DNA from: Cytophagaceae bacterium
GTDB lineage: Bacteria; Bacteroidota; Bacteroidia; Cytophagales; Spirosomataceae
Assembly (NCBI GenBank): GCA_027491195.1
Contig: JAIXWQ010000008.1
Location: 186,001 to 250,000 of the forward strand
Reading direction: 5' to 3'
Length of the DNA: 64,000 nt
Position 1 is the stretch's first letter. The number at the start of each line of letters is the position of its first letter. The position numbers and the translations under genes are program-made. Shown here piece by piece: positions 1 through 64,000 of the stretch. The notes under the pieces are model-generated. The model was not told where the DNA came from and did no database searches. It worked only from the letters and a program-made list of their open reading frames with translations.

Positions 1-1164
1 TTTAGCTAAGTCTGAACGACGGGAAGGAGCTAATTCGCCGATACCACCGATTTGGATAGCTACCGAAGAAAAATTAGCAAAACCACAAAGCGCAAAACTT
101 GTAATGGCAATTGTTTTAGGGTCTAAAGTCGCCTTCAAGTGAACCATATCAAGATATGCCACAAATTCATTTACGACCATTTTCTTACCCATTAAGGCAC
201 CAGCCACTTCAATATCTTGGGCAGGCACACCCATAGCGAAAGCAAATACAGAGAATAACTTGCCTAAAATCGTATTCATCGATAGTTCTGGATAATTCAC
301 CCAAGCACCGATATGGCCTAAACCTAAGTCAACTAAAGCAATTAAGGCAATAAAACCGATTAACATCGCGATGACATTTAAACCTACTTTCAATCCCTCA
401 CTCGCACCTGCCGCGATCGCATCTACTAAATTCGCATGCGTTTTAGACAATTCTAATTTCACTTCGCCTTCGGTTTCTGACTTCTCCGTTTCAGGGAACA
501 TGATTTTAGAGATAACTAAAGCACCTGGCGCCGCCATTAAACTAGCCGCTAATAAATAGGCCGCTGGAACACCTAGCGAGATATAAACAGCCATAACACC
601 ACCTGCGATGCAGGCGAAAGAACCTGTCATCGAAGCCATCAGCTCCGAATTCGTCATATTTTTCAGATAAGGCTTGATCATGATTTGCGCCTCTACTTGG
701 CCTACAAAAGTAGATGCCACATTCGAAAGAGCCTCTGCCCCACTCACGCCCATTAACCAGTGTACACCTTTACCCATGAAAGAAACGACACGCTGAAGAA
801 TGCCTAAATGATAGAACATATTCACTAAAACAGCCACAAAAATGATCGTAGGAACTACTTTAAAGAAGAAAATATAATCGTTTCCTGGACCAAAAGCCTT
901 GATCATCAAATCACGATTCACTAACGAACCGAACACAAATTGTGCCCCTTTGTCCGCTTGACCTAACAAGGTATTGATGGAATCACCTAACCACTGGAAG
1001 AGGTTTTGGCCTACTTCAGTCTTCAAGATAAAGACCGCTAACAACACTTGTAACAAAAGACCTACGCCTACTGTCCGGTAATTAATTGCTTTACGGTTAT
1101 TTGACATTAAAAATGCTACCCCTAAAATCAATACGATACCGAGTAACCCTGTAAATCTTTCCAT
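1..1164 (-). CDS. nupC: NupC-family concentrative nucleoside transporter, C-terminus outside window
   Basis: This is an inner-membrane concentrative nucleoside transporter (CNT/NupC family) that imports nucleosides with an ion gradient. The frame opens at an ATG at 1164 and runs to base 1 without a stop, so 388 residues are visible and a short C-terminal part is missing. Hydrophobic segments alternate along the whole protein. Family stretches are readable: SGAEALSNVASTFVGQVEA at about residues 141-159 and LCGFANFSSVAIQIGGIGEL near the visible end. It starts 24 bases after the ppk1 stop on the same strand, so it is probably the distal gene of the gyrB-ppk1 transcript. The family is clear; the exact substrate range and coupling ion cannot be read from sequence. 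Confidence 0.93.
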   Translation of the reverse strand, partial: MERFTGLLGIVLILGVAFLMSNNRKAINYRTVGVGLLLQVLLAVFILKTEVGQNLFQWLGDSINTLLGQADKGAQFVFGSLVNRDLMIKAFGPGNDYIFFFKVVPTIIFVAVLVNMFYHLGILQRVVSFMGKGVHWLMGVSGAEALSNVASTFVGQVEAQIMIKPYLKNMTNSELMASMTGSFACIAGGVMAVYISLGVPAAYLLAASLMAAPGALVISKIMFPETEKSETEGEVKLELSKTHANLVDAIAAGASEGLKVGLNVIAMLIGFIALIALVDLGLGHIGAWVNYPELSMNTILGKLFSVFAFAMGVPAQDIEVAGALMGKKMVVNEFVAYLDMVHLKATLDPKTIAITSFALCGFANFSSVAIQIGGIGELAPSRRSDLAK

Positions 1165-1188
1165 TATGCTGTTGTTGGTGTAATTCGC

Positions 1189-3465
1189 CTATTTTTTTTC
1201 AAGGCTAATTGTAAATTTATCAAATGCTAAGCCCTCAACCAAATCCTCTTCTTTGATTTCATAAAATTTCGTGTGGATATCAAACGGTTCATCACTCTCA
1301 ATTTTCCAATAAGTCCCATCCTCTTGCATTTCATAGGAGTTTTTGGTATCCCGTAAATTCCAATCCAAGATGGTGATGGCCAAATTTTTAGCGCGCGTAT
1401 TCACTAGTTCAAAGAGTGATTCAATGCGTCTGTCAAAGCTTCGCACCATCACGTCTGCACTTCCTCCATAAATTTTCGCATCGCCCTCATTGTGGAAATA
1501 ATACAAACGGGTATGCTCTAAATACTCCCCTACGATCGATTTAATGAAGATATTCTCTGATAAACCCTTGCGCTGAGGACGCAGGCAGCAAATGCCTCTC
1601 ACGATCAATAAAACTGGCAAACCCGCTTGAGAAGCCTTATAGAGCGCATCCATCGTCTTCAAATCTTGCAAGGAATTGATCTTCCAGCAAATACCTGCCG
1701 GTTTTCCTTCTTTGTGATTCTTCACCTCCATCTCAATCATTTCAATTAAACGATTCCGCATGTCGCGCGGAGCCGTAATCAAATGCTCGTAATGAGTCGG
1801 CATCGAGTGCCCTGTAATAACATTGAAGAACTCTGAAATATCTTGTGTAATACGCGTATCTGTCGTTAAAAGACCAATATCGGTATATAATTTAGCCGTA
1901 TCCTCGTTATAATTTCCAGAGGAAAGATGGGCATAACTTACTACATGATTGCCTTCATTGCGAATGACTTGAAGTAATTTAGTGTGCGTTTTTAAACCCG
2001 GAATACCATAAATCACAAAGCAACCTGCTTTCTGCAATTTCGTCGCCTCCTTGATATTGTTTTCCTCATCGAAACGCGCCTTCACTTCAAACAAAACGGA
2101 AACGTGTTTTCCTTGTTCCGCAGCACGCAATAAAGCACTCGCAATTCGCGAATTCTTCGAAATACGGTATAACGTAATCTTAATCGCTAATACCTTCGGA
2201 TCCTCTGCCGCTTGTTCTAACAATTGAATAACCGGCTCAAAATTATTATAGGGATGGTGTAATAAAATATCCCCCCGTTTAATGGTATCAAAAATATCAT
2301 CAATCACCACCGACTTTAGCCCTAAAGCTGGAACCACGGCTGGATTAACCGCTAATTGAGTTTTAAATTCGGAGTGTTTTAATATCTGCCAAAAACACGT
2401 AAAATCAAGAATCGAATTCTTAACAAAAATATCCGAACGCTCTAAATTCCAACGCTTTAACATCTCTGTTAACAAGAATTCCGAATGGAATTTCTCCACC
2501 TCTACCCGTGTCACACGACCCAAACGACGGTCTTTAATCTTCTTCTTCACCTCATCCACGAAATCCGTATCCGAATCTTCGTGTTCCACTAAATCAAAAT
2601 CTCCATTCCGTGTAATACGGAATAAAGTCGTCGATTCAATCTCCACATTGCGGTACAAAATCTGTAAGTGATGGCGAATAATTTCTTCAATCGGTATAAA
2701 CAATACGTTGTCCTCCCGCTCAATCACATAGAAACGCTTTAAATTCAAGGGGATTTGAACAAAAGAAATCTTCTGCTCCTTCTCATTTCTCGTTTTCTTT
2801 TTATCCGAAACCCCTAGCGTAACCACCCCAAAAATCAAGGTCTTGGCTAATAAACTCGGGAACGTATGTGTATGATCAAAGACCATCGGGGTCAACATCG
2901 GATAAATCGTCCGCTGAAAATAGGTCGCCACCTCTTCCTTTTCTTCCTCCTCTAAATCATCCAAACAAGCTAATAAAAGACCATTCTCCGGAAACAAGGG
3001 CAATATTTCTTCCATGAAAAGACGGTGCTTTTCTTGGGTAAACTCCTGCGCTTGATCAATAATAGCTTGTTTAAATGGCACCTCCCGAAGGCCACAATAA
3101 TCCGTCCGCTCTTTCCCTAAATCAATGTAATTATACAAAGAACCCATTCGGATGGTAAAAAACTCATCCAAATTAGAGGCTGTGATTGCTAAGAACTTCA
3201 AGCGATCAAATAAGGATTTAGAGGAATCCCTAGCTTGATCCAGCACACGCTCATCAAATTTTAACCAAGATAAATCCCGAGAGATGAACTTCGCCTTGGC
3301 GATGGTGTCATTCGACTTTTGGGTCGATTTGTCCACCTTTCGATTTTGCTCCCTAGGAGCCATCAAATTAATCTTCCAATTCGTAGGCGTAAGTAAAGAC
3401 AAAAGATTCCCGGTAAGGGAATCTTTTGTCTCATCGTGTTTCAGTATTTTATCTAATTCACTCAT
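1189..3465 (-). CDS. ppk1: Polyphosphate kinase 1
   Basis: This enzyme reversibly transfers the gamma-phosphate of ATP onto inorganic polyphosphate. The PPK N-terminal domain begins at FISRDLSWLKFDERVLDQA (about residue 61), followed by the middle domain and two phospholipase-D-like C-terminal domains. In the latter, IKITLYRISKNSRIASALL and GIPGLKTHTKLL are visible; the His of the THTK stretch matches the position expected for the phosphorylated histidine. The protein is longer than the usual roughly 690 residues because of about 55 extra N-terminal residues. The chosen ATG directly abuts the preceding stop (TAA-ATG). An alternative ATG at 3363 (MAPREQ) has GGAAG about ten bases upstream and would remove most of the extension. 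It lies in an apparent operon with gyrB, a 72-residue ORF and nupC. Confidence 0.95.
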   Translation of the reverse strand: MSELDKILKHDETKDSLTGNLLSLLTPTNWKINLMAPREQNRKVDKSTQKSNDTIAKAKFISRDLSWLKFDERVLDQARDSSKSLFDRLKFLAITASNLDEFFTIRMGSLYNYIDLGKERTDYCGLREVPFKQAIIDQAQEFTQEKHRLFMEEILPLFPENGLLLACLDDLEEEEKEEVATYFQRTIYPMLTPMVFDHTHTFPSLLAKTLIFGVVTLGVSDKKKTRNEKEQKISFVQIPLNLKRFYVIEREDNVLFIPIEEIIRHHLQILYRNVEIESTTLFRITRNGDFDLVEHEDSDTDFVDEVKKKIKDRRLGRVTRVEVEKFHSEFLLTEMLKRWNLERSDIFVKNSILDFTCFWQILKHSEFKTQLAVNPAVVPALGLKSVVIDDIFDTIKRGDILLHHPYNNFEPVIQLLEQAAEDPKVLAIKITLYRISKNSRIASALLRAAEQGKHVSVLFEVKARFDEENNIKEATKLQKAGCFVIYGIPGLKTHTKLLQVIRNEGNHVVSYAHLSSGNYNEDTAKLYTDIGLLTTDTRITQDISEFFNVITGHSMPTHYEHLITAPRDMRNRLIEMIEMEVKNHKEGKPAGICWKINSLQDLKTMDALYKASQAGLPVLLIVRGICCLRPQRKGLSENIFIKSIVGEYLEHTRLYYFHNEGDAKIYGGSADVMVRSFDRRIESLFELVNTRAKNLAITILDWNLRDTKNSYEMQEDGTYWKIESDEPFDIHTKFYEIKEEDLVEGLAFDKFTISLEKK

Positions 3466-3684
3466 TTATTCAGTGGGTATTTGATTTTTTATCGCTTGGT
3501 AATCAGAGCCCAAACGCCCCATTTCTGTGGCCAAGAATTTCTGAAGTTCTAAGTTAAACAAGCCCTTTTCTTCTTCTGTTAAGGAATTGTAAAAGTCTTT
3601 CAATTCTTGATTGATCTTTTGCTTTTCTTCTAACGTCTCTGCGTGAATACCCCGCAAATGGTAGGATTTAAAATCAAAATTCAT
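3466..3684 (-). CDS. Small hypothetical protein between gyrB and ppk1
   Basis: I do not recognise this 72-residue protein. It is charged, with no signal peptide or membrane segment, and its middle (about residues 16-55) looks helical, rich in Glu, Lys and Leu (for example EEKQKINQELKDFYNSL). Its ATG follows the gyrB stop by one base (TAG-a-ATG) and its stop abuts the ppk1 ATG. Such tight packing on both sides is the main reason to think it is real and co-translated. No function can be given. Confidence 0.75.
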   Translation of the reverse strand: MNFDFKSYHLRGIHAETLEEKQKINQELKDFYNSLTEEEKGLFNLELQKFLATEMGRLGSDYQAIKNQIPTE

Positions 3685-3685
3685 T

Positions 3686-5674
<1,989 letters not shown>

Positions 5675-5750
5675 TTAAAACGAGCTTATTAATCGCCCGA
5701 AACTTGTGTTGATTAGTAGCCTTAAAAATATAAAAATTAACTAAATAATC

Positions 5751-7274
5751 CTAATGTTTGAAGTGACGAATTCCCGTCATGACCATAGCTAAATCGTTCG
5801 CATCACAGTAATCAATGGAATCTTGATCCTTAATCGATCCACCCGGTTGCGTAACTGCCACAATACCCGCATTTCCTGCGATTTCTACGCAATCTGGGAA
5901 CGGGAAGAAAGCATCAGATGCCATCACCGCGCCGTTTAAATCAAAACCAAATTCTTTCGCTTTATCAATCGCTTGCTTCAAGGCGTCTACACGAGATGTT
6001 TGGCCTACTCCTGAAGCTAATAACTGACCGTCATTCGCTAAAATGATGGTATTTGATTTCGTATGCTTACAAATTTTTAATGCGAAGGCCAAAGCGCGCT
6101 TCTGCTCATCCGTAGGAATGCGTTTGGTCACCGTTTTGAAATCTTCCACGCCTTCCATCACTAAATCCTTATCTTGTTCTAATACCCCGTTTAACAAGGT
6201 CTTAAACATTACTTTCGGGAATTCAACTTGGTTACGCTTCAACAGAATGCGATTTTTCTTTGTCTTTAAGATTTCCAAAGCCTCCTCCGTAAAGTCTGGG
6301 GCAATTAGAATCTCACAGAATAAGGGATTGATCGACTCAGCTGCTGCTTTGTCTACGGTATTGTTTGTCGCTAATACACCACCGAAAGCCGAAATCGGAT
6401 CACAAGAAAGCGCCTTATCGTACGCCTCTTTTACCGAAGAACCAGTCGCTACGCCACATGCATTCATGTGCTTGATGATAACGAATGCTGTCTCTTTAAA
6501 CTCATCTAAAAGTGAAAGGCAAGCATCTACGTCTACTAAGTTATTGTAAGACAATTCCTTACCGTGTAGTTTGTCAAATAAAGCCGTTAAATCTCCGTAG
6601 AACTTACCTTGTTGGTGCGGATTTTCGCCATAACGTAAACCGTGCACTGGCAATGTCGTATAATTGGCCAAATCTGCAGATTGGCCTGCAAAATAACGTT
6701 GAATTGCTCCATCGTAGTGCGATGAAACAGCAAATGCCTTTCCTGCAAAACTTCTACGCTCTTCTAACGTCGTTGAAGTAGAACCGTGTGCCGCAAAAAT
6801 CGCAGAAACTTCAGCGTATTGATCACGAGATGAAACGATTAATACATCGTTAAAATTCTTCGCGCCACCGCGGATCAAAGAGATGCCACCAATGTCAATT
6901 TTTTCAATAATATCCTCATCAGATGCTCCAGACGCAACCGTCTCCTCGAATGGATATAAATCCACCATCACTAAATCTAGGGCTGGAATATCGTATTGTT
7001 TAGCTACAGCCACATCCTCCGCTAAGTCGCGACGGTGTAAAATTCCACCAAAAACCTTCGGATGCAAAGTCTTTACGCGACCACCAAAGATCGACGGATA
7101 TCCCGTTAAATCTTCTACTGCAATCACTGGAATACCTAATTCTTCGATGAAAGACTGCGTCCCTCCCGTAGAATAAAGTGTCACTCCGTTTTTATGAAGT
7201 TCTTGAATGATAGGCGCTAAACCGTCCTTGTAAAAAACCGAAATTAAGGCTGATTGAATTTTCTTAACTGACAT
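5751..7274 (-). CDS. purH: Bifunctional AICAR transformylase/IMP cyclohydrolase
   Basis: PurH catalyses the last two steps of purine synthesis: formylation of AICAR with 10-formyl-THF, then ring closure to IMP. The N-terminal MGS-like cyclohydrolase domain shows STGGTQSFIEELGIPV and GGRVKTLHPKVFGG. The C-terminal transformylase domain carries the Lys-His pair in IIKHMNACGVATG and the late motif DAFFPFPDCVEIAGNAGI. The frame stays open to 7301, but I place the start at 7274, where MSVKKIQSALISV matches the usual PurH N-terminus. The length is then 507 residues, normal for the family. It appears to be a single-gene unit upstream of the gyrB operon. Confidence 0.96.
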   Translation of the reverse strand: MSVKKIQSALISVFYKDGLAPIIQELHKNGVTLYSTGGTQSFIEELGIPVIAVEDLTGYPSIFGGRVKTLHPKVFGGILHRRDLAEDVAVAKQYDIPALDLVMVDLYPFEETVASGASDEDIIEKIDIGGISLIRGGAKNFNDVLIVSSRDQYAEVSAIFAAHGSTSTTLEERRSFAGKAFAVSSHYDGAIQRYFAGQSADLANYTTLPVHGLRYGENPHQQGKFYGDLTALFDKLHGKELSYNNLVDVDACLSLLDEFKETAFVIIKHMNACGVATGSSVKEAYDKALSCDPISAFGGVLATNNTVDKAAAESINPLFCEILIAPDFTEEALEILKTKKNRILLKRNQVEFPKVMFKTLLNGVLEQDKDLVMEGVEDFKTVTKRIPTDEQKRALAFALKICKHTKSNTIILANDGQLLASGVGQTSRVDALKQAIDKAKEFGFDLNGAVMASDAFFPFPDCVEIAGNAGIVAVTQPGGSIKDQDSIDYCDANDLAMVMTGIRHFKH

Positions 7275-7329
7275 GGGGCTTGATAAAAAATGAAGCCTCA
7301 AAGGTACGAAATTCAGCCCAAAAAGCCGT

Positions 7330-8490
7330 CTATTTTTTAGCCATTTTTTGGTAGCGCAACAAGCCCTCTAAATAATAGTAATCTGCGTAGATTAAGGGCA
7401 CATCAATCTCTGAATTCAACGATTTCGCTCCTACGCAGTGCTTGATCAAGAAGTGATTATTTTCACCTAAAGCCGCGCGGTAAGCTGGCGACGAAAGTGA
7501 CTCTAACATCTTCACCGCATCGGCATAATAACGCTTCCCTTTCTCCCCAGAATACGTGCTCAATTCTAGCAAAGCAGATGCCGCGATGGCACCTGCCGAA
7601 GCATCACGTTCCTCTGTCGGGATATTGGGCGCATAAAAATCCCAATACGGAATTTTGTCAGCCGGTATATTCGGATGATTCAAATAGAAATCGGAAATTT
7701 TTTGGGCGAAGTCTAGGTATTTCTTATCCTTCGTATTGCGGTACATTTCCACGTAACCGTACATCGCCCAGGCATGACCACGCGTCCAGGTAGACTCATC
7801 TTGGTAGCCTTGGTGTTGTTTTTTGGCCAAAACCTTACCATCCACATCATAGCAAATCACATGATAGCTCGAATAATCCGGTCTGAAATGATTCTTCATC
7901 GTATTATCCGCATGAATGATCGCAATCTCCTTAAAACGAGGATCACCGGTCTCCCGAGAAGCCCAGAACAATAATTCCAAGTTCATCATGTTGTCGATGA
8001 TCACTGGATATTGATAACCGCCTTTGAAGCCATTCCAAGACTTAATCAAGCCAATTTTTGGGTCAAAACGCGTCGCCAAAGACTTCGCTGATTGAATCAA
8101 CACCTTCTTGTATTCCGGATCTTTCGTTAGACGCAAGCCATTCCCAAAAGAATCGTACATCATAAACCCTAAATCATGCGTTCCCGTATTATACTGCTCC
8201 TTCTTCACCGCAGCCGTCCATAAACGCGCAGCTGATTCCCATTTCGGATCTTTTGTTTTTTCGAATAAGTACCAAAGTCCGCCCGGGAAGAAACCTGAAC
8301 ACCACCACTTCGAAGGCATATTGCGATAGGTTCCATCTTGTTTTGCAGAGTGCACCGTCGTGCTTGTGTCAGGCTGAGCCGCTAACATCAATTGGTATTG
8401 CTGACCAGCTAGAGCGATTTGTTTGTCCACATCAATTTTCTGTGCGAAAAGGGAAGTGGAGAGGAAAATGAGGGATAAAATTTTTTTCAT
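7330..8490 (-). CDS. Exported GH88 unsaturated glucuronyl hydrolase
   Basis: This is a family GH88 enzyme, which releases 4,5-unsaturated uronic acid from the non-reducing end of oligosaccharides made by polysaccharide lyases. A signal peptide, MKKILSLIFLSTSLFAQ, sends it to the periplasm. The two aspartates expected for hydration of the vinyl ether are in HDLGFMMYDSFGNG (about residue 105) and IDNMMNLELLFWA (about 167). The (alpha/alpha)6-barrel signatures STWTRGHAWAMYGYVEMY and the late DASAGAIAASALLEL are present. The length of 386 residues is normal. It sits downstream of the GH105-kduD pair, separated by a heptad repeat element, and fits the same uronate pathway. The polymer (pectin, ulvan, glycosaminoglycan) cannot be decided. 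Confidence 0.92.
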   Translation of the reverse strand: MKKILSLIFLSTSLFAQKIDVDKQIALAGQQYQLMLAAQPDTSTTVHSAKQDGTYRNMPSKWWCSGFFPGGLWYLFEKTKDPKWESAARLWTAAVKKEQYNTGTHDLGFMMYDSFGNGLRLTKDPEYKKVLIQSAKSLATRFDPKIGLIKSWNGFKGGYQYPVIIDNMMNLELLFWASRETGDPRFKEIAIIHADNTMKNHFRPDYSSYHVICYDVDGKVLAKKQHQGYQDESTWTRGHAWAMYGYVEMYRNTKDKKYLDFAQKISDFYLNHPNIPADKIPYWDFYAPNIPTEERDASAGAIAASALLELSTYSGEKGKRYYADAVKMLESLSSPAYRAALGENNHFLIKHCVGAKSLNSEIDVPLIYADYYYLEGLLRYQKMAKK

Positions 8491-8508
8491 AGGTTTAGTT
8501 TTTTAATT

Positions 8509-8640
8509 AGAGCACAAAGAATAAAGCATAAAGAATAAAGTTGGAATCTCCTTCGGAGATGAATTTATGAAAGATTTTTCTCGAATCCATCCGCGAAGCG
8601 GATTCAATCTTTATTCTTTATTCTTTGTGCTCTATTCTTT
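8509..8640. repeat. Heptad-arm palindromic element, copy A
   Basis: This is an intergenic inverted repeat of about 132 bases between kduD and the GH88 gene. The left arm (8509-8540) and right arm (8609-8640) are complementary and built of 7-base words such as AGAATAA, AGCATAA and AGCACAA; they differ by about one word. The 68-base spacer holds two small hairpins, one around ATCTCCTTCGGAGAT (8547-8561) and one around ATCCGCGAAGCGGAT (8589-8603), in opposite orientation. On the minus strand the words begin three bases after the kduD stop. Copies B and C elsewhere share the arms and the hairpin core. A terminator role for kduD is possible, but there is no U-tract. Confidence 0.85.
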
Positions 8641-8642
8641 CA

Positions 8643-9407
8643 TTATCGGCCCATCCAGCCGCCATCAACGGTCAGTATGGTTCCGTGTACATAGTTAGAG
8701 GCATCCGATGCTAAGAAAACCACTGGACCTTTAAAGTCTTCTGGTTCTCCCCAACGTCCTGCCGGAATTCGTCCTAAAATAGAAGCACTGCGCTCCTGAT
8801 CTTCGCGTAATGCCGTCGTATTATCTGTTGAAATATAACCTGGAGCAATTGCATTGACATTAACTCCCTTACCAGCCCACTCATTCGCTAAGGCCATCGT
8901 TAAGCGGGCAATTCCGCCCTTACTTGCTGCATAACCTGGCACGTTAATGCCGCCTTGGAAACTCAATAGAGAAGCAGTGAAAATGATTTTACCGGAACCC
9001 TGTGCTAACATAGCAGAACCTATCTCTCTACTTAGGATAAATTGAGACGAAAGATTCACCTCTAATACCTCATCCCAAAATTCATCCGAATGCTCTGCCG
9101 CTGGATTACGCAAAATGGTACCTGCATTATTGATTAAAATATCGATACGCGGAAAATCTGCTTTTACCTGTTTGATAAAGGCGTACAACGAATCACGGTT
9201 AGAGAAGTCTGCTTGGTAGGCTTTGAATTTTCGGCCCAGACCGACAACTGCTTTTTCAATGGCAGACCCTGAAAATTCTAACGAAGCCGAAACCCCAATA
9301 ATATCGGCACCAGCCTCCGCTAAGCCTAAAGCCATCGCCATCCCGATGCCTCTTTTGCAACCCGTTACGAGTGCTACTTTTCCTGTTAAATCAAATGCAT
9401 TTTTCAT
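8643..9407 (-). CDS. kduD: 2-deoxy-D-gluconate 3-dehydrogenase / KduD-type SDR
   Basis: KduD reduces 3-deoxy-D-glycero-2,5-hexodiulosonate to 2-keto-3-deoxygluconate, joining unsaturated-uronate breakdown to central metabolism. The protein is a classical 254-residue short-chain dehydrogenase. It has the NAD(H)-binding TGCKRGIG (about 15-22), NNAGTILR (about 93-100), the Tyr-x3-Lys catalytic pair in YAASKGG, and the KduD-like tail RIPAGRWGEPEDF and VDGGWMGR. The ATG lies one base after the GH105 stop (TAA-t-ATG), so the two genes form an operon. The next pathway genes (kduI, KDG kinase) are not in the window. Confidence 0.93.
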   Translation of the reverse strand: MKNAFDLTGKVALVTGCKRGIGMAMALGLAEAGADIIGVSASLEFSGSAIEKAVVGLGRKFKAYQADFSNRDSLYAFIKQVKADFPRIDILINNAGTILRNPAAEHSDEFWDEVLEVNLSSQFILSREIGSAMLAQGSGKIIFTASLLSFQGGINVPGYAASKGGIARLTMALANEWAGKGVNVNAIAPGYISTDNTTALREDQERSASILGRIPAGRWGEPEDFKGPVVFLASDASNYVHGTILTVDGGWMGR

Positions 9408-9408
9408 A

Positions 9409-10704
9409 TTATTTCAAATGTACGGCGGAATCGTTGATTTGGTAGTTGTTGTGTTTCAGTAAATCCATCATCGCTGCTCCCGCTAAAAGTACGGGGCCAT
9501 AACCGTGTGCCGCGAAAGGGGAAATCGGTCTGTGGTAGTAAAAGGCAGGATCCCAAGCTAAACCGGTGCCCACACAGGTACCTTCAACTTGGCCTTTTTC
9601 ATTTACTTTCGTGTTCACTGCATTCCAGCCCAAAATAGCTGCAGGGCCGTAAATTTTCGGGTCTAACCAGCCTTTGTTGATACCTTTGGCCATCACATAG
9701 GTATAAATCGCCGTACAAGAGGTCTCTAAATAGGAATCGTTTTTATCTACTAATTGATGCCAAAAACCAGTTCCATCCTGCAAGGCCATCAGCCCTTTCA
9801 AGTGATTTTTCAATTGTGCCAAAATCGCCGGACGAGCTGGATGATTCGCCGGCAAATATTCCAATAATTCACAATTCGTCAACAAGGCCCAGCCATTCGC
9901 GCGACCCCAATGGAACTCCGGGTGCTCCGTCGCATCCACTAAATAGCCATGCATGTAAATGTTCAAGTTAGGGTTAAACATCCGTTTTTGATACGCAGCA
10001 AACTGAAACACAGCCTCCTCGTATTCTCCCAATTGCAATAGCGCAGGAATGGCCATATAGACATCATCCAACCACATCGTGTGGTGCAAAGGGCGAATTC
10101 TCACTAAAGTGCGATCCGGCAAACGGTGTTCTTCTTTTAAGATGAAGTCAGACGCGCGCTTCGTTATATACGACATGTCCGTAGTGAAACCCGCATTCTT
10201 CGCTTTAACCACCGCCATTCCCATGGCACCGATATCATCAAGCGCTCGTGGATGCACTAATCCTTTTAATACGTGTGATTGCGCTGTAGGAATCTTGATC
10301 GCCTCTGGAACAGCTGAATTAATTAGGTTCAAGCGATTAAATACATAGTTTTTGTATTTCTCATCGCCTGTCACTTGAGACAAAGCTAGCATCCCAGAAT
10401 AGGTCACGCCCCACTCATAGGAAATTGGGCGAAAATCGCCTTTGCTGAAAATGGCGTTAGCGTTATAGGTTTTCACCTCAGCGCCACTGGATTTATCGAC
10501 AAAACGATTGGGGGTAGCAGCTTCTAAATAGGTAAATACACGATCTAGCGTTTTCTGGATATCAGCCACCGCTGGTGCCCCGTAAGGCGTGGGATAATCT
10601 GGCTGCAGAGCGTGTAAGGGCGCTGTGGCATCGGAAGCGGAGGTGATGTTTTTTTGGGCGAAAATGGGCCCAGACAATAAAAGTACAAGTAGTGTATAGC
10701 GCAT
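9409..10704 (-). CDS. Exported GH105 unsaturated rhamnogalacturonyl hydrolase-like protein
   Basis: This is a GH105-type glycosidase (YteR/RhiN relatives), which cleaves unsaturated galacturonyl or glucuronyl residues from lyase products, typically of rhamnogalacturonan. MRYTLLVLLLSGPIFAQ is a signal peptide and fixes the start. Family landmarks are HTMWLDDVYMAIPALLQLG near the middle, WGRANGWALL, and LQDGTGFWHQLVDKNDSYLE with SCTAIYTYVMAKGIN near the C-terminal third. WLDD carries the Asp expected in the active site. It is followed by kduD with one base between. An intrinsic-terminator-like hairpin ends in seven U residues directly at its start codon, so expression may need read-through or control at that hairpin. 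Confidence 0.9.
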   Translation of the reverse strand: MRYTLLVLLLSGPIFAQKNITSASDATAPLHALQPDYPTPYGAPAVADIQKTLDRVFTYLEAATPNRFVDKSSGAEVKTYNANAIFSKGDFRPISYEWGVTYSGMLALSQVTGDEKYKNYVFNRLNLINSAVPEAIKIPTAQSHVLKGLVHPRALDDIGAMGMAVVKAKNAGFTTDMSYITKRASDFILKEEHRLPDRTLVRIRPLHHTMWLDDVYMAIPALLQLGEYEEAVFQFAAYQKRMFNPNLNIYMHGYLVDATEHPEFHWGRANGWALLTNCELLEYLPANHPARPAILAQLKNHLKGLMALQDGTGFWHQLVDKNDSYLETSCTAIYTYVMAKGINKGWLDPKIYGPAAILGWNAVNTKVNEKGQVEGTCVGTGLAWDPAFYYHRPISPFAAHGYGPVLLAGAAMMDLLKHNNYQINDSAVHLK

Positions 10705-10705
10705 A

Positions 10706-10744
10706 AAAAAAGGTTCTCTCTATTTAAAGCAGAGAGAACCTTTT
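10706..10744 (-). terminator. Hairpin terminator of the PQQ-dehydrogenase gene, touching the GH105 start
   Basis: Arms of 13 bases (10708-10720 and 10732-10744, AAAAGGTTCTCTC and its complement) enclose an 11-base loop. Read on the minus strand the hairpin ends in a run of seven T at 10706-10712, the last of which is followed at once by A-T-G at 10704. It lies 20 bases after the stop of the upstream gene. It could terminate that gene or act as an attenuator in front of GH105. Confidence 0.8.
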
Positions 10745-10763
10745 ACTTACTATAATCGAGGGA

Positions 10764-13598
10764 TTATTTTTTCATTTCAATACCTGAAATCTGCACCACA
10801 ATTTGTTGCTCCGTTGCTTTCGGGTTTACCGCCACAAAATACAAGTCATGAGATCCAGAAGTGGCTTGGATGGCTACTTTTTGAGCAGATGGTCCTGACA
10901 TACGACGAGGTGCAGCCGGTGCCGCGGCAGCTGGTGCTGCTGCTGTCGCTGGTGCTGCTGCTGTTGCAGCTACTCCCGTTCCTAGTGGAGCTCCCTTTCC
11001 TGGCGTTGCAGCCGCCGGAGGAGGTCCACCAAAACCACCTTGAGAAACCTCAATAGGCGCTGTTTTACCAATAACCGTTCCCGTAGGTGAATCCAAACGA
11101 ATTTCAATCACCCCACCTGCTGCGTTTGTTCTCGCTTGCGCAGAGGCTGAAATTTCGATCGTATTGATACCCGTTAAATCTAAATCCTTGTAACCTAGGT
11201 ACGGATTTTGGCCTACCATGTTCGTCGAACGACCTGGCGTGATTAATTGCATGATGCCTTTAGATACATCCGCTTTCTCCACATTCAAGGCAGGGTGACG
11301 TAGGAACAACCATTTCTCTGATTGCACCGGTGCCATTTTCTTGTTTCCTTTATCTAAGTAGGTCGCACGTACGACGAATACGCCTTTAGAAGAAGATTGA
11401 TCTGCTGGTTTTTTCAAGCCTAATTCTCCAGCGATACCGATTGCATTACTGGCTTTTTTATCCCCTAAACTAAGGATATAATTGACCATCGCTTTCGCAT
11501 CTGCCTTAGAAATACTCGGGTGAGCAGACATCGCATGTTCTCCCCAAACTCCCATACCACCTGAAATCACCTTATCAGACAATTTCTCTAACACGTCTTG
11601 TCCCTTGTATTTCTCCGCAACCTCTTTGTAAGATGGTCCTACGGAACGAACAGACATTTGGTGACAAGACTTGCAATCACTCGCATTGATCAAACGAAGA
11701 CCAGCCGAAGCGAATAAATCGCTATCAGCCTTACGGTGCGATTGCGCCATTTCGATCGGGTCATAACCTGACGCTACATAATCAACTGTTGCTGCCACTG
11801 ATTCAGGAGCGATTCCTTTTCCTAAAGAACCGTCCTCCTTATCTTCTACCTTCACAGCATATTTTACTGGCTGTCCCTCGAAGTAGAATGACTTATTGCC
11901 TTCCACCGCGATATCCACCATTGGTGCCTCGTTTCCTACTAATATTTCCAAAGAAACTGTATTCGACAATCCCTTCGGATCAGCCGCCTTCAATGTCACT
12001 TCGTATTTACCTGCATCTCTTAATTGCAAAGTCGGATTATACCCAGCTAAATTCTTCACGAATTTCCCTGCCTTCTTCACCGTCCACGTATAGGTTAATT
12101 TATCGCCATCGAAATCTTTCGTTCCATCAGCCGATAAAGTCGTTGTGAATGGCGCTGCTCCCGCTTTCTTCGCTGCCGAAGCCTCCACATACGGCTTGCG
12201 GTTTCCACCTTGGTATTCAATCTTTACTAAACGCGCATTTTCATTACCACGGAACCAAGCCGATCCATATTCTAATACATATAAATCACCCTCTGGACTG
12301 AAGTCCATATCGATCGCAGAACCAAAGGTAGTTGAAGGCATAAAGCGCTCCATCGATTTATAATCTCCTTTTTCATCCATTGTCACGGCCATAATCCAGC
12401 CACGCATGAACTCCACGATTAACCATTTCCCTTCATAATACGATGGGAAAGCACGCTTAGCACCAGCGAAATCGGCTTTTCTAAATACAGGTCCACCCGT
12501 TGCAGAACGTCCCGACGAACCTACTAAAGGAAACTCTTCTGAAGTACCATATGGATACCAAATCATCGCCTTCGTTGCTGGAGGCAATTCGCGCAAACCG
12601 GTATTGTTAGGGGATTCGTTCACTGGAGCCGCGGGATTGAATTTAGGTCCAATCGCCATCGTTTCAAAATTCACATCCGCATAGGCCTGGTTATTTCCAA
12701 TGAAATAAGGCCAGCCGTAATAGCCTGGACCTTTGGCCTGATTAAATTCATCATAACCACGAGGACCTTTTTCTGAATCCACCGACGCATCTGGACCTAC
12801 CTCACCCCAATACAAGTAACCTGTTTTCGAGTCAATACTCGGTCTCCACGGATTGCGGTGACCCATCGTATAAATTTCAGGCTTCGTCTTAGGTGTGCCT
12901 GGTGCAAATAAATTGCCTTTAGGAATGGTATACGTACCATTCGGCTCTGGGTGAATGCGCAAAATCTTTCCACGTAAATCATTCGTATTCGACGCACCAC
13001 GCTGATCATCCCAATATGCTTGACCTGGACGCTCATCGATAGGCGCATAACCATCTGAATTACTATTACTTGTGTTATTTCCTACCGTTAAGAAAAGGTT
13101 ACCTGATTTGTCAAAAACCATTCCACCTCCCGTATGGCAACACTCCTCACGTTGTGTAGGAACCTCTAAAAGGACTTTTTGTTGCTCTACTAACAACTCA
13201 TCCCCGCGCAATTCCATACGTGCAAGAATATGCTTTGTCTCCGTCGGATGTGCATAATAGAGATATAACCAGTGATTTTTGCTGAAGTTAGGGTCCAAAA
13301 CAATTCCCATCAATCCCTCCTCTGCCACACGCTCTTGACCCAAACGGTTCTTGTATTTCGTGTTCACATTTAGGTGAGCAATTGTCTTCGTTTCTTTAGT
13401 CTTCGTATCATAGGACTTCACATCCCCTTTTCTTTCCACAAACAGGATACGTCCATCCGGCAAAAAGGTGAACTCCATGGGCTCATCTAATTTGTCCACT
13501 AAGACCGATTTCACAAAACGATTTTCATCTGGGGCCTGCGCAAGCGATTGAAGCACAGGAAATGCCATCAAAATGGCGAGGGTAATTTTCTTAATCAT
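10764..13598 (-). CDS. Secreted PQQ-type sugar dehydrogenase with PKD and cytochrome c domains
   Basis: This 944-residue exported protein (signal peptide MIKKITLAILMAFPVLQSLAQ) combines several domains. Residues about 30-470 form a glucose/sorbosone-dehydrogenase-type beta-propeller, the PQQ-binding fold, with EECCHTGGGMVFDKSGNLF and YTMGHRNPWRPSID. Residues about 480-570 are a PKD-like beta domain (TTTLSADGTKDFDGDKLTYT). A class I cytochrome c domain follows with the haem site CKSCH (about 650) and a later Met-containing stretch. A C-terminal beta-rich region, possibly carbohydrate-binding, contains an Ala/Pro-rich linker near residue 890. The likely role is oxidation of sugars with electrons passed to the attached haem. 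The substrate is unknown, and PQQ synthesis genes are not nearby. Confidence 0.88.
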   Translation of the reverse strand: MIKKITLAILMAFPVLQSLAQAPDENRFVKSVLVDKLDEPMEFTFLPDGRILFVERKGDVKSYDTKTKETKTIAHLNVNTKYKNRLGQERVAEEGLMGIVLDPNFSKNHWLYLYYAHPTETKHILARMELRGDELLVEQQKVLLEVPTQREECCHTGGGMVFDKSGNLFLTVGNNTSNSNSDGYAPIDERPGQAYWDDQRGASNTNDLRGKILRIHPEPNGTYTIPKGNLFAPGTPKTKPEIYTMGHRNPWRPSIDSKTGYLYWGEVGPDASVDSEKGPRGYDEFNQAKGPGYYGWPYFIGNNQAYADVNFETMAIGPKFNPAAPVNESPNNTGLRELPPATKAMIWYPYGTSEEFPLVGSSGRSATGGPVFRKADFAGAKRAFPSYYEGKWLIVEFMRGWIMAVTMDEKGDYKSMERFMPSTTFGSAIDMDFSPEGDLYVLEYGSAWFRGNENARLVKIEYQGGNRKPYVEASAAKKAGAAPFTTTLSADGTKDFDGDKLTYTWTVKKAGKFVKNLAGYNPTLQLRDAGKYEVTLKAADPKGLSNTVSLEILVGNEAPMVDIAVEGNKSFYFEGQPVKYAVKVEDKEDGSLGKGIAPESVAATVDYVASGYDPIEMAQSHRKADSDLFASAGLRLINASDCKSCHQMSVRSVGPSYKEVAEKYKGQDVLEKLSDKVISGGMGVWGEHAMSAHPSISKADAKAMVNYILSLGDKKASNAIGIAGELGLKKPADQSSSKGVFVVRATYLDKGNKKMAPVQSEKWLFLRHPALNVEKADVSKGIMQLITPGRSTNMVGQNPYLGYKDLDLTGINTIEISASAQARTNAAGGVIEIRLDSPTGTVIGKTAPIEVSQGGFGGPPPAAATPGKGAPLGTGVAATAAAPATAAAPAAAAPAAPRRMSGPSAQKVAIQATSGSHDLYFVAVNPKATEQQIVVQISGIEMKK

Positions 13599-13685
13599 TA
13601 GGTTTAATTTATTATTCTACAAAAATGATACAATAATCGGATATTCAAAAAAGTGAAGTAATAATTGAGACGAAATCCCAGTTTT

Positions 13686-13809
13686 AGAGCATAAAGAATA
13701 AAGCACAAAGAATAAAGTCCATAGGGAATTAGTGCACAGGAAACAGTTCAGAATTCATCCCCGCAGGGGATTCCTACATTATTCTTTATGCTTTGTGCTT
13801 TATTCTTTA
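13686..13809. repeat. Heptad-arm palindromic element, copy B
   Basis: This inverted repeat lies between the divergent PQQ-dehydrogenase and DUF4440 genes. The left arm (13686-13717) and right arm (13779-13809) are complementary and consist of AGCATAA, AGAATAA and AGCACAA words. The 61-base spacer contains the hairpin CATCCCCGCAGGGGATTC (13756-13773), nearly identical to the one in copy C and similar to those in copy A. Unlike the other copies it is not at a gene 3' end but upstream of both neighbours. Confidence 0.85.
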
Positions 13810-13825
13810 TTAATATATTTACAAT

Positions 13826-14251
13826 ATGAAAACACTCCTCTACTGCCTTCTCTTCTTCCCCACTCTCCTATTCGCTCAAACAAATAAAGACGAATCCGAC
13901 ATCAAATCTGTCCTGAATACTCAGATTACCTTGTGGAATGCAGGTGATGTGAAAGGTTTCATGGAATACTATGAAAAATCACCTAACCTAAAATTCATCG
14001 GAAAGTCAGGTATCGTATCTGGATGGGAAGCCACATTAGCGCGTTATTTAAAATCCTATCCAAACAGAGAAACGATGGGAACACTGGATTTTGACATTCA
14101 AGAAATCGATGTAACAGAGGGAAAAACGGCCTGGGTATTAGGCAAATGGCATTTAACTAGACCAACGGTCGGTGATGCCGGCGGATATTTTACGTTGCTG
14201 ATGAAAAAGGTGAACGGGAAGTGGCTGGTTGTGAGGGATCATACATCGTAG
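13826..14251 (+). CDS. Exported DUF4440/SnoaL-like protein
   Basis: This is a small (141-residue) protein of the NTF2/SnoaL-like fold (DUF4440 type), with a signal peptide MKTLLYCLLFFPTLLFAQ. The pattern IKSVLNTQITLWNAGDVKGF near residue 26, then YYEKSPNLKFIG, and the C-terminal GKWLVVRDHTS are typical. Proteins of this fold bind small hydrophobic ligands or act as simple lyases and isomerases, but no activity can be assigned here. It is transcribed away from the PQQ-dehydrogenase gene, and its last codons form part of the inverted repeat at 14244-14321. Confidence 0.85.
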   Translation: MKTLLYCLLFFPTLLFAQTNKDESDIKSVLNTQITLWNAGDVKGFMEYYEKSPNLKFIGKSGIVSGWEATLARYLKSYPNRETMGTLDFDIQEIDVTEGKTAWVLGKWHLTRPTVGDAGGYFTLLMKKVNGKWLVVRDHTS

Positions 14252-14321
14252 ATTTTAGATATCTGTTACAAAAATGGCCTACGTCATATTTTTCGAAACA
14301 GATATCTAAAATCTAACGATG
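14244..14321. repeat. Inverted repeat overlapping the DUF4440 gene end
   Basis: The left arm (14244-14267) and right arm (14297-14321) match over 24 bases apart from one inserted T in the right arm, with a 29-base spacer. The left arm begins in the last codons of the upstream gene and includes its TAG. The arm reads as 7-base words (AGATTTT, AGATATC). No T-run follows, so it is not a standard terminator, though it could stabilise the mRNA end. Confidence 0.8.
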
Positions 14322-14369
14322 ATCTAATTCTTATCAAAAGATCAAGAGCGATGTAGAAAGATTTACTGC

Positions 14370-14446
14370 TTGCGAGCTAACTTGGAGGTATTTCAAGAAA
14401 ATATTTCGCAGGACATTTTCGGAAATACCTCCAAGTTAGCTCGCAA
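14370..14446. repeat. Perfect 24-base inverted repeat with shared core
   Basis: Arms at 14370-14393 and 14423-14446 are perfectly complementary (24 bases) around a 29-base spacer. The spacer contains AAGAAAATATTTCGCA, also present in the spacer of heptad element copy C. It lies 49 bases after the previous inverted repeat, with the same arm and spacer size, and just beyond the stop of the arsC-like gene. It may end that transcript. Confidence 0.85.
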
Positions 14447-14453
14447 TAGAAAT

Positions 14454-15059
14454 CTAGATACTGACTCTCGAAAACACATAAAACATCTCCCCCGCAATTT
14501 GTCTAGACCTCGCATCATAATGCGCGGCTTCTTCCGGCGTATCATCAAATGCTTTTGGGTCCTCGTAGCGTACAGGGATTCTAGCTTCTGCTCCTGGAAT
14601 AAAAGGACAATTTTCATCCGCATGCGAACAAGTCATGACCGAGGCAAAAATGCCATGCGGGTTGATGACGTCATTATATAATTTCGAAAATAAGATGATG
14701 GGCCGTGCATCTTGGGTGTGCAAGGCAAAGTAGATGGGGTTCGAGTGTCCGTGTTTGGAGATGATGAAACCCATTCTTTCTAAAGAGGCCACTGTGCGTT
14801 CATTGCAAGCGGTTACTTCTACGCCGCCAGAATAGCACTGAGCTGGGATTTGGAAATAATCTGCGGCGGTTTGGGCCCAGACTTGCGAAAATTGCGAGCG
14901 GCGCGAGTTGTGCGTGCAAATGAAATTCAGTCGAATTGGCTGCTCTTTCTTGCGTTTGTCTTTGATGTAATCAATCAAGACCTGTAAAATTTCTCTGCGT
15001 TCCTCTGGAATTTCGAGGGAGAGGATTTGTTCCAAATTTTGGTTTAATAAATCTTTCAT
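14454..15059 (-). CDS. Arsenate reductase-like low-molecular-weight phosphatase
   Basis: This is a protein of the low-molecular-weight tyrosine phosphatase / ArsC (thioredoxin-coupled) fold, about 201 residues. It has a Cys-x5-Arg P-loop, C48-T-H-N-S-R-R54-S, after an N-terminal helical region. In ars operons such proteins reduce arsenate to arsenite. The P-loop differs from classical ArsC (CTGNSCRS) by lacking the second cysteine inside the loop; other cysteines occur later (for example in CYSGG, TACNE, CSHADENC). The ATG at 15059 lies one base after the arsI-like stop. The frame is open to 15086, which would overlap the preceding gene. It is the last gene of the arsR-arsI-like operon. Confidence 0.82.
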   Translation of the reverse strand: MKDLLNQNLEQILSLEIPEERREILQVLIDYIKDKRKKEQPIRLNFICTHNSRRSQFSQVWAQTAADYFQIPAQCYSGGVEVTACNERTVASLERMGFIISKHGHSNPIYFALHTQDARPIILFSKLYNDVINPHGIFASVMTCSHADENCPFIPGAEARIPVRYEDPKAFDDTPEEAAHYDARSRQIAGEMFYVFSRVSI

Positions 15060-15060
15060 C

Positions 15061-15579
15061 TTAGCAACATCCAGAGCCTGGAGCACAAGTGTTAGCAGCT
15101 TGAACTTCGGCGATTTTAAGTTTTGGTTTTTCTATCACAGCCGCTGCTGGGGGCATGCAACAAGCGGAGGCATCTTGCATTTCATAGTGCGGGTCATTGA
15201 ATTCTGCATCCTCGTGGAAATAATATACTTCCCATTGAACACCATCTGGATCCGTAGCCCAGAATTTATCTTGAACGGCATAGCAGCAAGAGGTGCCTAT
15301 TTCCTCTTTGGAAACAATACCTTGTTTTCTAGCTACTTCTAAACGGGCGTTCATTTCTTCAGCTGTCTCTACCTGGAAACCTAAGTGGCCAAAGTTTGAC
15401 TGAACACGCTCCGGATTTTCAATGAACGAGATAATTAATGACGGGCTATCTAATACATATTTTGCATAACCCGGCTTCACTTTGGTGGCTGGGTGGCCGA
15501 AAAAAGTCGAGTAAAAATTCACCGATGCCGCTAAATTGCTGACATAAAGGGAGACGTGCATTCGTGGAAAAGTTGACAT
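15061..15579 (-). CDS. arsI: ArsI/CadI-family glyoxalase-fold protein with cysteine-rich tail
   Basis: This vicinal-oxygen-chelate fold protein resembles ArsI, the Fe(II) C-As lyase that demethylates trivalent organoarsenicals. Starting at 15579 (MSTFPRMHVSLYV), the putative metal ligands are His8, His65 (FGHLGF) and Glu117 (WEVYYF), and the As-binding vicinal pair is Cys98-Cys99 (TSCCYAV). These match the known ArsI arrangement. The C-terminal tail adds CC, C and CC clusters (ACCMPP and CAPGSGCC). The start is one base after the arsR stop, although the frame extends to 15633. Without the tail the size is typical. A cadmium-binding CadI-like role is the alternative. Confidence 0.87.
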   Translation of the reverse strand: MSTFPRMHVSLYVSNLAASVNFYSTFFGHPATKVKPGYAKYVLDSPSLIISFIENPERVQSNFGHLGFQVETAEEMNARLEVARKQGIVSKEEIGTSCCYAVQDKFWATDPDGVQWEVYYFHEDAEFNDPHYEMQDASACCMPPAAAVIEKPKLKIAEVQAANTCAPGSGCC

Positions 15580-15580
15580 A

Positions 15581-15916
15581 TTAACAACAATTAGATTTTT
15601 GTGCGATAAAATAGTTTTCAAAAAATGATCCAAAAAGTTGGCTAAATTCCGCCCACTTCGCTGGATTTATGCAATAACATACGGAAACTCCTTCGATGGT
15701 CCCTTGGATAAATCCGACCTCTTTCAACTCTCTTAAATGCTGAGAAACGGTAGCTTGTGCTAAGCCTAATTCTTGAACTAGATCGCCGTTAATGCAGGTA
15801 TTGGATTTAACCAAAAATTGCAAAATCGCGACACGCGCTGGATGCCCTAATACTTTGGCCATCTGTGCAATCGCATTTTGCTCATCGGTAAACAGATCGG
15901 TTTTAGTAATTCCCAT
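15581..15916 (-). CDS. arsR: ArsR-family metalloregulator
   Basis: This is a 111-residue winged-helix repressor that leaves DNA when it binds arsenite or a similar metal. The helix-turn-helix is LVQELGLAQATVSQHLREL (about 46-64), followed by a beta-wing. Cysteines at 41, 80, 82 and the final Cys110-Cys111 pair could form the metal site; this is not the classical CVC motif in the recognition helix. It is the first gene of the operon, and the 40 bases upstream contain a dyad that may be its operator. Confidence 0.9.
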   Translation of the reverse strand: MGITKTDLFTDEQNAIAQMAKVLGHPARVAILQFLVKSNTCINGDLVQELGLAQATVSQHLRELKEVGFIQGTIEGVSVCYCINPAKWAEFSQLFGSFFENYFIAQKSNCC

Positions 15917-15925
15917 AGCTTAATT

Positions 15926-15943
15926 ATTACATTGCAATATTAC
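15926..15943. promoter_or_regulatory. Candidate ArsR operator
   Basis: A palindromic ATTGCAAT (15931-15938) is flanked on both sides by ATTAC, ten bases upstream of the arsR ATG. ArsR repressors usually bind a dyad at their own promoter, so this is a reasonable operator candidate. Confidence 0.45.
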
Positions 15944-15955
15944 GATGAATAGGCT

Positions 15956-15986
15956 AAATAAAAAAGGCCGAAGCCTTTTTATTTTT
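15956..15986 (-). terminator. Terminator of the M20 amidohydrolase gene
   Basis: A hairpin with GGC/GCC stem and cgaa loop is extended by A/T pairs and ends in T-runs on both strands. It overlaps the amidohydrolase stop codon and lies just upstream of the arsR promoter. Confidence 0.75.
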
Positions 15987-17403
15987 AATCTCTATAATTC
16001 AAAGCCGGCTTGCGATCACCTAAAAGTGCCTTGTACTTAAATTCAGCCCCTTTTCGCTTATTCCATTCTGCTTTTGCAGCTTCGATTAACGCTGGGTTTT
16101 TAAATAGATCGAGGGCGGTTCCAGCGATCGTTTTCGCAGCCACCATCATTCCTTTTTTACCAATACTCGTTCCACCCGCGGCTACCGCCTGCCAGCTATG
16201 CGCTGTTGTACCCGGAACCCAAGTCGCTGTACCCAAACCAATCGTTGGAACTACCCAGCTTACATCACCCACATCCGTAGAGCCTCCGCCGCTCGGATCT
16301 GGACGACCTGGAACCACAGATGAAGTGGACGCTAAATCGGTTTGTAACATGCCCGGAGTTTGCTGTATTTGTTTCGCAAAGGCTAATTCAGTTGGATTTA
16401 AGGTATAGCCACCCACCGTTTGCAGATTTGAACTCATGATAGAGGCTAGCTTTTCATTTGGCAAAATTTCATAAACTCCACCGATAACTTCTAATTCGTA
16501 TCGTGTTCCTGTTCCTAAGGCTGCACCTTCGGCTGCTTTTTCTAAGCGATTCCAAACGTCCATCACGATATCGCGTTGTGGAGAACGCACATAATAATAG
16601 ACCTCAGCGTAATCTGGGACAATATTAGGTGCTTTCCCTCCATTCGTGATGACATAGTGAATACGCGTAGAAGAAGGCACGTGTTCGCGCATCATATTCG
16701 CCATAAAATCCATCGCCTCCACCGCATCTAGTGCTGAACGACCTCTTTCTGGGGAAGCCGCCGCGTGCGAGGAAAGGCCGTAGAAACGGAATTTACCAGT
16801 TTTATTGGCTAAAGATGAACCTGTCGAAACGGAGTTCGCATCGCTTGGATGCCAGTGCAGCATCACATCCGCGTCATTAAATAAGCCTTCGCGGACCATG
16901 TATACTTTACCAGAACCACCTTCTTCGGCAGGGCAACCGTATAATTTAATCGTCCCTTTTCCACCCGTTTCTTTCAACCATTCTTTCACTGCAATAGCGG
17001 CAGCAGAAGAACCTGTCCCAAATAAATGGTGGCCACAAGCGTGTCCAGAGGTAGCTCCCAAGGAACGCTTAGTAGGAATAGAATCCTGCGATAATCCGGG
17101 TAAGGCATCGTATTCAGCCATAATTCCGATGACCGGTTTGCCTTGGCCATACGTAGCCACGAAAGCGGTAGGAATTCCGGCTACACCAGATTCAATGGTA
17201 AAACCCGCTTGTTTTAATGTTTCTTGAAGAAGAGCAGAGGATTGCTTTTCCTTGTAACCGACTTCGGCGTAATTCCAGATTTTTTGTGCGATAGCGCTGT
17301 AATGGGACTCCTGCTGTTGAATTCGAGCAAGGACTTTCTTTTTGTCAGCGTCTTGGGCTAAAACAGGAAGACTTAAAATAAGGAGTAAGACTATTTTTTT
17401 CAT
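15985..17403 (-). CDS. Exported M20-family amidohydrolase (AbgB-like)
   Basis: This is a dinuclear zinc hydrolase of peptidase family M20, most like the p-aminobenzoyl-glutamate hydrolase subunit AbgB. MKKIVLLLILSLPVLAQ is a signal peptide. Metal-site features include GIMAEYDALPG, the SGHACGHHLFG histidine cluster (about residue 120-130), CPAEEGGSGK (catalytic Glu pair) and MLHWHPSD. The dimerisation domain follows at GLSSHAAASPERGRSALDAV, and a late GTTAHSWQAVA supplies another His. At 472 residues it has the family length. Its ATG overlaps the stop of the upstream lipid-kinase gene by four bases. The substrate is probably an amino-acid amide, but cannot be specified. Confidence 0.88.
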   Translation of the reverse strand: MKKIVLLLILSLPVLAQDADKKKVLARIQQQESHYSAIAQKIWNYAEVGYKEKQSSALLQETLKQAGFTIESGVAGIPTAFVATYGQGKPVIGIMAEYDALPGLSQDSIPTKRSLGATSGHACGHHLFGTGSSAAAIAVKEWLKETGGKGTIKLYGCPAEEGGSGKVYMVREGLFNDADVMLHWHPSDANSVSTGSSLANKTGKFRFYGLSSHAAASPERGRSALDAVEAMDFMANMMREHVPSSTRIHYVITNGGKAPNIVPDYAEVYYYVRSPQRDIVMDVWNRLEKAAEGAALGTGTRYELEVIGGVYEILPNEKLASIMSSNLQTVGGYTLNPTELAFAKQIQQTPGMLQTDLASTSSVVPGRPDPSGGGSTDVGDVSWVVPTIGLGTATWVPGTTAHSWQAVAAGGTSIGKKGMMVAAKTIAGTALDLFKNPALIEAAKAEWNKRKGAEFKYKALLGDRKPALNYRD

Positions 17404-18239
17404 AGGGAAGGTACAATAAACTTAAATTTAGCAGGAAGAACTTGGAAATCAAATTGATCTGACGTTTGGACTTCTCCGTCTACCTGGGCACTTAAAATTC
17501 TATCCGTTTTGATAGAAATCTTTTTCTCCTTCGAAAATTCCACAATAGGCAGCTTCACATGTTTGCCCGACTGAATGATGGGCATGTAGAATAATCGCTG
17601 CCAAACCGGAATATGCCGGCAATACATGACGTCTAATAATCCATCCTGCATCTCCGCGTGGGGGAAGAAATGAAACCCTCCTCCGGCTCGAGAGGAATTA
17701 AAGACCATACATAGAAAGACCTTTCTTTGGCCCTGAATATGATACGATTTGAATTGTAGTAAATTAGGAATTGCTGCCAAATAATAGCCCAGACCACCTT
17801 TAAAGTAGCGAATGGATTCCATCGATTTCAAGACCTCTCCCTCGATTCCGATGCCCACACCATTTAAAAATAGTTGCCCATTACAAGACCCAGCATCGAA
17901 TGACTCTGCATGTCCTGCCAAAACGGCATCCAAATGCGCCTGCCGAGATCGCTCCCCAAATAGCTTCCAATAAAAATCATTTCCTGTGCCCCCTTTAAAC
18001 AGCGCAATGGGCTTTTCTACCGAAGGGTATTTGTTCACAAAATAATTGAAAGTGCCATCGCCGCCCATGACCCAAACTTGATCAAAATCACCTAAATCTG
18101 CTGGCCATTCTTTTGCAAAAATCTGAATTTCCCAGTCTGATTTTTTTACCTTTACCGTTTCAATGACCCAAGAAAAATAATCCGCAATAGCGACAGTCTT
18201 TTTTAAGGGATTGATGAGAAACGCAATTTGTTGATTCAT
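17400..18239 (-). CDS. Diacylglycerol kinase/YegS-family lipid kinase-like protein
   Basis: This soluble kinase belongs to the DAGK/YegS family that phosphorylates lipids. The nucleotide-binding motif GGDGT is at about residue 59, and the second family motif, GGTGNDF, is at about 83. FNSSRAGGGFHFFPHAEMQDGLLDV marks the C-terminal beta domain. I start it at 18239 (MNQQIAFLINP), the normal family start; the frame extends ten codons further. It overlaps the amidohydrolase ATG by four bases and is transcribed divergently from the SDR gene, 43 bases away. The lipid substrate is not identifiable. Confidence 0.87.
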   Translation of the reverse strand: MNQQIAFLINPLKKTVAIADYFSWVIETVKVKKSDWEIQIFAKEWPADLGDFDQVWVMGGDGTFNYFVNKYPSVEKPIALFKGGTGNDFYWKLFGERSRQAHLDAVLAGHAESFDAGSCNGQLFLNGVGIGIEGEVLKSMESIRYFKGGLGYYLAAIPNLLQFKSYHIQGQRKVFLCMVFNSSRAGGGFHFFPHAEMQDGLLDVMYCRHIPVWQRLFYMPIIQSGKHVKLPIVEFSKEKKISIKTDRILSAQVDGEVQTSDQFDFQVLPAKFKFIVPSL

Positions 18240-18282
18240 ACCTATATTGGAATTATCTAAATTTAACAAAAAATAATCTTAT

Positions 18283-18999
18283 ATGTCAAATTCCCTACCT
18301 ACCGCTATTATCACCGGAGCCTCTCGTGGAATCGGCCGTGCATTAGCTATCTTATTGGCGCAAAACAACTTCCAACTCAGTTTAGTGGCTCGTAACAAAG
18401 GTGAATTAAAAGACTTGGCGGCAGAAATAACGGAGATGGGGCATCGACCTTTGTATTTCGATGGGGATGTGTCGGATGAGGCATTTGTCGAACTGGCGGT
18501 GGAGAAAACAATGCATACTTTTGGACATATTGATTTTGTGATCAATAATGCGGGTATCGGGGCTTTTGGACCTACAGAATCCTATTCTGCGGCGCAATGG
18601 GATCAGGTATTTGACACGAATGTGAAAGGCACCTTTTTATTCTCACAGAAGGCGCTTCCTCACCTGAAAGCCGCAAAGAAAGGCCATTTTATCACGATTG
18701 CCTCTGATGTGGCTAAACGAGTTTTTGATGGAGGATCGCTGTATTGTGCTTCTAAATATGCGCAGCATGCCTTTACAGAGGCATTGAGAAAAGAGGTTAG
18801 ACGCGACGGAATTAAGGTAAGCACCATTTACTCTGGATTAGTCGATTCCCATTTTCATGCGGACCCTGCGGGAGATCCCTCTCACCAAGGCTGGCTAAGC
18901 CCAGAAGATATGGCGAACAGCATCTATTATGTAATGAATCAACCGGCCCACGTGGTTATCGATGAATTGATGATCCACCCTTTAAATCAAGAATATTAG
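18283..18999 (+). CDS. Short-chain dehydrogenase/reductase
   Basis: This is a 238-residue classical SDR of the 3-ketoacyl-ACP reductase-like group. TGASRGIG (about 12-19) binds the nucleotide, NNAGIGAFG (about 87-95) follows, and the catalytic Ser-Tyr-Lys set is IASDVAKRV with YCASKYAQ. GDVSDEAF suggests the usual loop after beta3. The substrate is unknown. It is followed after 74 bases by the sucrose module on the same strand, so it may or may not belong to that unit. Confidence 0.85.
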   Translation: MSNSLPTAIITGASRGIGRALAILLAQNNFQLSLVARNKGELKDLAAEITEMGHRPLYFDGDVSDEAFVELAVEKTMHTFGHIDFVINNAGIGAFGPTESYSAAQWDQVFDTNVKGTFLFSQKALPHLKAAKKGHFITIASDVAKRVFDGGSLYCASKYAQHAFTEALRKEVRRDGIKVSTIYSGLVDSHFHADPAGDPSHQGWLSPEDMANSIYYVMNQPAHVVIDELMIHPLNQEY

Positions 19000-19073
19000 G
19001 TTCAACAGTGTAGGACAGTTTGCTGGTCTTGGGTAGAATAGTTAAATTTCATCTACGAATAAACCTATCAAAC

Positions 19074-20384
19074 ATGTCATTACGTAAACCCTCCTTGAGT
19101 TTCAGCCAAATCGTCAACATGAACGTTGGCTTTTTTGGTATTCAATACAGTTTCGGATTACAGCAGAGCGCTGTGAATCCCATTTATGATTTTCTAGGAG
19201 CGAGTCCAGACGAAATTCCCTTATTAAACTTAGCTGGACCGGTTACAGGTTTATTAATTCAGCCTTTCATCGGTGCCTTAAGTGACAGCACCTGGCACAC
19301 GAAGTGGGGTCGCCGCAAGCCCTATTTCTTCATAGGAGCCTTATTATGCAGCATTTGCCTCCTGTTATATCCGTTCAGTTCTTCCTTATGGATGGCAGCG
19401 AGTTTATTGTGGATCCTAGATGCAGGGAATAATACGGCCATGGAGCCTTACCGTGCGTTTGTGGCAGATAAATTAAACGACGAGCAGCAGCCGACAGGCT
19501 TTCAGATGCAGAGTTTCTTTACAGGTTTTGGCCAAACCTTAGCCAATCTTTCCCTCTTCATCTTCCCAATGATCTTCATCGGAAAAACCGGGTCCTTGCC
19601 CACTTGGGTGTATGCCTCCTTCTTTTTAGGGGCCGTTTGTTCGATCGGGTCGATTTGGTGGAGCATGCACACGACCTCAGAAATTGAACCGACTGAAGAA
19701 GAATTAAAGGAAATTCGAGCTCGCAAAACCAGCGTGCTTGAATCCATTTTCGAGATTTTCCATGCGATTAGAGAAATGCCCAAAGTGATGTGGCAATTAG
19801 CTCTCGTGTATCTATTCCAATGGTATGCCCTATTCTGCTACTGGCAAAATTCATCGAAGAGTATTGCGCTGTCTGTTTGGAACGCAACACCGAAAGATAA
19901 CCCAGATCTATACGAACAAGCGGTTTCCTGGACGGGTTTAGTCAATGGATGGTACAACATCGTCACCTTCTTATCTGCCTTAGCACTAGCTCGTTATGCG
20001 AATAAATATGGAGCTAAAACCGTGCATATGGTTTGTTTGATCTTAGCGGCGGCAGGCTTTCTTGCCTTCCCACACATTGAGAATAAAAACTTATTGTTCT
20101 TTGCCATTTCTGGTTTCGGAATCGGCTGGGCGAGTATGATGGGGATCCCTTATTTACTCGTCGTGGGCGATATCCCGAAGGAGCGTTATGGGGTTTATAT
20201 GGGTATCATCAATATGATGATTGTGATTCCAATGATCTTGCAAAATCTATCGTTTGGCTATATTTTAAAGCATTTTTTAGACAATGATCCCAGAAATGCG
20301 ATTACCTTTGCAGGAGCTTTATTAGCCATTGCAGCCCTAGCGACTGCCTTTATTAAACCATCCCCTACTAAACAATCCGCATGA
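19074..20384 (+). CDS. MFS sugar transporter, SLC45/sucrose-symporter-like
   Basis: This is a 12-helix major-facilitator transporter of the glycoside-pentoside-hexuronide/SLC45-like type that imports disaccharides with protons. The loop 2-3 motif SDSTWHTKWGRRKPYFF and the preceding PFIGAL are typical. I place the start at 19074 (MSLRKPSLSF), giving 436 residues; the longer frame from 19020 would add a poorly hydrophobic stretch. The stop overlaps the fructokinase ATG (ATGA), and an amylosucrase-type enzyme follows. The combination points to sucrose as the substrate; that is inferred from context. Confidence 0.87.
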   Translation: MSLRKPSLSFSQIVNMNVGFFGIQYSFGLQQSAVNPIYDFLGASPDEIPLLNLAGPVTGLLIQPFIGALSDSTWHTKWGRRKPYFFIGALLCSICLLLYPFSSSLWMAASLLWILDAGNNTAMEPYRAFVADKLNDEQQPTGFQMQSFFTGFGQTLANLSLFIFPMIFIGKTGSLPTWVYASFFLGAVCSIGSIWWSMHTTSEIEPTEEELKEIRARKTSVLESIFEIFHAIREMPKVMWQLALVYLFQWYALFCYWQNSSKSIALSVWNATPKDNPDLYEQAVSWTGLVNGWYNIVTFLSALALARYANKYGAKTVHMVCLILAAAGFLAFPHIENKNLLFFAISGFGIGWASMMGIPYLLVVGDIPKERYGVYMGIINMMIVIPMILQNLSFGYILKHFLDNDPRNAITFAGALLAIAALATAFIKPSPTKQSA

Positions 20385-21322
20385 GTGTCATTTGTATAGG
20401 CGAAGCCTTGATTGATATGATTTGTACTGATAAAGGCTCTAGCCTGTCAGACGGTCAACATTTTTTAAAGAAACCGGGAGGTGCTCCCACGAATGTAGCA
20501 GCCGCGATAGGTGCCTTAGGTGGGGAGGTTTTATTAAGTGCCAAAGTAGGAAATGACCCTTTCGGTCGCCAGCTCATCTCGGTAATGCAGGATTTTAATG
20601 TGGACACGAAACATGTTCATTTAGACCCAAAGTCTTTCACGACTTTTGCCTTCGTTTCCTTGATGCTAGACGGAGAGCGCGATTTCGTATTTAATCGAGG
20701 CGCAGATGCGGCTTTAACAGAAGCAGAAGTGGCGGCGATTGATCTAGCTAGCGCGAATATTGTTCACTTCGGATCGGCTACGGCATTTCTTGAAGGGCCA
20801 CTAAATGCGGCCTATTATTCCTTAAAAGACCGAGCAAAAAAGGACGGAAAAATCATTTCTTTTGACCCGAATTACCGCCATTTATTGTTTGGCGATAAAA
20901 TACCGACCTTCATTAAGCAAAGTCTACTCTTTCTGAAAGAGGCCGATTTCACAAAGTTATCAGATGAAGAAGCGATGCTAATCACGGAGACGGAGACCTT
21001 AGAGGACGCAACTGAAGCCTTATTGGAGATCTGCAAGGGTGTTTTTGCCATTACCCTAGGGAAAGAGGGTACTTTATTAGGCCTAGCTGGCAAAACCTAT
21101 GTTATTCCTAGTATTGCCATTCAACCGGTCGACACCACAGGTGCAGGGGATGCCTTTGTAGGCGCTGTACTTTATCAATTAGATGGTTTAAACATCCAAG
21201 ATCTTGATTTTGCGGCTTGGAAAAAGATTGTGGAAAATGCCAACAAAGCAGGTGCAAGAACGTGCGAATACCTAGGGGCGATGGAGGCCTTTAAAAATTT
21301 GAATAACAGTATTTTTAATTAA
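20381..21322 (+). CDS. PfkB-family fructokinase
   Basis: This is a ribokinase/PfkB sugar kinase of 313 residues that most likely phosphorylates fructose. The N-terminal signature GEALIDMI (about 6-13), KKPGGAPTNVAAAIGALGG (about 31-49) and the ATP/anion-hole motif DTTGAGDAFVGA (about 248-259, with catalytic Asp254) are all present. It is translationally coupled to the MFS gene (ATGA overlap) and six bases upstream of the GH13 gene. Fructose is the expected product of that enzyme, which supports the call. Confidence 0.92.
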   Translation: MSVICIGEALIDMICTDKGSSLSDGQHFLKKPGGAPTNVAAAIGALGGEVLLSAKVGNDPFGRQLISVMQDFNVDTKHVHLDPKSFTTFAFVSLMLDGERDFVFNRGADAALTEAEVAAIDLASANIVHFGSATAFLEGPLNAAYYSLKDRAKKDGKIISFDPNYRHLLFGDKIPTFIKQSLLFLKEADFTKLSDEEAMLITETETLEDATEALLEICKGVFAITLGKEGTLLGLAGKTYVIPSIAIQPVDTTGAGDAFVGAVLYQLDGLNIQDLDFAAWKKIVENANKAGARTCEYLGAMEAFKNLNNSIFN

Positions 21323-21328
21323 TAGAAC

Positions 21329-23245
21329 GTGTACAATTCCGCTTTACAAAAACAGGCGCATGCGCTAATAAAAAACCATAAGATCAAAGATGCAGGCTTT
21401 CAAGAGCGTTTAACTGCGAATTTGGACGATATCCATACCCATTTCAGAACGATTTATGGCGACAGTCCTTTATTCACCGATTTAATCAACGCTATTTTTC
21501 AAGCCCACCTAGATCGCAGTGCTTCCTTAAAAAAAAGGGACGAAGCAAAGGCGAAGCAGGAAGAAAACTGGTTTTTAAGTCAAGACCTCGTGGGAATGAG
21601 TCTTTACGTGGATCGTTTCGCGGGAAAGATTAAGGACTTGCCGTCTAAATTACCTTATTTGGAGAAATTAGGCGTGAATTTCCTCCACCTAATGCCCTTA
21701 TTCAAGAGCCCAGAAGGAGAAAGTGATGGCGGTTATGCGGTGGAAGACTTCCGTGTGGTGGAGGAAAAGCTAGGAACTATTGAAGATTTGCGCGCATTCC
21801 AGCAAGAATTACAGCAAAAAGACATGTACTTGATGATCGATATTGTGTTAAATCACACGTCGCATCACCATGAATGGGCGAAACTGGCGAAAGCGGGAAT
21901 CAAAGAATACCAGGACTATTTCTACATGTACGATGACCGTCGCATTCCGGATGCGATGGAAGAGACGATGCCAGAAATTTTCCCAGAAAGTTCACCAGGC
22001 AGTTTCACTTACGACGAGAAAATGGACAAATGGGTGATGACCGTTTTCCATCATTACCAATGGGATTTGAATTATACGAATCCCAAAGTCTTTGTGGAAA
22101 TGCTCACTAACGTATTCTACTATGCGAATCTAGGCGTGGATGTGGTGCGTATTGATGCTCCAGCCTTCATCTGGAAACAAATGGGCACTTCTTGCCAAAA
22201 CCTACCCGAAGCCCACCAATTATTACAATTAATCAAAATGTGTGTGGAAGTGGCAACGCCAGGAATGGCCATTTTGGGCGAGGCGATTGTGGCACCGGCA
22301 CAGATTATGGAATACTTCGGGACGGGTCGTTTTGCGACACACGAATGTGATTTCGCTTATAATGCCACCCAAATGGCGGTTCAATGGGATGCGCTCGCAA
22401 CTGGCGATATTCGCGTGATGCGCACCGCACAAAACGAATTAAGCCGTAAACCAAAAGGTGCGACTTGGCTAACGTATACGCGTTGCCATGATGACATTGG
22501 TTTAGGATATGATGATTGGATGATCGAACAAGCTGGATATAATCCTTACGATCACCGCTCCTACATCAAGAATTATTATAGCGGCGGAATCGATTCCCCA
22601 GCAAAAGGTGCCCTTTTTGCCGTAAATCCGAAAACACAGGATGCCCGTCTATCTGGTTCACTAGCCTCCTTGTGCGGCTTGGAAAAAGCCTTAGCTTCAA
22701 AAGAGGCAAAGGCCATTCAGACATCAATCGACAAGATTACCTTGATGCAGGCCCAAAGTATGTTTGTGGGAGGCGTTCCTATGTTATTTTATGGTGACGA
22801 GGCGGCCTACACAAATGATTACAGCTATTTACAAGATCCAGGAAAATCCTACGATAACCGTTGGATGCATAGACCCATCATTGATTGGAAGAAAAATGCT
22901 ACGGTAGACGCTAAAAATACGGTGGAAAACCAGGTATTCTCGAATTTACAAAAGCTAATTAAGCTGCGTAAATCATTGAAAGCGGTGGCTGATTTGAAAA
23001 ATATTCATTGGTTAGAGATTCACAACAATTCCATCATCGGTTTCGAGCGCTTTGTTGATGGTGAGAAAGTATATTTCTTATTCAACTTTAGCGCATCGCC
23101 GCAAGAGGTGACTTATTATATACTCGGTGCTTATGGAGAACGTCCTACTTCGCCAAAAGACCTTTGGTCAGGCAAATCAATACAGGTGGGAATGGATCAC
23201 GACCATTTAGCGTTTGCTCCCTACCAGTTTTACATCTTAAAATAA
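21329..23245 (+). CDS. GH13 amylosucrase-type enzyme (sucrose hydrolase or glucansucrase)
   Basis: This 638-residue cytoplasmic enzyme matches the GH13 subfamily of amylosucrase in length and layout: a helical N-terminal domain to about 90, a (beta/alpha)8 barrel, and a C-terminal beta domain from about 550. Readable motifs are VGMSLYVDRFAGKIKDLPSK, HLMPLFKSPEGESDGGYAV, VRIDAPAFIWKQMGTS with nucleophile Asp276, GEAIVAPAQI with acid/base Glu318, and TRCHDDIG with Asp388. It converts sucrose to fructose plus either an alpha-glucan or free glucose. The start is GTG, six bases after the fructokinase stop. No signal peptide is seen, which fits import of intact sucrose. Confidence 0.92.
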   Translation: MYNSALQKQAHALIKNHKIKDAGFQERLTANLDDIHTHFRTIYGDSPLFTDLINAIFQAHLDRSASLKKRDEAKAKQEENWFLSQDLVGMSLYVDRFAGKIKDLPSKLPYLEKLGVNFLHLMPLFKSPEGESDGGYAVEDFRVVEEKLGTIEDLRAFQQELQQKDMYLMIDIVLNHTSHHHEWAKLAKAGIKEYQDYFYMYDDRRIPDAMEETMPEIFPESSPGSFTYDEKMDKWVMTVFHHYQWDLNYTNPKVFVEMLTNVFYYANLGVDVVRIDAPAFIWKQMGTSCQNLPEAHQLLQLIKMCVEVATPGMAILGEAIVAPAQIMEYFGTGRFATHECDFAYNATQMAVQWDALATGDIRVMRTAQNELSRKPKGATWLTYTRCHDDIGLGYDDWMIEQAGYNPYDHRSYIKNYYSGGIDSPAKGALFAVNPKTQDARLSGSLASLCGLEKALASKEAKAIQTSIDKITLMQAQSMFVGGVPMLFYGDEAAYTNDYSYLQDPGKSYDNRWMHRPIIDWKKNATVDAKNTVENQVFSNLQKLIKLRKSLKAVADLKNIHWLEIHNNSIIGFERFVDGEKVYFLFNFSASPQEVTYYILGAYGERPTSPKDLWSGKSIQVGMDHDHLAFAPYQFYILK

Positions 23246-23276
23246 AAAAACATCCCCCAGCAGGGGATGTTTTTAT
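23245..23276 (+). terminator. Terminator of the sucrose operon
   Basis: A hairpin CATCCCC / GGGGATG with a five-base loop is preceded by seven A and followed by TTTTTAT. It begins at the GH13 stop codon. Confidence 0.85.
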
Positions 23277-23321
23277 AGAATCAAAATTCAATCATTAAAC
23301 ACTAAAAAACCGTTAGGCGGA

Positions 23322-24212
23322 TTATAAAATTGCGTCCAAAGCCTTCTTACTGATGCGAAGGCTTTCGAAAGCGTCTTTCGGGAAGTCATGTTCTACAAAG
23401 AAGTGTTCTAATCCTCCTGATTTAGCTGCATCAAAAATGCGCTTGTAGTTAATGACACCCTCTCCCACTGGGAGAATATTTTTAAATTCTGAGTCAAAAT
23501 CTTTGATATGGCAGAGTGGGAAACGTCCCGGATGCTGCTTAAATAATGCAGGCACATCCACGCCCGCTTTGGAAGCCCAGCCTAAGTCTAATTCAAATTT
23601 CAATAAGTCTGCTGGAACCTGAGAGGCGAAAACGTCAAACGCTTTTTGGCCATCTACTACTTTAAATTCTGCATCGTGGTTATGGTAGCAGAAAGTTAAA
23701 CCCGCTTTCTTCGCTAATTCACCCACTTTATTTAGAGAGACAACAGCTTCAGAAACCTCGTCCTTCGTCTCAATCGGGATATTCGCACAAACTAAATACT
23801 TCACACCTGCCTCCGCAGCGTTATCTACTGCTTGCTGTGCGTCATCACGTAGATTCATCATCTTCGGGAAACGCGACATATCCATACCTGGACGCGGTTT
23901 TAGCGGAGCACCCACCACGTGATGTGCTACCCAATTAAGACCCAAATCTGCATTTAAAGCCTTAAATTCCTTCCCTTTCATTCCATAAAAACCAGGCAAC
24001 ATACTGAAGGCAGATTCGATTTCGGTATATCCGAGATCTGCAATTTTCTGCAGATTACCTTTCACGTCTTGGTCGAATTTACCAAAGAAGGTAAACAATT
24101 GAATACCTACCGGACGGCTTGTGAAAGTTTGGGCAGATAAAAATCGAGGAGCCAAAACACTAGTGGCTAAGAATGCGCTAGACTGTTGTAAAAATTTCCT
24201 TCTCGAGTTCAT
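23322..24212 (-). CDS. Tat-exported sugar phosphate isomerase/epimerase-like TIM barrel
   Basis: This 296-residue protein has a twin-arginine signal, MNSRRKFLQQSSAFLATSV, ending near LSAQ, and a xylose-isomerase-like (AP endonuclease 2) TIM barrel. GYTEIESAF, VAHHVVG, FCYHNHDAEF, ELDLGWASKAG, CHIKDFD and EHDFPKD carry the metal-binding and catalytic acidic and His residues of that fold. Proteins of this type are common next to Gfo/Idh/MocA oxidoreductases in Bacteroidota, and one lies 2 kb away. A sugar epimerase or keto-sugar isomerase role in the periplasm is likely; the substrate is unknown. Confidence 0.85.
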   Translation of the reverse strand: MNSRRKFLQQSSAFLATSVLAPRFLSAQTFTSRPVGIQLFTFFGKFDQDVKGNLQKIADLGYTEIESAFSMLPGFYGMKGKEFKALNADLGLNWVAHHVVGAPLKPRPGMDMSRFPKMMNLRDDAQQAVDNAAEAGVKYLVCANIPIETKDEVSEAVVSLNKVGELAKKAGLTFCYHNHDAEFKVVDGQKAFDVFASQVPADLLKFELDLGWASKAGVDVPALFKQHPGRFPLCHIKDFDSEFKNILPVGEGVINYKRIFDAAKSGGLEHFFVEHDFPKDAFESLRISKKALDAIL

Positions 24213-24268
24213 AAAAATAAGTTTAGAGGTAATGATCCAAAGTTAATGTATTTTATTGATACAATAAA

Positions 24269-26143
24269 TTATTTTTTCCATTTTTCTCCAAAAATCGACT
24301 TAAATGTCATCTCTGTGGCCTTTATCTTCGTATTATTTTTATGCCAAGCAAAGTCTCCCCCATCCCGGTGACTTTCTGAATAATACACGCGATGACCCCA
24401 ATTGAGCACTCGATCACCCGATTGGTAGATAGGCGCATCGGCCATATTTTTATCAAAAGAACAGTTGAACAAATAAAACTGCGCTTCTCGGTGGTAACGA
24501 CCTAATTTATATCCCGGATCACCTACAAAACGGCAATTCTTCAAAACCGTTTTCGCCTGCTCATCACCCGATCCATCATGCCAAATAGCCGCGTTCATAT
24601 TATGGCAAACGAATGTGCAATTTTCTGCCAAAGCATAGCCCCTAGGACAATATAAATCCACTCCTCCTTCGATTAAACAGTCATTCAAATAATACATCCC
24701 CGTATTCACATCCCAAGGACTCATCGTATCCCCACCTCCAGAACGCATGGTGCAATGCTCAAAAGACAAACGAGTCGCGCCCGGCATCGTCCGAACCGCG
24801 AATTGGTGACCATCCACACGCACGATCTTTTCGCCCTCTTTCTCTCCTTTCTCGCGTGGTAAGGCATATTTTTGAACCGTAGTTGTCGTCTCCTTTCCGG
24901 CCCCATTTAGGCAAGGAATGGTCACATCACTTTTGGCATTAAAACCGTAGTCATTCATAATCGTGAGATTTGAAAACGATAAATCATGCCCCTTTACATT
25001 CAACACACCTGCACCGTAATCATCTGGATTTGAACAACGCCAAATATCCCGCGCAATCGTCTCCTGAATTACCACACCTGCCCTACTTTCCCCCACAAAA
25101 CGTAAATGATGCTTCAAGGAATCGACAAAAATCTTCTCCCGATAAATACCATTCTTGATATAAATTTCTTGACCCGGACGCGCCACATCTACGGCAGATT
25201 GTATCGTTTTGAATTCAGCTCCCACGACTAAACGCTTCTTCATAAAACGGTCCATCCTATCTACCAGCTGGGCAAAGTAATGATTCATTAGCACGAAGGT
25301 ATGGTGCGATTTCTCGAAGGTATAGTATTCTGTATGTATGCCAAACGTCGCCATTTTTCGCATAAAATCATCGCGACCTGCGTGCATTCGATCATCTCCT
25401 GAATTTAAAAACAAGACGGGAGGATCCCCTTTTGTGACATGGCTTAAGGCTGAAGCCTCTTTCCAAATCGCTTCTCCCACTACTTTGTTGTATCCAAAAT
25501 AATGAGTGGCCGCTGAAGTACGTTTGCTGTCATCCCCTTCCCCTGACTCGGGATGGATGAAGGCTAAAATACCGTCCACATCGATAACACCGGCTAGCTT
25601 AATTCCTTTCCCGTAGGTGTTTTCGTCTTGAACCGAGCCTAAAAGCGCAGCCATTTGGCCCCCTGCTGAATATCCTCCTACATAGATTTCTCCTACATTT
25701 TTACGTTTAGCCACCCATTGCAAAGCAGCCTGGGCATCGAGCATGGCTGCTGGATATAAAGCTTCGGTAGACAAACGGTATTCCACTAGAAATACGCGAT
25801 AACCGCGATCTGCGAGTGCTTTTGCTAATGGAATGTGTTGAGAACGATGGCCGGTACGCCAACCTCCCCCGTGGAAAAAAACCAGCGTAGGTAGCTTGCG
25901 AGAGGAAATGGAATATTCATCCACCATCAATTTTCTCGCTCCTATCACTTTGTACACTGAACTTTGAACTTTGCTCTTTGAACTTTGATACTCAGCAAGG
26001 CGAATTGTAGGATCTTGCTTCGATACCATTCTCAAGGCGGAGTAATTCGTGAAGGAGGTATCTGGTTTCCCCGTAATACCCGATTTGTCTTGGGCTTGAA
26101 GGGACCAGCAACTGAACAGAAATAAAAGAAGAAGTTTGCGCAT
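24269..26143 (-). CDS. Exported fusion: alpha/beta-hydrolase esterase + pectinesterase-like beta-helix
   Basis: The protein has two enzymatic-looking halves after the signal peptide MRKLLLLFLFSCWSLQAQ (start at 26143; the frame is open to 26179). Residues about 60-300 form an acetylesterase-like alpha/beta hydrolase with HGGGWRTG (oxyanion hole), GGYSAGGQMA (nucleophile Ser), NSGDDRMH and KSHHTF (Asp and His). Residues about 310-624 form a pectin methylesterase-like beta-helix: FKTIQSAVDVARPGQEIYIK at its start and CLIEGGVDLYCPRGYALAENC where pectinesterases have GTVDFIFG. The Asp in GGVD could be the catalytic one. It may remove acetyl and methyl esters from pectin. A heptad repeat (25958-25992) lies in frame within the linker before the esterase domain. 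Confidence 0.82.
   Translation of the reverse strand: MRKLLLLFLFSCWSLQAQDKSGITGKPDTSFTNYSALRMVSKQDPTIRLAEYQSSKSKVQSSVYKVIGARKLMVDEYSISSRKLPTLVFFHGGGWRTGHRSQHIPLAKALADRGYRVFLVEYRLSTEALYPAAMLDAQAALQWVAKRKNVGEIYVGGYSAGGQMAALLGSVQDENTYGKGIKLAGVIDVDGILAFIHPESGEGDDSKRTSAATHYFGYNKVVGEAIWKEASALSHVTKGDPPVLFLNSGDDRMHAGRDDFMRKMATFGIHTEYYTFEKSHHTFVLMNHYFAQLVDRMDRFMKKRLVVGAEFKTIQSAVDVARPGQEIYIKNGIYREKIFVDSLKHHLRFVGESRAGVVIQETIARDIWRCSNPDDYGAGVLNVKGHDLSFSNLTIMNDYGFNAKSDVTIPCLNGAGKETTTTVQKYALPREKGEKEGEKIVRVDGHQFAVRTMPGATRLSFEHCTMRSGGGDTMSPWDVNTGMYYLNDCLIEGGVDLYCPRGYALAENCTFVCHNMNAAIWHDGSGDEQAKTVLKNCRFVGDPGYKLGRYHREAQFYLFNCSFDKNMADAPIYQSGDRVLNWGHRVYYSESHRDGGDFAWHKNNTKIKATEMTFKSIFGEKWKK
25958..25992. repeat. 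In-frame heptad array inside the esterase gene
   Basis: Five 7-base units lie in a row: TGAACTT, TGAACTT, TGCTCTT, TGAACTT, TGATACT (plus-strand reading). They encode the Ser/Lys/Gln/Val-rich stretch YQSSKSKVQSSVYK near residues 50-63 of the fusion protein. They share the 7-base period of the intergenic elements but not their word. Confidence 0.8.
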
Positions 26144-26211
26144 AATTTGTAAAGGGGAAGATTCGATATTTCTAATCATTCTTCCTAATTTACGACTCTA
26201 AATCGATTAAC

Positions 26212-27282
26212 ATGAAAAATATACGCGTGCTCGTGGTGGGTTGCGGAAACATGGGAGCCTCTCATGCGAAAGCCTACCAGAATGTAGCCGGATTTGAAAT
26301 CTGTGGACTCGTTTCCCCAGGAAATAGTAAGGAAGTATTGAATGAAGCATTAGGTGGGGGCCAAAAGCTCTACAGCGACTACTACACCGCCCTTGCCGAC
26401 TCTAAACCCGATGCGGTTTGCATCTCCACCTACCCAGATACACACGAAGCCTATTCCATTGTTGCATTAGAAGCTGGGTGCCACGTATTTTTAGAGAAAC
26501 CCATCGCTGACTCCTTAGCCGGCGCGATTCGCGTCGCAGAGGCGGTGCAGAAAAGTGGCAAGAAGCTAGTGGTGGGCTATATTTTACGCCACCATCCCTC
26601 TTGGATCAAGTTCATCGAAATCGCGAAGACGATGGGGAAACCCCTCGTGATGCGTATGAATCTCAACCAGCAATCCCACGGTTACATGTGGGATGTACAC
26701 CGTAATTTGATGAAATCCCTAAGTCCTATCGTGGATTGCGGCGTTCATTATATTGATGTGATGTGCCAAATGACTCGCTCTAAACCCCTTCGCGTTTCAG
26801 CGATCGGTGCTAGAATGACGGAAGATATTCCGACCGGAAATTATAATTACGGTCAGCTTCAAATCCATTTTGAAGATGGATCCGTAGGCTGGTACGAAGC
26901 GGGCTGGGGACCAATGATCTCACAGAACGCCTATTTTGTCAAAGATGTTTTTGGGCCTAAAGGTTCCGTTTCCATCGTCGCCAAAAACGCCGGTGGTGAA
27001 GGTAAATCCGATGATGTGGAATCCCACACCAAGACCGAATCCCTTCGTGTCCATCACGCAGACATTGATTCCAATAACGAATTTACAAAAGACGACGAAT
27101 GGGTCAATCTTACCGATGAACCTGACCACCAAGGCCTTTGCGATCGCGAGCAGGCCTATTTCCTGCGTGCCATTCAAGACAACGTGGATCTAACGGATCA
27201 CGTAGAGGATGCAGTAAACAGCCTTCGCATCGCCTTTGCGTGTGATGAGTCGGTGCGGACGGGGGAGATGGTGAGGCTATAG
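26212..27282 (+). CDS. Gfo/Idh/MocA-family oxidoreductase
   Basis: This is a 356-residue NAD(P)-dependent oxidoreductase of the Gfo/Idh/MocA family. The Rossmann motif GCGNMGASHAKAYQ is at about residues 10-23, the conserved EKPIADSLAGA at about 95-105 carries the catalytic Lys, and VDCGVHYIDVM near 178-188 carries the catalytic His. It has no signal peptide. It is transcribed away from the esterase fusion with a 68-base gap. Members oxidise or reduce sugars and inositols; the substrate here is not identified, though the neighbourhood suggests a uronate or other plant-derived sugar. Its TAG stop is the first triplet of a heptad inverted repeat. Confidence 0.9.
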   Translation: MKNIRVLVVGCGNMGASHAKAYQNVAGFEICGLVSPGNSKEVLNEALGGGQKLYSDYYTALADSKPDAVCISTYPDTHEAYSIVALEAGCHVFLEKPIADSLAGAIRVAEAVQKSGKKLVVGYILRHHPSWIKFIEIAKTMGKPLVMRMNLNQQSHGYMWDVHRNLMKSLSPIVDCGVHYIDVMCQMTRSKPLRVSAIGARMTEDIPTGNYNYGQLQIHFEDGSVGWYEAGWGPMISQNAYFVKDVFGPKGSVSIVAKNAGGEGKSDDVESHTKTESLRVHHADIDSNNEFTKDDEWVNLTDEPDHQGLCDREQAYFLRAIQDNVDLTDHVEDAVNSLRIAFACDESVRTGEMVRL

Positions 27283-27378
27283 TCGCTAGTCGCTAGTCGA
27301 GAGTCGGGAATCTGAAGTTTGAGAGTCACTAATTTTAGACTCATTCACTTTTGACTAGCGACTAGTGACTAGCGACTA
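27280..27378. repeat. Heptad-arm inverted repeat at the Gfo/Idh gene end
   Basis: The left arm (27280-27305) begins with the stop codon of the upstream gene and repeats AGTCGCT. The right arm (27353-27378) is its complement with three mismatches over 26 bases. The spacer is 47 bases. The right arm directly meets the next hairpin (27378-27430). Confidence 0.85.
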
Positions 27379-27430
27379 TTTAAACTAACAAAAAAGGTCT
27401 CTTACCGAGACCTTTTTTGTTAGTTTAAAT
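27378..27430. terminator. Bidirectional terminator with 24-base perfect stem
   Basis: Arms at 27378-27401 and 27407-27430 are perfectly complementary, with a five-base loop (TTACC) and AAAAAAGGTCTC/GAGACCTTTTTT at the centre, giving U-tracts in both directions. The right arm includes the last codons and stop of the S9 peptidase gene (stop 27420-27422). Confidence 0.88.
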
Positions 27431-29453
27431 ACTTGGCTAGCCAGCCCTGTATCTCCGCATAATGGAACTTCGAATTATCTGGATTTAGAATCCAGTGATT
27501 CTCACCCGGGAAGACGATCAGCTTGGATGGAATCTGCAAGCGCTGGTGAATGCTCCAGTTTTCCAAGGTATTGTTAATCGGCACGCGGTAATCATTTTCA
27601 CCTACCGTTAAGAGCATAGGTGTTTTGAAATTTGCCGCGAAGCGCATTGGATTTTGTTCCTTCCAAGTCTTAGTAGGTACCCAAGGAGCTCCTCCATTCA
27701 TTAATTCTCTGCCCCAAATCACATCCGACGTTCCCCACTGTGCCTCAGAGTTCACTAAACCGGCATGGGAAATCAGACATTTGTAGTGAGACGTAGTTGC
27801 TTGCATCCAGTTCGCTAAGTGACCACCGTAGGACGCTCCACCAGCCGCTTGTTTGCTCCCATCGATGTAAGAGAAGCGTTTGATAGCATCAGCAGCGGCT
27901 TCTTGAATTTCTTGACCTGGACCTTTGAAGGGATCAAATTGAATATCTTGTGCGAATTTCTCGCCATAGCCCACAGATCCGGTATAATCTGTCATCACGA
28001 TCACATAGCCTGCTGAACCTAAAATATAGGGATTCCAACGGTAGCCGAATACATCTTTGAACGAGCTAGCTGGACCTCCGTGCATTAAAACGAACAAAGG
28101 GTATTTCTTCGAAGGATCGAATCCAGTCGGTTTCAAGACCACCGATCGGATGTTTTTTCCACGAGATGATTTAGTCCAAATCACCTCCGGCTTCTGTAAA
28201 TCCAATCCAGCTAAAACGGCGTCATTGGCTTTAGAAATGGCCTTCATGGTACCATTAGAAGACACCCAAACTTCAGGTGGAGAAGCAATGGATTGGTAAT
28301 AATAGGCAAAAACGGATGACTTTGCAGAAAGACTTAATCCAGTAAAGGATCCTGTTTCAGCTCCTAAAACAGGTTTTACTGATCCATCGGTAATGGAAAT
28401 TTCAACGATGCGATCAACACCCTGATCTTCAATACTTGCGTAAATAGAGGAACCGGCCATTTCCATATCATTGATGGGACGGTCGAGGGAGGTGGCTAAT
28501 TCTTTTTTAGCGCTATGAGTCGAGGCATCAAATCGATACAAGCGATTTAAGTAGTAGATTTTAGTACCGATAGCGGTACCGGATGCGATTAAATACTTAC
28601 CGTCTTCGGTATATTCCGCAGATGAGTAATCCGTTTCATCATTGACTAAAACGGACTCTTTTCCACCAGAAATACTAACGGAATAGATATTGGATTTCGC
28701 CGATTGAAAGGCTGTTGTGTTGTATTCCGTGGTTGCGGTAAAAACAACAGACTTTCCATCTGGACTAAAATTATAAGAACCTAAACGGAATCCAGAGGAT
28801 TGAACCAGCGAAATATCCTTCATCAAATTCACCGGTTGAGCGCCTGCTTTTAAATCCATCGCAAAAATGTGACCTTGTTTTTCATCTAACCAAGCATCCC
28901 AATAGCGAACGGGGAAGGAATGGTAGACTCTGGCTTTAGTCTTGATTTTCTTCTTTTCATCTGCTAATTTCTTACTGGCAGAATCAGTGAAAGCCGTAGG
29001 TAAAACACGACTAGAGAAAATGATTTTAGATCCGTCTGGGGAGAATTTGACATCGCTCACGCCAGTTGATAAAGTGGTTAAGCGTTGAGCTTCTCCCCCA
29101 GCTAGAGGAAGAACGTATAATTGAGGGGCGTCGTCGCCGTCTCTTTTGGCAATAAAATAAATCTTATCCGAAGCAGCAGACCACTGGTAATTGTCCTCGC
29201 CTCCTTTTGAATTCGTTAGCTTACGGGGTTCAGAAGAGCCATCTACAGCGGCAATCCAAAGATCGGAGGTTTGCTCGTCTAGATTATAAGAAGTCTCCAC
29301 TCGGGAATAGATGACGAAGCGGCCATCGGGTGAAATTTTAGGAGAACCCACTTTCTTTAATTTGATCATGATCTCATGGGTCATGGGCTTTTGGGCAGTT
29401 ACAGAGAAGCCTAAAACCAAAAAGCAGGTCAAGAATGTTAACAATTTTTTCAT
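27420..29453 (-). CDS. Exported S9-family peptidase (acylaminoacyl-peptidase type)
   Basis: This is a 677-residue exported prolyl-oligopeptidase-family serine peptidase with signal peptide MKKLLTFLTCFLVLGFSVTAQ. The N-terminal part is a beta-propeller of WD40-like/PD40 blades (KISPDGRFVIYSR, VKFSPDGSKIIFSS, YNFSPDGKSVVFT). The C-terminal alpha/beta-hydrolase domain has FVLMHGGPASSF, nucleophile Ser in GGASYGGHLANWM, Asp in VGENDYRVPI and His in PGENHWI. It likely removes dipeptides or acylated residues from peptides in the periplasm. It is divergent from the M13 peptidase, with a perfect palindrome between. Confidence 0.92.
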   Translation of the reverse strand: MKKLLTFLTCFLVLGFSVTAQKPMTHEIMIKLKKVGSPKISPDGRFVIYSRVETSYNLDEQTSDLWIAAVDGSSEPRKLTNSKGGEDNYQWSAASDKIYFIAKRDGDDAPQLYVLPLAGGEAQRLTTLSTGVSDVKFSPDGSKIIFSSRVLPTAFTDSASKKLADEKKKIKTKARVYHSFPVRYWDAWLDEKQGHIFAMDLKAGAQPVNLMKDISLVQSSGFRLGSYNFSPDGKSVVFTATTEYNTTAFQSAKSNIYSVSISGGKESVLVNDETDYSSAEYTEDGKYLIASGTAIGTKIYYLNRLYRFDASTHSAKKELATSLDRPINDMEMAGSSIYASIEDQGVDRIVEISITDGSVKPVLGAETGSFTGLSLSAKSSVFAYYYQSIASPPEVWVSSNGTMKAISKANDAVLAGLDLQKPEVIWTKSSRGKNIRSVVLKPTGFDPSKKYPLFVLMHGGPASSFKDVFGYRWNPYILGSAGYVIVMTDYTGSVGYGEKFAQDIQFDPFKGPGQEIQEAAADAIKRFSYIDGSKQAAGGASYGGHLANWMQATTSHYKCLISHAGLVNSEAQWGTSDVIWGRELMNGGAPWVPTKTWKEQNPMRFAANFKTPMLLTVGENDYRVPINNTLENWSIHQRLQIPSKLIVFPGENHWILNPDNSKFHYAEIQGWLAKYLN

Positions 29454-29469
29454 ATGGGTAGTTTAGATA

Positions 29470-29491
29470 CATTAAATTAATTAATTTAATG
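29470..29491. promoter_or_regulatory. Perfect 22-base palindrome between divergent peptidase genes
   Basis: The sequence from CATTAAATTAA to its exact complement is a perfect 22-base palindrome centred at 29480/29481. It lies 16 bases upstream of the S9 ATG and 19 bases upstream of the M13 ATG. It could be a shared operator, but its A/T-only core means it may simply be a promoter element. Confidence 0.5.
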
Positions 29492-29510
29492 TCACATCAA
29501 CCTTTTTCAA

Positions 29511-31541
29511 ATGAAAAATAAATACTACCAATTACTTATGGCAGGTTCGCTCCTTTTCGGTGGCAGTCTGTATGCCCAGGAAAAACCGGGTAAATTTATT
29601 GATCGCGACAACATGAATTTCAGCGTGAAAGCGGGAGACGATTTCGTGGAATACTCGAATGGTCCTTGGGTTAGAAGAAATCCAATACCCGCTAAAGAAA
29701 CACGCTGGGGTGCTTTCAATCAATTACGTGATTTCAATATCAATGCGATTAAAACAATCTTAGATGAGACCAAAGGAACGAAAGCTCCAGCAGGTTCTCC
29801 AGAAAGAAGAGTGGCTGATTTCTATGCGGCGGCTATGGACAGTTTGGCCATCGAAAAATTAGGCTACACTCCTATTCAAGCTGATTTACAACACATCGCA
29901 GGATTAAAATTCAAGTCGCAAGTAGTAACTGAAATTGCTCGCTTGCGTTCTTCAGGTATTGCCTCCCCTTTATTCGGATTCTACATCGGTCAAGACCGCA
30001 AGAATGTGGAGAAAATGGTACCTCAATTAGGACAAGGCGGAACATCCCTTCCTGATCGTGACTATTATTTAAAGAATGATGCACGTAGTTTGAAAATCCA
30101 AGAGGCATTCAAGAAATACGTAGCGACATTATTTACTTTAACAGGAACACCAGAGGCGCAAGCTAAGACAAATGCGGAGACGGTTTTCCAATTAGAGAAG
30201 AAATTAGCTGAGGCTCAAATGGCGCGTGTTGAAATGCGTGATCCTTATAAAACGTATAATAAGTTTGCCTTTGCTGAGTTCAACCAAAAGACTCCAGCAT
30301 TTAACTGGGCTTTGACTTTCCAAGATTTTGGAACAACGGCTCCTGATTCTATCTTAGTAGGTGCTCCTAAATTCTTTGAGGCAGCTAATAAAATGCTAAT
30401 TGAGACGCCGGTAGAGACTTGGAAGACCTATTTAGCTTGGAATGTATTACGTAGCAGTGCAGGATATTTGAGCTCGCCTTTCGTGAAAGCAAGTTTCGCT
30501 TATTCACAAGTATTATCAGGCCAAAAAGTTCAAGCACCAAGATGGCAACGCATGTCTTCTATGACAGACGGAACTTTAGGCGAATTATTAGGTCAATTGT
30601 ATGTAGCTAAATATTTCAAGCCAGAAGCGAAAGCGAGAATGGTAGAATTAGTAGCTAACCTTCGCAAAGCGTTTGCCGTACGCATCAACAAATTAGATTG
30701 GATGAGCGCGGAAACGAAAGAGAAGGCTTTGGCAAAATTAAATGCCTTCACGCCTAAGATCGGGTATCCTGATAAATGGAAGAACTACGATGGCTTAGAA
30801 ATCTCAGCTACAGAATACTATGGCAACATCCGTCGCGCTGGTGCCTGGGGTTTCCAAGAAAACTTAGCTCAATTAGGCAAACCAGTAGACAGAAGCAAAT
30901 GGGGAATGACGCCACCAACGGTGAACGCGTATTACAGCCCAGTAATGAACGAAATCGTTTTCCCAGCAGGGATCTTGCAATTCCCTTTCTTCGCTGCTGA
31001 CGCAGACGACGCGATCAACTATGGTGGAATCGGAGCCGTTATCGGTCACGAAATGTCACACGGATTCGACGATTCAGGTAGCCAATACGACAAAGATGGA
31101 ACGTTACGCAACTGGTGGACAAAAGACGATTTAGCGAAATTCAAGGCTAGAACGGAGCTTTTGGGTAAGCAATTTGATGCCTATACAGTTCAAGACACCA
31201 TCCACGTGAACGGTAAATTGACGATGGGCGAAAACATCGGTGACTTAGGTGGTTTGAACATGGCTTACGAGGCATTCAAAATGACGAAGCAAGGTAAGTC
31301 TACCAAGAAAATTGACGGATTTACTCCAGATCAACGTTTCTTCTTAGCATGGGCACAAGTTTGGAGAGGTTCATCTCTTCCAGAAACAGAAGCTCAACAA
31401 GTATTAACAGATCCTCACTCACCTGGTCAATACCGTACCATCGGTGCTCCGGTAAACATGGATGCGTGGTACAAGGCATTTGATGTGAAACCGGGAGATA
31501 AGTTGTACAAGAAGCCGGAAGATCGGATTAAGATTTGGTAA
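29511..31541 (+). CDS. Exported M13-family zinc metallopeptidase (PepO/neprilysin-like)
   Basis: This is a 676-residue neprilysin-family endopeptidase for short peptides, with a signal peptide that includes YYQLLMAGSLLFGGSLYAQ. The zinc site is the HExxH of IGHEMSHGFDDSG (about residue 519) and the third ligand Glu in GENIGDLGGL. NAYYSPVMNEIVFPAGILQ is the classical substrate-binding stretch (NAYY), and the C-terminal Trp (RIKIW) is also typical. It is divergently transcribed from one S9 peptidase and convergent with another, making a peptide-degradation cluster. Confidence 0.95.
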   Translation: MKNKYYQLLMAGSLLFGGSLYAQEKPGKFIDRDNMNFSVKAGDDFVEYSNGPWVRRNPIPAKETRWGAFNQLRDFNINAIKTILDETKGTKAPAGSPERRVADFYAAAMDSLAIEKLGYTPIQADLQHIAGLKFKSQVVTEIARLRSSGIASPLFGFYIGQDRKNVEKMVPQLGQGGTSLPDRDYYLKNDARSLKIQEAFKKYVATLFTLTGTPEAQAKTNAETVFQLEKKLAEAQMARVEMRDPYKTYNKFAFAEFNQKTPAFNWALTFQDFGTTAPDSILVGAPKFFEAANKMLIETPVETWKTYLAWNVLRSSAGYLSSPFVKASFAYSQVLSGQKVQAPRWQRMSSMTDGTLGELLGQLYVAKYFKPEAKARMVELVANLRKAFAVRINKLDWMSAETKEKALAKLNAFTPKIGYPDKWKNYDGLEISATEYYGNIRRAGAWGFQENLAQLGKPVDRSKWGMTPPTVNAYYSPVMNEIVFPAGILQFPFFAADADDAINYGGIGAVIGHEMSHGFDDSGSQYDKDGTLRNWWTKDDLAKFKARTELLGKQFDAYTVQDTIHVNGKLTMGENIGDLGGLNMAYEAFKMTKQGKSTKKIDGFTPDQRFFLAWAQVWRGSSLPETEAQQVLTDPHSPGQYRTIGAPVNMDAWYKAFDVKPGDKLYKKPEDRIKIW

Positions 31542-31577
31542 TCTCTAGAGTAGAGATAATAGAGTAGAGAGTAGAGA
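31539..31577. repeat. Heptad array at the M13 peptidase gene end
   Basis: Directly after the TAA stop the words AGAGTAG, AGATAAT, AGAGTAG, AGAGTAG and AGATTCT follow in phase. The ends (AATCTCTA and TAGAGATT) are inverted, so a weak hairpin can form. It shares the 7-base period of the other elements. A strong terminator follows at 31589. Confidence 0.75.
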
Positions 31578-31588
31578 TTCTGCTCAAC

Positions 31589-31622
31589 AAAAAAAGGCGA
31601 CCCTGCGGGTCGCCTTTTTTTT
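31589..31622. terminator. Bidirectional terminator between M13 and S9 peptidase genes
   Basis: An eight-base GC stem (GGCGACCC / GGGTCGCC) with a three-base loop has seven A before and eight T after. It serves both convergent genes. Confidence 0.92.
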
Positions 31623-31633
31623 CTACACTTCTG

Positions 31634-34036
31634 TTATTTCACGTATTTTTCTAACCATTGGAATTGCTCCCAAAGCAAGTGCAACACGTTTTCTTTTCCT
31701 CTATAACTATGAGCTTCGTAAGGCAAGTAGACAAAACGAGTGGTTCCTCCATTTCCTTTCAAAGCAGCATATAAACGCTCTGAGTTGATAGGGAAAGTAC
31801 CCGTATTATCGTCTTGCTCGCCGTGTACTAATAAAATCGGCTCTTTGATTTTATCCGCATAGCTGAATGGACTCATTTCATAGTATAATTGCGGTGCTTG
31901 CCAGTAGGTACGGTCCTCGTTTTGGAAACCAAAAGGAGTCAAGGTACGATTGTATGCCCCACTGCGTGCGATTCCCGCTTTAAACAAATCCGTGTGTGCT
32001 AATAAATTCGCCGTCATAAACGCACCATAACTATGACCACCCACGGCCATACGCTTGCGATCGCCCACACCCAGAGAAACCAAATGGTCAATCGCAGCAG
32101 ATGCATTTAAACGTAATTGATCGACAAAGTTATCGTTCGGCTTTTTCGAGGCATCCGTAGACACGATTGGCATTTCGGCATTATCTAAAATCGCATAGCC
32201 TTGTGTCGCATAATAGATAGGCGAAGCCCAGCTTAACGTGGTAAAGCGATCTTTGCTACCCCGAATTTGAGCAGCATCGGCAGCGGAATTAAATTCACGT
32301 GGATACGCCCAAATCAAGACTGGAAGCGGACCATCTTTTTCTTTATTATATCCTTTAGGTAAATATAAATCACCCGTTAAGTCTACGCCATCCGCACGCT
32401 TGTATTTGATTTTCTCTTTTGTGATCCCCACTAAATTAGGATATGGATTCTCAAATTGAGTTAATGCTTTATCCTGAGCCGGATTTAACAAGTTCTTGAT
32501 GAAATAATTAGGCACCTCCGTCTGAGATTCCTTTCTGCTTAAAACCAACAGTTTATCGGCATCGATTACCTCTTCGACTTGCTCAAAATAACCCGGTTTC
32601 GCGCGCCAAATAATCTCATTCTTCTTCGTCGCTAAATCAAATTTCGAGATAAAGGGAAGATCACCCTGATCAGAAGAACCCACCGGATTATTCATCAAAA
32701 TTTTTGTTCCTCCATCCGTTAATTGAATTACCTCGCGACCGAAGGCATTTTTCGTCATAACGGGACTGCCTGGATTTTTGTAGGCATCTGTTAAATTACG
32801 CTCATATAATAATTCGAGAGATCCATCCACTGACGAATAAGCACTCACTTTCGATGTCTGCTTACCACGTAAAACCTCCGTCACTAAAGCCAATTTTGCA
32901 TTTCCCCAGGTAACTCCGGCAAAACGGGTTTTGGTCTTAAATAATTGCTTCGCTTCTTGCGTAAAAGGAGCGGATAATGAATACACCGCATCGTGGAATT
33001 CGACTTGCTTTTTGATAAATCCACTGTCTAAAGGCATCGCGTATACCAATGAAGCTGGCTCATCATCACGCCACTCGAAACCTCTAGGCACATTTTGTAC
33101 GTTATCATTACCCGATGGAGCGCTCTCAGCAGAAGGTAATTTTGCCACCTCTTTCAGCAGTTTACCTGTTAAATCGAGTAGGCTAACAGTCGTTGGAAAT
33201 CCATAGGCAGGCACCGCATACGAGAAAGGTTTCGCAATCGTGCGTGTCATAATATAGCGGCGGTCCGGAGATAATTGGAAAGCACTGTACAAGGCAGGCT
33301 CCCCTATTTTCTTGTTTACTCCGTTTTTATACAGCACTAATTGGGACTCCGCATAATAGGCAAACAAGCTCTCGTCATAGGGGGATTTAATTAAATCCTG
33401 GTAGGTTGGACGAGGTGCTGCTTTCCCCACATTCTGCTGAATCGTGGGTCCTTTAGGCGTAATAGGGCGCTTAGGAGCACCTGCCGCATCGTGCGTCGTC
33501 ACCTTGTATAAAATGGTTTGGTCGTCCACCCAAGTGAAGGCATTTCCCACCACCTGATTCAGTGGGGCTGAATTCACGCGGGACGCTTTTTTAGTAGCGA
33601 TATCGATTACATATAAATCGACACCATTCACCTCCGTTTGTGCAAAGGCAATTTTCGTTTCGGAAGGATTCCAAGCAATAGCTCCAGCCGCTAAGTTTTT
33701 AGGCAAGCCCGTAATTTCCATTTTTGCGCCCGTGCGAATCGATTGCAAAGTAATGCTGCTGATAGGACTTTGGCGAGAGGGTGAAAAGTTCAAGGGGTTC
33801 AAACGAAGACCCGCAATTTTCATCTCCGGCTGACCTAATTCTTCCACAGTCGGATAGGAATTACGGCCTAATAACAAGAGAATCTCCGCTTTCGAATCGA
33901 TACGAACAAGGGGCGTTGGTTTCGCTAAAAGTAAATCCGCAATGGCCTTAGGAGGCAATTGATAGGTATCGTCCTGGCCAAAAGAGGGAGAAAAAGACAA
34001 GACGCTAAGCGCCGCAATTAAGATTGATTTTTTCAT
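31634..34036 (-). CDS. Exported S9-family prolyl-oligopeptidase-like serine peptidase
   Basis: This is a large (800-residue) S9 family peptidase with signal peptide MKKSILIAALSVLSFSPSFGQ. The N-terminal half is a beta-propeller. The C-terminal hydrolase domain has nucleophile Ser in GGHSYGAFMTANLLA (about residue 660), Asp in VHGEQDDNTGTF and His in PYEAHSYRG. It lies downstream of the third SusC-SusD pair on the same strand, separated by a terminator-like hairpin. It probably cleaves peptides in the periplasm; the substrate is unknown. Confidence 0.9.
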   Translation of the reverse strand: MKKSILIAALSVLSFSPSFGQDDTYQLPPKAIADLLLAKPTPLVRIDSKAEILLLLGRNSYPTVEELGQPEMKIAGLRLNPLNFSPSRQSPISSITLQSIRTGAKMEITGLPKNLAAGAIAWNPSETKIAFAQTEVNGVDLYVIDIATKKASRVNSAPLNQVVGNAFTWVDDQTILYKVTTHDAAGAPKRPITPKGPTIQQNVGKAAPRPTYQDLIKSPYDESLFAYYAESQLVLYKNGVNKKIGEPALYSAFQLSPDRRYIMTRTIAKPFSYAVPAYGFPTTVSLLDLTGKLLKEVAKLPSAESAPSGNDNVQNVPRGFEWRDDEPASLVYAMPLDSGFIKKQVEFHDAVYSLSAPFTQEAKQLFKTKTRFAGVTWGNAKLALVTEVLRGKQTSKVSAYSSVDGSLELLYERNLTDAYKNPGSPVMTKNAFGREVIQLTDGGTKILMNNPVGSSDQGDLPFISKFDLATKKNEIIWRAKPGYFEQVEEVIDADKLLVLSRKESQTEVPNYFIKNLLNPAQDKALTQFENPYPNLVGITKEKIKYKRADGVDLTGDLYLPKGYNKEKDGPLPVLIWAYPREFNSAADAAQIRGSKDRFTTLSWASPIYYATQGYAILDNAEMPIVSTDASKKPNDNFVDQLRLNASAAIDHLVSLGVGDRKRMAVGGHSYGAFMTANLLAHTDLFKAGIARSGAYNRTLTPFGFQNEDRTYWQAPQLYYEMSPFSYADKIKEPILLVHGEQDDNTGTFPINSERLYAALKGNGGTTRFVYLPYEAHSYRGKENVLHLLWEQFQWLEKYVK

Positions 34037-34052
34037 AGTTGAGATTTAAACA

Positions 34053-34085
34053 AAAAAAGGTGGCCTATCGCTAAGCCACCTTTAA
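34053..34085 (-). terminator. Terminator after SusD pair 1
   Basis: A hairpin with AAGGTGGC / GCCACCTT arms and a ten-base loop ends in seven T on the minus strand. It lies 14 bases after the SusD stop and 17 bases before the S9 ATG, so it could terminate or attenuate. Confidence 0.8.
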
Positions 34086-34098
34086 TTTACAAAAATAA

Positions 34099-35580
34099 TT
34101 ATAACGGATTCTGTACAATCGCTGGATTTGCATTAATCTCACGACGTGGGATTAAGAACTCCCAACGTACATCACCTGGTGCTACATCAAATAACAAGGC
34201 AACAGATGCAATCGCATTCGTACCATTTCTATTTAAGGCTGCATTCGTACGCTTCAAGTCTAAGAAGCGATGTCCTTCACCCCAAAGCTCAATACGACGC
34301 TGTAATAAAATTTCATTAATCAAGGCTACACCTGTGCTAGTTGATTTTACATAGCTCGCATCTCTCGTCTTTACTAAATCAAATAACACCTGAGAAGCGC
34401 CTGCCGCATCATTTAAACGCGCTTTTGCCTCAGCCTCAATTAAGTACATCTCAGCCGCACGCATGTAAGGAACGTCTCCTTGCGCAGAAGTAGACGGAGT
34501 ACCTGGCAATCTGAACTTCTGATTCAAGAACTTCGGACGAACACCCCCTGGAGGAACGATCGAATTCGCTGCTGTAGGTGTCTCTACCCACATTTTAGCT
34601 CTAACGTCTGTAGCAGGAATTTGCTTGTACAACAAGCTGTTAATTACCTTAGGATAGGTACGAATAACCGTCGAGTTGTAGTTACAAGAAATATACGAGT
34701 GGTAGGCACCAAAATATTCCGTTTGATCTTCTAAGTGATCAAAGCCCCACATCCACTCTGAATTCGTCAAATCTTGGAATCCATCTTGGTATTGTGTTTG
34801 AGTCATAGGTGCATAACCTGCACGCGCCTCAGCCGCAAACTTCGCCGCATTTGTCCAATCTTGTTGAACTAAAGCAACACGTGCTTGCAAACCTTTCACA
34901 ACGCTCAAGTTAATGTGGGATTTATTTAAACGAGATGTCGTCAATAAAGTAGCCGCATCTGCTAAATCCTTGTTAATCTGCGTATAAACTTCCTCTACCG
35001 TATTACGTGGCTTACCTTCTGTAGTAGGTTCTAATACCAAAGGCACACCTAATTGCGTGTTTGGCTTAGCAGTCGCATCGTAACGCTTTCCGTATAATTG
35101 CACTAAGTTGAAGTAACCAAAAGCACGAAGTGCTAAAGCTTCCCCTTTCAATGCATTACGATCAGCTGCAGGACCTACTGCCTTATCAATATTAGCAATT
35201 CCAATGTTCGCATTACCGATAATGCGGTAGTACATTTCATACGGAAACTGAACCATCGTATTTACGTCAGAACGGTGAGCTGTCCAACGCGTTTCTCCCA
35301 CGTGCCATGAAGCAGCTGTAGTTCCTAAGACCATATCCTCACCCATGTGATCTAAGATGATCATCATCGCTGGGTGGCCTGAGTGACCTTGAGAACTTAA
35401 ATAACGAACGATAAATGAACGGTAAATACCGTTAATGGCAGCAGCTGCATTCTTTGTAGTAGAATAGGCTGAGCCCGCATCAATACTCGCGGTAGGCGTA
35501 GTATCTAAATATGCTTCTTCGCAAGAAGTGAATAGTAATGCGAATACAAGCGAAAAGTAAACTAAATATTTCTTTTTCAT
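34099..35580 (-). CDS. SusD/RagB-family outer-membrane lipoprotein (pair 1)
   Basis: This is a surface nutrient-binding lipoprotein partnering the SusC transporter encoded nine bases upstream. The lipobox in YLVYFSLVFALLFTSCEEAY gives a mature N-terminal Cys20. The SusD-type TPR helical core is visible, with the C-terminal motif LLQRRIELWGEGHRFLDLKR at about 435-454 and PRREINANP near the end. At 493 residues it has the normal size. SusD proteins act as lids on SusC and determine which oligomer is captured; the ligand here is unknown. Confidence 0.93.
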   Translation of the reverse strand: MKKKYLVYFSLVFALLFTSCEEAYLDTTPTASIDAGSAYSTTKNAAAAINGIYRSFIVRYLSSQGHSGHPAMMIILDHMGEDMVLGTTAASWHVGETRWTAHRSDVNTMVQFPYEMYYRIIGNANIGIANIDKAVGPAADRNALKGEALALRAFGYFNLVQLYGKRYDATAKPNTQLGVPLVLEPTTEGKPRNTVEEVYTQINKDLADAATLLTTSRLNKSHINLSVVKGLQARVALVQQDWTNAAKFAAEARAGYAPMTQTQYQDGFQDLTNSEWMWGFDHLEDQTEYFGAYHSYISCNYNSTVIRTYPKVINSLLYKQIPATDVRAKMWVETPTAANSIVPPGGVRPKFLNQKFRLPGTPSTSAQGDVPYMRAAEMYLIEAEAKARLNDAAGASQVLFDLVKTRDASYVKSTSTGVALINEILLQRRIELWGEGHRFLDLKRTNAALNRNGTNAIASVALLFDVAPGDVRWEFLIPRREINANPAIVQNPL

Positions 35581-35589
35581 GATTCTATA

Positions 35590-38500
35590 TTATAAAGAGA
35601 ATGATAGACCTAATACCAATGACTTAGCAGGGCTGTAGACGTTACTAGTTGTACCACCAAAGTTCTGCTGAACATTCATTCCGCTTCTACGTGATAACAT
35701 CAAGAAGTTTTCACCACTGACATATACCTGTGCATTATCAATTTTTAGTCTGTTCAATACCGTTCTAGGTAAACGATAAGATAAAGTGACAGTTCTAATA
35801 TTCATAAAACTTCCATCAATTAACCAACGATCAGAAGCCGCATCGAAATCAGCTGTTCTTCCAGCATCCATACGAGGAACATTTGTAATATCGCCTGGAT
35901 TCACCCAACGCTTCAAGATATCTACGTGTTTCGCATTGTGGTATCCTGCACCCATTAAACCAGCATACGCTGCATCATAGATTTTACCCCCTAATTGATA
36001 CACCATTAATGCCGTCAATGAGAATCCTTTATAACGTAATGAAGTATTTACCGATCCTGTTAAATCAGGAATAGAAGTACCATTGTACCAATATCTTGCA
36101 TTAGCAATATTATTCGTCAAGGTATCACCGTTAGCTGTAATTCTAGAGTTAGAAGCCACATAAGAAATAGCACGGTATTCAGCTACACCCGTTTCTGGGT
36201 TAACACCTTTGTACTCACGTAACCAATAATCGTAAAGTGAGCTTCCCTCTTTTAATTTCTTCGTACCATCGATGATCTCCTTGCTTTCTGCAGGCATCTT
36301 CGTGATCTTATTCTCTAAACGAGTCGCGTTTAAGTCTACATTCCAAGTAAAGTCTTTCGTTCTTACCAGGTCAGCACTTAACTGAAGTTCGATACCTCTG
36401 TTGTACATAGAACCGATGTTACGTGTCTCTGAACCAATACCTACTGATAATGGAAGAGGCACCGCAAAAATCAAGTTAGTCGACTGACGATCGAAATATT
36501 CCACCGTACCAGAGATTCTGTTTTTGAATAAACCGAATTCTAAAGCCACATCAAATGACGTATTCGTCTCCCACTCTAAGCTTTTTGAACCTAAAGATGA
36601 CTGCAAAATACCTGGCTCTGTCGCATTATTCCAACCTAAAGCATACAATGGCTGCCAAGCATAGTTGCTGATACCCCCGTCGTTACCTGTTTGGCCCCAT
36701 GAACTTCTCAATTTTAAGTTATCGATAAACGTTAACTCCTTAATGAAATCTTCTTGATCTAAACGCCAAGCAGCTGATGCTGAGTAGAATGTACCCCAAC
36801 GCTTGTCTTGGTAGAACTTAGAAGAACCATCACGACGTGCAGAGAACGATACGAAATACTTCGAATCATAATCATAGTTCAAACGAGAGAAGAAACCTTC
36901 CACACGACGAATGTCATACTGAGATGTCAAGTTCGTAGTAGTCGTAAAGTTGATTAACTCGTAGTTACCATCTAAGATTTGCTGTGAACGTGAACCATCT
37001 AAGCTATTGCTCACTAGGTTATAATTTTCATGACCTAAAAGGGCATCCACCGTATGCTTTCCAAAAGAATGGTTATACGTTAACAACTGAGATAAGTTGT
37101 AGTTTGTAATATTTTCAAATGAATTAGACGCACGACCTGCTGGCGCACCGTCACCGATTTCTGGGTTACCAAATACAATCGAATTCGCATTCGTGATATC
37201 CACACCCACGTTATTCGTGAATTTAAAATCCTTCAAGAAAGAAATCTCGCCATATGCACGACCACCCAATAGATTTCTGCGGAAGAAGTTTTCGTTTAAT
37301 TCGGTTTCAGCAATCACGTGACGACCACCGTATTGAGGACGGTTAGATAATCCTAAAGCGCTTAAATTACCATAGTCATAGCGACGTTTTCCATTTTCCA
37401 ACTTTAAGAAAGAACCTGGACTTGCTGGATCATACGCATATACTGGATAGATTGGCGCCATTCCACGTGTGAAGAAGAAGGGATTCACAAAAGAAGTACC
37501 CCCGTCGGCTGTTGACTGATTCGAAGTCGTTACAGTCGTATTCATGTTTGCACCTACTTTGAACCAATTGTTCATCTGGCTGTTCACATTTAAACGAGCC
37601 GTAAAACGATCGTAATCTGATTTGATTTGGTAACCCTTATCATTTAAATAAGATACAGATAAGAAATAATCTGACTTACCATTCGAACCAGAGAAGTTCG
37701 CAGCTACTTCATCACGGATACCCTGACGCATTACCGCTTTCTCCCAGTTTAAATCATCAGCATTGTAAATCAATTGCGCTGCAGCATTTAATTTACCATC
37801 CGTTCCTACTAATTGAGCAAAAGGAACGTTGTATACGTTATATCCAGTTCCTACGATGGCACCTAATCCAGCCGATGCTGTTGTATTTGCAGTAGCAATA
37901 GCTACCGGGTTAGTCGCACGATAAGCTAAATTATTACGATTCGACTCCCACATTAATGGGTAATAATCTGCAGGACCTACGCGATCATATTCAGGAAGTG
38001 CACGTGTGTTAAATCCTTTTGTGTATTTAACATTAATCGAATTTTTACCTTTTGCACCTTTCTTCGTTGTCACCATTACCACACCATTTGCTGCACGAGC
38101 ACCATAAAGTGCCGTAGAAGCAGCGTCTTTCAATACGGTAATAGACTCAATATCATCATTATTTAAGTTCGCAATACTCGCAGAGTAAGGCACACCATCA
38201 ACAACGTATAAAGGATCATTCGAAGAAGAGATCGAACCAAAACCACGTACACGAATAGCTGGAGCTGAACCTGGTTGACCAGACGTAGATGTCGTTGTCA
38301 CACCCGGAGCAATACCTTCTAAAGCTTGTCCAATGTTCGTGATCGGTCTAACACCTAATTTCTCTGCAGTAACTTTCGCTGATGAACCGGTAAAAGAAGA
38401 TTTCTTTGCGGTTCCAAAGGTCGTGATAACCACTTCATCTAAAGTCGATGTAGCAGAAGCTAGCACCACGTTGATTTGGGTACGGTTACCTACACGAACC

Positions 38501-38742
38501 TCCTGAGGAGTATAGCCTACCGAACTTACAATTAGTACGGCATTAGGAGAAACCGTTAATTTAAATGAACCTTCAGCATCGGTATTCGTTCCTTTGCTGG
38601 TCCCTTTAATGGAAATGTTAACACCTGGCAATGATGCACCATCGTCACCAGTGACTTTTCCTGAGATGGATCTATCTTGTGCTTGTAGTGGGATCATCGC
38701 CACTAACCACAAGAAGATACTTACTAGTACTGTTTTTTTCAT
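35590..38742 (-). CDS. SusC/RagA-family TonB-linked outer-membrane transporter (pair 1)
   Basis: This is a TonB-dependent transporter of about 1050 residues. After the signal peptide MKKTVLVSIFLWLVAMIPLQ comes a carboxypeptidase-regulatory-like domain (ISGKVTGDDGASLPGVNISI), then the plug domain with DEVVITTFG, PLYVVDGVPYSASIA and LKDAASTALYGARAANGVVM, and a 22-strand barrel ending in LVLGLSFSL. The frame is open to 38784, but a TAAGTTTG promoter box lies at 38782-38789, so I start it at 38742. It forms a unit with the SusD gene downstream. The substrate is unknown. Confidence 0.94.
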   Translation of the reverse strand: MKKTVLVSIFLWLVAMIPLQAQDRSISGKVTGDDGASLPGVNISIKGTSKGTNTDAEGSFKLTVSPNAVLIVSSVGYTPQEVRVGNRTQINVVLASATSTLDEVVITTFGTAKKSSFTGSSAKVTAEKLGVRPITNIGQALEGIAPGVTTTSTSGQPGSAPAIRVRGFGSISSSNDPLYVVDGVPYSASIANLNNDDIESITVLKDAASTALYGARAANGVVMVTTKKGAKGKNSINVKYTKGFNTRALPEYDRVGPADYYPLMWESNRNNLAYRATNPVAIATANTTASAGLGAIVGTGYNVYNVPFAQLVGTDGKLNAAAQLIYNADDLNWEKAVMRQGIRDEVAANFSGSNGKSDYFLSVSYLNDKGYQIKSDYDRFTARLNVNSQMNNWFKVGANMNTTVTTSNQSTADGGTSFVNPFFFTRGMAPIYPVYAYDPASPGSFLKLENGKRRYDYGNLSALGLSNRPQYGGRHVIAETELNENFFRRNLLGGRAYGEISFLKDFKFTNNVGVDITNANSIVFGNPEIGDGAPAGRASNSFENITNYNLSQLLTYNHSFGKHTVDALLGHENYNLVSNSLDGSRSQQILDGNYELINFTTTTNLTSQYDIRRVEGFFSRLNYDYDSKYFVSFSARRDGSSKFYQDKRWGTFYSASAAWRLDQEDFIKELTFIDNLKLRSSWGQTGNDGGISNYAWQPLYALGWNNATEPGILQSSLGSKSLEWETNTSFDVALEFGLFKNRISGTVEYFDRQSTNLIFAVPLPLSVGIGSETRNIGSMYNRGIELQLSADLVRTKDFTWNVDLNATRLENKITKMPAESKEIIDGTKKLKEGSSLYDYWLREYKGVNPETGVAEYRAISYVASNSRITANGDTLTNNIANARYWYNGTSIPDLTGSVNTSLRYKGFSLTALMVYQLGGKIYDAAYAGLMGAGYHNAKHVDILKRWVNPGDITNVPRMDAGRTADFDAASDRWLIDGSFMNIRTVTLSYRLPRTVLNRLKIDNAQVYVSGENFLMLSRRSGMNVQQNFGGTTSNVYSPAKSLVLGLSFSL

Positions 38743-38781
38743 AATAGAATTATTTAGAATGAAGGATAATGATATGAACCT

Positions 38782-38789
38782 CAAACTTA
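38782..38789 (-). promoter_or_regulatory. Bacteroidota-type -7 box of SusC pair 1
   Basis: TAAGTTTG on the minus strand matches TAnnTTTG exactly, 39 bases upstream of the ATG at 38742. No clear TTTG lies 18-22 bases further upstream. Confidence 0.5.
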
Positions 38790-38881
38790 TCCAATTTGTT
38801 TAATATATGATAATAAAAAAATAATATCTTTTCCATAACGAAACCTTATAGAAAGCCCCTCTTCGATTCAGGCATAACAAA

Positions 38882-38913
38882 AGAAGGGCGACCCTCGCGG
38901 GTCGCCCTTCTTA
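38882..38913 (-). terminator. Terminator after SusD pair 2
   Basis: Perfect 14-base arms (AAGAAGGGCGACCC and its complement) enclose a four-base loop, 21 bases after the SusD stop. The GC stem is nearly the same as that at 31589-31622. Confidence 0.8.
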
Positions 38914-38934
38914 AATCCAATCTAAAAACTAGAA

Positions 38935-40365
38935 TTAGTTTTTATCCCAGAATAACTTCGTAGTTACTACGTCTCCACCGATTGCCGCAGCAGCCGCTGT
39001 ATACGAAGTACCATTTAAAGTTTGCTCCGTATTAGGATAAGTTAAACGAGTAGGGAATCCAGACTTCGCGTTTACTGGCGCAGTAATCACTGGATAATCT
39101 AAACGACGTAACTCAGTCCAAGTCTCGTAAGAACGGTTGTAAAGAGCAATCCATTTTTGTGTACCAATTTTTTGCTTCCAGTTACCTGCAGCAGTCGTAT
39201 AAGCTACTTCTGGCTGAGCTAAATAAGCAGCCGCCTCAGCAGCAGTTCCACCCCAATAAAGGATAGATGCAGTGATTGCGTTGTTATAATGTTGCTCAGC
39301 AGTTCCTGCTACATTGAATCCTCTTTCTTTTGCTTCAGCGCGTAAGAATTCAGTTTCAACGTAATCAGCTAAAACATAAGGAGCATCAGCAGCAATTACT
39401 TTCGCACCAGCGCGAGAAAAATCAACATACGTATTTACTTTTCCTACAATACCACCAGCATAGTTACCTGCGTTATTAGTAGAGAAGTAAGCCGTTTTAC
39501 GTGGATCATTCCAACCTGCTAATTTATCCATTAAGTCTTTCGCTGCAATGTAATCTTGACGACCACCTAACACGATATCTACGTGTAATGGGTTTTGATT
39601 AGGAGATGCAGATAAGTACGTGAATAAACCATTATCAGTTGAAGCTGCGATAGCACCAGCATCAGAAGCTTCAACAGCAGATTTTGCTGCAGTTGCATTC
39701 TCATCAGCTACAATCATACCTAACTTCATACGTAAGGTATTCGCAAATTTAACCCACTTGCTCACTGAACCTTTATAAACCACATCTTCCGATGAAGTAA
39801 ATCCAGCTGCTGAAGCATCAAGTTTCGCAATATCCGCATTCAAACGCGTGATTAAGTCAGCTGATACTGTTTTAGCATCATCGTACTTAGGGAATAACTT
39901 TTCTGCATTCAATGCCTCTGTGTAAGGAATATTTCCAAAAGAGTTCACCAAAATACCGAAAGTATATACTTCCATAATATCCAAAATAGCTAATTTATTC
40001 GCCTTCTCTTTTGGAAGTAAAGAAGCATCTGCATTGATTAAACGTGATGATTCACGTAAATCAGCTAATACATCACGGTACATTGCATTCCACCAAGTAT
40101 TAGGGATTGCACGTGTTTGGAAATCGTATTGAGCTTCATCTTGATACACCGCCATAGCCCATTGGCTAGTCGTAAAACGGAACACGTTTGTGTTCACACT
40201 CGCTGTCGCTAAGTTTCCTGCAAGAGACTTAACTGCATTAGAGAACAAAGTAGGTGCTGGAATTGCAGCAGGCTTCTTAGTCTCAACATTTAAGGACGCT
40301 AAGTCCTCCGTACAAGCTGATGCAAGAAACAAAAGCGGTACAAAAACTAAAAATATTCTTTTCAT
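38935..40365 (-). CDS. SusD/RagB-like outer-membrane lipoprotein (pair 2)
   Basis: This is a 476-residue lipoprotein with lipobox FLASACTED (Cys18), of the SusD-like type with a less typical C-terminus (SusD-like_2). Helical repeats and KWIALYNRSYETWTELRRLD near residue 417, together with GFPTRLTYP, fit this group. It partners the SusC gene 20 bases upstream. The ligand is unknown. Confidence 0.9.
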   Translation of the reverse strand: MKRIFLVFVPLLFLASACTEDLASLNVETKKPAAIPAPTLFSNAVKSLAGNLATASVNTNVFRFTTSQWAMAVYQDEAQYDFQTRAIPNTWWNAMYRDVLADLRESSRLINADASLLPKEKANKLAILDIMEVYTFGILVNSFGNIPYTEALNAEKLFPKYDDAKTVSADLITRLNADIAKLDASAAGFTSSEDVVYKGSVSKWVKFANTLRMKLGMIVADENATAAKSAVEASDAGAIAASTDNGLFTYLSASPNQNPLHVDIVLGGRQDYIAAKDLMDKLAGWNDPRKTAYFSTNNAGNYAGGIVGKVNTYVDFSRAGAKVIAADAPYVLADYVETEFLRAEAKERGFNVAGTAEQHYNNAITASILYWGGTAAEAAAYLAQPEVAYTTAAGNWKQKIGTQKWIALYNRSYETWTELRRLDYPVITAPVNAKSGFPTRLTYPNTEQTLNGTSYTAAAAAIGGDVVTTKLFWDKN

Positions 40366-40385
40366 CTGTTTAAAATTAAGGATGA

Positions 40386-43300
40386 TTAAAACAATAATTT
40401 CACGTTAAATCCAATCGAACGTGTCGTAGGATACGCACCTGATTGATATCCCTGCACGTTACCAGCAGAAAGATTCTCTTCAGGATCAGAGTGAGGAAGG
40501 TTTTTGTGAATGATCCACAAATTACGTCCGTACAATGATAAATCCACTCCTTTAATTCCACCTAACTTCGCTACAATAGCACGAGGTAAAGAATAAGTAA
40601 TGTTTGCTTCACGTAATTTCACATAGCTCGCATCGTAAACGAAAGCGTGTTGTGGGTTAAATGCATAACCATAAGTACCATAGTAGTTATCCACACGAAT
40701 ATCGTTAGGAGTTCCGTCTGCTTTCACACCTGGCATAATCACACCACCACCATCAGCGATATCCGCACGAGATGGGTTACCCTTGTCATTCAATAAAGCT
40801 GACTCTTCTAATACACCCGTAGCAGCACCATAGTACTGATCTAATGAGAATACAGAACCACCAGACTTCACGTCGATCAAGAAGCTCATCGTTACATTCT
40901 TGTAACGGAATGAGTTATTGATACCACCAATCCAGTTAGGGTTTACGTTACCAATATTATTAGTAGTAGTCGTAGTCACATCATAACGACCATTCGCTTT
41001 TACTAATTTCTCACCGTTTACATATTTCCAAGTTCTACCTTTCAAGATACCGTAAGGCTCACCCACTGTTGCGTTCAATGTAACACCACCTTGGAAGGAA
41101 GCTAACTGTAAGTTTTGGCTTTCATTGTAAAGACTTAATACCTTGTTACGGTTACGTGTAAAGTTGATGTTTACGTTCCAAGCGAAATCAGCAGTCTTAA
41201 TAGGAGAACCGTAAAGGCTAAACTCGATACCGCTGTTTTCAATGTTACCCGCATTTACATAAGTTGAATTATAACCTGTTGCAGTTGTTACAGAAGCAGG
41301 CATAATTTGATCCAATGTATTTGTTAAGTAATACGTTGCATCAAAACCTAAACGGTTTTGTAAGAAGGCCATTTCTAAACCAATCTCCTTAGAGATCGTT
41401 TGCTCTGGCTTCAAGTTCGGATTATTTTGAGTTCCAGGAACTGAGAATAAAATAGTCGAACCGAATGGAGATGGTTGGTCATATACGTTAGAGATAGATC
41501 CCCAAGGTGCATCATTACCTACCGTTGCATAGTTTGCACGTAATTTACCAGAAGTTAACCAAGGTAAATCTTGAATGTGGTGTGAGAACAACCAAGAAGC
41601 TGAACCTGCATAGTATAAGTACGCATTGTTAGCTACTGGTAACGTAGAAGACTTATCTTGACGAATAGTACCGTCTAATGTTAAGAAATCCTTGTAAGTC
41701 AACGTAGCACCACCGAATAAACCGAATACCTCGCGTGGGTTATACGATTCAGACGGAGCTGAAACTGTTCCTTTCGAGTTAGCGATTGAATATAAACCTG
41801 GAACGATCAAACCACCATTAGTGATCGCATAAATCGAACGGTTTAGTGATTTACGTAAGTTCAAACCAGCTAATGCCTTTAAGTTTAAATCTTTCGTTAA
41901 GTTCTTGTCAAAGTTTGCGATTAAATCATAGTTGATTTCTTCGAAGTGACGATCATAACGAGAATACTCAGCCACATCAGTAGAACCTACAGCGATGCGC
42001 TCCTCTTGGAATTCATCATAAGTATCCATTGTGATACGACCCATTACATTTAAGTAATCAGTTGCCTTGTAGTTTAACATCGCATTACCGAACATACGCG
42101 TACGTGTATCGTTCTCCTTATTTTGGTAACGAGTCCAATAGTAGTTATCTGTATAGATAGGCTTCAATCCAGCTGCAGTAGATGGATCAGACCAGTTCCA
42201 AGTTACGTTCTTATTATTACGGAAATACGCTTCTTTTTGCTCAACGATATCTACGTTTGTTTGATACCACTGACGGAAGTTTTGGTTTACGTTCAATCCA
42301 TCATAACCTGTACCGTAACGACCTAAACCTTCTACTACTGAGAAGTTAGCTGTTGCTGATGCAGTTAATTTAGGAGAAATAGCATACGTACCTGAAAGGT
42401 TCATGATGTTCTTAGAAACTTTCGAGTTAGGTAAAGTACCACGATCTTCGTTACGAGTGAATCCTAATTTGAAAGAACCTTTATCTGTAGCACCATCTAA
42501 AGAGATGTTTGTGTTATTAGAAATAGCTGTCTCATAGAATTTATCAGGCGTATTAGCCGCCGCAACCCATGGCTTCGCTTTTTGGTAGTTAGGACCAGCA
42601 GGATCAAAAGCATCCCAGTGGTATACCTTTAGGCTAGGGTCAAACTTAACACCGTATGAAGCATCTTCAGAAGTAGGAACTACTAAATCATCAGCTCCGT
42701 CACCGTTTGCATCAAAATAGAAGAAACCATCTTTTTGGTATGGATCTGAATAACCAGCACCGTATTGGTTTTGGTATTTAGGGAAAGTAGAACGGTCGAT
42801 TGTACCTACTGACAAACCTGAGTTGATCGTTAAACCTAAACCTTTCTTAGCTTTCTTAGACGTGATCATGATCACACCATTCGAAGCACGTGAACCGTAA
42901 AGAGCAGTTGCCGCAGCACCTTTCAATACTGTCATTGACTCGATATCATCTGGGTTAATATCCGCAGCTGCGTTACCATAGTCATAACCACCACGACCTG
43001 TGCGTTGGTTAGAAGTGTTAGTTACTGAGTTATCCACAGGAACACCATCTACAACGAATAAAGCTTGGTTATTACCAGTCAAGGACTTAGAACCACGGAT
43101 AACTACGTTAGTAGAACCACCGATCGCGTTACCTTGTGTGATTTGCACACCTGATACTTTACCAGAAAGTTGTGAAAATGCGTTACCTGAACGAACACGC
43201 GTTAACTCTTCTCCTTTTACCTGCTGAGCAGCATAAGGTAAGGAGTTCTTCGTACGTGTAAGACCCAAAGCCGTCACAACTACTTCATTTAACTCAGACG

Positions 43301-43592
43301 CATCTGAAGCTAAAACAACGTTGATAGCGTTTTGATTTCCTACTGAAACCGTTTGTGGCTTGTAACCCACAAAGCTAAAAGTGATTGCAGCACCATCACC
43401 TACTGTGATTTTGTAAGTACCATCTGCTGCCGTGGTTGTACCACGAGATGAACCTTTTAGGCTGACACTAACTCCCGGAAGAGCCGCACCATCCTCTGAA
43501 GCCGTAACCTTACCGGTCACTTGCCTTGTTTGAGCCATTGATGTGCTAAATACAGCTAACACCAATACCCCAAGGAGTAATAGTTTTTTCAT
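40386..43592 (-). CDS. SusC/RagA-family TonB-linked outer-membrane transporter (pair 2)
   Basis: This is a 1068-residue TonB-dependent transporter with signal peptide MKKLLLLGVLVLAVFSTSMAQ and an N-terminal regulatory-like domain (VTGKVTASEDGAALPGVSVS). The plug has NEVVVTALGLTRTKNSLPYA, ALFVVDGVPVDNSVTN and LKGAAATALYGSRASNGVIM, followed by the barrel. DANGDGADD near residue 294 is a calcium-binding-loop-like sequence. Promoter-like TTTG-N20-TAATTTG lies upstream at 43636-43666. It is coupled to the SusD-like gene downstream. Confidence 0.94.
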   Translation of the reverse strand: MKKLLLLGVLVLAVFSTSMAQTRQVTGKVTASEDGAALPGVSVSLKGSSRGTTTAADGTYKITVGDGAAITFSFVGYKPQTVSVGNQNAINVVLASDASELNEVVVTALGLTRTKNSLPYAAQQVKGEELTRVRSGNAFSQLSGKVSGVQITQGNAIGGSTNVVIRGSKSLTGNNQALFVVDGVPVDNSVTNTSNQRTGRGGYDYGNAAADINPDDIESMTVLKGAAATALYGSRASNGVIMITSKKAKKGLGLTINSGLSVGTIDRSTFPKYQNQYGAGYSDPYQKDGFFYFDANGDGADDLVVPTSEDASYGVKFDPSLKVYHWDAFDPAGPNYQKAKPWVAAANTPDKFYETAISNNTNISLDGATDKGSFKLGFTRNEDRGTLPNSKVSKNIMNLSGTYAISPKLTASATANFSVVEGLGRYGTGYDGLNVNQNFRQWYQTNVDIVEQKEAYFRNNKNVTWNWSDPSTAAGLKPIYTDNYYWTRYQNKENDTRTRMFGNAMLNYKATDYLNVMGRITMDTYDEFQEERIAVGSTDVAEYSRYDRHFEEINYDLIANFDKNLTKDLNLKALAGLNLRKSLNRSIYAITNGGLIVPGLYSIANSKGTVSAPSESYNPREVFGLFGGATLTYKDFLTLDGTIRQDKSSTLPVANNAYLYYAGSASWLFSHHIQDLPWLTSGKLRANYATVGNDAPWGSISNVYDQPSPFGSTILFSVPGTQNNPNLKPEQTISKEIGLEMAFLQNRLGFDATYYLTNTLDQIMPASVTTATGYNSTYVNAGNIENSGIEFSLYGSPIKTADFAWNVNINFTRNRNKVLSLYNESQNLQLASFQGGVTLNATVGEPYGILKGRTWKYVNGEKLVKANGRYDVTTTTTNNIGNVNPNWIGGINNSFRYKNVTMSFLIDVKSGGSVFSLDQYYGAATGVLEESALLNDKGNPSRADIADGGGVIMPGVKADGTPNDIRVDNYYGTYGYAFNPQHAFVYDASYVKLREANITYSLPRAIVAKLGGIKGVDLSLYGRNLWIIHKNLPHSDPEENLSAGNVQGYQSGAYPTTRSIGFNVKLLF

Positions 43593-43635
43593 GTTGTTGA
43601 GTTTAATTAATGAAAAAATAATAGAATATGTTTGG

Positions 43636-43666
43636 CAAATTAGGAGTTTTCCGATATAAATACAAA
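43636..43666 (-). promoter_or_regulatory. Promoter of SusC pair 2
   Basis: Read on the minus strand, TTTG (43663-43666), a 20-base spacer and TAATTTG (43636-43642) lie about 43 bases upstream of the ATG. This approximates the Bacteroidota -33/-7 consensus; the -7 box is one base shorter than TAnnTTTG. Confidence 0.5.
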
Positions 43667-43675
43667 CTATTTAAC

Positions 43676-43713
43676 AAAAAAAGAGGCACCATCTCAGGAT
43701 AGTGCCTCTTTCA
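43676..43713 (-). terminator. Terminator after SusD pair 3
   Basis: A stem AAAGAGGCAC / GTGCCTCTTT with a 12-base loop and a T-run on the minus strand lies 19 bases after the SusD stop. Confidence 0.8.
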
Positions 43714-43731
43714 AACAGAATTTAATAATTC

Positions 43732-45363
43732 TTATTTTGGATTTTTAGTAGGTGCAGAACCTGCGCCAGCTGGATTATTAGCTAACTCATTATCTGGAAC
43801 ATCCCAATAATCTAAATAACCATACTTAATCGTTGCGTTAGTCGAGATAGATGAACCATCCTTCGAGATAACTACCGCACCTGTGCGACCGTTATCCAAA
43901 ACTCCCCAACGACGTGCATCATAGAAAGATAAACCACGGAAAGCTAAAGCCACACGGCGTTCTTTACGTAATTCTTCTTTAACTACCGCTGCATTCGTAG
44001 ACGTGATAGCTGCAAGACCAGCACCTTGGTAAGCACGAACCGCATTAATGCTAGCCGCAGCACCTGCTACATCCCCTTTCCACAACTTCGCTTCCGCTTT
44101 CATTAACTCGTTTTCTTCATAAGAACCTAACAAGAAAATTTCAGCGCTACCAGCTGTACGATTCACATACGTGTAAACACCTGCTAAACCATTACCTCCG
44201 TCTTTGATGGCGTAACGCGTATTGAACGCATTACCACGGTCTGAGTTTCCTACCCAAACAGAGAATAATTTAAAATTCTGAGCTAAACGCTGATCTCCTA
44301 CATTAAAATCTTGGATCAAACGCTCAGAGATTTTATAGGTATTTCCAGAGGCGTTAGATCCCACTGCACGAGCTGCTACATTGTAGTTAGACGCAGAGAA
44401 AATATCCCCATTTGCGTTTGTGTTACCTGCAAATACTGGATCAGATGAACCTACACCTGCATTAGCTAATGCTAGAATAGCATCCCATTGAGCCGCAGTC
44501 ATGGTAGCTGTAGGCGTGTTAACTAAGATGTTACGCGCCTTCATCGTGTTCAAGTTCTTGATCCACTGAGCCGCTGTAGGGACTGCACCTTTATCGTTTT
44601 GGAAAAAATCCGGAATTAAAGCCGTTACGATAGACTCGAAATCAGCCGAAGAACCTGAAGCATTAACAGCGGTAGCAGCTTTATCAAAATTTGCTGAAGC
44701 TTCTGCAATAATTGCTTCCTTCGTCACATACACATTATTAGTAGCAGAAGGTGTATTCACAATTAAACCGGCATAGTATAAAGAACCAATACGAGAATAA
44801 GCTAAACCTTTCCACGTATATGCCCATGCTTTAATGGCATTTTTCTTTGCTGCTGCATCACCAGAAAACGTCGTTTTATCAACTGCGTCTAAGATAGTGT
44901 TACATGCATTGTTTAATTGATACATCATCGCCCACTCATGAAAACCAGGGTTACCTCCTTGCTGTGAGTTCGTATTAACAGCACGCAATAAGGCTTTTTG
45001 AGTTGATGGACTGTTCGGATTAGGAACCTGAGTTCCATTATCTAACGTCACCATATCAGGAGCAGATAAATTATTCATGTAGGTGTTAGCCGCTTCAGCG
45101 CCTACTACATCACCCATTAAATCATGAATACCTAAAATACCATTGTAGAAAGCACCTACAACACCATCGTAATATTTATTACCTGCAGAAGTAAATCCGT
45201 TTTTATAAACAGACCCTTGCGCTAAGGCAATAATTCCAGCCTCAGACGAAGCCGTTGAAGGCGTAGGCTGGTTTGGATTTTGGATATCCAATTGATCCTT
45301 GCACGACATTACCGATCCAGCTAAAAGCAGAAAGGAAAGCGCGGTTATTTTTATATTTTTCAT
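43732..45363 (-). CDS. SusD/RagB-family outer-membrane lipoprotein (pair 3)
   Basis: This is a 543-residue SusD-type lipoprotein. I place the start at 45363 (MKNIKITALSFLLLAGSVMS-C), which gives a proper lipobox with Cys21; the frame is open to 45414, but that would overlap the upstream SusC. The C-terminal ELRKERRVALAFRGLSFYDA is the SusD signature, and VPDNELANNP follows. It sits 40 bases after its SusC partner. Confidence 0.93.
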   Translation of the reverse strand: MKNIKITALSFLLLAGSVMSCKDQLDIQNPNQPTPSTASSEAGIIALAQGSVYKNGFTSAGNKYYDGVVGAFYNGILGIHDLMGDVVGAEAANTYMNNLSAPDMVTLDNGTQVPNPNSPSTQKALLRAVNTNSQQGGNPGFHEWAMMYQLNNACNTILDAVDKTTFSGDAAAKKNAIKAWAYTWKGLAYSRIGSLYYAGLIVNTPSATNNVYVTKEAIIAEASANFDKAATAVNASGSSADFESIVTALIPDFFQNDKGAVPTAAQWIKNLNTMKARNILVNTPTATMTAAQWDAILALANAGVGSSDPVFAGNTNANGDIFSASNYNVAARAVGSNASGNTYKISERLIQDFNVGDQRLAQNFKLFSVWVGNSDRGNAFNTRYAIKDGGNGLAGVYTYVNRTAGSAEIFLLGSYEENELMKAEAKLWKGDVAGAAASINAVRAYQGAGLAAITSTNAAVVKEELRKERRVALAFRGLSFYDARRWGVLDNGRTGAVVISKDGSSISTNATIKYGYLDYWDVPDNELANNPAGAGSAPTKNPK

Positions 45364-45403
45364 TTTTTTCAAATTTAAATGATACCTTTTTCTCAATTCT
45401 GAA

Positions 45404-48400
45404 TTAGAAACCAATGTTCAACTGTACTTGGTATGAACGCAGGTTAGGCATTGTATTGTGATCGATACCACGATCCCAAGCAGAGTTATTTCCACCAGAA
45501 GCAATTTCTGGATCCATACCTGAATAGTTAGTTAAGGTATACAAGTTACGTCCTGAAGCCACTAATTGTAACTTGCGGAACCCTTTGATACCAAATGCTC
45601 TAACTAAATCCACTCCTACTGAGATATTTCTCAAACGGGCGAAAGAACCATCTTCGTAGAAATAATTCTTAGTTCCATTAAATGAACGAGCGGCATAAAC
45701 ACCACGGTAGAAGGCTGACCATGCTCCAGTTTGTCCATCAATCGTGATGGGCTGCGCATAATCAGAGTGGATACCGTCACGGTACATCCAACCTTTTGTT
45801 TGGTTATAAATACCTGCGCCTTGCACTAAATCAACCTGCATATTAAAGGTAATGATTCCTTTGTAAGCTAAATCAGTAATAAAAGAAGCTGTAAAGTCAG
45901 GATTCGGATCTCCTAAAGCATAACGCTTAGGTGAGAAGAAAGGAGCTTTAGTCGCTTTATTTACTACCCAACCATTGCTAGCAAGTGTATATAAACCTCT
46001 ATCTGCCTCAGGAATAGCTACGGTACCATCTGGTAATTTAGCATCTAGGCTATGAATACCATAATAACCATATAACTGACCGATTTTCTCACCAGCCTTT
46101 AAGATGTAACCTGTTGAACCAGCTGCAGACGTAAGAACTACCTCAGCACCACCACGAACGGCAGTGATTTCAGAAGATTGCTTTCCAAAATTCATCGTAA
46201 AATTCCAAGTCCAATCCGCATCTTTGTATACCTGAGCATTTAAGCTAGCTTGGATACCATTCGATGCTAAAGAGAACGCGTTATCTTTCACTGTACCAAT
46301 TCCAGAAGAAGGGATACCATCTACGTTAAAGATCGCGTTGTCTGTCGAACGCTTCCAATACGTACCTGAGAAATTCACATTGTTTAACCAAGCTGAATTT
46401 TTTCCTAAGTTCAAACCGATATCTGTACCAATTTCTAATTCTTTAGAAATTTCTACGTTCAAGTTCGGGTTAGATTGCGTTAATGGGAAATAGAATGCAT
46501 TTCCTGCACCGATAACACCTGTATTTAGTGTGATATAACGATCAAAAGGTCTTGGCTGAATACCCGCCTCACCATAGGCCGCACGGATTTTGAAGTCCTC
46601 TAAAGTCGTGCTAATCGCTGAGTTTTTGAAAATTCCTAACTCAGAAATGCGGAAGTATGCATCTCCACGAGGGAATGTTTGTGGTGTAGACGCTGCACCG
46701 AAGGCAGACGAATAATCCGTACGGAAACCACCAGAGAAACCGCCTAAAGTACCGTAATCAAAACGCTGATTCACTAAATAACCGTACGTAATAAATGGCT
46801 CACGGTAATCACGTGCTACATAAGTAGACGCTGCTTGAGACGTATTGTATGGTGTATAGTTAGGCAATCCAATACCATAAGAGACATATGATGTATTCTC
46901 TCTATTACGGTAATCAAATGATAATTGCGTAGAAGTACGTAATGGAATGTTAATGCCAAAGTCTTGAATGAAATCTGTCTTAATAAAGGCAGATCCAATT
47001 AAGTTTTGGAATGAACTAGTAGACTCATAATTGTTGATCTCACCCGTTGCATCATTACCATTGTAGTTATAGTACCAGTATTGCTGGTCCATAATGTTTT
47101 TGTTACCTGTTTGATTCAAGTACGTATATTTCGTACGATCTGTTTGGTAATTCAAACCATACTTCGCATCTAAGGAGACAAACTTATTGATCTCATAGTT
47201 TAAGTTCATGCTTTGGCTAATATCAATACGCTTACCATCAGTAGTAGTGTAGTAGTTTACGGCATTGGGATTGTATCCATTCACACCCACTGCATCACCG
47301 AAATAACCTGGGAAGTTTCCATCCGCATCCTTAAAGTCATAATCAACGAAAGGACGAGAGTTAAATACGGAGAAAATAATCGAACGGCCCGTTCCATCAT
47401 TAATCGTATTTTTCGTGTGAACTAACTGCGTAATTGAACGCAATTTCAAACCTTTCGCTAATTCGAAACCTAAGTTAGCTGTTAAGTTCGTACGATTTAA
47501 ACCACCTACGTTTTTGAATGGACCTGCATTATCTGAATTAGATAAAGATAAACTAAAGTCACTCTTGTCAGAACCACCAGAAATAGCTACCGAGTTATTG
47601 TAGTTAGTCGTCGGAACGAAGAACATTTTGAAGTGATCATAGTATTTCAAGTTACGATCATATGCCTTGTTAATGTTAGTTGTGGGATCTGTTGAAGCTA
47701 AGATAACATTCTCACCATAAGCACCGTAGACTGGATCTAATGCTAGTGGATTTCCTGAACCACCAATTACTTCATTATTCGCGTTTGTCTTAAATCCGTG
47801 CTTGTTCGCCTTACTTAAGTTACCTACGTTTAAAGGAGTTGAGTTAATTACTGATGAATTAATATCAATAGTAACTTTTCCTGCCTTACCTTTTTTCGAG
47901 AATAATTGAATTACTCCGTTAGCTCCCTGAGCACCATAGATTGTTGCAGCAGCCGCACCTTGAATAACCTCTACTTTCTCGATGATGTTTAAATCGATCG
48001 AGTTAAGATCAGTCGCACCTAATTCTACTCCATCTAATAAGATCATCGGAGATGTACCGCGGTTAATCGTGTTAATACCACGTAAAACGATATTCACTGG
48101 CTGACCTGGCATACCATTTGCAGAAGAAATCTGCGCACCTGCAATTTTACCAATCAATGCCTGATCTACAGAAGCGGATGGAACTGATGGCAAGTTCTTT
48201 GCAGTGATCGCCTGAACGTCAATCGCTGTGGAACGCTTGTCAATTGCCGTACCTGTACCTGTTACAACTACCTCTGATAGTTGGCGAGAATCAGTTGACA
48301 ATTTCACATCGATAACAGTTTGGTTACCTACTGCAATCGATTTTGAATTTAATCCTACAAAAGAATAAACTAATGTAGCTGAACTTGGTACAGATAATGA

Positions 48401-48583
48401 ATAGTTACCATTCACATCTGACTGAGTTCCCTTGCCTGTTCCTTTAATTTGAACAGTAACACCTGGAAGACCAGAACCGTCCTCGGCCGAGGTCACCTTT
48501 CCTGTCACCTTTTTATCTTGAGCGAAAATAGTCGCTACCGATAGCATGGTTAACAGAAAAGTCATGAGTAAGTTTTTTTTCAT
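45404..48583 (-). CDS. SusC/RagA-family TonB-linked outer-membrane transporter (pair 3)
   Basis: This TonB-dependent transporter of about 1059 residues has signal peptide MKKNLLMTFLLTMLSVATIF. The regulatory-like domain (VTGKVTSAEDGSGLPGVTV) precedes a plug with SEVVVTGTGTAIDKRSTAID, SPMILLDGVELGATDLN and IQGAAAATIYGAQGANGVIQ. The barrel ends in YQVQLNIGF. The MILLDGVE variant differs from the PLYVVDGVP type of pairs 1 and 2. Upstream lies a TTTG-N20-TAATTTTC promoter. The substrate is unknown. Confidence 0.94.
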   Translation of the reverse strand: MKKNLLMTFLLTMLSVATIFAQDKKVTGKVTSAEDGSGLPGVTVQIKGTGKGTQSDVNGNYSLSVPSSATLVYSFVGLNSKSIAVGNQTVIDVKLSTDSRQLSEVVVTGTGTAIDKRSTAIDVQAITAKNLPSVPSASVDQALIGKIAGAQISSANGMPGQPVNIVLRGINTINRGTSPMILLDGVELGATDLNSIDLNIIEKVEVIQGAAAATIYGAQGANGVIQLFSKKGKAGKVTIDINSSVINSTPLNVGNLSKANKHGFKTNANNEVIGGSGNPLALDPVYGAYGENVILASTDPTTNINKAYDRNLKYYDHFKMFFVPTTNYNNSVAISGGSDKSDFSLSLSNSDNAGPFKNVGGLNRTNLTANLGFELAKGLKLRSITQLVHTKNTINDGTGRSIIFSVFNSRPFVDYDFKDADGNFPGYFGDAVGVNGYNPNAVNYYTTTDGKRIDISQSMNLNYEINKFVSLDAKYGLNYQTDRTKYTYLNQTGNKNIMDQQYWYYNYNGNDATGEINNYESTSSFQNLIGSAFIKTDFIQDFGINIPLRTSTQLSFDYRNRENTSYVSYGIGLPNYTPYNTSQAASTYVARDYREPFITYGYLVNQRFDYGTLGGFSGGFRTDYSSAFGAASTPQTFPRGDAYFRISELGIFKNSAISTTLEDFKIRAAYGEAGIQPRPFDRYITLNTGVIGAGNAFYFPLTQSNPNLNVEISKELEIGTDIGLNLGKNSAWLNNVNFSGTYWKRSTDNAIFNVDGIPSSGIGTVKDNAFSLASNGIQASLNAQVYKDADWTWNFTMNFGKQSSEITAVRGGAEVVLTSAAGSTGYILKAGEKIGQLYGYYGIHSLDAKLPDGTVAIPEADRGLYTLASNGWVVNKATKAPFFSPKRYALGDPNPDFTASFITDLAYKGIITFNMQVDLVQGAGIYNQTKGWMYRDGIHSDYAQPITIDGQTGAWSAFYRGVYAARSFNGTKNYFYEDGSFARLRNISVGVDLVRAFGIKGFRKLQLVASGRNLYTLTNYSGMDPEIASGGNNSAWDRGIDHNTMPNLRSYQVQLNIGF

Positions 48584-48633
48584 GAACATTTAGTTAGGGT
48601 TAAAAAATTTGTTGATAAATAAATCAATCGTCT

Positions 48634-48665
48634 GAAAATTAACAAAATGTTAATAAACAAACAAA
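48634..48665 (-). promoter_or_regulatory. Promoter of SusC pair 3
   Basis: On the minus strand, TTTG (48662-48665), 20 bases, and TAATTTTC (48634-48641) lie about 50 bases before the ATG. One base departs from TAnnTTTG. The rest of the 233-base gap to gntP is A/T-rich with no gene. Confidence 0.45.
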
Positions 48666-48816
48666 AAAATCAAGTTAAATGACACGGATTAGCACTGAAA
48701 AATGAGAATAATCAATATTTTATGCTGAAAATGAACCATTTAAGCATATAATATTTTGATAAATCCTATAACTCAGAATTATAAGAATTTTGTATTTTTC
48801 TGATACAATAGCACAA

Positions 48817-50118
48817 TTACAAGAATTGATTCAAAATCATAACGCCAGCTAGACCCGTTATTGACACAATAGTCTCCATCAAGGACCAGGATCTTAAAGT
48901 TTCCTTCACCGTTAGATTAAAGTATTCTTTGAAGAGCCAAAAACCCGTATCGTTCACATGGGAGAACATTAAACTACCTGCACCGATGCTTAATACCATT
49001 AAGTTAGCGTTTACTGATCCAGAAGCCACTAATGGATAAATCATACCTGCCGCCGTAAGCCCCGCAATGGTTGCTGAACCCAAACAAACGCGAATAATCG
49101 CCGCCATCATCCAACCCAATACCAAAGGATGAATGGGAAGTCCTCCTAAATAGTTCGCAATCTCCTTGCTAACCCCAGAAACCAATAAAATCTCTTTCAA
49201 GGTTCCTGCACCCGCTATGATAAGGAGAATCATCGCCACATCTTTCACTGCTTCGCCATAGACGTTCATCACCTCCTCGATTTTCTTCCCCATTCGTATC
49301 CCTAAGACATAGGTGGCTACTATGATGGCAATCAGCATCACCATCGCTGGATCAGCAATTAACTTCACTAATGGGTTGGTAGGCAATTGAACTTCCGCGA
49401 TAGTCGTTCCTACTAATAGGAATACCGGGAATAAAGCGGCAACGAAACTAGCTGTTTTGCTCGGTAGGTTTGCTTCATCGATTTCGGCTGAGGCGAAGGC
49501 TTTGAGTGGTTTGATGGGAAGATGGGCTAAGGTTTTGGCAAAAATAGGACCCGCTAATATTATCGCCGGGATCGCTATGATAATGCCTAACATCAAAGTC
49601 TCCCCCATATTCGCGTGAAACTGCGCCACTAATGCCGCTGGAGAAGGATGCGGTGGCAAAAATCCGTGCGCCACAGATAAAGAAGCCATCATCGGAACCC
49701 CAGCCATCAAAGGTGGAATCTTGTATTGATGTACGAGGGAAAAAATCAAGGGAATCATCAAGACAAATCCCACATTATAAAACAAAGGAATTCCGATCAC
49801 GAAACCTGTCAACATGAGGCCCCAGGTGATGTTTTTTAGACCAAATAGATCAATTAGAGTACCCGAAATCTGTTTTGCAGCTCCCGAACTAGCCACCAAT
49901 TTCCCAAGCATAGCACCTAAAACAAGGATAACGACTAAGGAACCGAGGGTATCGCCTAGGCCTTTTTGGATGGATTTAGCTATATCTGGCAAAGGCAGAC
50001 CGAGGCAAAAACCCGCAAAAAGGCTAACAAGTAAAAAGGCTATAAAAGAATTGACCTTCCAGTACGTGATTAACAGTACTAAAAGGCCAAGGCTTGCAAT
50101 TACAATGAATAAAGTCAT
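48817..50118 (-). CDS. GntP-family gluconate:H+ symporter
   Basis: This is a 433-residue inner-membrane permease of the GntP family (gluconate, idonate or other sugar acids), with about 12 hydrophobic segments along its length. Conserved stretches include GLGDTLGSLVVILVLGAMLG, the loop VAHGFLPPHPSPAALV and CLGSATIAGLTAAGMI. It follows the nucleotidyltransferase gene by 40 bases and is probably the last gene of that operon. Aldonates or uronates released by the neighbouring dehydrogenases are plausible substrates. Confidence 0.9.
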   Translation of the reverse strand: MTLFIVIASLGLLVLLITYWKVNSFIAFLLVSLFAGFCLGLPLPDIAKSIQKGLGDTLGSLVVILVLGAMLGKLVASSGAAKQISGTLIDLFGLKNITWGLMLTGFVIGIPLFYNVGFVLMIPLIFSLVHQYKIPPLMAGVPMMASLSVAHGFLPPHPSPAALVAQFHANMGETLMLGIIIAIPAIILAGPIFAKTLAHLPIKPLKAFASAEIDEANLPSKTASFVAALFPVFLLVGTTIAEVQLPTNPLVKLIADPAMVMLIAIIVATYVLGIRMGKKIEEVMNVYGEAVKDVAMILLIIAGAGTLKEILLVSGVSKEIANYLGGLPIHPLVLGWMMAAIIRVCLGSATIAGLTAAGMIYPLVASGSVNANLMVLSIGAGSLMFSHVNDTGFWLFKEYFNLTVKETLRSWSLMETIVSITGLAGVMILNQFL

Positions 50119-50158
50119 AGAGTGAATAGGTTATCACTCCCAATTTACTAGTTAGCTT

Positions 50159-51028
50159 TTAAAAATCGCCATAGGTTTCTTCTAAATATTTCTGCATGAC
50201 TAAAATATCCTCTTTAGAAGTTAAATCAGGCACATTCTCCGCTAAAGGAATTGCAAAGAATCCTTTGCCCTCCCCTTCGCCAAACATCACCACTGACGTA
50301 GGCAATTCCTTTTCGTTACGAACTGGATGGAAAGGTGTTTTCGCTAAATAAGGCAAGAATGTACTCGCCTCAAAAACGAAAACGTTCATACTCACGCCTA
50401 AACGACCTTGCTTCGCCATCAATTCATCTGCCTGTTCCTTGGTTGGCTTCTCAATAATCTCTAATAAATACCCTTCTTCATCCGTACGAATCAAAGCAAA
50501 AGCCGAAATACGCTCTGCTGGATATAACAAACTATCACGGTGATATGAAATCAAGGCTTGAGGAACTTCGGATGCCCAAAGTGTCTTCAACGCATTCACC
50601 GAATACAAATTATCTGAATTACACACGATCACGCGGCCTTTCTGCCAATCCGCATGTTGAGATAAAGCTTGGTACACCGCATCCGCCGTTCCTGCTGGTT
50701 TCTCGCGATCCGCAGCAATTTGCTGACGAGCAAACACGATTGTCATTCCCCAAGTAGCATCTTTCGCCATTAAAGACTCACAATACTCCTGAGAAACATT
50801 GTCTGTAGGGTGCAAAAGCAACATCACCTCTTCGATTCCCGCTAGGTGAGCATTGTATAATTGATAATCAATCAAGGTCTTGCCATTCTTTCCCACTTGG
50901 ATCATCCCTTTCGTCACTGCATTCGCCTGGGCTACTAATTTAGGGTCTAGATCGCTGTTCTCCTCGGCTAATGCTTTCTTCATACGAGAGGCCATACCAC
51001 CCGCTAAAATCAATAATCTCTTCTTCAT
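50159..51028 (-). CDS. Sugar nucleotidyltransferase-like protein
   Basis: This is a 289-residue protein of the NTP-transferase (GT-A-like) superfamily that would join a sugar-1-phosphate with an NTP. RLLILAGGMASRMKK carries the N-terminal nucleotide-binding loop (classically GGxGTRL), VIVCNSDNLYSVNAL the Asp-containing motif and LEIIEKPTKEQADEL the typical EKP motif. Its ATG overlaps the stop of the GHMP kinase (ATGA), which suggests that the kinase makes its sugar-1-phosphate substrate. Confidence 0.82.
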   Translation of the reverse strand: MKKRLLILAGGMASRMKKALAEENSDLDPKLVAQANAVTKGMIQVGKNGKTLIDYQLYNAHLAGIEEVMLLLHPTDNVSQEYCESLMAKDATWGMTIVFARQQIAADREKPAGTADAVYQALSQHADWQKGRVIVCNSDNLYSVNALKTLWASEVPQALISYHRDSLLYPAERISAFALIRTDEEGYLLEIIEKPTKEQADELMAKQGRLGVSMNVFVFEASTFLPYLAKTPFHPVRNEKELPTSVVMFGEGEGKGFFAIPLAENVPDLTSKEDILVMQKYLEETYGDF

Positions 51029-52080
51029 CTTATTTTAGTTGTTCCTTTATCTACTGTAATGATGTAGGCCTTCCCACCCTCTTTTTCGATGGCTGCGACC
51101 ACTTTTTCTGGATCCTTAGGCGCATAGGCAAACATACATCCGCCGCCACCTGATCCATTTATTTTGGCTCCCAAAGCTCCTGCCTCCAATGCCGCCTCGA
51201 TCATTCGATTGATTTTTGGCGTAGAGATTCGCTTGTGATCCCGCAAATTTACTTGATGTTCGTTTAATAAAGAACCTAATTTTTCATCTGACCAGGAGTT
51301 TTTTCCTTCGAACATCGCCTTCGCCTCTAAAAGCAAATCCCGATCACTAACGTTCGATTGCAAAAGTACCCATTCATCCTCAGTCAATAAATCTCGGTAC
51401 CTCTCTGGATTCATTTCAGTGGCTAAATCAAATTCTGGATATTTTGCCTGAATCTTTTTCATTCCTCCTAGCATCCCAAACTTCACATGACTCAAAATTC
51501 CCAAGGTATCTTTCGGCTCCATCGAATCCCCTAACACGAAGGTTCCCAATTCTCTCACATAGGTTTCAATGTGAATTTCAGGTACACTGGCTAAGTAAAT
51601 CACATTTCCCACCGCCGTTGAATATTGATCCATCATTCCGCCTGGCTCGGAAAATTCTAAAACCTCCGCTTCATACGTGATCTCACCGACTTGTTTTTGG
51701 GAATAACCCAAACCGTAGATTTCATTCAAAAAATTCACCCAAGAAACGAGCAAGGCAGAGGAACTGGAGGTGCCAGAATTGATGGGAATATTTCCGCTAA
51801 CGCTTAGTTCTAACCCTCTTTCAAGTCGATGACCCTTCCGGTGCAATACATTCAGTACACTCTTAAAATAATCGCGTTCTTTCGTGTAGGCCAGTGGATA
51901 GTGTAGTTCAAATGACTCTTCCATTCCTACATCAGGTAATGCAAAGTGAATGGTTTTTGTGTCATTAAAATCCCCCTCTATCTGAATTCTCTTAGATATC
52001 GCCGCTGCAATCACCGGTAAACCTAGATAATCTTGATGTTCACCAAAAAGACAGATGCGACCCGGTGTAGATACGATCAT
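51025..52080 (-). CDS. GHMP-family sugar kinase (galactokinase/uronokinase-like)
   Basis: This is a 351-residue anomeric sugar kinase. PGRICLFGEHQDYLGLPVI at residues 6-24 corresponds to the galactokinase signature with EHQDY in place of EHTDY, ISGNIPINSGTSSSSALLV-like glycine/serine motif 2 lies at about 95-113, and the C-terminal GAKINGSGGGGCMFAYA is motif 3. Together with the coupled nucleotidyltransferase it could salvage a free sugar to NDP-sugar. Galactose, glucuronate and galacturonate are all possible. It starts one base after the globin stop. Confidence 0.85.
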   Translation of the reverse strand: MIVSTPGRICLFGEHQDYLGLPVIAAAISKRIQIEGDFNDTKTIHFALPDVGMEESFELHYPLAYTKERDYFKSVLNVLHRKGHRLERGLELSVSGNIPINSGTSSSSALLVSWVNFLNEIYGLGYSQKQVGEITYEAEVLEFSEPGGMMDQYSTAVGNVIYLASVPEIHIETYVRELGTFVLGDSMEPKDTLGILSHVKFGMLGGMKKIQAKYPEFDLATEMNPERYRDLLTEDEWVLLQSNVSDRDLLLEAKAMFEGKNSWSDEKLGSLLNEHQVNLRDHKRISTPKINRMIEAALEAGALGAKINGSGGGGCMFAYAPKDPEKVVAAIEKEGGKAYIITVDKGTTKIR

Positions 52081-52081
52081 T

Positions 52082-52471
52082 CTAGGCAGGGTTTTTCGTT
52101 AAATAATCTAATTTGTAGGCCCAAGTCGCAGCGATATTTTCCGCCTTCGTTATCGCCTCTTCTGTCTTCGGTCCTTCAAACAAATCCCGCAGCGTTTCTC
52201 TAAACATCGAAAGCCATCTTTCGAAGTGCGCAGGGGTTATTGGATGAATTTGATTAATCTGCAAGTGAGGTCTCATGGGCGCCCCTTTATAGGCCGTACC
52301 TTGAAAGAGCAACATCTCCCAAAAATCATACATTTTAGGGAGATGTGTCGAAAAATCTACGTGCATCACTTCCATAAATACCTTACCAACCAAATCATCG
52401 GAGGGCATTTTAGCATAAAATGCATCTACAAATATTTTAATGTCGGCCTTCGAAGTGATGTCGTTTTTCAT
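52082..52471 (-). CDS. Group III truncated haemoglobin
   Basis: This is a 129-residue 2/2 haemoglobin. The pattern FVDAFYAKMPSDDLVGKVF at the start, MYDFWEMLLFQGTAYKGAPM and HFERWLSMFRETL with the proximal His in AHFERW fit group III. Group III globins have been linked to oxygen or NO chemistry and to peroxide handling, but their role is uncertain. It overlaps the preceding lipoprotein stop by one base (TAATG), so it is co-translated with the haloperoxidase-like protein. Confidence 0.87.
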   Translation of the reverse strand: MKNDITSKADIKIFVDAFYAKMPSDDLVGKVFMEVMHVDFSTHLPKMYDFWEMLLFQGTAYKGAPMRPHLQINQIHPITPAHFERWLSMFRETLRDLFEGPKTEEAITKAENIAATWAYKLDYLTKNPA

Positions 52472-53784
52472 TAATGCGTTTTCACTTTTTTAAGCAATTG
52501 CTGCGCCACTTTGCCGCCTTGAATCACACCTTGATCAAGCGCAGGACGGAAGTGAATTCCACCATACAAACGACTTATCGATGCTTCATCAGCCGCTTGC
52601 TTGAAGGACGTAAATTTACGCGGAGGTAAGCCATACGGAATTTCCGTCGAGTCATTAAAGGCGACATTATCCCCATAAATATTCGTCAATACCGTAGCCG
52701 CCGCACTTGAAATAGTACTATGTCCGGAGGTGTATTCTGGGAATGGAGGCGTCTGTAAAATCGGTATCCATTTTTTATCAATACTGTTGTTAATGACCGT
52801 CTCTGGACGAATTCTTACCGAACGGTATTTCTCATCCCAGCACGAAATAAATCCATCGAAAATGGACATCGATGTCAGCACAAAAGCTTCAGCCACTTGC
52901 ACGTGTGTCTTCTTCAATTGACGAGAGACTTGCCCCACAATCCCCATCCAGTGGCCTCCTGGCGACATTTTCTTTGTTGCAAACATCGCATGTCCTGTGA
53001 TATTCATTTTAAAGGGATTACAATCCCAGAAGTTCGCAATATCCCGCTGTTCATTGGTTAAATTCTTCACGGTATTATACGACTCCATCACCTCTTTGTA
53101 ATAAGGAGTACCTGGTGTTAAATCAAATTTAGCTGGTATAGGCGCCTGAAATTGAGCCGATGAATCTAGACCTACAGGGCGAATCTTTGTCCAAAAAGGC
53201 TCCACCGCATCCATGTAGGCCGGAGGTGTAGGCGTCCAAGTTCCTGGTTCGTTTGTTACCGTAAAACGGAAACCACGGGTCTGCTTGTAATTATCTTTTG
53301 CCGAATATTTAATTACAGATTCCGCAATCGAATCTCCTAATGCGATAGAACGCTCATAAACGTCATCCGGAATACCGGTCGCTTTGTAATCTTCCTCTAA
53401 TTTTTTATCAAACTCCTCATATAACTCTTGCGCAAAAGTCAGCTTCTTGCCTACCGATAAAAAGGCACGTGTAGAAGCTAAAGGATAGCAATATTCCTTG
53501 CCTTTTTCCGGCTGAGCGACTTTTTCAAAACCATTAATTTGCCCTACTAAAGACTTATAGCCCTTTTCTCCATGAATCGCTGCTTCATAGCCTGCAATAC
53601 TAGCATACATGTAAATACGAGAGGAAACGGGAGGTGCGAAAATGTCGTGAATGATACTTTCCGTCAACATGACTTCGGCGCGAATCAGAAATTCTGGATT
53701 GGCAGCCATTTTTTGGTAGTCTTTGTTCGAAGTGGAACAAGATGCTGCGAACAAAACGGCGAAAAGAAGAATAATTTTTTTCAT
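52471..53784 (-). CDS. Vanadium-dependent haloperoxidase/PAP2-family lipoprotein
   Basis: This is a 437-residue lipoprotein (MKKIILLFAVLFAASC, Cys16) of the vanadium-haloperoxidase/acid-phosphatase superfamily. The vanadate/phosphate-binding motifs are K(Y)RSVRIRP, PEYTSGHSTISSAAATVL and SRLYGGIHFRPALDQG with the acid-base His. Both phosphatase and halide oxidation activities exist in this superfamily; sequence alone does not decide. I use the ATG at 53784 that creates the lipobox, although the frame is open to 53823. Confidence 0.85.
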   Translation of the reverse strand: MKKIILLFAVLFAASCSTSNKDYQKMAANPEFLIRAEVMLTESIIHDIFAPPVSSRIYMYASIAGYEAAIHGEKGYKSLVGQINGFEKVAQPEKGKEYCYPLASTRAFLSVGKKLTFAQELYEEFDKKLEEDYKATGIPDDVYERSIALGDSIAESVIKYSAKDNYKQTRGFRFTVTNEPGTWTPTPPAYMDAVEPFWTKIRPVGLDSSAQFQAPIPAKFDLTPGTPYYKEVMESYNTVKNLTNEQRDIANFWDCNPFKMNITGHAMFATKKMSPGGHWMGIVGQVSRQLKKTHVQVAEAFVLTSMSIFDGFISCWDEKYRSVRIRPETVINNSIDKKWIPILQTPPFPEYTSGHSTISSAAATVLTNIYGDNVAFNDSTEIPYGLPPRKFTSFKQAADEASISRLYGGIHFRPALDQGVIQGGKVAQQLLKKVKTH

Positions 53785-53845
53785 GTAGGGCTTGATTAAC
53801 CGCACAAAGGTAAGAAAAATCAAACATACATTTCGCTGATGAAAA

Positions 53846-55009
53846 TCAGGATTTGGCTAAAACTTCTTCTGCCGCCTTTCTGCCTGAGGCTAAGGCACCT
53901 TGTAAGGAAGGAAACTCCAAATAATCCCCCGCTAAAACGATTCCATTCGCCGCTTTTTTTACCGCTTCATAGTCATCCACTAATTGCAAGGAATGCGGTA
54001 TATCGAATCTCATGACTAGACTTAGTTTCTGACCTGGCAATTGCTTTTCTAACGCTTCTTTTACTTCCTTTTCCGAACTATGATGTAGTGTCGTCGCGGA
54101 ATACAAGGCTTTGCCTTTGGGCGCAAAATCAGGATTAATATCCGTTAAACAGGTGTAATGCAATAAATGATCTTCGCCCACTAGCCTTAACAGGGCTGGC
54201 TGAGGATTTGATTTTTTAGCTGAAAAATAATAGGTTTTGGAGGCCAAAGTGGATGGATTTTTTTGTCCTAGTAATCGAGCGGCTACAGGTAATTCAACCG
54301 CTAATATAACCGCCTCGCCTTCAATCTTTTCTCCGGTGCTTAGTGTAATGCTCGTGGCGTCCACCTGAGAGATTTCTTGATTTAATCTGATCGAATCTTG
54401 TGGCAAACGTGCTGCCAGTTGATCCGGGATCGCCTGTATTCCTTTCGCAGGAATCGCCGCATCACCAGACAAAAACTGATTCAAATAATAATAAAAAAGA
54501 GAGGCCGGCTGGGTCAAGTTTTCTTGTAGGAAAATGCCTTGAAAAAAAGGAATCAAAAACGCATTTTTGAATCGGTCTGAGAACGAAAAGGAATCTATTA
54601 ATTCCTGCGTGGTTTGAGACATCCCATTTAATGGTTCCACCTTGCCTTGAAGCTTCCACCAAATCCTAGTCAGCGAAAAAACATCCTGAATGCTGAGCAA
54701 ATCAGAACTAAACAACTCAAATGGCTTACGCAATGGATTGTAAAAAACCTGATCTTGTACCATGGCTCCCGATTCAAAATACTGTAAATCAAGTGCGTTT
54801 AGATCTAGAGAACGCTGAACTTCAGGATAGGAGGTTTGTAATACTTGAAAACCACGGTCTAAAATAAATCCATCTTTTTGCATTGAGCAAACACGCCCAC
54901 CCACCCGTGCTTCCTTTTCAAACAAAATGAAGTCTCTGCGGTTATCATGTAAAATATTGGCTGCTTGCAACCCGGCAATTCCGCCTCCAACAAGTAGGAT
55001 GGGTTTCAT
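53846..55009 (-). CDS. FAD-dependent amine-oxidase/phytoene-desaturase-like oxidoreductase
   Basis: This is a 387-residue flavoprotein with the dinucleotide-binding motif LLVGGGIAGLQAANIL at residues 5-20 followed by FEKEARVGGRVCSM, and a C-terminal FAD motif NGIVLAGDYLEFPSLQGALA. It belongs to the protoporphyrinogen-oxidase/phytoene-desaturase/monoamine-oxidase superfamily. The substrate is unknown. It lies 61 bases upstream of the haloperoxidase-like gene on the same strand and may head the operon. Confidence 0.85.
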   Translation of the reverse strand: MKPILLVGGGIAGLQAANILHDNRRDFILFEKEARVGGRVCSMQKDGFILDRGFQVLQTSYPEVQRSLDLNALDLQYFESGAMVQDQVFYNPLRKPFELFSSDLLSIQDVFSLTRIWWKLQGKVEPLNGMSQTTQELIDSFSFSDRFKNAFLIPFFQGIFLQENLTQPASLFYYYLNQFLSGDAAIPAKGIQAIPDQLAARLPQDSIRLNQEISQVDATSITLSTGEKIEGEAVILAVELPVAARLLGQKNPSTLASKTYYFSAKKSNPQPALLRLVGEDHLLHYTCLTDINPDFAPKGKALYSATTLHHSSEKEVKEALEKQLPGQKLSLVMRFDIPHSLQLVDDYEAVKKAANGIVLAGDYLEFPSLQGALASGRKAAEEVLAKS

Positions 55010-55099
55010 AGATAAATTATATTTTTTAAAACTCTACAAAATTAAAATTGTTTAACATTCTTTTTGTTAAATTGCACATTATAAATATAAAATTGCTGA

Positions 55100-55861
55100 A
55101 TGGAGTACCTAGTTAAGGCAGAAGGAGAGTACAAATACATCGACGAAGGACAAGGCGAAACCTTATTATTACTTCACGGATTATTTGGCGCATTGAGCAA
55201 TTGGGCTGGAGTGATTAACCACTTTAAGTCTAACTACCGCGTGATTATCCCCTTAATGCCCATCCACGAGATGCCCATTAAAGAGGCTGGATGCGAAGGC
55301 TTGACCGAGTTTATTGAAGGCTTTGTTGACTTTAAAGGCTTAGATAAATTCAGTGTGATCGGAAATTCTTTGGGCGGTCATGTGGCCTTGATTTATACGC
55401 TTCGCCATCCAGAAAAAATCCAGCGATTGATTTTAACAGGTTCCTCAGGTCTTTTCGAAAACTCCATGGGAGGTTCTTATCCGAAAAGAGGCAATTACGA
55501 ATACATTAAAGAACGCGTTGAATATACGTTTTATGACCCTAAGACGGCTAGCAAAGAATTAGTCGATGAGGTTTTTGAAATCACGAATAGTATCCCTAAA
55601 GTGATGCGTATTATCGCGATTGCGAAATCTGCACAGCGTAACAATATGGCCAAAGATATTGTTCACATCAAGGCCCCTACCCTATTGATTTGGGGTTTAA
55701 ACGATACCATTACCCCTCCTGAAGTGGGTCACGAATTCAACCAATTAATTCCAGGTTCGACCTTGAAATTTATTGACAAATGCTGCCACGCTCCCATGAT
55801 GGAAAGACCAGCTGAATTCAACGAAATAGTTACCGAGTGGTTAAACAATAACCCGATCTAA
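55100..55861 (+). CDS. Alpha/beta-fold hydrolase
   Basis: This is a 253-residue cytoplasmic alpha/beta hydrolase. LLLLHGLFGALSNW is the oxyanion-hole region (about 22-35), GNSLGGH contains the nucleophile Ser (about 89-95), WGLNDTITP supplies Asp and CCHAPMMERP the His. It is the first of three plus-strand genes, followed after one base by the CBS protein. The substrate is unknown. Confidence 0.88.
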   Translation: MEYLVKAEGEYKYIDEGQGETLLLLHGLFGALSNWAGVINHFKSNYRVIIPLMPIHEMPIKEAGCEGLTEFIEGFVDFKGLDKFSVIGNSLGGHVALIYTLRHPEKIQRLILTGSSGLFENSMGGSYPKRGNYEYIKERVEYTFYDPKTASKELVDEVFEITNSIPKVMRIIAIAKSAQRNNMAKDIVHIKAPTLLIWGLNDTITPPEVGHEFNQLIPGSTLKFIDKCCHAPMMERPAEFNEIVTEWLNNNPI

Positions 55862-55862
55862 C

Positions 55863-56507
55863 ATGCTAATTCTATCACACCTAAATTACGATTTACCGGT
55901 GTTACGAATGAGTGATTCTGTGTCCAAAACCCAGAAGACCCTTCGTGCAAACGGAATCAATGCCCTAGCGGTGGTAGAGAAAAAGCAATACATTGGTCTT
56001 GTTACCGAAGAAACACTGGCGCAGGCTATCTCTCCTGATCAAACAATAGCTGACCTTCAATCCCACTTTTCTACTTTCCAAATGGAAGAGGATGAAGATG
56101 TGTTAGCCAGCTTACCCTGGTTTGACGATTCCACTGTTGAACTGATCGCCATTACGAATCCTTCGGGCTTGTTTACTGGCTATTTGACTAAATCAACAGT
56201 CGGGAATTTATTACTCAAATCAGGCTTAGAACAGAAGAATGGAGGAATTATTCGTATTCCGTTCCAAAGTTCCCGCGACAGCCTAAGTTCCATCATCCGA
56301 ATTATAGAGGAGGAAAATGGATTTGTGGTGCGTAGTTTTTTCCAAGAACCAATCCTGGTGATACAAGTGCAAACCGAGACTTTTGGCAAAATCATTTCGA
56401 ACCTAGAAAGACACGGTATTTTTATTGAAAAAGCGTTTGTTTTTGGGGAGCAATTAGAGGTCGATCAAGATCGATTTGATCATTTAATGCGTTTCATCGA
56501 TTTATAA
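55863..56507 (+). CDS. CBS-domain protein
   Basis: This is a 214-residue protein with a CBS pair (residues about 1-125: MSDSVSKTQKTLRANGINAL and VEKKQYIGLVTEETLAQAI, then AITNPSGLFTGYLTKSTVGN), followed by a ferredoxin/ACT-like region (about 135-210). CBS pairs usually bind adenine nucleotides and regulate a partner. Its stop overlaps the NAD kinase start by one base, so regulation of, or by, the NAD(P) pool is a reasonable guess. No enzyme domain is visible. Confidence 0.82.
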   Translation: MLILSHLNYDLPVLRMSDSVSKTQKTLRANGINALAVVEKKQYIGLVTEETLAQAISPDQTIADLQSHFSTFQMEEDEDVLASLPWFDDSTVELIAITNPSGLFTGYLTKSTVGNLLLKSGLEQKNGGIIRIPFQSSRDSLSSIIRIIEEENGFVVRSFFQEPILVIQVQTETFGKIISNLERHGIFIEKAFVFGEQLEVDQDRFDHLMRFIDL

Positions 56508-57388
56508 TGGGTGTTCAATTAGCCATTCATGGGAAATCATTTTCGGCAGAAACGAAGCCGTTAATGGAAAAAATGTGGGCGGACATTTGTGCCAAAAACT
56601 GCCAACCCATCCTGTCTGATTTTTTCAAAAATCATTTATTGGAGCACGGTTTTTCGGTCGCTGAAGTTCCCAGCTATTCTACTGAAAAAGGACTAGAATC
56701 TGCGGACATGGCCTGGAGTATCGGTGGCGATGGTACCTTATTGGAAACCTTAACTCAAATAGGCCCAAGAGAAATCCCTATTTTAGGTATCAATACGGGG
56801 CGTTTGGGCTTTTTAGCCACGCTTTCGCCACCCGAAATAAGCTCTGCCTTAGACACCGTTTTACAAGGTAATTACCGAATCGAAAACAGAAGCCTTGTGG
56901 CTGTAGAATCTGAAATGGACTTTTTCGATGGCAAAGGGTTCGGTTTAAATGAAGTAGGTATTATGAAAACAGATACCTCTTCCATGATTACTATCAAAGC
57001 ATTTGTGGACGGAAATTATTTGAATTCGTATTGGGCTGATGGCCTTATCGTTTCCACCGCAACGGGCTCTACCGGTTATTCCCTAGCCGTAGGTGGACCT
57101 TTGGTGATACCTAGCTCCGATATATTCATCATTGCCCCCATGAGCCCGCACAATTTAAACGTGCGTCCACTCCTTGTTTCCAGTTCTGCCGTATTAACAT
57201 TTGAGGTGAGTTCTCGAAGCAAAAATTTCCTTATCTCTTTAGACTCCCGTTCCAAAGTAATCGACAGCCACTTCAAAATCGAAGTCAAAAAGGCCCCTTT
57301 TTCAGCGAAACTAATCAAGATTCCCGGGGATGATTTCCTACAGACGTTGCGGAGTAAATTGAATTGGGGGTTAGATGTCAGAAATTAA
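56507..57388 (+). CDS. nadK: NAD kinase
   Basis: NAD kinase makes NADP from NAD and ATP. The nucleotide motif GGDGT is at residues 73-77, the following GINTGRLGFLATLSP and the later NEVGI are typical, and the ADGLIVSTATGSTGYSLAVGG block (about 176-196) is the family signature. It has 293 residues, the normal length. It is coupled to the CBS gene by a TAATG overlap. The last codons and stop form one side of the hairpin at 57371-57426. Confidence 0.95.
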   Translation: MGVQLAIHGKSFSAETKPLMEKMWADICAKNCQPILSDFFKNHLLEHGFSVAEVPSYSTEKGLESADMAWSIGGDGTLLETLTQIGPREIPILGINTGRLGFLATLSPPEISSALDTVLQGNYRIENRSLVAVESEMDFFDGKGFGLNEVGIMKTDTSSMITIKAFVDGNYLNSYWADGLIVSTATGSTGYSLAVGGPLVIPSSDIFIIAPMSPHNLNVRPLLVSSSAVLTFEVSSRSKNFLISLDSRSKVIDSHFKIEVKKAPFSAKLIKIPGDDFLQTLRSKLNWGLDVRN

Positions 57389-57426
57389 AAAAGAGCTTAG
57401 GCTCTTTTTTAATTTCTGACATCTAA
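57371..57426. terminator. Terminator with 26-base perfect stem overlapping the nadK end
   Basis: Arms at 57371-57396 and 57401-57426 are perfectly complementary with a four-base loop (TTAG). The core AAAAAAGAGC / GCTCTTTTTT gives T-runs in both directions. The left arm contains the last five nadK codons and the TAA. Confidence 0.9.
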
Positions 57427-57520
57427 AGAATAAAGCAAAAAGAATAAAGAAAATATTTCGCAAAATCATCCCCGCAGGGGATTCCAACTTTATTCTTTAT
57501 ACTTTGTGCTCTATTCTTTA
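57425..57520. repeat. Heptad-arm palindromic element, copy C
   Basis: This lies between convergent nadK and mutS. The left arm (57425-57449) and right arm (from 57488) consist of AGAATAA/AGCAAAA/AGCACAA/AGTATAA words in inverse orientation; the right arm includes the mutS stop codon (57518-57520). The 38-base spacer contains ATCCCCGCAGGGGATTC (57468-57484) as in copy B, and AAGAAAATATTTCGCA (57447-57462) as in the repeat at 14370. Confidence 0.85.
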
Positions 57521-60148
57521 AAGTAGTCTTTTAAGCTCATTAAGCTTGAGTAGCGCCTCAATCGGCGACAAGGAATTCACATCCAGCTCCTTTAGTTGAT
57601 CCTCGATTTTCTGTAATCCCTCTGGAATTTCAGCACCGAAAAGAGACATCTGGTAATTTGCCTTCGGCATCTCTTTTAGCTTATCGATGTTGTCTTCCAA
57701 GACATGATCTTTTTCTAAATTCTGCAAGATTTCGTGGGCACGTAAAACTAAAGAAGTCGGCATTCCGGCTAATTGAGCAACATGAATACCAAAACTATGT
57801 GCACTTCCACCCGGCAATAATTTGCGCAAGAAGATGATTTTGTTACCCACTTCTTTGACGGAAACGTGGAAGTTTTGGATGCGCGGGAAGTCCTGCGTTA
57901 ATTCGTTTAATTCGTGGTAGTGGGTGGCAAATAAGGTTTTGGCCTTATGAACTGGATGATTATGCAAATGTTCTGCAATCGCCCAGGCCATCGAAACGCC
58001 GTCATATGTCGATGTTCCACGACCGATTTCATCCAATAAAACGAGCGAACGAGACGATAAATTATTCAGGATTGCCGCTGTTTCGGTCATCTCGACCATG
58101 AAGGTAGACTCGCCTTTCGATAAGTTATCGGAGGCACCCACACGCGTAAACACTTTGTCCACTAAACCCAAGTTAGCGGATTCAGCAGGCACATAAGAAC
58201 CCATTTGGGCGAGTAAAACGATGAGTGCCGTTTGACGCAACAAGGCTGATTTACCGGCCATATTGGGACCTGTAATCATCATAATTTGCTGCGTTTTATC
58301 GTCAAGATAGATGTCATTAGGCACATAATTCTCCCCCGCTGGCAATTGCTTTTCGATGACCGGGTGACGACCACCTTTGATATCGATGATTTCCGTTTCG
58401 TTTAAAGCGGGACGAACATAATTGTTTTTCTTCGCCACCGTAGCAAAGGAGGCTAAGACGTCCAAAGTTGCAATGCCAAGCGCATTCTGCTGAATCTGAG
58501 TGATATAGCTCAAAGCCGATTGCACTAATTCTTGGAATAAGCGGAATTCAATCACTGAGATTTTATCTTCTGCACTAAGAATCTTTTCTTCGTACACCTT
58601 CAATTCTTCCGTGATATAACGCTCTGCATTCACCAATGTCTGCTTGCGAATCCATTCGGGTGGCACGCGATCTTTGTGGGCATTGGTTACTTCTAAATAA
58701 TAGCCAAATACCTTGTTATACGAAACCTTCAGCGAGGTAATTCCTGTGCGTTCAATTTCACGTTTTTGGATATCCGCTAAAAAGTTCTTGCCCGAACTCG
58801 AAAGTCCGTGCAATTCGTCTAATTCCGCTAAATACCCACTCTTTATCATGCCGCCTTGGTGCATGAGCACCGGCGGGTCTTCGCGCAAAATCGTATCGAT
58901 TTTTTCCACTAATTCCGTGCAAGAATCTAAACTGGCCGCTAGACCTGAGAGACTTGGCGATGTGGATGCTGATAAAAGCGCTTTAATCTCCGGAATCTGC
59001 TGCAAAGCCTTTTTCAAGGCATTCAATTCGCGGGGATTAATGCGGCCGGCGGCGACTTTGGAAATCATCCGCTCCACATCGCCGATCGGTTTTAATAAGT
59101 CCGAAACCTGATCTAATAAACTCGAAGAGGCTAATAAACCCGCGACACCCTCTTGTCTTTGCTCAATGGTTTTCAACTCTTTTAAAGGCAATACTAACCA
59201 TTTACGAAGCAAACGACCACCCATCGCAGTCAAAGTCTGATCGATGAGCGAAATCAAAGGAACTCCCCCCTCTTGCGTGGGATGAATTAATTCCAAATTG
59301 CGAATCGTAAAACGATCTAACCAGACATATTTATCCTCTTCGATACGCTGAATGGACGAAATATGGCCGATGGCGCGGTGTTCGGTTTCCGCTAAATAAT
59401 GTAAAATAACACCGGCAGAAATGATGCCTAGCGGACTATTTTCGATACCAAATCCTTTCAGATTTTTGGTCTTAAAATGCTGTGTTAAAAGTGGATACGT
59501 GAATTCGTGAGTAAAAATCCACTCCTCCATGGTGAAGCTGTGAAATTGCTCACCGAAGGCATCTATGAAGGCGTTTCTATGCTTTTTGGGATACAAAATC
59601 TCGGCCGGCAAGAAACCTTGGACTAACTTCTGAATATAGGCTAATGGGCCTTGAGAGCACATAAACTCGCCTGTAGATATATCTAAAAGGGCAATTCCAT
59701 AGGTAGAGGACTTCTCATCTAAAGAAATCGCAGCCACATAATTATTGCGCTTATTATCTAATACTTGGTCGTTAAACGACACACCAGGTGTCACTAATTC
59801 AGTCACCCCACGCTTCACAATCCCCTTCACGGTCGCAGGGTCCTCTAATTGATCACAAATCGCCACACGTTCACCCGCGCGAACTAATTTAGGTAAGTAG
59901 GTATCCAATGAATGGTGTGGAAAACCGGCTAATTCGGCATCCGCGTTGCCGTTATTACGACGCGTCAGAACAATGCCCAAAATTTTCGAAGCTTTCACCG
60001 CATCTTGGCCAAAGGTCTCATAAAAATCCCCCACCCGGAACAATAAAATAGCCCCAGGGTATTTCGCCTTGATTTGATTAAACTGCCTTGAAAGTGGAGT
60101 TTCCCCTTTTTTCAATGGCTCCTCTCCGTTGTCTGCTTTCCGTGCCAA
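57518..60148 (-). CDS. mutS: DNA mismatch repair protein MutS
   Basis: MutS recognises base mismatches and recruits MutL using ATP. The mismatch-binding domain has AILLFRVGDFYETFG (about residues 33-47, containing the intercalating Phe-x-Glu). The ATPase domain carries the Walker A MMITGPNMAGKSALLRQ, then STFMVEMTETAAIL, the Walker B LVLLDEIGRGTSTYDG and LFATHYHEL. No ATG exists near the expected N-terminus. I choose a TTG at 60148, reading MARKADNGEEPLKKGETPL, which gives 876 residues and leaves a 73-base gap to the divergent GMC gene. The frame could extend to a TTG at 60220, but that stretch resembles no MutS and would fill the promoter. Confidence 0.94.
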   Translation of the reverse strand: MARKADNGEEPLKKGETPLSRQFNQIKAKYPGAILLFRVGDFYETFGQDAVKASKILGIVLTRRNNGNADAELAGFPHHSLDTYLPKLVRAGERVAICDQLEDPATVKGIVKRGVTELVTPGVSFNDQVLDNKRNNYVAAISLDEKSSTYGIALLDISTGEFMCSQGPLAYIQKLVQGFLPAEILYPKKHRNAFIDAFGEQFHSFTMEEWIFTHEFTYPLLTQHFKTKNLKGFGIENSPLGIISAGVILHYLAETEHRAIGHISSIQRIEEDKYVWLDRFTIRNLELIHPTQEGGVPLISLIDQTLTAMGGRLLRKWLVLPLKELKTIEQRQEGVAGLLASSSLLDQVSDLLKPIGDVERMISKVAAGRINPRELNALKKALQQIPEIKALLSASTSPSLSGLAASLDSCTELVEKIDTILREDPPVLMHQGGMIKSGYLAELDELHGLSSSGKNFLADIQKREIERTGITSLKVSYNKVFGYYLEVTNAHKDRVPPEWIRKQTLVNAERYITEELKVYEEKILSAEDKISVIEFRLFQELVQSALSYITQIQQNALGIATLDVLASFATVAKKNNYVRPALNETEIIDIKGGRHPVIEKQLPAGENYVPNDIYLDDKTQQIMMITGPNMAGKSALLRQTALIVLLAQMGSYVPAESANLGLVDKVFTRVGASDNLSKGESTFMVEMTETAAILNNLSSRSLVLLDEIGRGTSTYDGVSMAWAIAEHLHNHPVHKAKTLFATHYHELNELTQDFPRIQNFHVSVKEVGNKIIFLRKLLPGGSAHSFGIHVAQLAGMPTSLVLRAHEILQNLEKDHVLEDNIDKLKEMPKANYQMSLFGAEIPEGLQKIEDQLKELDVNSLSPIEALLKLNELKRLL

Positions 60149-60221
60149 ATATTTCTTTTCTATTAAAGACAAAAATAAACCAAATTTTCTATTTTTGATT
60201 TCTCTAAACCAGATTAACAAA

Positions 60222-61979
60222 ATGATTAATTCCTCAATTTACATTAAATCTCAACAAGAGGTTTTCGATGTAGTGATCGTGGGTTCCGGTGCAGGTGGCG
60301 GTATGGCGGCTCACACCTTAGCTAAAGCTGGCGCTAAAGTTTGCATCCTGGAGGCTGGACAGCCTTTTGACCCGGCAGACCCGAAAGATATGACCCAAAT
60401 GAAATGGCCTTACGAATCTCTCCGCCGAGGAGCGAGTAGTTCGCTACGTAATTTCGGGGATTTTGATGCGGCTTATGGCGGCTGGGACATTGAAGGTGAA
60501 CCTTATACTCGCAAAAACGGCACGAAGTTCGATTGGTTTCGTTCTCGGATGGTAGGTGGTCGTACGAACCACTGGGGCCGTATTTCCTTGCGTTTTGGTC
60601 CAGATGATTTTAAACGGAAAAGTATCGATGGTCTTGGCGATGACTGGCCTATCGGTTATGATGATATGAAGCCTTATTACGATAAGGTGGACAAAATGAT
60701 TGGGGTTTTTGGAACAAATGAAGGCCTAAGAAATGATCCAGATGGTTATTTCTTACCTCCTCCAAAGCCTCGTCTACACGAATTAATGATTAAAAAGGCG
60801 AACAAGGCTTTAGGCATTCCGACCTATCCGTCGCGTATGTCGATGCTAACGAAGCCGATCAATAACGAGCGTGGATCTTGCTTTTATTGCGGTCAATGTA
60901 ACCGTGGTTGTTCAGCTTACGCAGATTTCTCGTCTTCGTCGGTTTTAGTAAAACCTGCTGTCCAAACGGGTAACACGACCTTACTTCCATTCGCCATGGC
61001 GCGTGAAGTAATGACAGATCCAATTACAGGCTTGGCAACTGGTGTTTCTTATGTGCATACGGGCACCATGATGGAATATTCAGTTAAAGGAAAAATCGTC
61101 GTTTTAGCGGCCTCAGCGGGTGAAACTGCGCGTTTATTATTGAATTCAAAAAGTGCACGTTTCCCGAACGGTATCGCGAATTCAAGCGGTGTTGTGGGTA
61201 AATACATCAATGACTCTACGGGAGCTTCACGCTCAGCCATCATTCCCTCTTTATTCGATCGCAAGCGCTACAATGAAGATGGCGTAGGCGGAATGCACAT
61301 CTACACTCCTTGGTGGTTAGATAACGCTAAATTAGATTTCCCACGTGGATACCACATCGAGTACGGTGGAGGTATGGGTATGCCTAACTATGGTTTTGGC
61401 TGGGGAATCGAAGGCTTGAACGGGCGCGAAAACTTCAACCGAGATGGCATTAAAAAAGCAGCAGGTGGATACGGTGCGACCTTGAAAGAGGATTACCGTC
61501 GTTTCTATGGTGCTTACGTAGGTTTCGCGGGTCGTGGAGAACCCGTTCCTCGCGAAGATAATTACTGCGAGATTGACCCGAATGTGGTTGATAAATTTGG
61601 TATTCCCGTTTTACGTTTCCATTATAAATGGAGCGATTATGAAGTGAAGCAGGCCAAACACATGCAGGATACTTTTGAAGAAATCATTCACTCGATGGGT
61701 GGTGAGGCTTTAGGCAAAAAACCTGGTGCTGACAGCAATTATGGGCTAGCAGATCCAGGTCGCATCATTCACGAAGTAGGAACGGCGCGTATGGGTAATG
61801 ATAAAAATACCTCAGTATTAAACTCGAATTGCCAAGCTCACGACGTGAAAAACTTGTTCGTAGCAGATGCGGCACCATTCGTTTCTCAAGGAGATAAAAA
61901 CGCTACTTGGACGATTCTAGCGTTATCCCTTCGTACTTCCGAATACATTATCGATCAACGCAAAAAAGGCAACCTGTAA
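60222..61979 (+). CDS. GMC-family dehydrogenase with iron-sulfur-type cysteine motif
   Basis: This is a 585-residue FAD-dependent GMC oxidoreductase (gluconate/glucose dehydrogenase large subunit type). The N-terminal FAD loop is VVIVGSGAGGGMAAHTLAKA (about 17-36). RMVGGRTNHWGR, HEVGTARMG and the C-terminal LFVADAAPFVSQGDKNAT, LALSLRTSEYI are GMC signatures. A C-x2-C-x2-C-x3-C cluster (CFYCGQCNRGC) lies near residue 225. Related dehydrogenases bind an iron-sulfur cluster at this point. I start it at 60222 (MINSSIYIKSQ), after the promoter region shared with mutS. It is paired with the small-subunit gene downstream. Confidence 0.9.
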   Translation: MINSSIYIKSQQEVFDVVIVGSGAGGGMAAHTLAKAGAKVCILEAGQPFDPADPKDMTQMKWPYESLRRGASSSLRNFGDFDAAYGGWDIEGEPYTRKNGTKFDWFRSRMVGGRTNHWGRISLRFGPDDFKRKSIDGLGDDWPIGYDDMKPYYDKVDKMIGVFGTNEGLRNDPDGYFLPPPKPRLHELMIKKANKALGIPTYPSRMSMLTKPINNERGSCFYCGQCNRGCSAYADFSSSSVLVKPAVQTGNTTLLPFAMAREVMTDPITGLATGVSYVHTGTMMEYSVKGKIVVLAASAGETARLLLNSKSARFPNGIANSSGVVGKYINDSTGASRSAIIPSLFDRKRYNEDGVGGMHIYTPWWLDNAKLDFPRGYHIEYGGGMGMPNYGFGWGIEGLNGRENFNRDGIKKAAGGYGATLKEDYRRFYGAYVGFAGRGEPVPREDNYCEIDPNVVDKFGIPVLRFHYKWSDYEVKQAKHMQDTFEEIIHSMGGEALGKKPGADSNYGLADPGRIIHEVGTARMGNDKNTSVLNSNCQAHDVKNLFVADAAPFVSQGDKNATWTILALSLRTSEYIIDQRKKGNL

Positions 61980-61980
61980 G

Positions 61981-62604
61981 ATGAAAAGAAGAGACTATTT
62001 AAAAAATATGGGCTTAAGTTCACTGGGCTTAGCCGTTTTCAATCCCGATGAAAAAGCGATTGAGAATTTAGAATTAGGAAAAGTTCCGGTTAAAAGACCG
62101 AATGGGCGTACGCAAGAGGAAGCAGAACAAGAAGCCGCACTAAAAGCGGAAATATTCTTGAATGCGCACGAATTAGCGACCATTACGATCCTATCTGATA
62201 TCATAATCCCAGCGGACAAAAAATCTGGCAGTGCCTCTCAATCAGGCGTAACCGCCTTCATCGAGTTTATCGTGAAGGACAAACCTGAATTTAAGACGCC
62301 GATGCGCGGTGGATTACGTTGGTTAGATGTCGAATCAAACAAACGATTCCAGAAAAATTTCACCGAATTAACTCCCGCTCAACGCATTAATATCGTAGAC
62401 GATATCGCGTATCCGGGAAAAACACCAAAGCATTTAACGCAAGGTGAGTCGTTTTTCACCTTGATGCGTAATTTGACAGCAACAGGTTTCTATACCTCGA
62501 AAATAGGTATAGCAGACTTAGAGTACCAAGGAAATACGCCGAACCAATGGAATGGCGTTCCAGATGAAGTTTTAAAACAATACGGTTTGAGTTATGACGC
62601 CTAA
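61981..62604 (+). CDS. Gluconate 2-dehydrogenase subunit 3-family protein
   Basis: This is a 207-residue small subunit that accompanies GMC-type sugar dehydrogenases. The N-terminal MKRRDYLKNMGLSSLGLAVF has a twin-arginine-like sequence, which would carry the complex out by piggy-back export. The family motif AHELATITILSDIIIPADK is at about 62-80, with a downstream FIEFIVKD. It starts one base after the GMC stop (TAA-g-ATG). A cytochrome c subunit, often the third partner, is not in the window. Confidence 0.88.
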   Translation: MKRRDYLKNMGLSSLGLAVFNPDEKAIENLELGKVPVKRPNGRTQEEAEQEAALKAEIFLNAHELATITILSDIIIPADKKSGSASQSGVTAFIEFIVKDKPEFKTPMRGGLRWLDVESNKRFQKNFTELTPAQRINIVDDIAYPGKTPKHLTQGESFFTLMRNLTATGFYTSKIGIADLEYQGNTPNQWNGVPDEVLKQYGLSYDA

Positions 62605-63337
62605 TCGTGTCGCCAGACCCCGTATTTTTCAATCCATTCCAAACCTCGTGGCGGGTGTTAGCACCCGCCACGGAGGTGTAAGTGAAGCACCTTATTCTTC
62701 CTTAAATTTAGGAGTACACACAGATGATTCACCCGAAATCATCGAACAAAATCTTTCCATTTTCTGCGCTGACTTAGGCATTTCTCCTAGCGATTTAGCG
62801 CGATCCTACCAGGTCCATGGGGATAAAATTTGGGTGACAGGTCGTCCAGGATATCAATCAGGCTTCGATGCGATGGTTTCCGTACAGCCAGGCGTTTTTG
62901 CTGGCGTTGGAATCGCGGATTGCACACCCATATTACTGGCTGATCCGGTTACTCGCGTTTGCGCGGCAATACATGCGGGTTGGAAAGGTACGGTGGCTGG
63001 AATCGTGGAAAAAACAGCGTTACGGATGATTGAAAATAGAGGATCGAATCCAGCTGATATATTGGCCTACATAGGCCCCTGCATTAGTCAAGCTCATTTC
63101 GAAGTGGGCGATGAAGTAGCGGCACATTTTGCGGAGGAATTTAAAATCCAAAAAGGCAGCAAATGGCACGTGGATTTAAAAGCGGCTAATGCGGCACAAT
63201 TAATAAAACTTGGAATCAATCAAATTGAAATAGACACAGCCTGCACCGTCGAAAATAATGCCGATTATTTTTCTCACCGAAAAGAAGCGGGAACTACGGG
63301 CAGAATGTTAGCCCTAATTGGATTTCAAGTTGCGTAA
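62594..63337 (+). CDS. pgeF: Peptidoglycan editing factor PgeF
   Basis: This is a 247-residue copper/zinc-binding amidase of the YfiH/PgeF (DUF152, laccase-domain) family, which removes wrongly incorporated amino acids from peptidoglycan precursors. Metal ligands are His in SYQVHGDKIW, Cys in GIADCTPILLADP and His in CAAIHAGWKGTVAG. AYIGPCISQAHFEVGDEV is the family signature. It overlaps the previous gene by 11 bases, so it may be translated from the same mRNA. Its end overlaps the convergent last gene by 24 bases. Confidence 0.93.
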   Translation: MTPNRVARPRIFQSIPNLVAGVSTRHGGVSEAPYSSLNLGVHTDDSPEIIEQNLSIFCADLGISPSDLARSYQVHGDKIWVTGRPGYQSGFDAMVSVQPGVFAGVGIADCTPILLADPVTRVCAAIHAGWKGTVAGIVEKTALRMIENRGSNPADILAYIGPCISQAHFEVGDEVAAHFAEEFKIQKGSKWHVDLKAANAAQLIKLGINQIEIDTACTVENNADYFSHRKEAGTTGRMLALIGFQVA

Positions 63338-64000
63338 AAACAATTGGCGATTGATATTTTCCTTCGGAAGTAATTCGTAGGCTTTTTGGTAATCCTTACG
63401 CTTCAAATCCCCATTTTTCACGGATTTAATAAAATTAATCCACGCAAATGGATTCGTCAAAGCCAACATAGGGCTGCTAAAAAAATTCTTATTCGCTTGA
63501 GATGAAATCATCATATCCGAGAAATTCCTAAAATTAGATGATGCTCCCATACCCGCCTGCATCGCAAACACATTTAATTTAGACTGCTCCAGGTTATCTC
63601 GTGCATTATCTCGCTCTTTCTTATTGCGTAATTCCATCGCTAAAAAGGCCTGCTTAAACTCCTCTTCGCTTGAATGAGGGAACACCTTCACATCGCGCAA
63701 CATCGTGGTCATCTCTTCCATCGGAATGATTACCTGGTGCACTAATTCGGTATCACGCGGAACGATATAGTACTTTTTCTTGTAGCCGATGTACGAAATC
63801 ACTAGGCTATCCCCCGGAAAAACATACATGTCCACTTGACCGAAATTATCACTCAGGGCACCGCGACCAGCTTGTGGATTAAAAATATAGGCCAAAGGAA
63901 GGAACTCCGCATTCGATGATGCCACCACACGTCCTTGGAATAAGACCGTTTTGTCTTGTCCTTGTGAGAAGGCTGTCCAAGATAGGAGACTCAGCACTAC
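63314..64000 (-). CDS. Carboxypeptidase-regulatory-like surface protein, N-terminus cut by window edge
   Basis: This is an exported protein of 228 visible residues whose frame runs past the right edge. VVLSLLSWTAFSQGQ looks like the end of a signal peptide, so only its first few residues are missing. The region VLFQGRVVASSNAEFLPLAY to about residue 95 is a CarboxypepD-regulatory-like beta domain. The C-terminal part is helical and unknown (FSDMMISSQANKNFFSSPM). The GTG at 63997 should not be taken as a genuine start. No function is assigned. Confidence 0.75.
   Translation of the reverse strand, partial: VVLSLLSWTAFSQGQDKTVLFQGRVVASSNAEFLPLAYIFNPQAGRGALSDNFGQVDMYVFPGDSLVISYIGYKKKYYIVPRDTELVHQVIIPMEEMTTMLRDVKVFPHSSEEEFKQAFLAMELRNKKERDNARDNLEQSKLNVFAMQAGMGASSNFRNFSDMMISSQANKNFFSSPMLALTNPFAWINFIKSVKNGDLKRKDYQKAYELLPKENINRQLFLRNLKSN

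Follow-up and report, generated by a model that had tools for sequence, protein, structure and literature searches.

Seven-base hairpin repeats in a Cytophagaceae genome and their probable link to cassettes carrying PF05635 genes

The window analyzed here, a stretch of 64,000 nucleotides, covers positions 186001 to 250000 of contig C6 in the assembly of a Cytophagaceae bacterium (2.49 Mb, 14 contigs, 98% complete). Arrays of tandem 7-base words lie dispersed along it, either as the two inverted arms of a hairpin or on one side only, as given below (z, RNA-fold z of the hairpin).

8509..8540, plus strand: left arm of a TAAAGAA-family solo hairpin, reading TAGAGCA CAAAGAA TAAAGCA TAAAGAA TAAAG, with five NARAG cores; z -8.8
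8541..8607, no strand: loop, with GGAATC and the small palindromes TCTCCTTCGGAGA and ATCCGCGAAGCGGAT, shared with other TAAAGAA-family members
8608..8640, minus strand: right arm, with the words in reverse complement; its end is 2 bases away from the stop codon (8643) of a minus-strand SDR gene (8643-9407)
13686..13717, plus strand: left arm of a TAAAGAA-family solo hairpin flanked by divergent genes; z -7.9
13779..13811, minus strand: right arm of the 13686 hairpin
25947..25988, minus strand: one-sided CAAAGTT-word array, in frame near the N-terminus of the minus-strand ORF 24269-26179
27280..27306, plus strand: left arm with the word TAGTCGC, its first TAG being the stop codon of ORF 26212-27282; z -10.1
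27353..27378, minus strand: right arm of the TAGTCGC hairpin
31546..31577, plus strand: one-sided TAGAGAG-word array between ORF 29511-31541, whose TAA stop lies 4 bases before it, and a terminator-like stem
57424..57451, plus strand: left arm of a TAAAGAA-family solo hairpin between the convergent genes nadK and mutS; z -5.9 (at 57425)
57488..57520, minus strand: right arm of the nadK-mutS hairpin, overlapping the mutS stop codon

A sequence-only reading had claimed tandem 7-base units at six places of the window, and they are present at all six. Its further description, that these units mostly form long hairpin arms and usually begin at or close to a stop codon, held in part. Hairpins are formed at 8509, 13686, 27280 and 57425, and none of 200 shuffles folded as well as these four, whereas the arrays at 25947-25988 and 31546-31577 are one-sided. 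Stop codons adjoin or overlap the arrays at 27280, 31546, 57520 and 8640, but not those at 13686 and 25947-25988. Two perfect palindromes, of 26 bp (57371-57396 / 57401-57426) and 25 bp (27377-27401 / 27407-27431), have stems that leave a terminator-like core in the direction of the neighboring gene end or reach into it; they have the look of templated inverted duplications formed at gene ends. Near-adjacent perfect or near-perfect inverted repeats with 26- and 25-bp arms, non-heptameric, were also seen at 14249-14315 and 14370-14446.

In the contiguous stretch C6:1-450000, 31 lag-7 self-match runs with a score of at least 12 were found, compared with none at lags 5, 6, 8, 9, 10, 11 and 13; the mean over three first-order Markov controls was 0 for lag 7 and no more than 0.3 for any other lag, so that chance is excluded for the window arrays. 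With a stricter cut over lags 4-24, the signals at 14 and 21 were harmonics of 7, and no other lag had more than one run. The sequence-only reading would have failed if period 7 were no commoner than other periods, and over these 450 kb of C6 it clearly is commoner. The TAAAGAA pattern, allowing up to 3 mismatches, matched the genome 183 times (overlapping matches counted), and its reversed control 0 times. Further words in the same 450 kb, often mixed, were TAGAGAG, CAGTAGT, AAATGGT, TAGTCGC and CAAAGTT, and the far arm of two-armed arrays consisted of reverse-complement words (both judged by eye). According to simple ORF calls, 35 runs in the 450 kb fell into convergent gaps (14), tandem gaps (16), a divergent gap (1) and ORFs (4); convergent gaps were thus favored, as they make up 2% of the bases.

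Elsewhere on the same contig, an array pair at C6:70795-70827 and 71299-71331 surrounds a 130-codon ORF whose product resembles the S23 four-helix bundle. PF05635 is the family of the 23S rRNA intervening-sequence protein (S23/IVP), a four-helix bundle, with a curated cut-off of 33.8 bits; a profile search of the window's own genome gave four genes at 78-115 bits, none of them inside the 64-kb window. Inverted repeat arrays enclose all four genes, and three of the four are framed by heptamers: the arms are TAGTCGC at L072, the array of a TAGTC hairpin at L073, AAATGGT at L074 and a TAAAGAA hairpin on each side at L075. Two words of the window, TAAAGAA and TAGTCGC, are therefore cassette words of the same genome, and a third, CAAAGTT, flanks PF05635 genes in the genus relatives G019, G030 and G023. 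A PF05635 home for TAGAGAG was sought and rejected, as this word was found within 500 bp of none of 165 PF05635 genes. The L072 protein has matches in the structures PDB 2gsc and 2rld, each of which consists of five chains of one sequence. An insertion into rRNA was likewise rejected, with no Rfam match in 20 tested loci (of 162) or in the window. At C6:102420-102750 (L037), multi-word heptamer arrays were seen around a tRNA-like gene (by eye), followed by a decayed partial copy.

Heptamer arrays are associated with PF05635 genes in the order of the window's genome, in genomes of the cyanobacterial phylum and in the class to which a Parabeggiatoa genome belongs. By a strict test (a heptamer run with a score of at least 10 within 400 bp), 165 PF05635 genes of four samples had arrays on both sides in 75 cases, on one side in 38 and on neither in 52. 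Counted by side, a period-7 array was present within 400 bp on 188/330, versus 17/330 at 540-1000 bp. The survey of the order covered 59 genomes (the own genome, 36 of its genus and 22 of the order), 43 of which carried PF05635 genes, with 121 matches in all. Of these matches, 74 were sampled, namely the best match of most genomes together with lower-ranked ones, with many others passed over, including most of those on short contigs; runs lay on both sides of 32 genes, on one side of 22 and on neither side of 20, compared with both sides of 1 and one side of 14 among 99 control ORFs of the same loci. On the 148 sides, period 7 was found 86 times, period 8 six times and period 15 twelve times, with 75 for the harmonic 14 and 0-3 for the rest. 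When read individually, the 20 loci negative in the test mostly held inverted arrays of 8-mers or of the 15-mer AGTCCGAAGGGAAAG, TAGTC hairpins of composite build, or arrays that were short and degenerate.

The three further samples were composed of best-scoring PF05635 loci, chosen with arrays disregarded. For one of them, 27 genomes were picked from at least 80 loci holding (TAACTGA)4, and 26 of the 27 contained PF05635; its 31 genes had arrays on both sides (14), one side (4) or neither (13), with period 7 on 32 and period 8 on 6 of 62 sides. In the cross-section of a phylum, that of a Nostocales genome, PF05635 was present in 74/146 genomes, a smaller proportion than in the 27 picked genomes, and in 0/14 control genomes; of the 30 genes sampled, 11 had arrays on both sides, 4 on one and 15 on neither, and 26 of the 60 sides showed period 7 and 16 showed period 8. 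The class of a Parabeggiatoa genome (G067) had 76/369 positive genomes, Parabeggiatoa itself being without the gene, and the corresponding figures for 30 genes were 18, 8 and 4, with period 7 on 44 of 60 sides and other periods on 0-1, except for the harmonic 14. Eight-base words were seen to frame PF05635 genes at L080, L116 and L144, as well as at L370, L373, L376 and L384 of the cyanobacterial phylum, and genes framed in this way group together in certain regions of the protein tree. In a separate observation, PF05635 matched contig C1 of genome G554 weakly at eleven places; ten of these matches, mostly several kb apart, were near-equal in score, and copies lying in repeated rRNA or another multicopy locus may account for them.

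The sequence-only reading had likened the arrays to the STRRs of cyanobacteria, which are heptanucleotide repeats. This comparison proved apt, because the known TAACTGA heptamer forms inverted arms around a gene of the same family in the Nostocales locus L258. Among the matches listed, L258 is the only one of 80 TAACTGA loci with a PF05635 gene, and hence most TAACTGA arrays are solo. In chosen stretches, three genus genomes lacking PF05635 showed 0 heptamer runs in 200 kb, whereas five that carry it showed 7 in 200 kb, two of the five having none. An absolute rule that genomes devoid of PF05635 are devoid of heptamers was ruled out by short GGTAATA arrays in gene-less genus genomes.

The two arms of a locus carry equal words. 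In 24 of 35 two-armed loci of the order, the left word was identical to the reverse complement of the right one, and in the other 11 it differed at one base; between loci of different genomes, the corresponding rates were 3.5% and 6.1%. Word and period also track the phylogeny of the PF05635 proteins. In the first three samples, with pairs having homologous flanks left out and at most one mismatch allowed after rotation, a word was common to 35/44 non-syntenic pairs at 60% protein identity or above, to 26/81 at 50-60%, to 71/544 at 40-50% and to 306/2,969 (10%) below 40%. At 50% identity or above, 61/125 pairs shared a word, against 16.8 expected and 0/500 shuffles as high, the pairs not being independent of one another. 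The period label changed 32 times on a tree of 135 proteins, which has few columns and many weak forks, compared with a shuffled mean of 46.1 (0/200 as low); the distinction of 7 from 8 alone required 10 changes. These data indicate that the word, and more loosely the period, belongs to the protein lineage. The 5' arm was richer in G than in C in 62/75 cases (opposite in 8, equal in 5), and the 3' arm richer in C than in G in 58/69 (opposite in 9, equal in 2). A YARWNNN rule for all words, noticed by eye in words of the own genome, was broken by GGGAATA, AGCGGGC and GCCGGTG.

The TAAAGAA family was followed through its solo elements. Among 90 of its arms, taken from stretches partly chosen for holding the family, 43 had five cores and 27 had four, whereas other arms comprised 3 to about 20 or more units. 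Arm likeness was 0.903 within elements and 0.903 between them, with 218/401 shuffles as high; correction of the arms against each other in solo hairpins was therefore rejected for this family. The solo family occurs in 11/38 genus genomes, own included, with 2 to 114 matches at up to 2 mismatches, and a protein at least 59% like that of the TAAAGAA-armed L075 is found in 7 of these 11 and in 0 of the 27 others. Three genomes with an 84-100% match to L075 hold 114, 60 and 40 TAAAGAA matches, the 84% one being G023, with an internal stop, and G021 has 44 matches with a protein of 62%; four of the 11 lack a close L075-like gene. The 11 genomes are probably one subclade, so that kinship confounds this test of co-occurrence.

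At orthologous sites, cassettes, solo arrays and array-free alleles alternate. The gap between engB and hemE, which are divergent and thus do not place the site at gene ends, was of cassette size (615-896 bp, leaving little room for a second gene) in 15 of 30 genus loci; the others had mostly solo arrays, chiefly GGTAATA, and two were array-free alleles of 132 bp. No target duplication could be defined between array-free and solo alleles at this site. Eleven same-facing cassettes there belonged to three protein clades, 53-58% identical to one another, with arms of TAGTCGC (four members 81-88% alike, L088 60-61%), AGTCCGAAGG (83-91%) and CAGTAGT/CAGTTGT (68-94%), despite an identity of 90-91% in hemE among eight near relatives. 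Both cassette orientations occur at this one site: the gene was reversed in 5/16 cassettes examined (a second copy in G008 left out), and L090 was 88-89% identical to the oppositely placed L086 and L087. One inverted loop was found in addition, that of the left hairpin at the L075 site, where G030 and G023 are 49% identical in the same orientation and 78% when one is reversed.

The nadK-mutS site, which holds a solo hairpin in the window, has a GGTAATA-armed PF05635 cassette instead in four genus relatives (4/30 loci). TAGAGAG hairpins occur there in two loci, and among the others are AGTCCGAAGG, CAAAGTT and unrelated hairpins. Seven loci (L184, L187, L188, L191-L193 and L202) showed yet another hairpin in this gap, GTAGAGACGCGA...TCGCGTCTCTA; similar palindromes occur in cyanobacteria. 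Related genomes differ in array copy number by whole units, and a number of PF05635 genes contain stops, including one in G023 (L397) that has kept its arms.

We consider it probable, at roughly 0.62, that the window hairpins are solo arms of selfish cassettes linked to PF05635, whose complete form would hold a small PF05635 gene in the loop between two inverted arrays, usually of a 7-nt word that the protein may recognize. The PF05635 protein would bind its own word array, either as hairpin RNA or as single-stranded DNA. An oligomeric ring could space identical binding sites so that the period is fixed and the word varies with the protein clade, since a ring with identical sites sets the length of the step and leaves the word free to evolve. 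TRAP, with its 5-nt steps, is comparable in this respect. Of the nearest solved relatives, 2gsc and 2rld, the one from X. campestris was described as a toroidal homopentamer (PMC4990558). The five-core mode of the TAAAGAA arms fits a pentameric ring and does not prove it; five-unit arms were not kept as proof, being suggestive in the TAAAGAA family only. Such recognition might allow cassettes, and solo arrays of the same word, to maintain themselves and multiply selfishly wherever a hairpin is tolerated, presumably with the help of a mobilizing enzyme; we know of no recombinase for PF05635 cassettes, our enzyme searches having covered Y1_Tnp and RVT_1. The main points against the cassette reading are that 52/165 genes had no heptamer run by the strict test, that TAGAGAG has no gene beside it, that GGTAATA arrays persist in gene-less genomes, that common descent affects the comparisons within the genus, that no recombinase is known, and that the arms of a solo element are no more alike than those of different elements.

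From different words with one period, the sequence-only reading had suggested a shared mechanism, and such words do have something in common; as candidate mechanisms it had named slippage and a reverse-transcription process, together with RAYT-type transposases to search for. Slippage may account for the whole-unit changes in copy number between relatives, and heptamers are described as the most abundant class of intergenic tandem repeats in many prokaryotes (PMC6344855; PMC4679880, citing Mrazek 2007). However, an explanation by ordinary simple-sequence repeats, in which a polymerase footprint favors 7 nt and the PF05635 gene is a bystander, is quite unlikely in our judgment: slippage yields direct repeats rather than paired inverted arrays of one word around one gene family, and it accounts neither for the coding partner and the match of word to protein, nor for the grouping of 8- and 15-nt periods on the protein tree, nor for the absence of enrichment at periods neighboring 7. 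It is unlikely, too, that hairpins selected by the host at gene ends, as bidirectional terminators or 3'-end stabilizers, merely served as neutral landing sites for PF05635 genes through a shared tolerance of intergenic places. The crowding of runs in convergent gaps speaks for such hairpins, as do the terminator-like stems often seen by eye in the loops of solo hairpins, which suggest that hosts may use hairpins at gene ends; a terminator scan of window positions 57300-57600 found none. But arrays on both sides of control ORFs were exceptional (1/99), the genes that border the engB-hemE site are divergent, and each protein clade has its matching word; the data also speak against unrelated words being as frequent next to cassettes as matching ones.

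The coupling of word and protein, the arrays directly adjoining the gene and the exchange of alleles as a unit would also suit an RNA-protein control module laid out like a type III toxin-antitoxin system, in which repeat RNA would sequester or regulate the PF05635 protein, solo arrays would be decoys or regulated 3' ends, and spread would be by ordinary recombination. We regard this as improbable, because the inverted arms lie on both sides instead of in one upstream array, and genes carrying stops, one of them with arms kept, argue against strong addiction. An origin as REP/RAYT-like elements that a Y1 (TnpA_REP) transposase moves in trans, or from reverse-transcribed copies, is hardly credible here, although the hairpins are dispersed, similar in length and furnished with inner palindromes. 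Y1_Tnp gave no match in the 98%-complete genome, with a model that was positive in 5/14 control genomes, and the sole RVT_1 match, on contig C4, was a polyprotein that also has RT_RNaseH domains; both origins were thus rejected for the own genome, where they would require an enzyme overlooked in the absent 2%. This long polyprotein (L031, around 3957-4445 of C4) is Ty3/gypsy-like by look, and contig C4 is probably eukaryotic contamination.

Beyond the window, the cassette reading may extend to bacterial heptamer repeats at large, TAACTGA included: with somewhat less than even confidence, we propose that they are footprints of a single selfish class based on PF05635 rings, the geometry of the ring setting the period at 7 nt (8 nt in some clades), the word serving as a clade-specific, barcode-like label, and solo arrays having lost the gene or never had it. 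The link between arrays and cassettes offers a testable lead on why seven-base repeats abound in bacteria, and it merges the heptamer puzzle and the puzzle of S23/IVP function into one question, namely, whether a ring protein reads its own word. If so, a recognition code between protein and DNA or RNA with a fixed step and swappable words would be at hand, as well as a class of mobile elements shaping gene ends and promoters in several phyla.

Several known systems share features with these elements. Dispersed palindromic intergenic units are also typical of REP/BIME sequences with RAYT, which differ in that the window elements keep a constant 7-nt phase and their genome lacks a Y1 transposase. 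MITEs likewise have many solo copies against few gene-bearing ones; unlike them, ends of the window type are tandem arrays of variable words, with no target duplication established and no known transposase. Avd, a protein of diversity-generating retroelements, is related to the S23 fold, being a ring-forming four-helix bundle with a nucleic-acid partner; however, no bacterial reverse transcriptase and no set of reverse transcriptase with template and variable repeats was found in the own genome, where the only RVT_1 match is the RT-RNase H polyprotein.

Heptanucleotide repeats (TAACTGA, GGGAATC, GGGGA(C/T)T) resemble the window arrays in having tandem 7-nt words, mostly intergenic, mixed and sporadic, and in C6:1-450000 period 7 is in excess over other periods, as it is in such repeats. 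TAACTGA repeats were reported from Beggiatoaceae, cyanobacteria and Bacteroidetes, together with mixed heptamers in Bacteroidetes (MacGregor 2015, PMC4679880), where the slippage conjecture of Mrazek 2007 is also given. GGGAATC of Xanthomonas and GGGGA(C/T)T of Nostoc are mentioned in PMC4692102, according to which no detailed literature is available, and heptamers were described as the commonest tandem repeats of intergenic regions, without a clear clue to function (PMC6344855). In the accessible text of these sources, they are mainly direct repeats of unknown cause with no PF05635 partner named, and in the open-access literature, as far as its accessible text extends, we found no link between PF05635 and heptamers; single solo arrays fit this picture of direct arrays, whereas the inverted pairs and the PF05635 association depart from it. 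The intervening sequences of 23S rRNA, as described for Coxiella, are hairpins with an S23-type ORF in the loop and are regarded as selfish, the S23/IVP protein being, in the passages of that paper on it, without known function (PMC4990558). The cassettes likewise carry a PF05635-type ORF within a hairpin, which the window's own hairpins lack. An intervening sequence, however, replaces the loop of an rRNA hairpin, whereas the cassettes are intergenic, lie between protein genes at engB-hemE and nadK-mutS, and have arms of heptamer words as well as solo forms.
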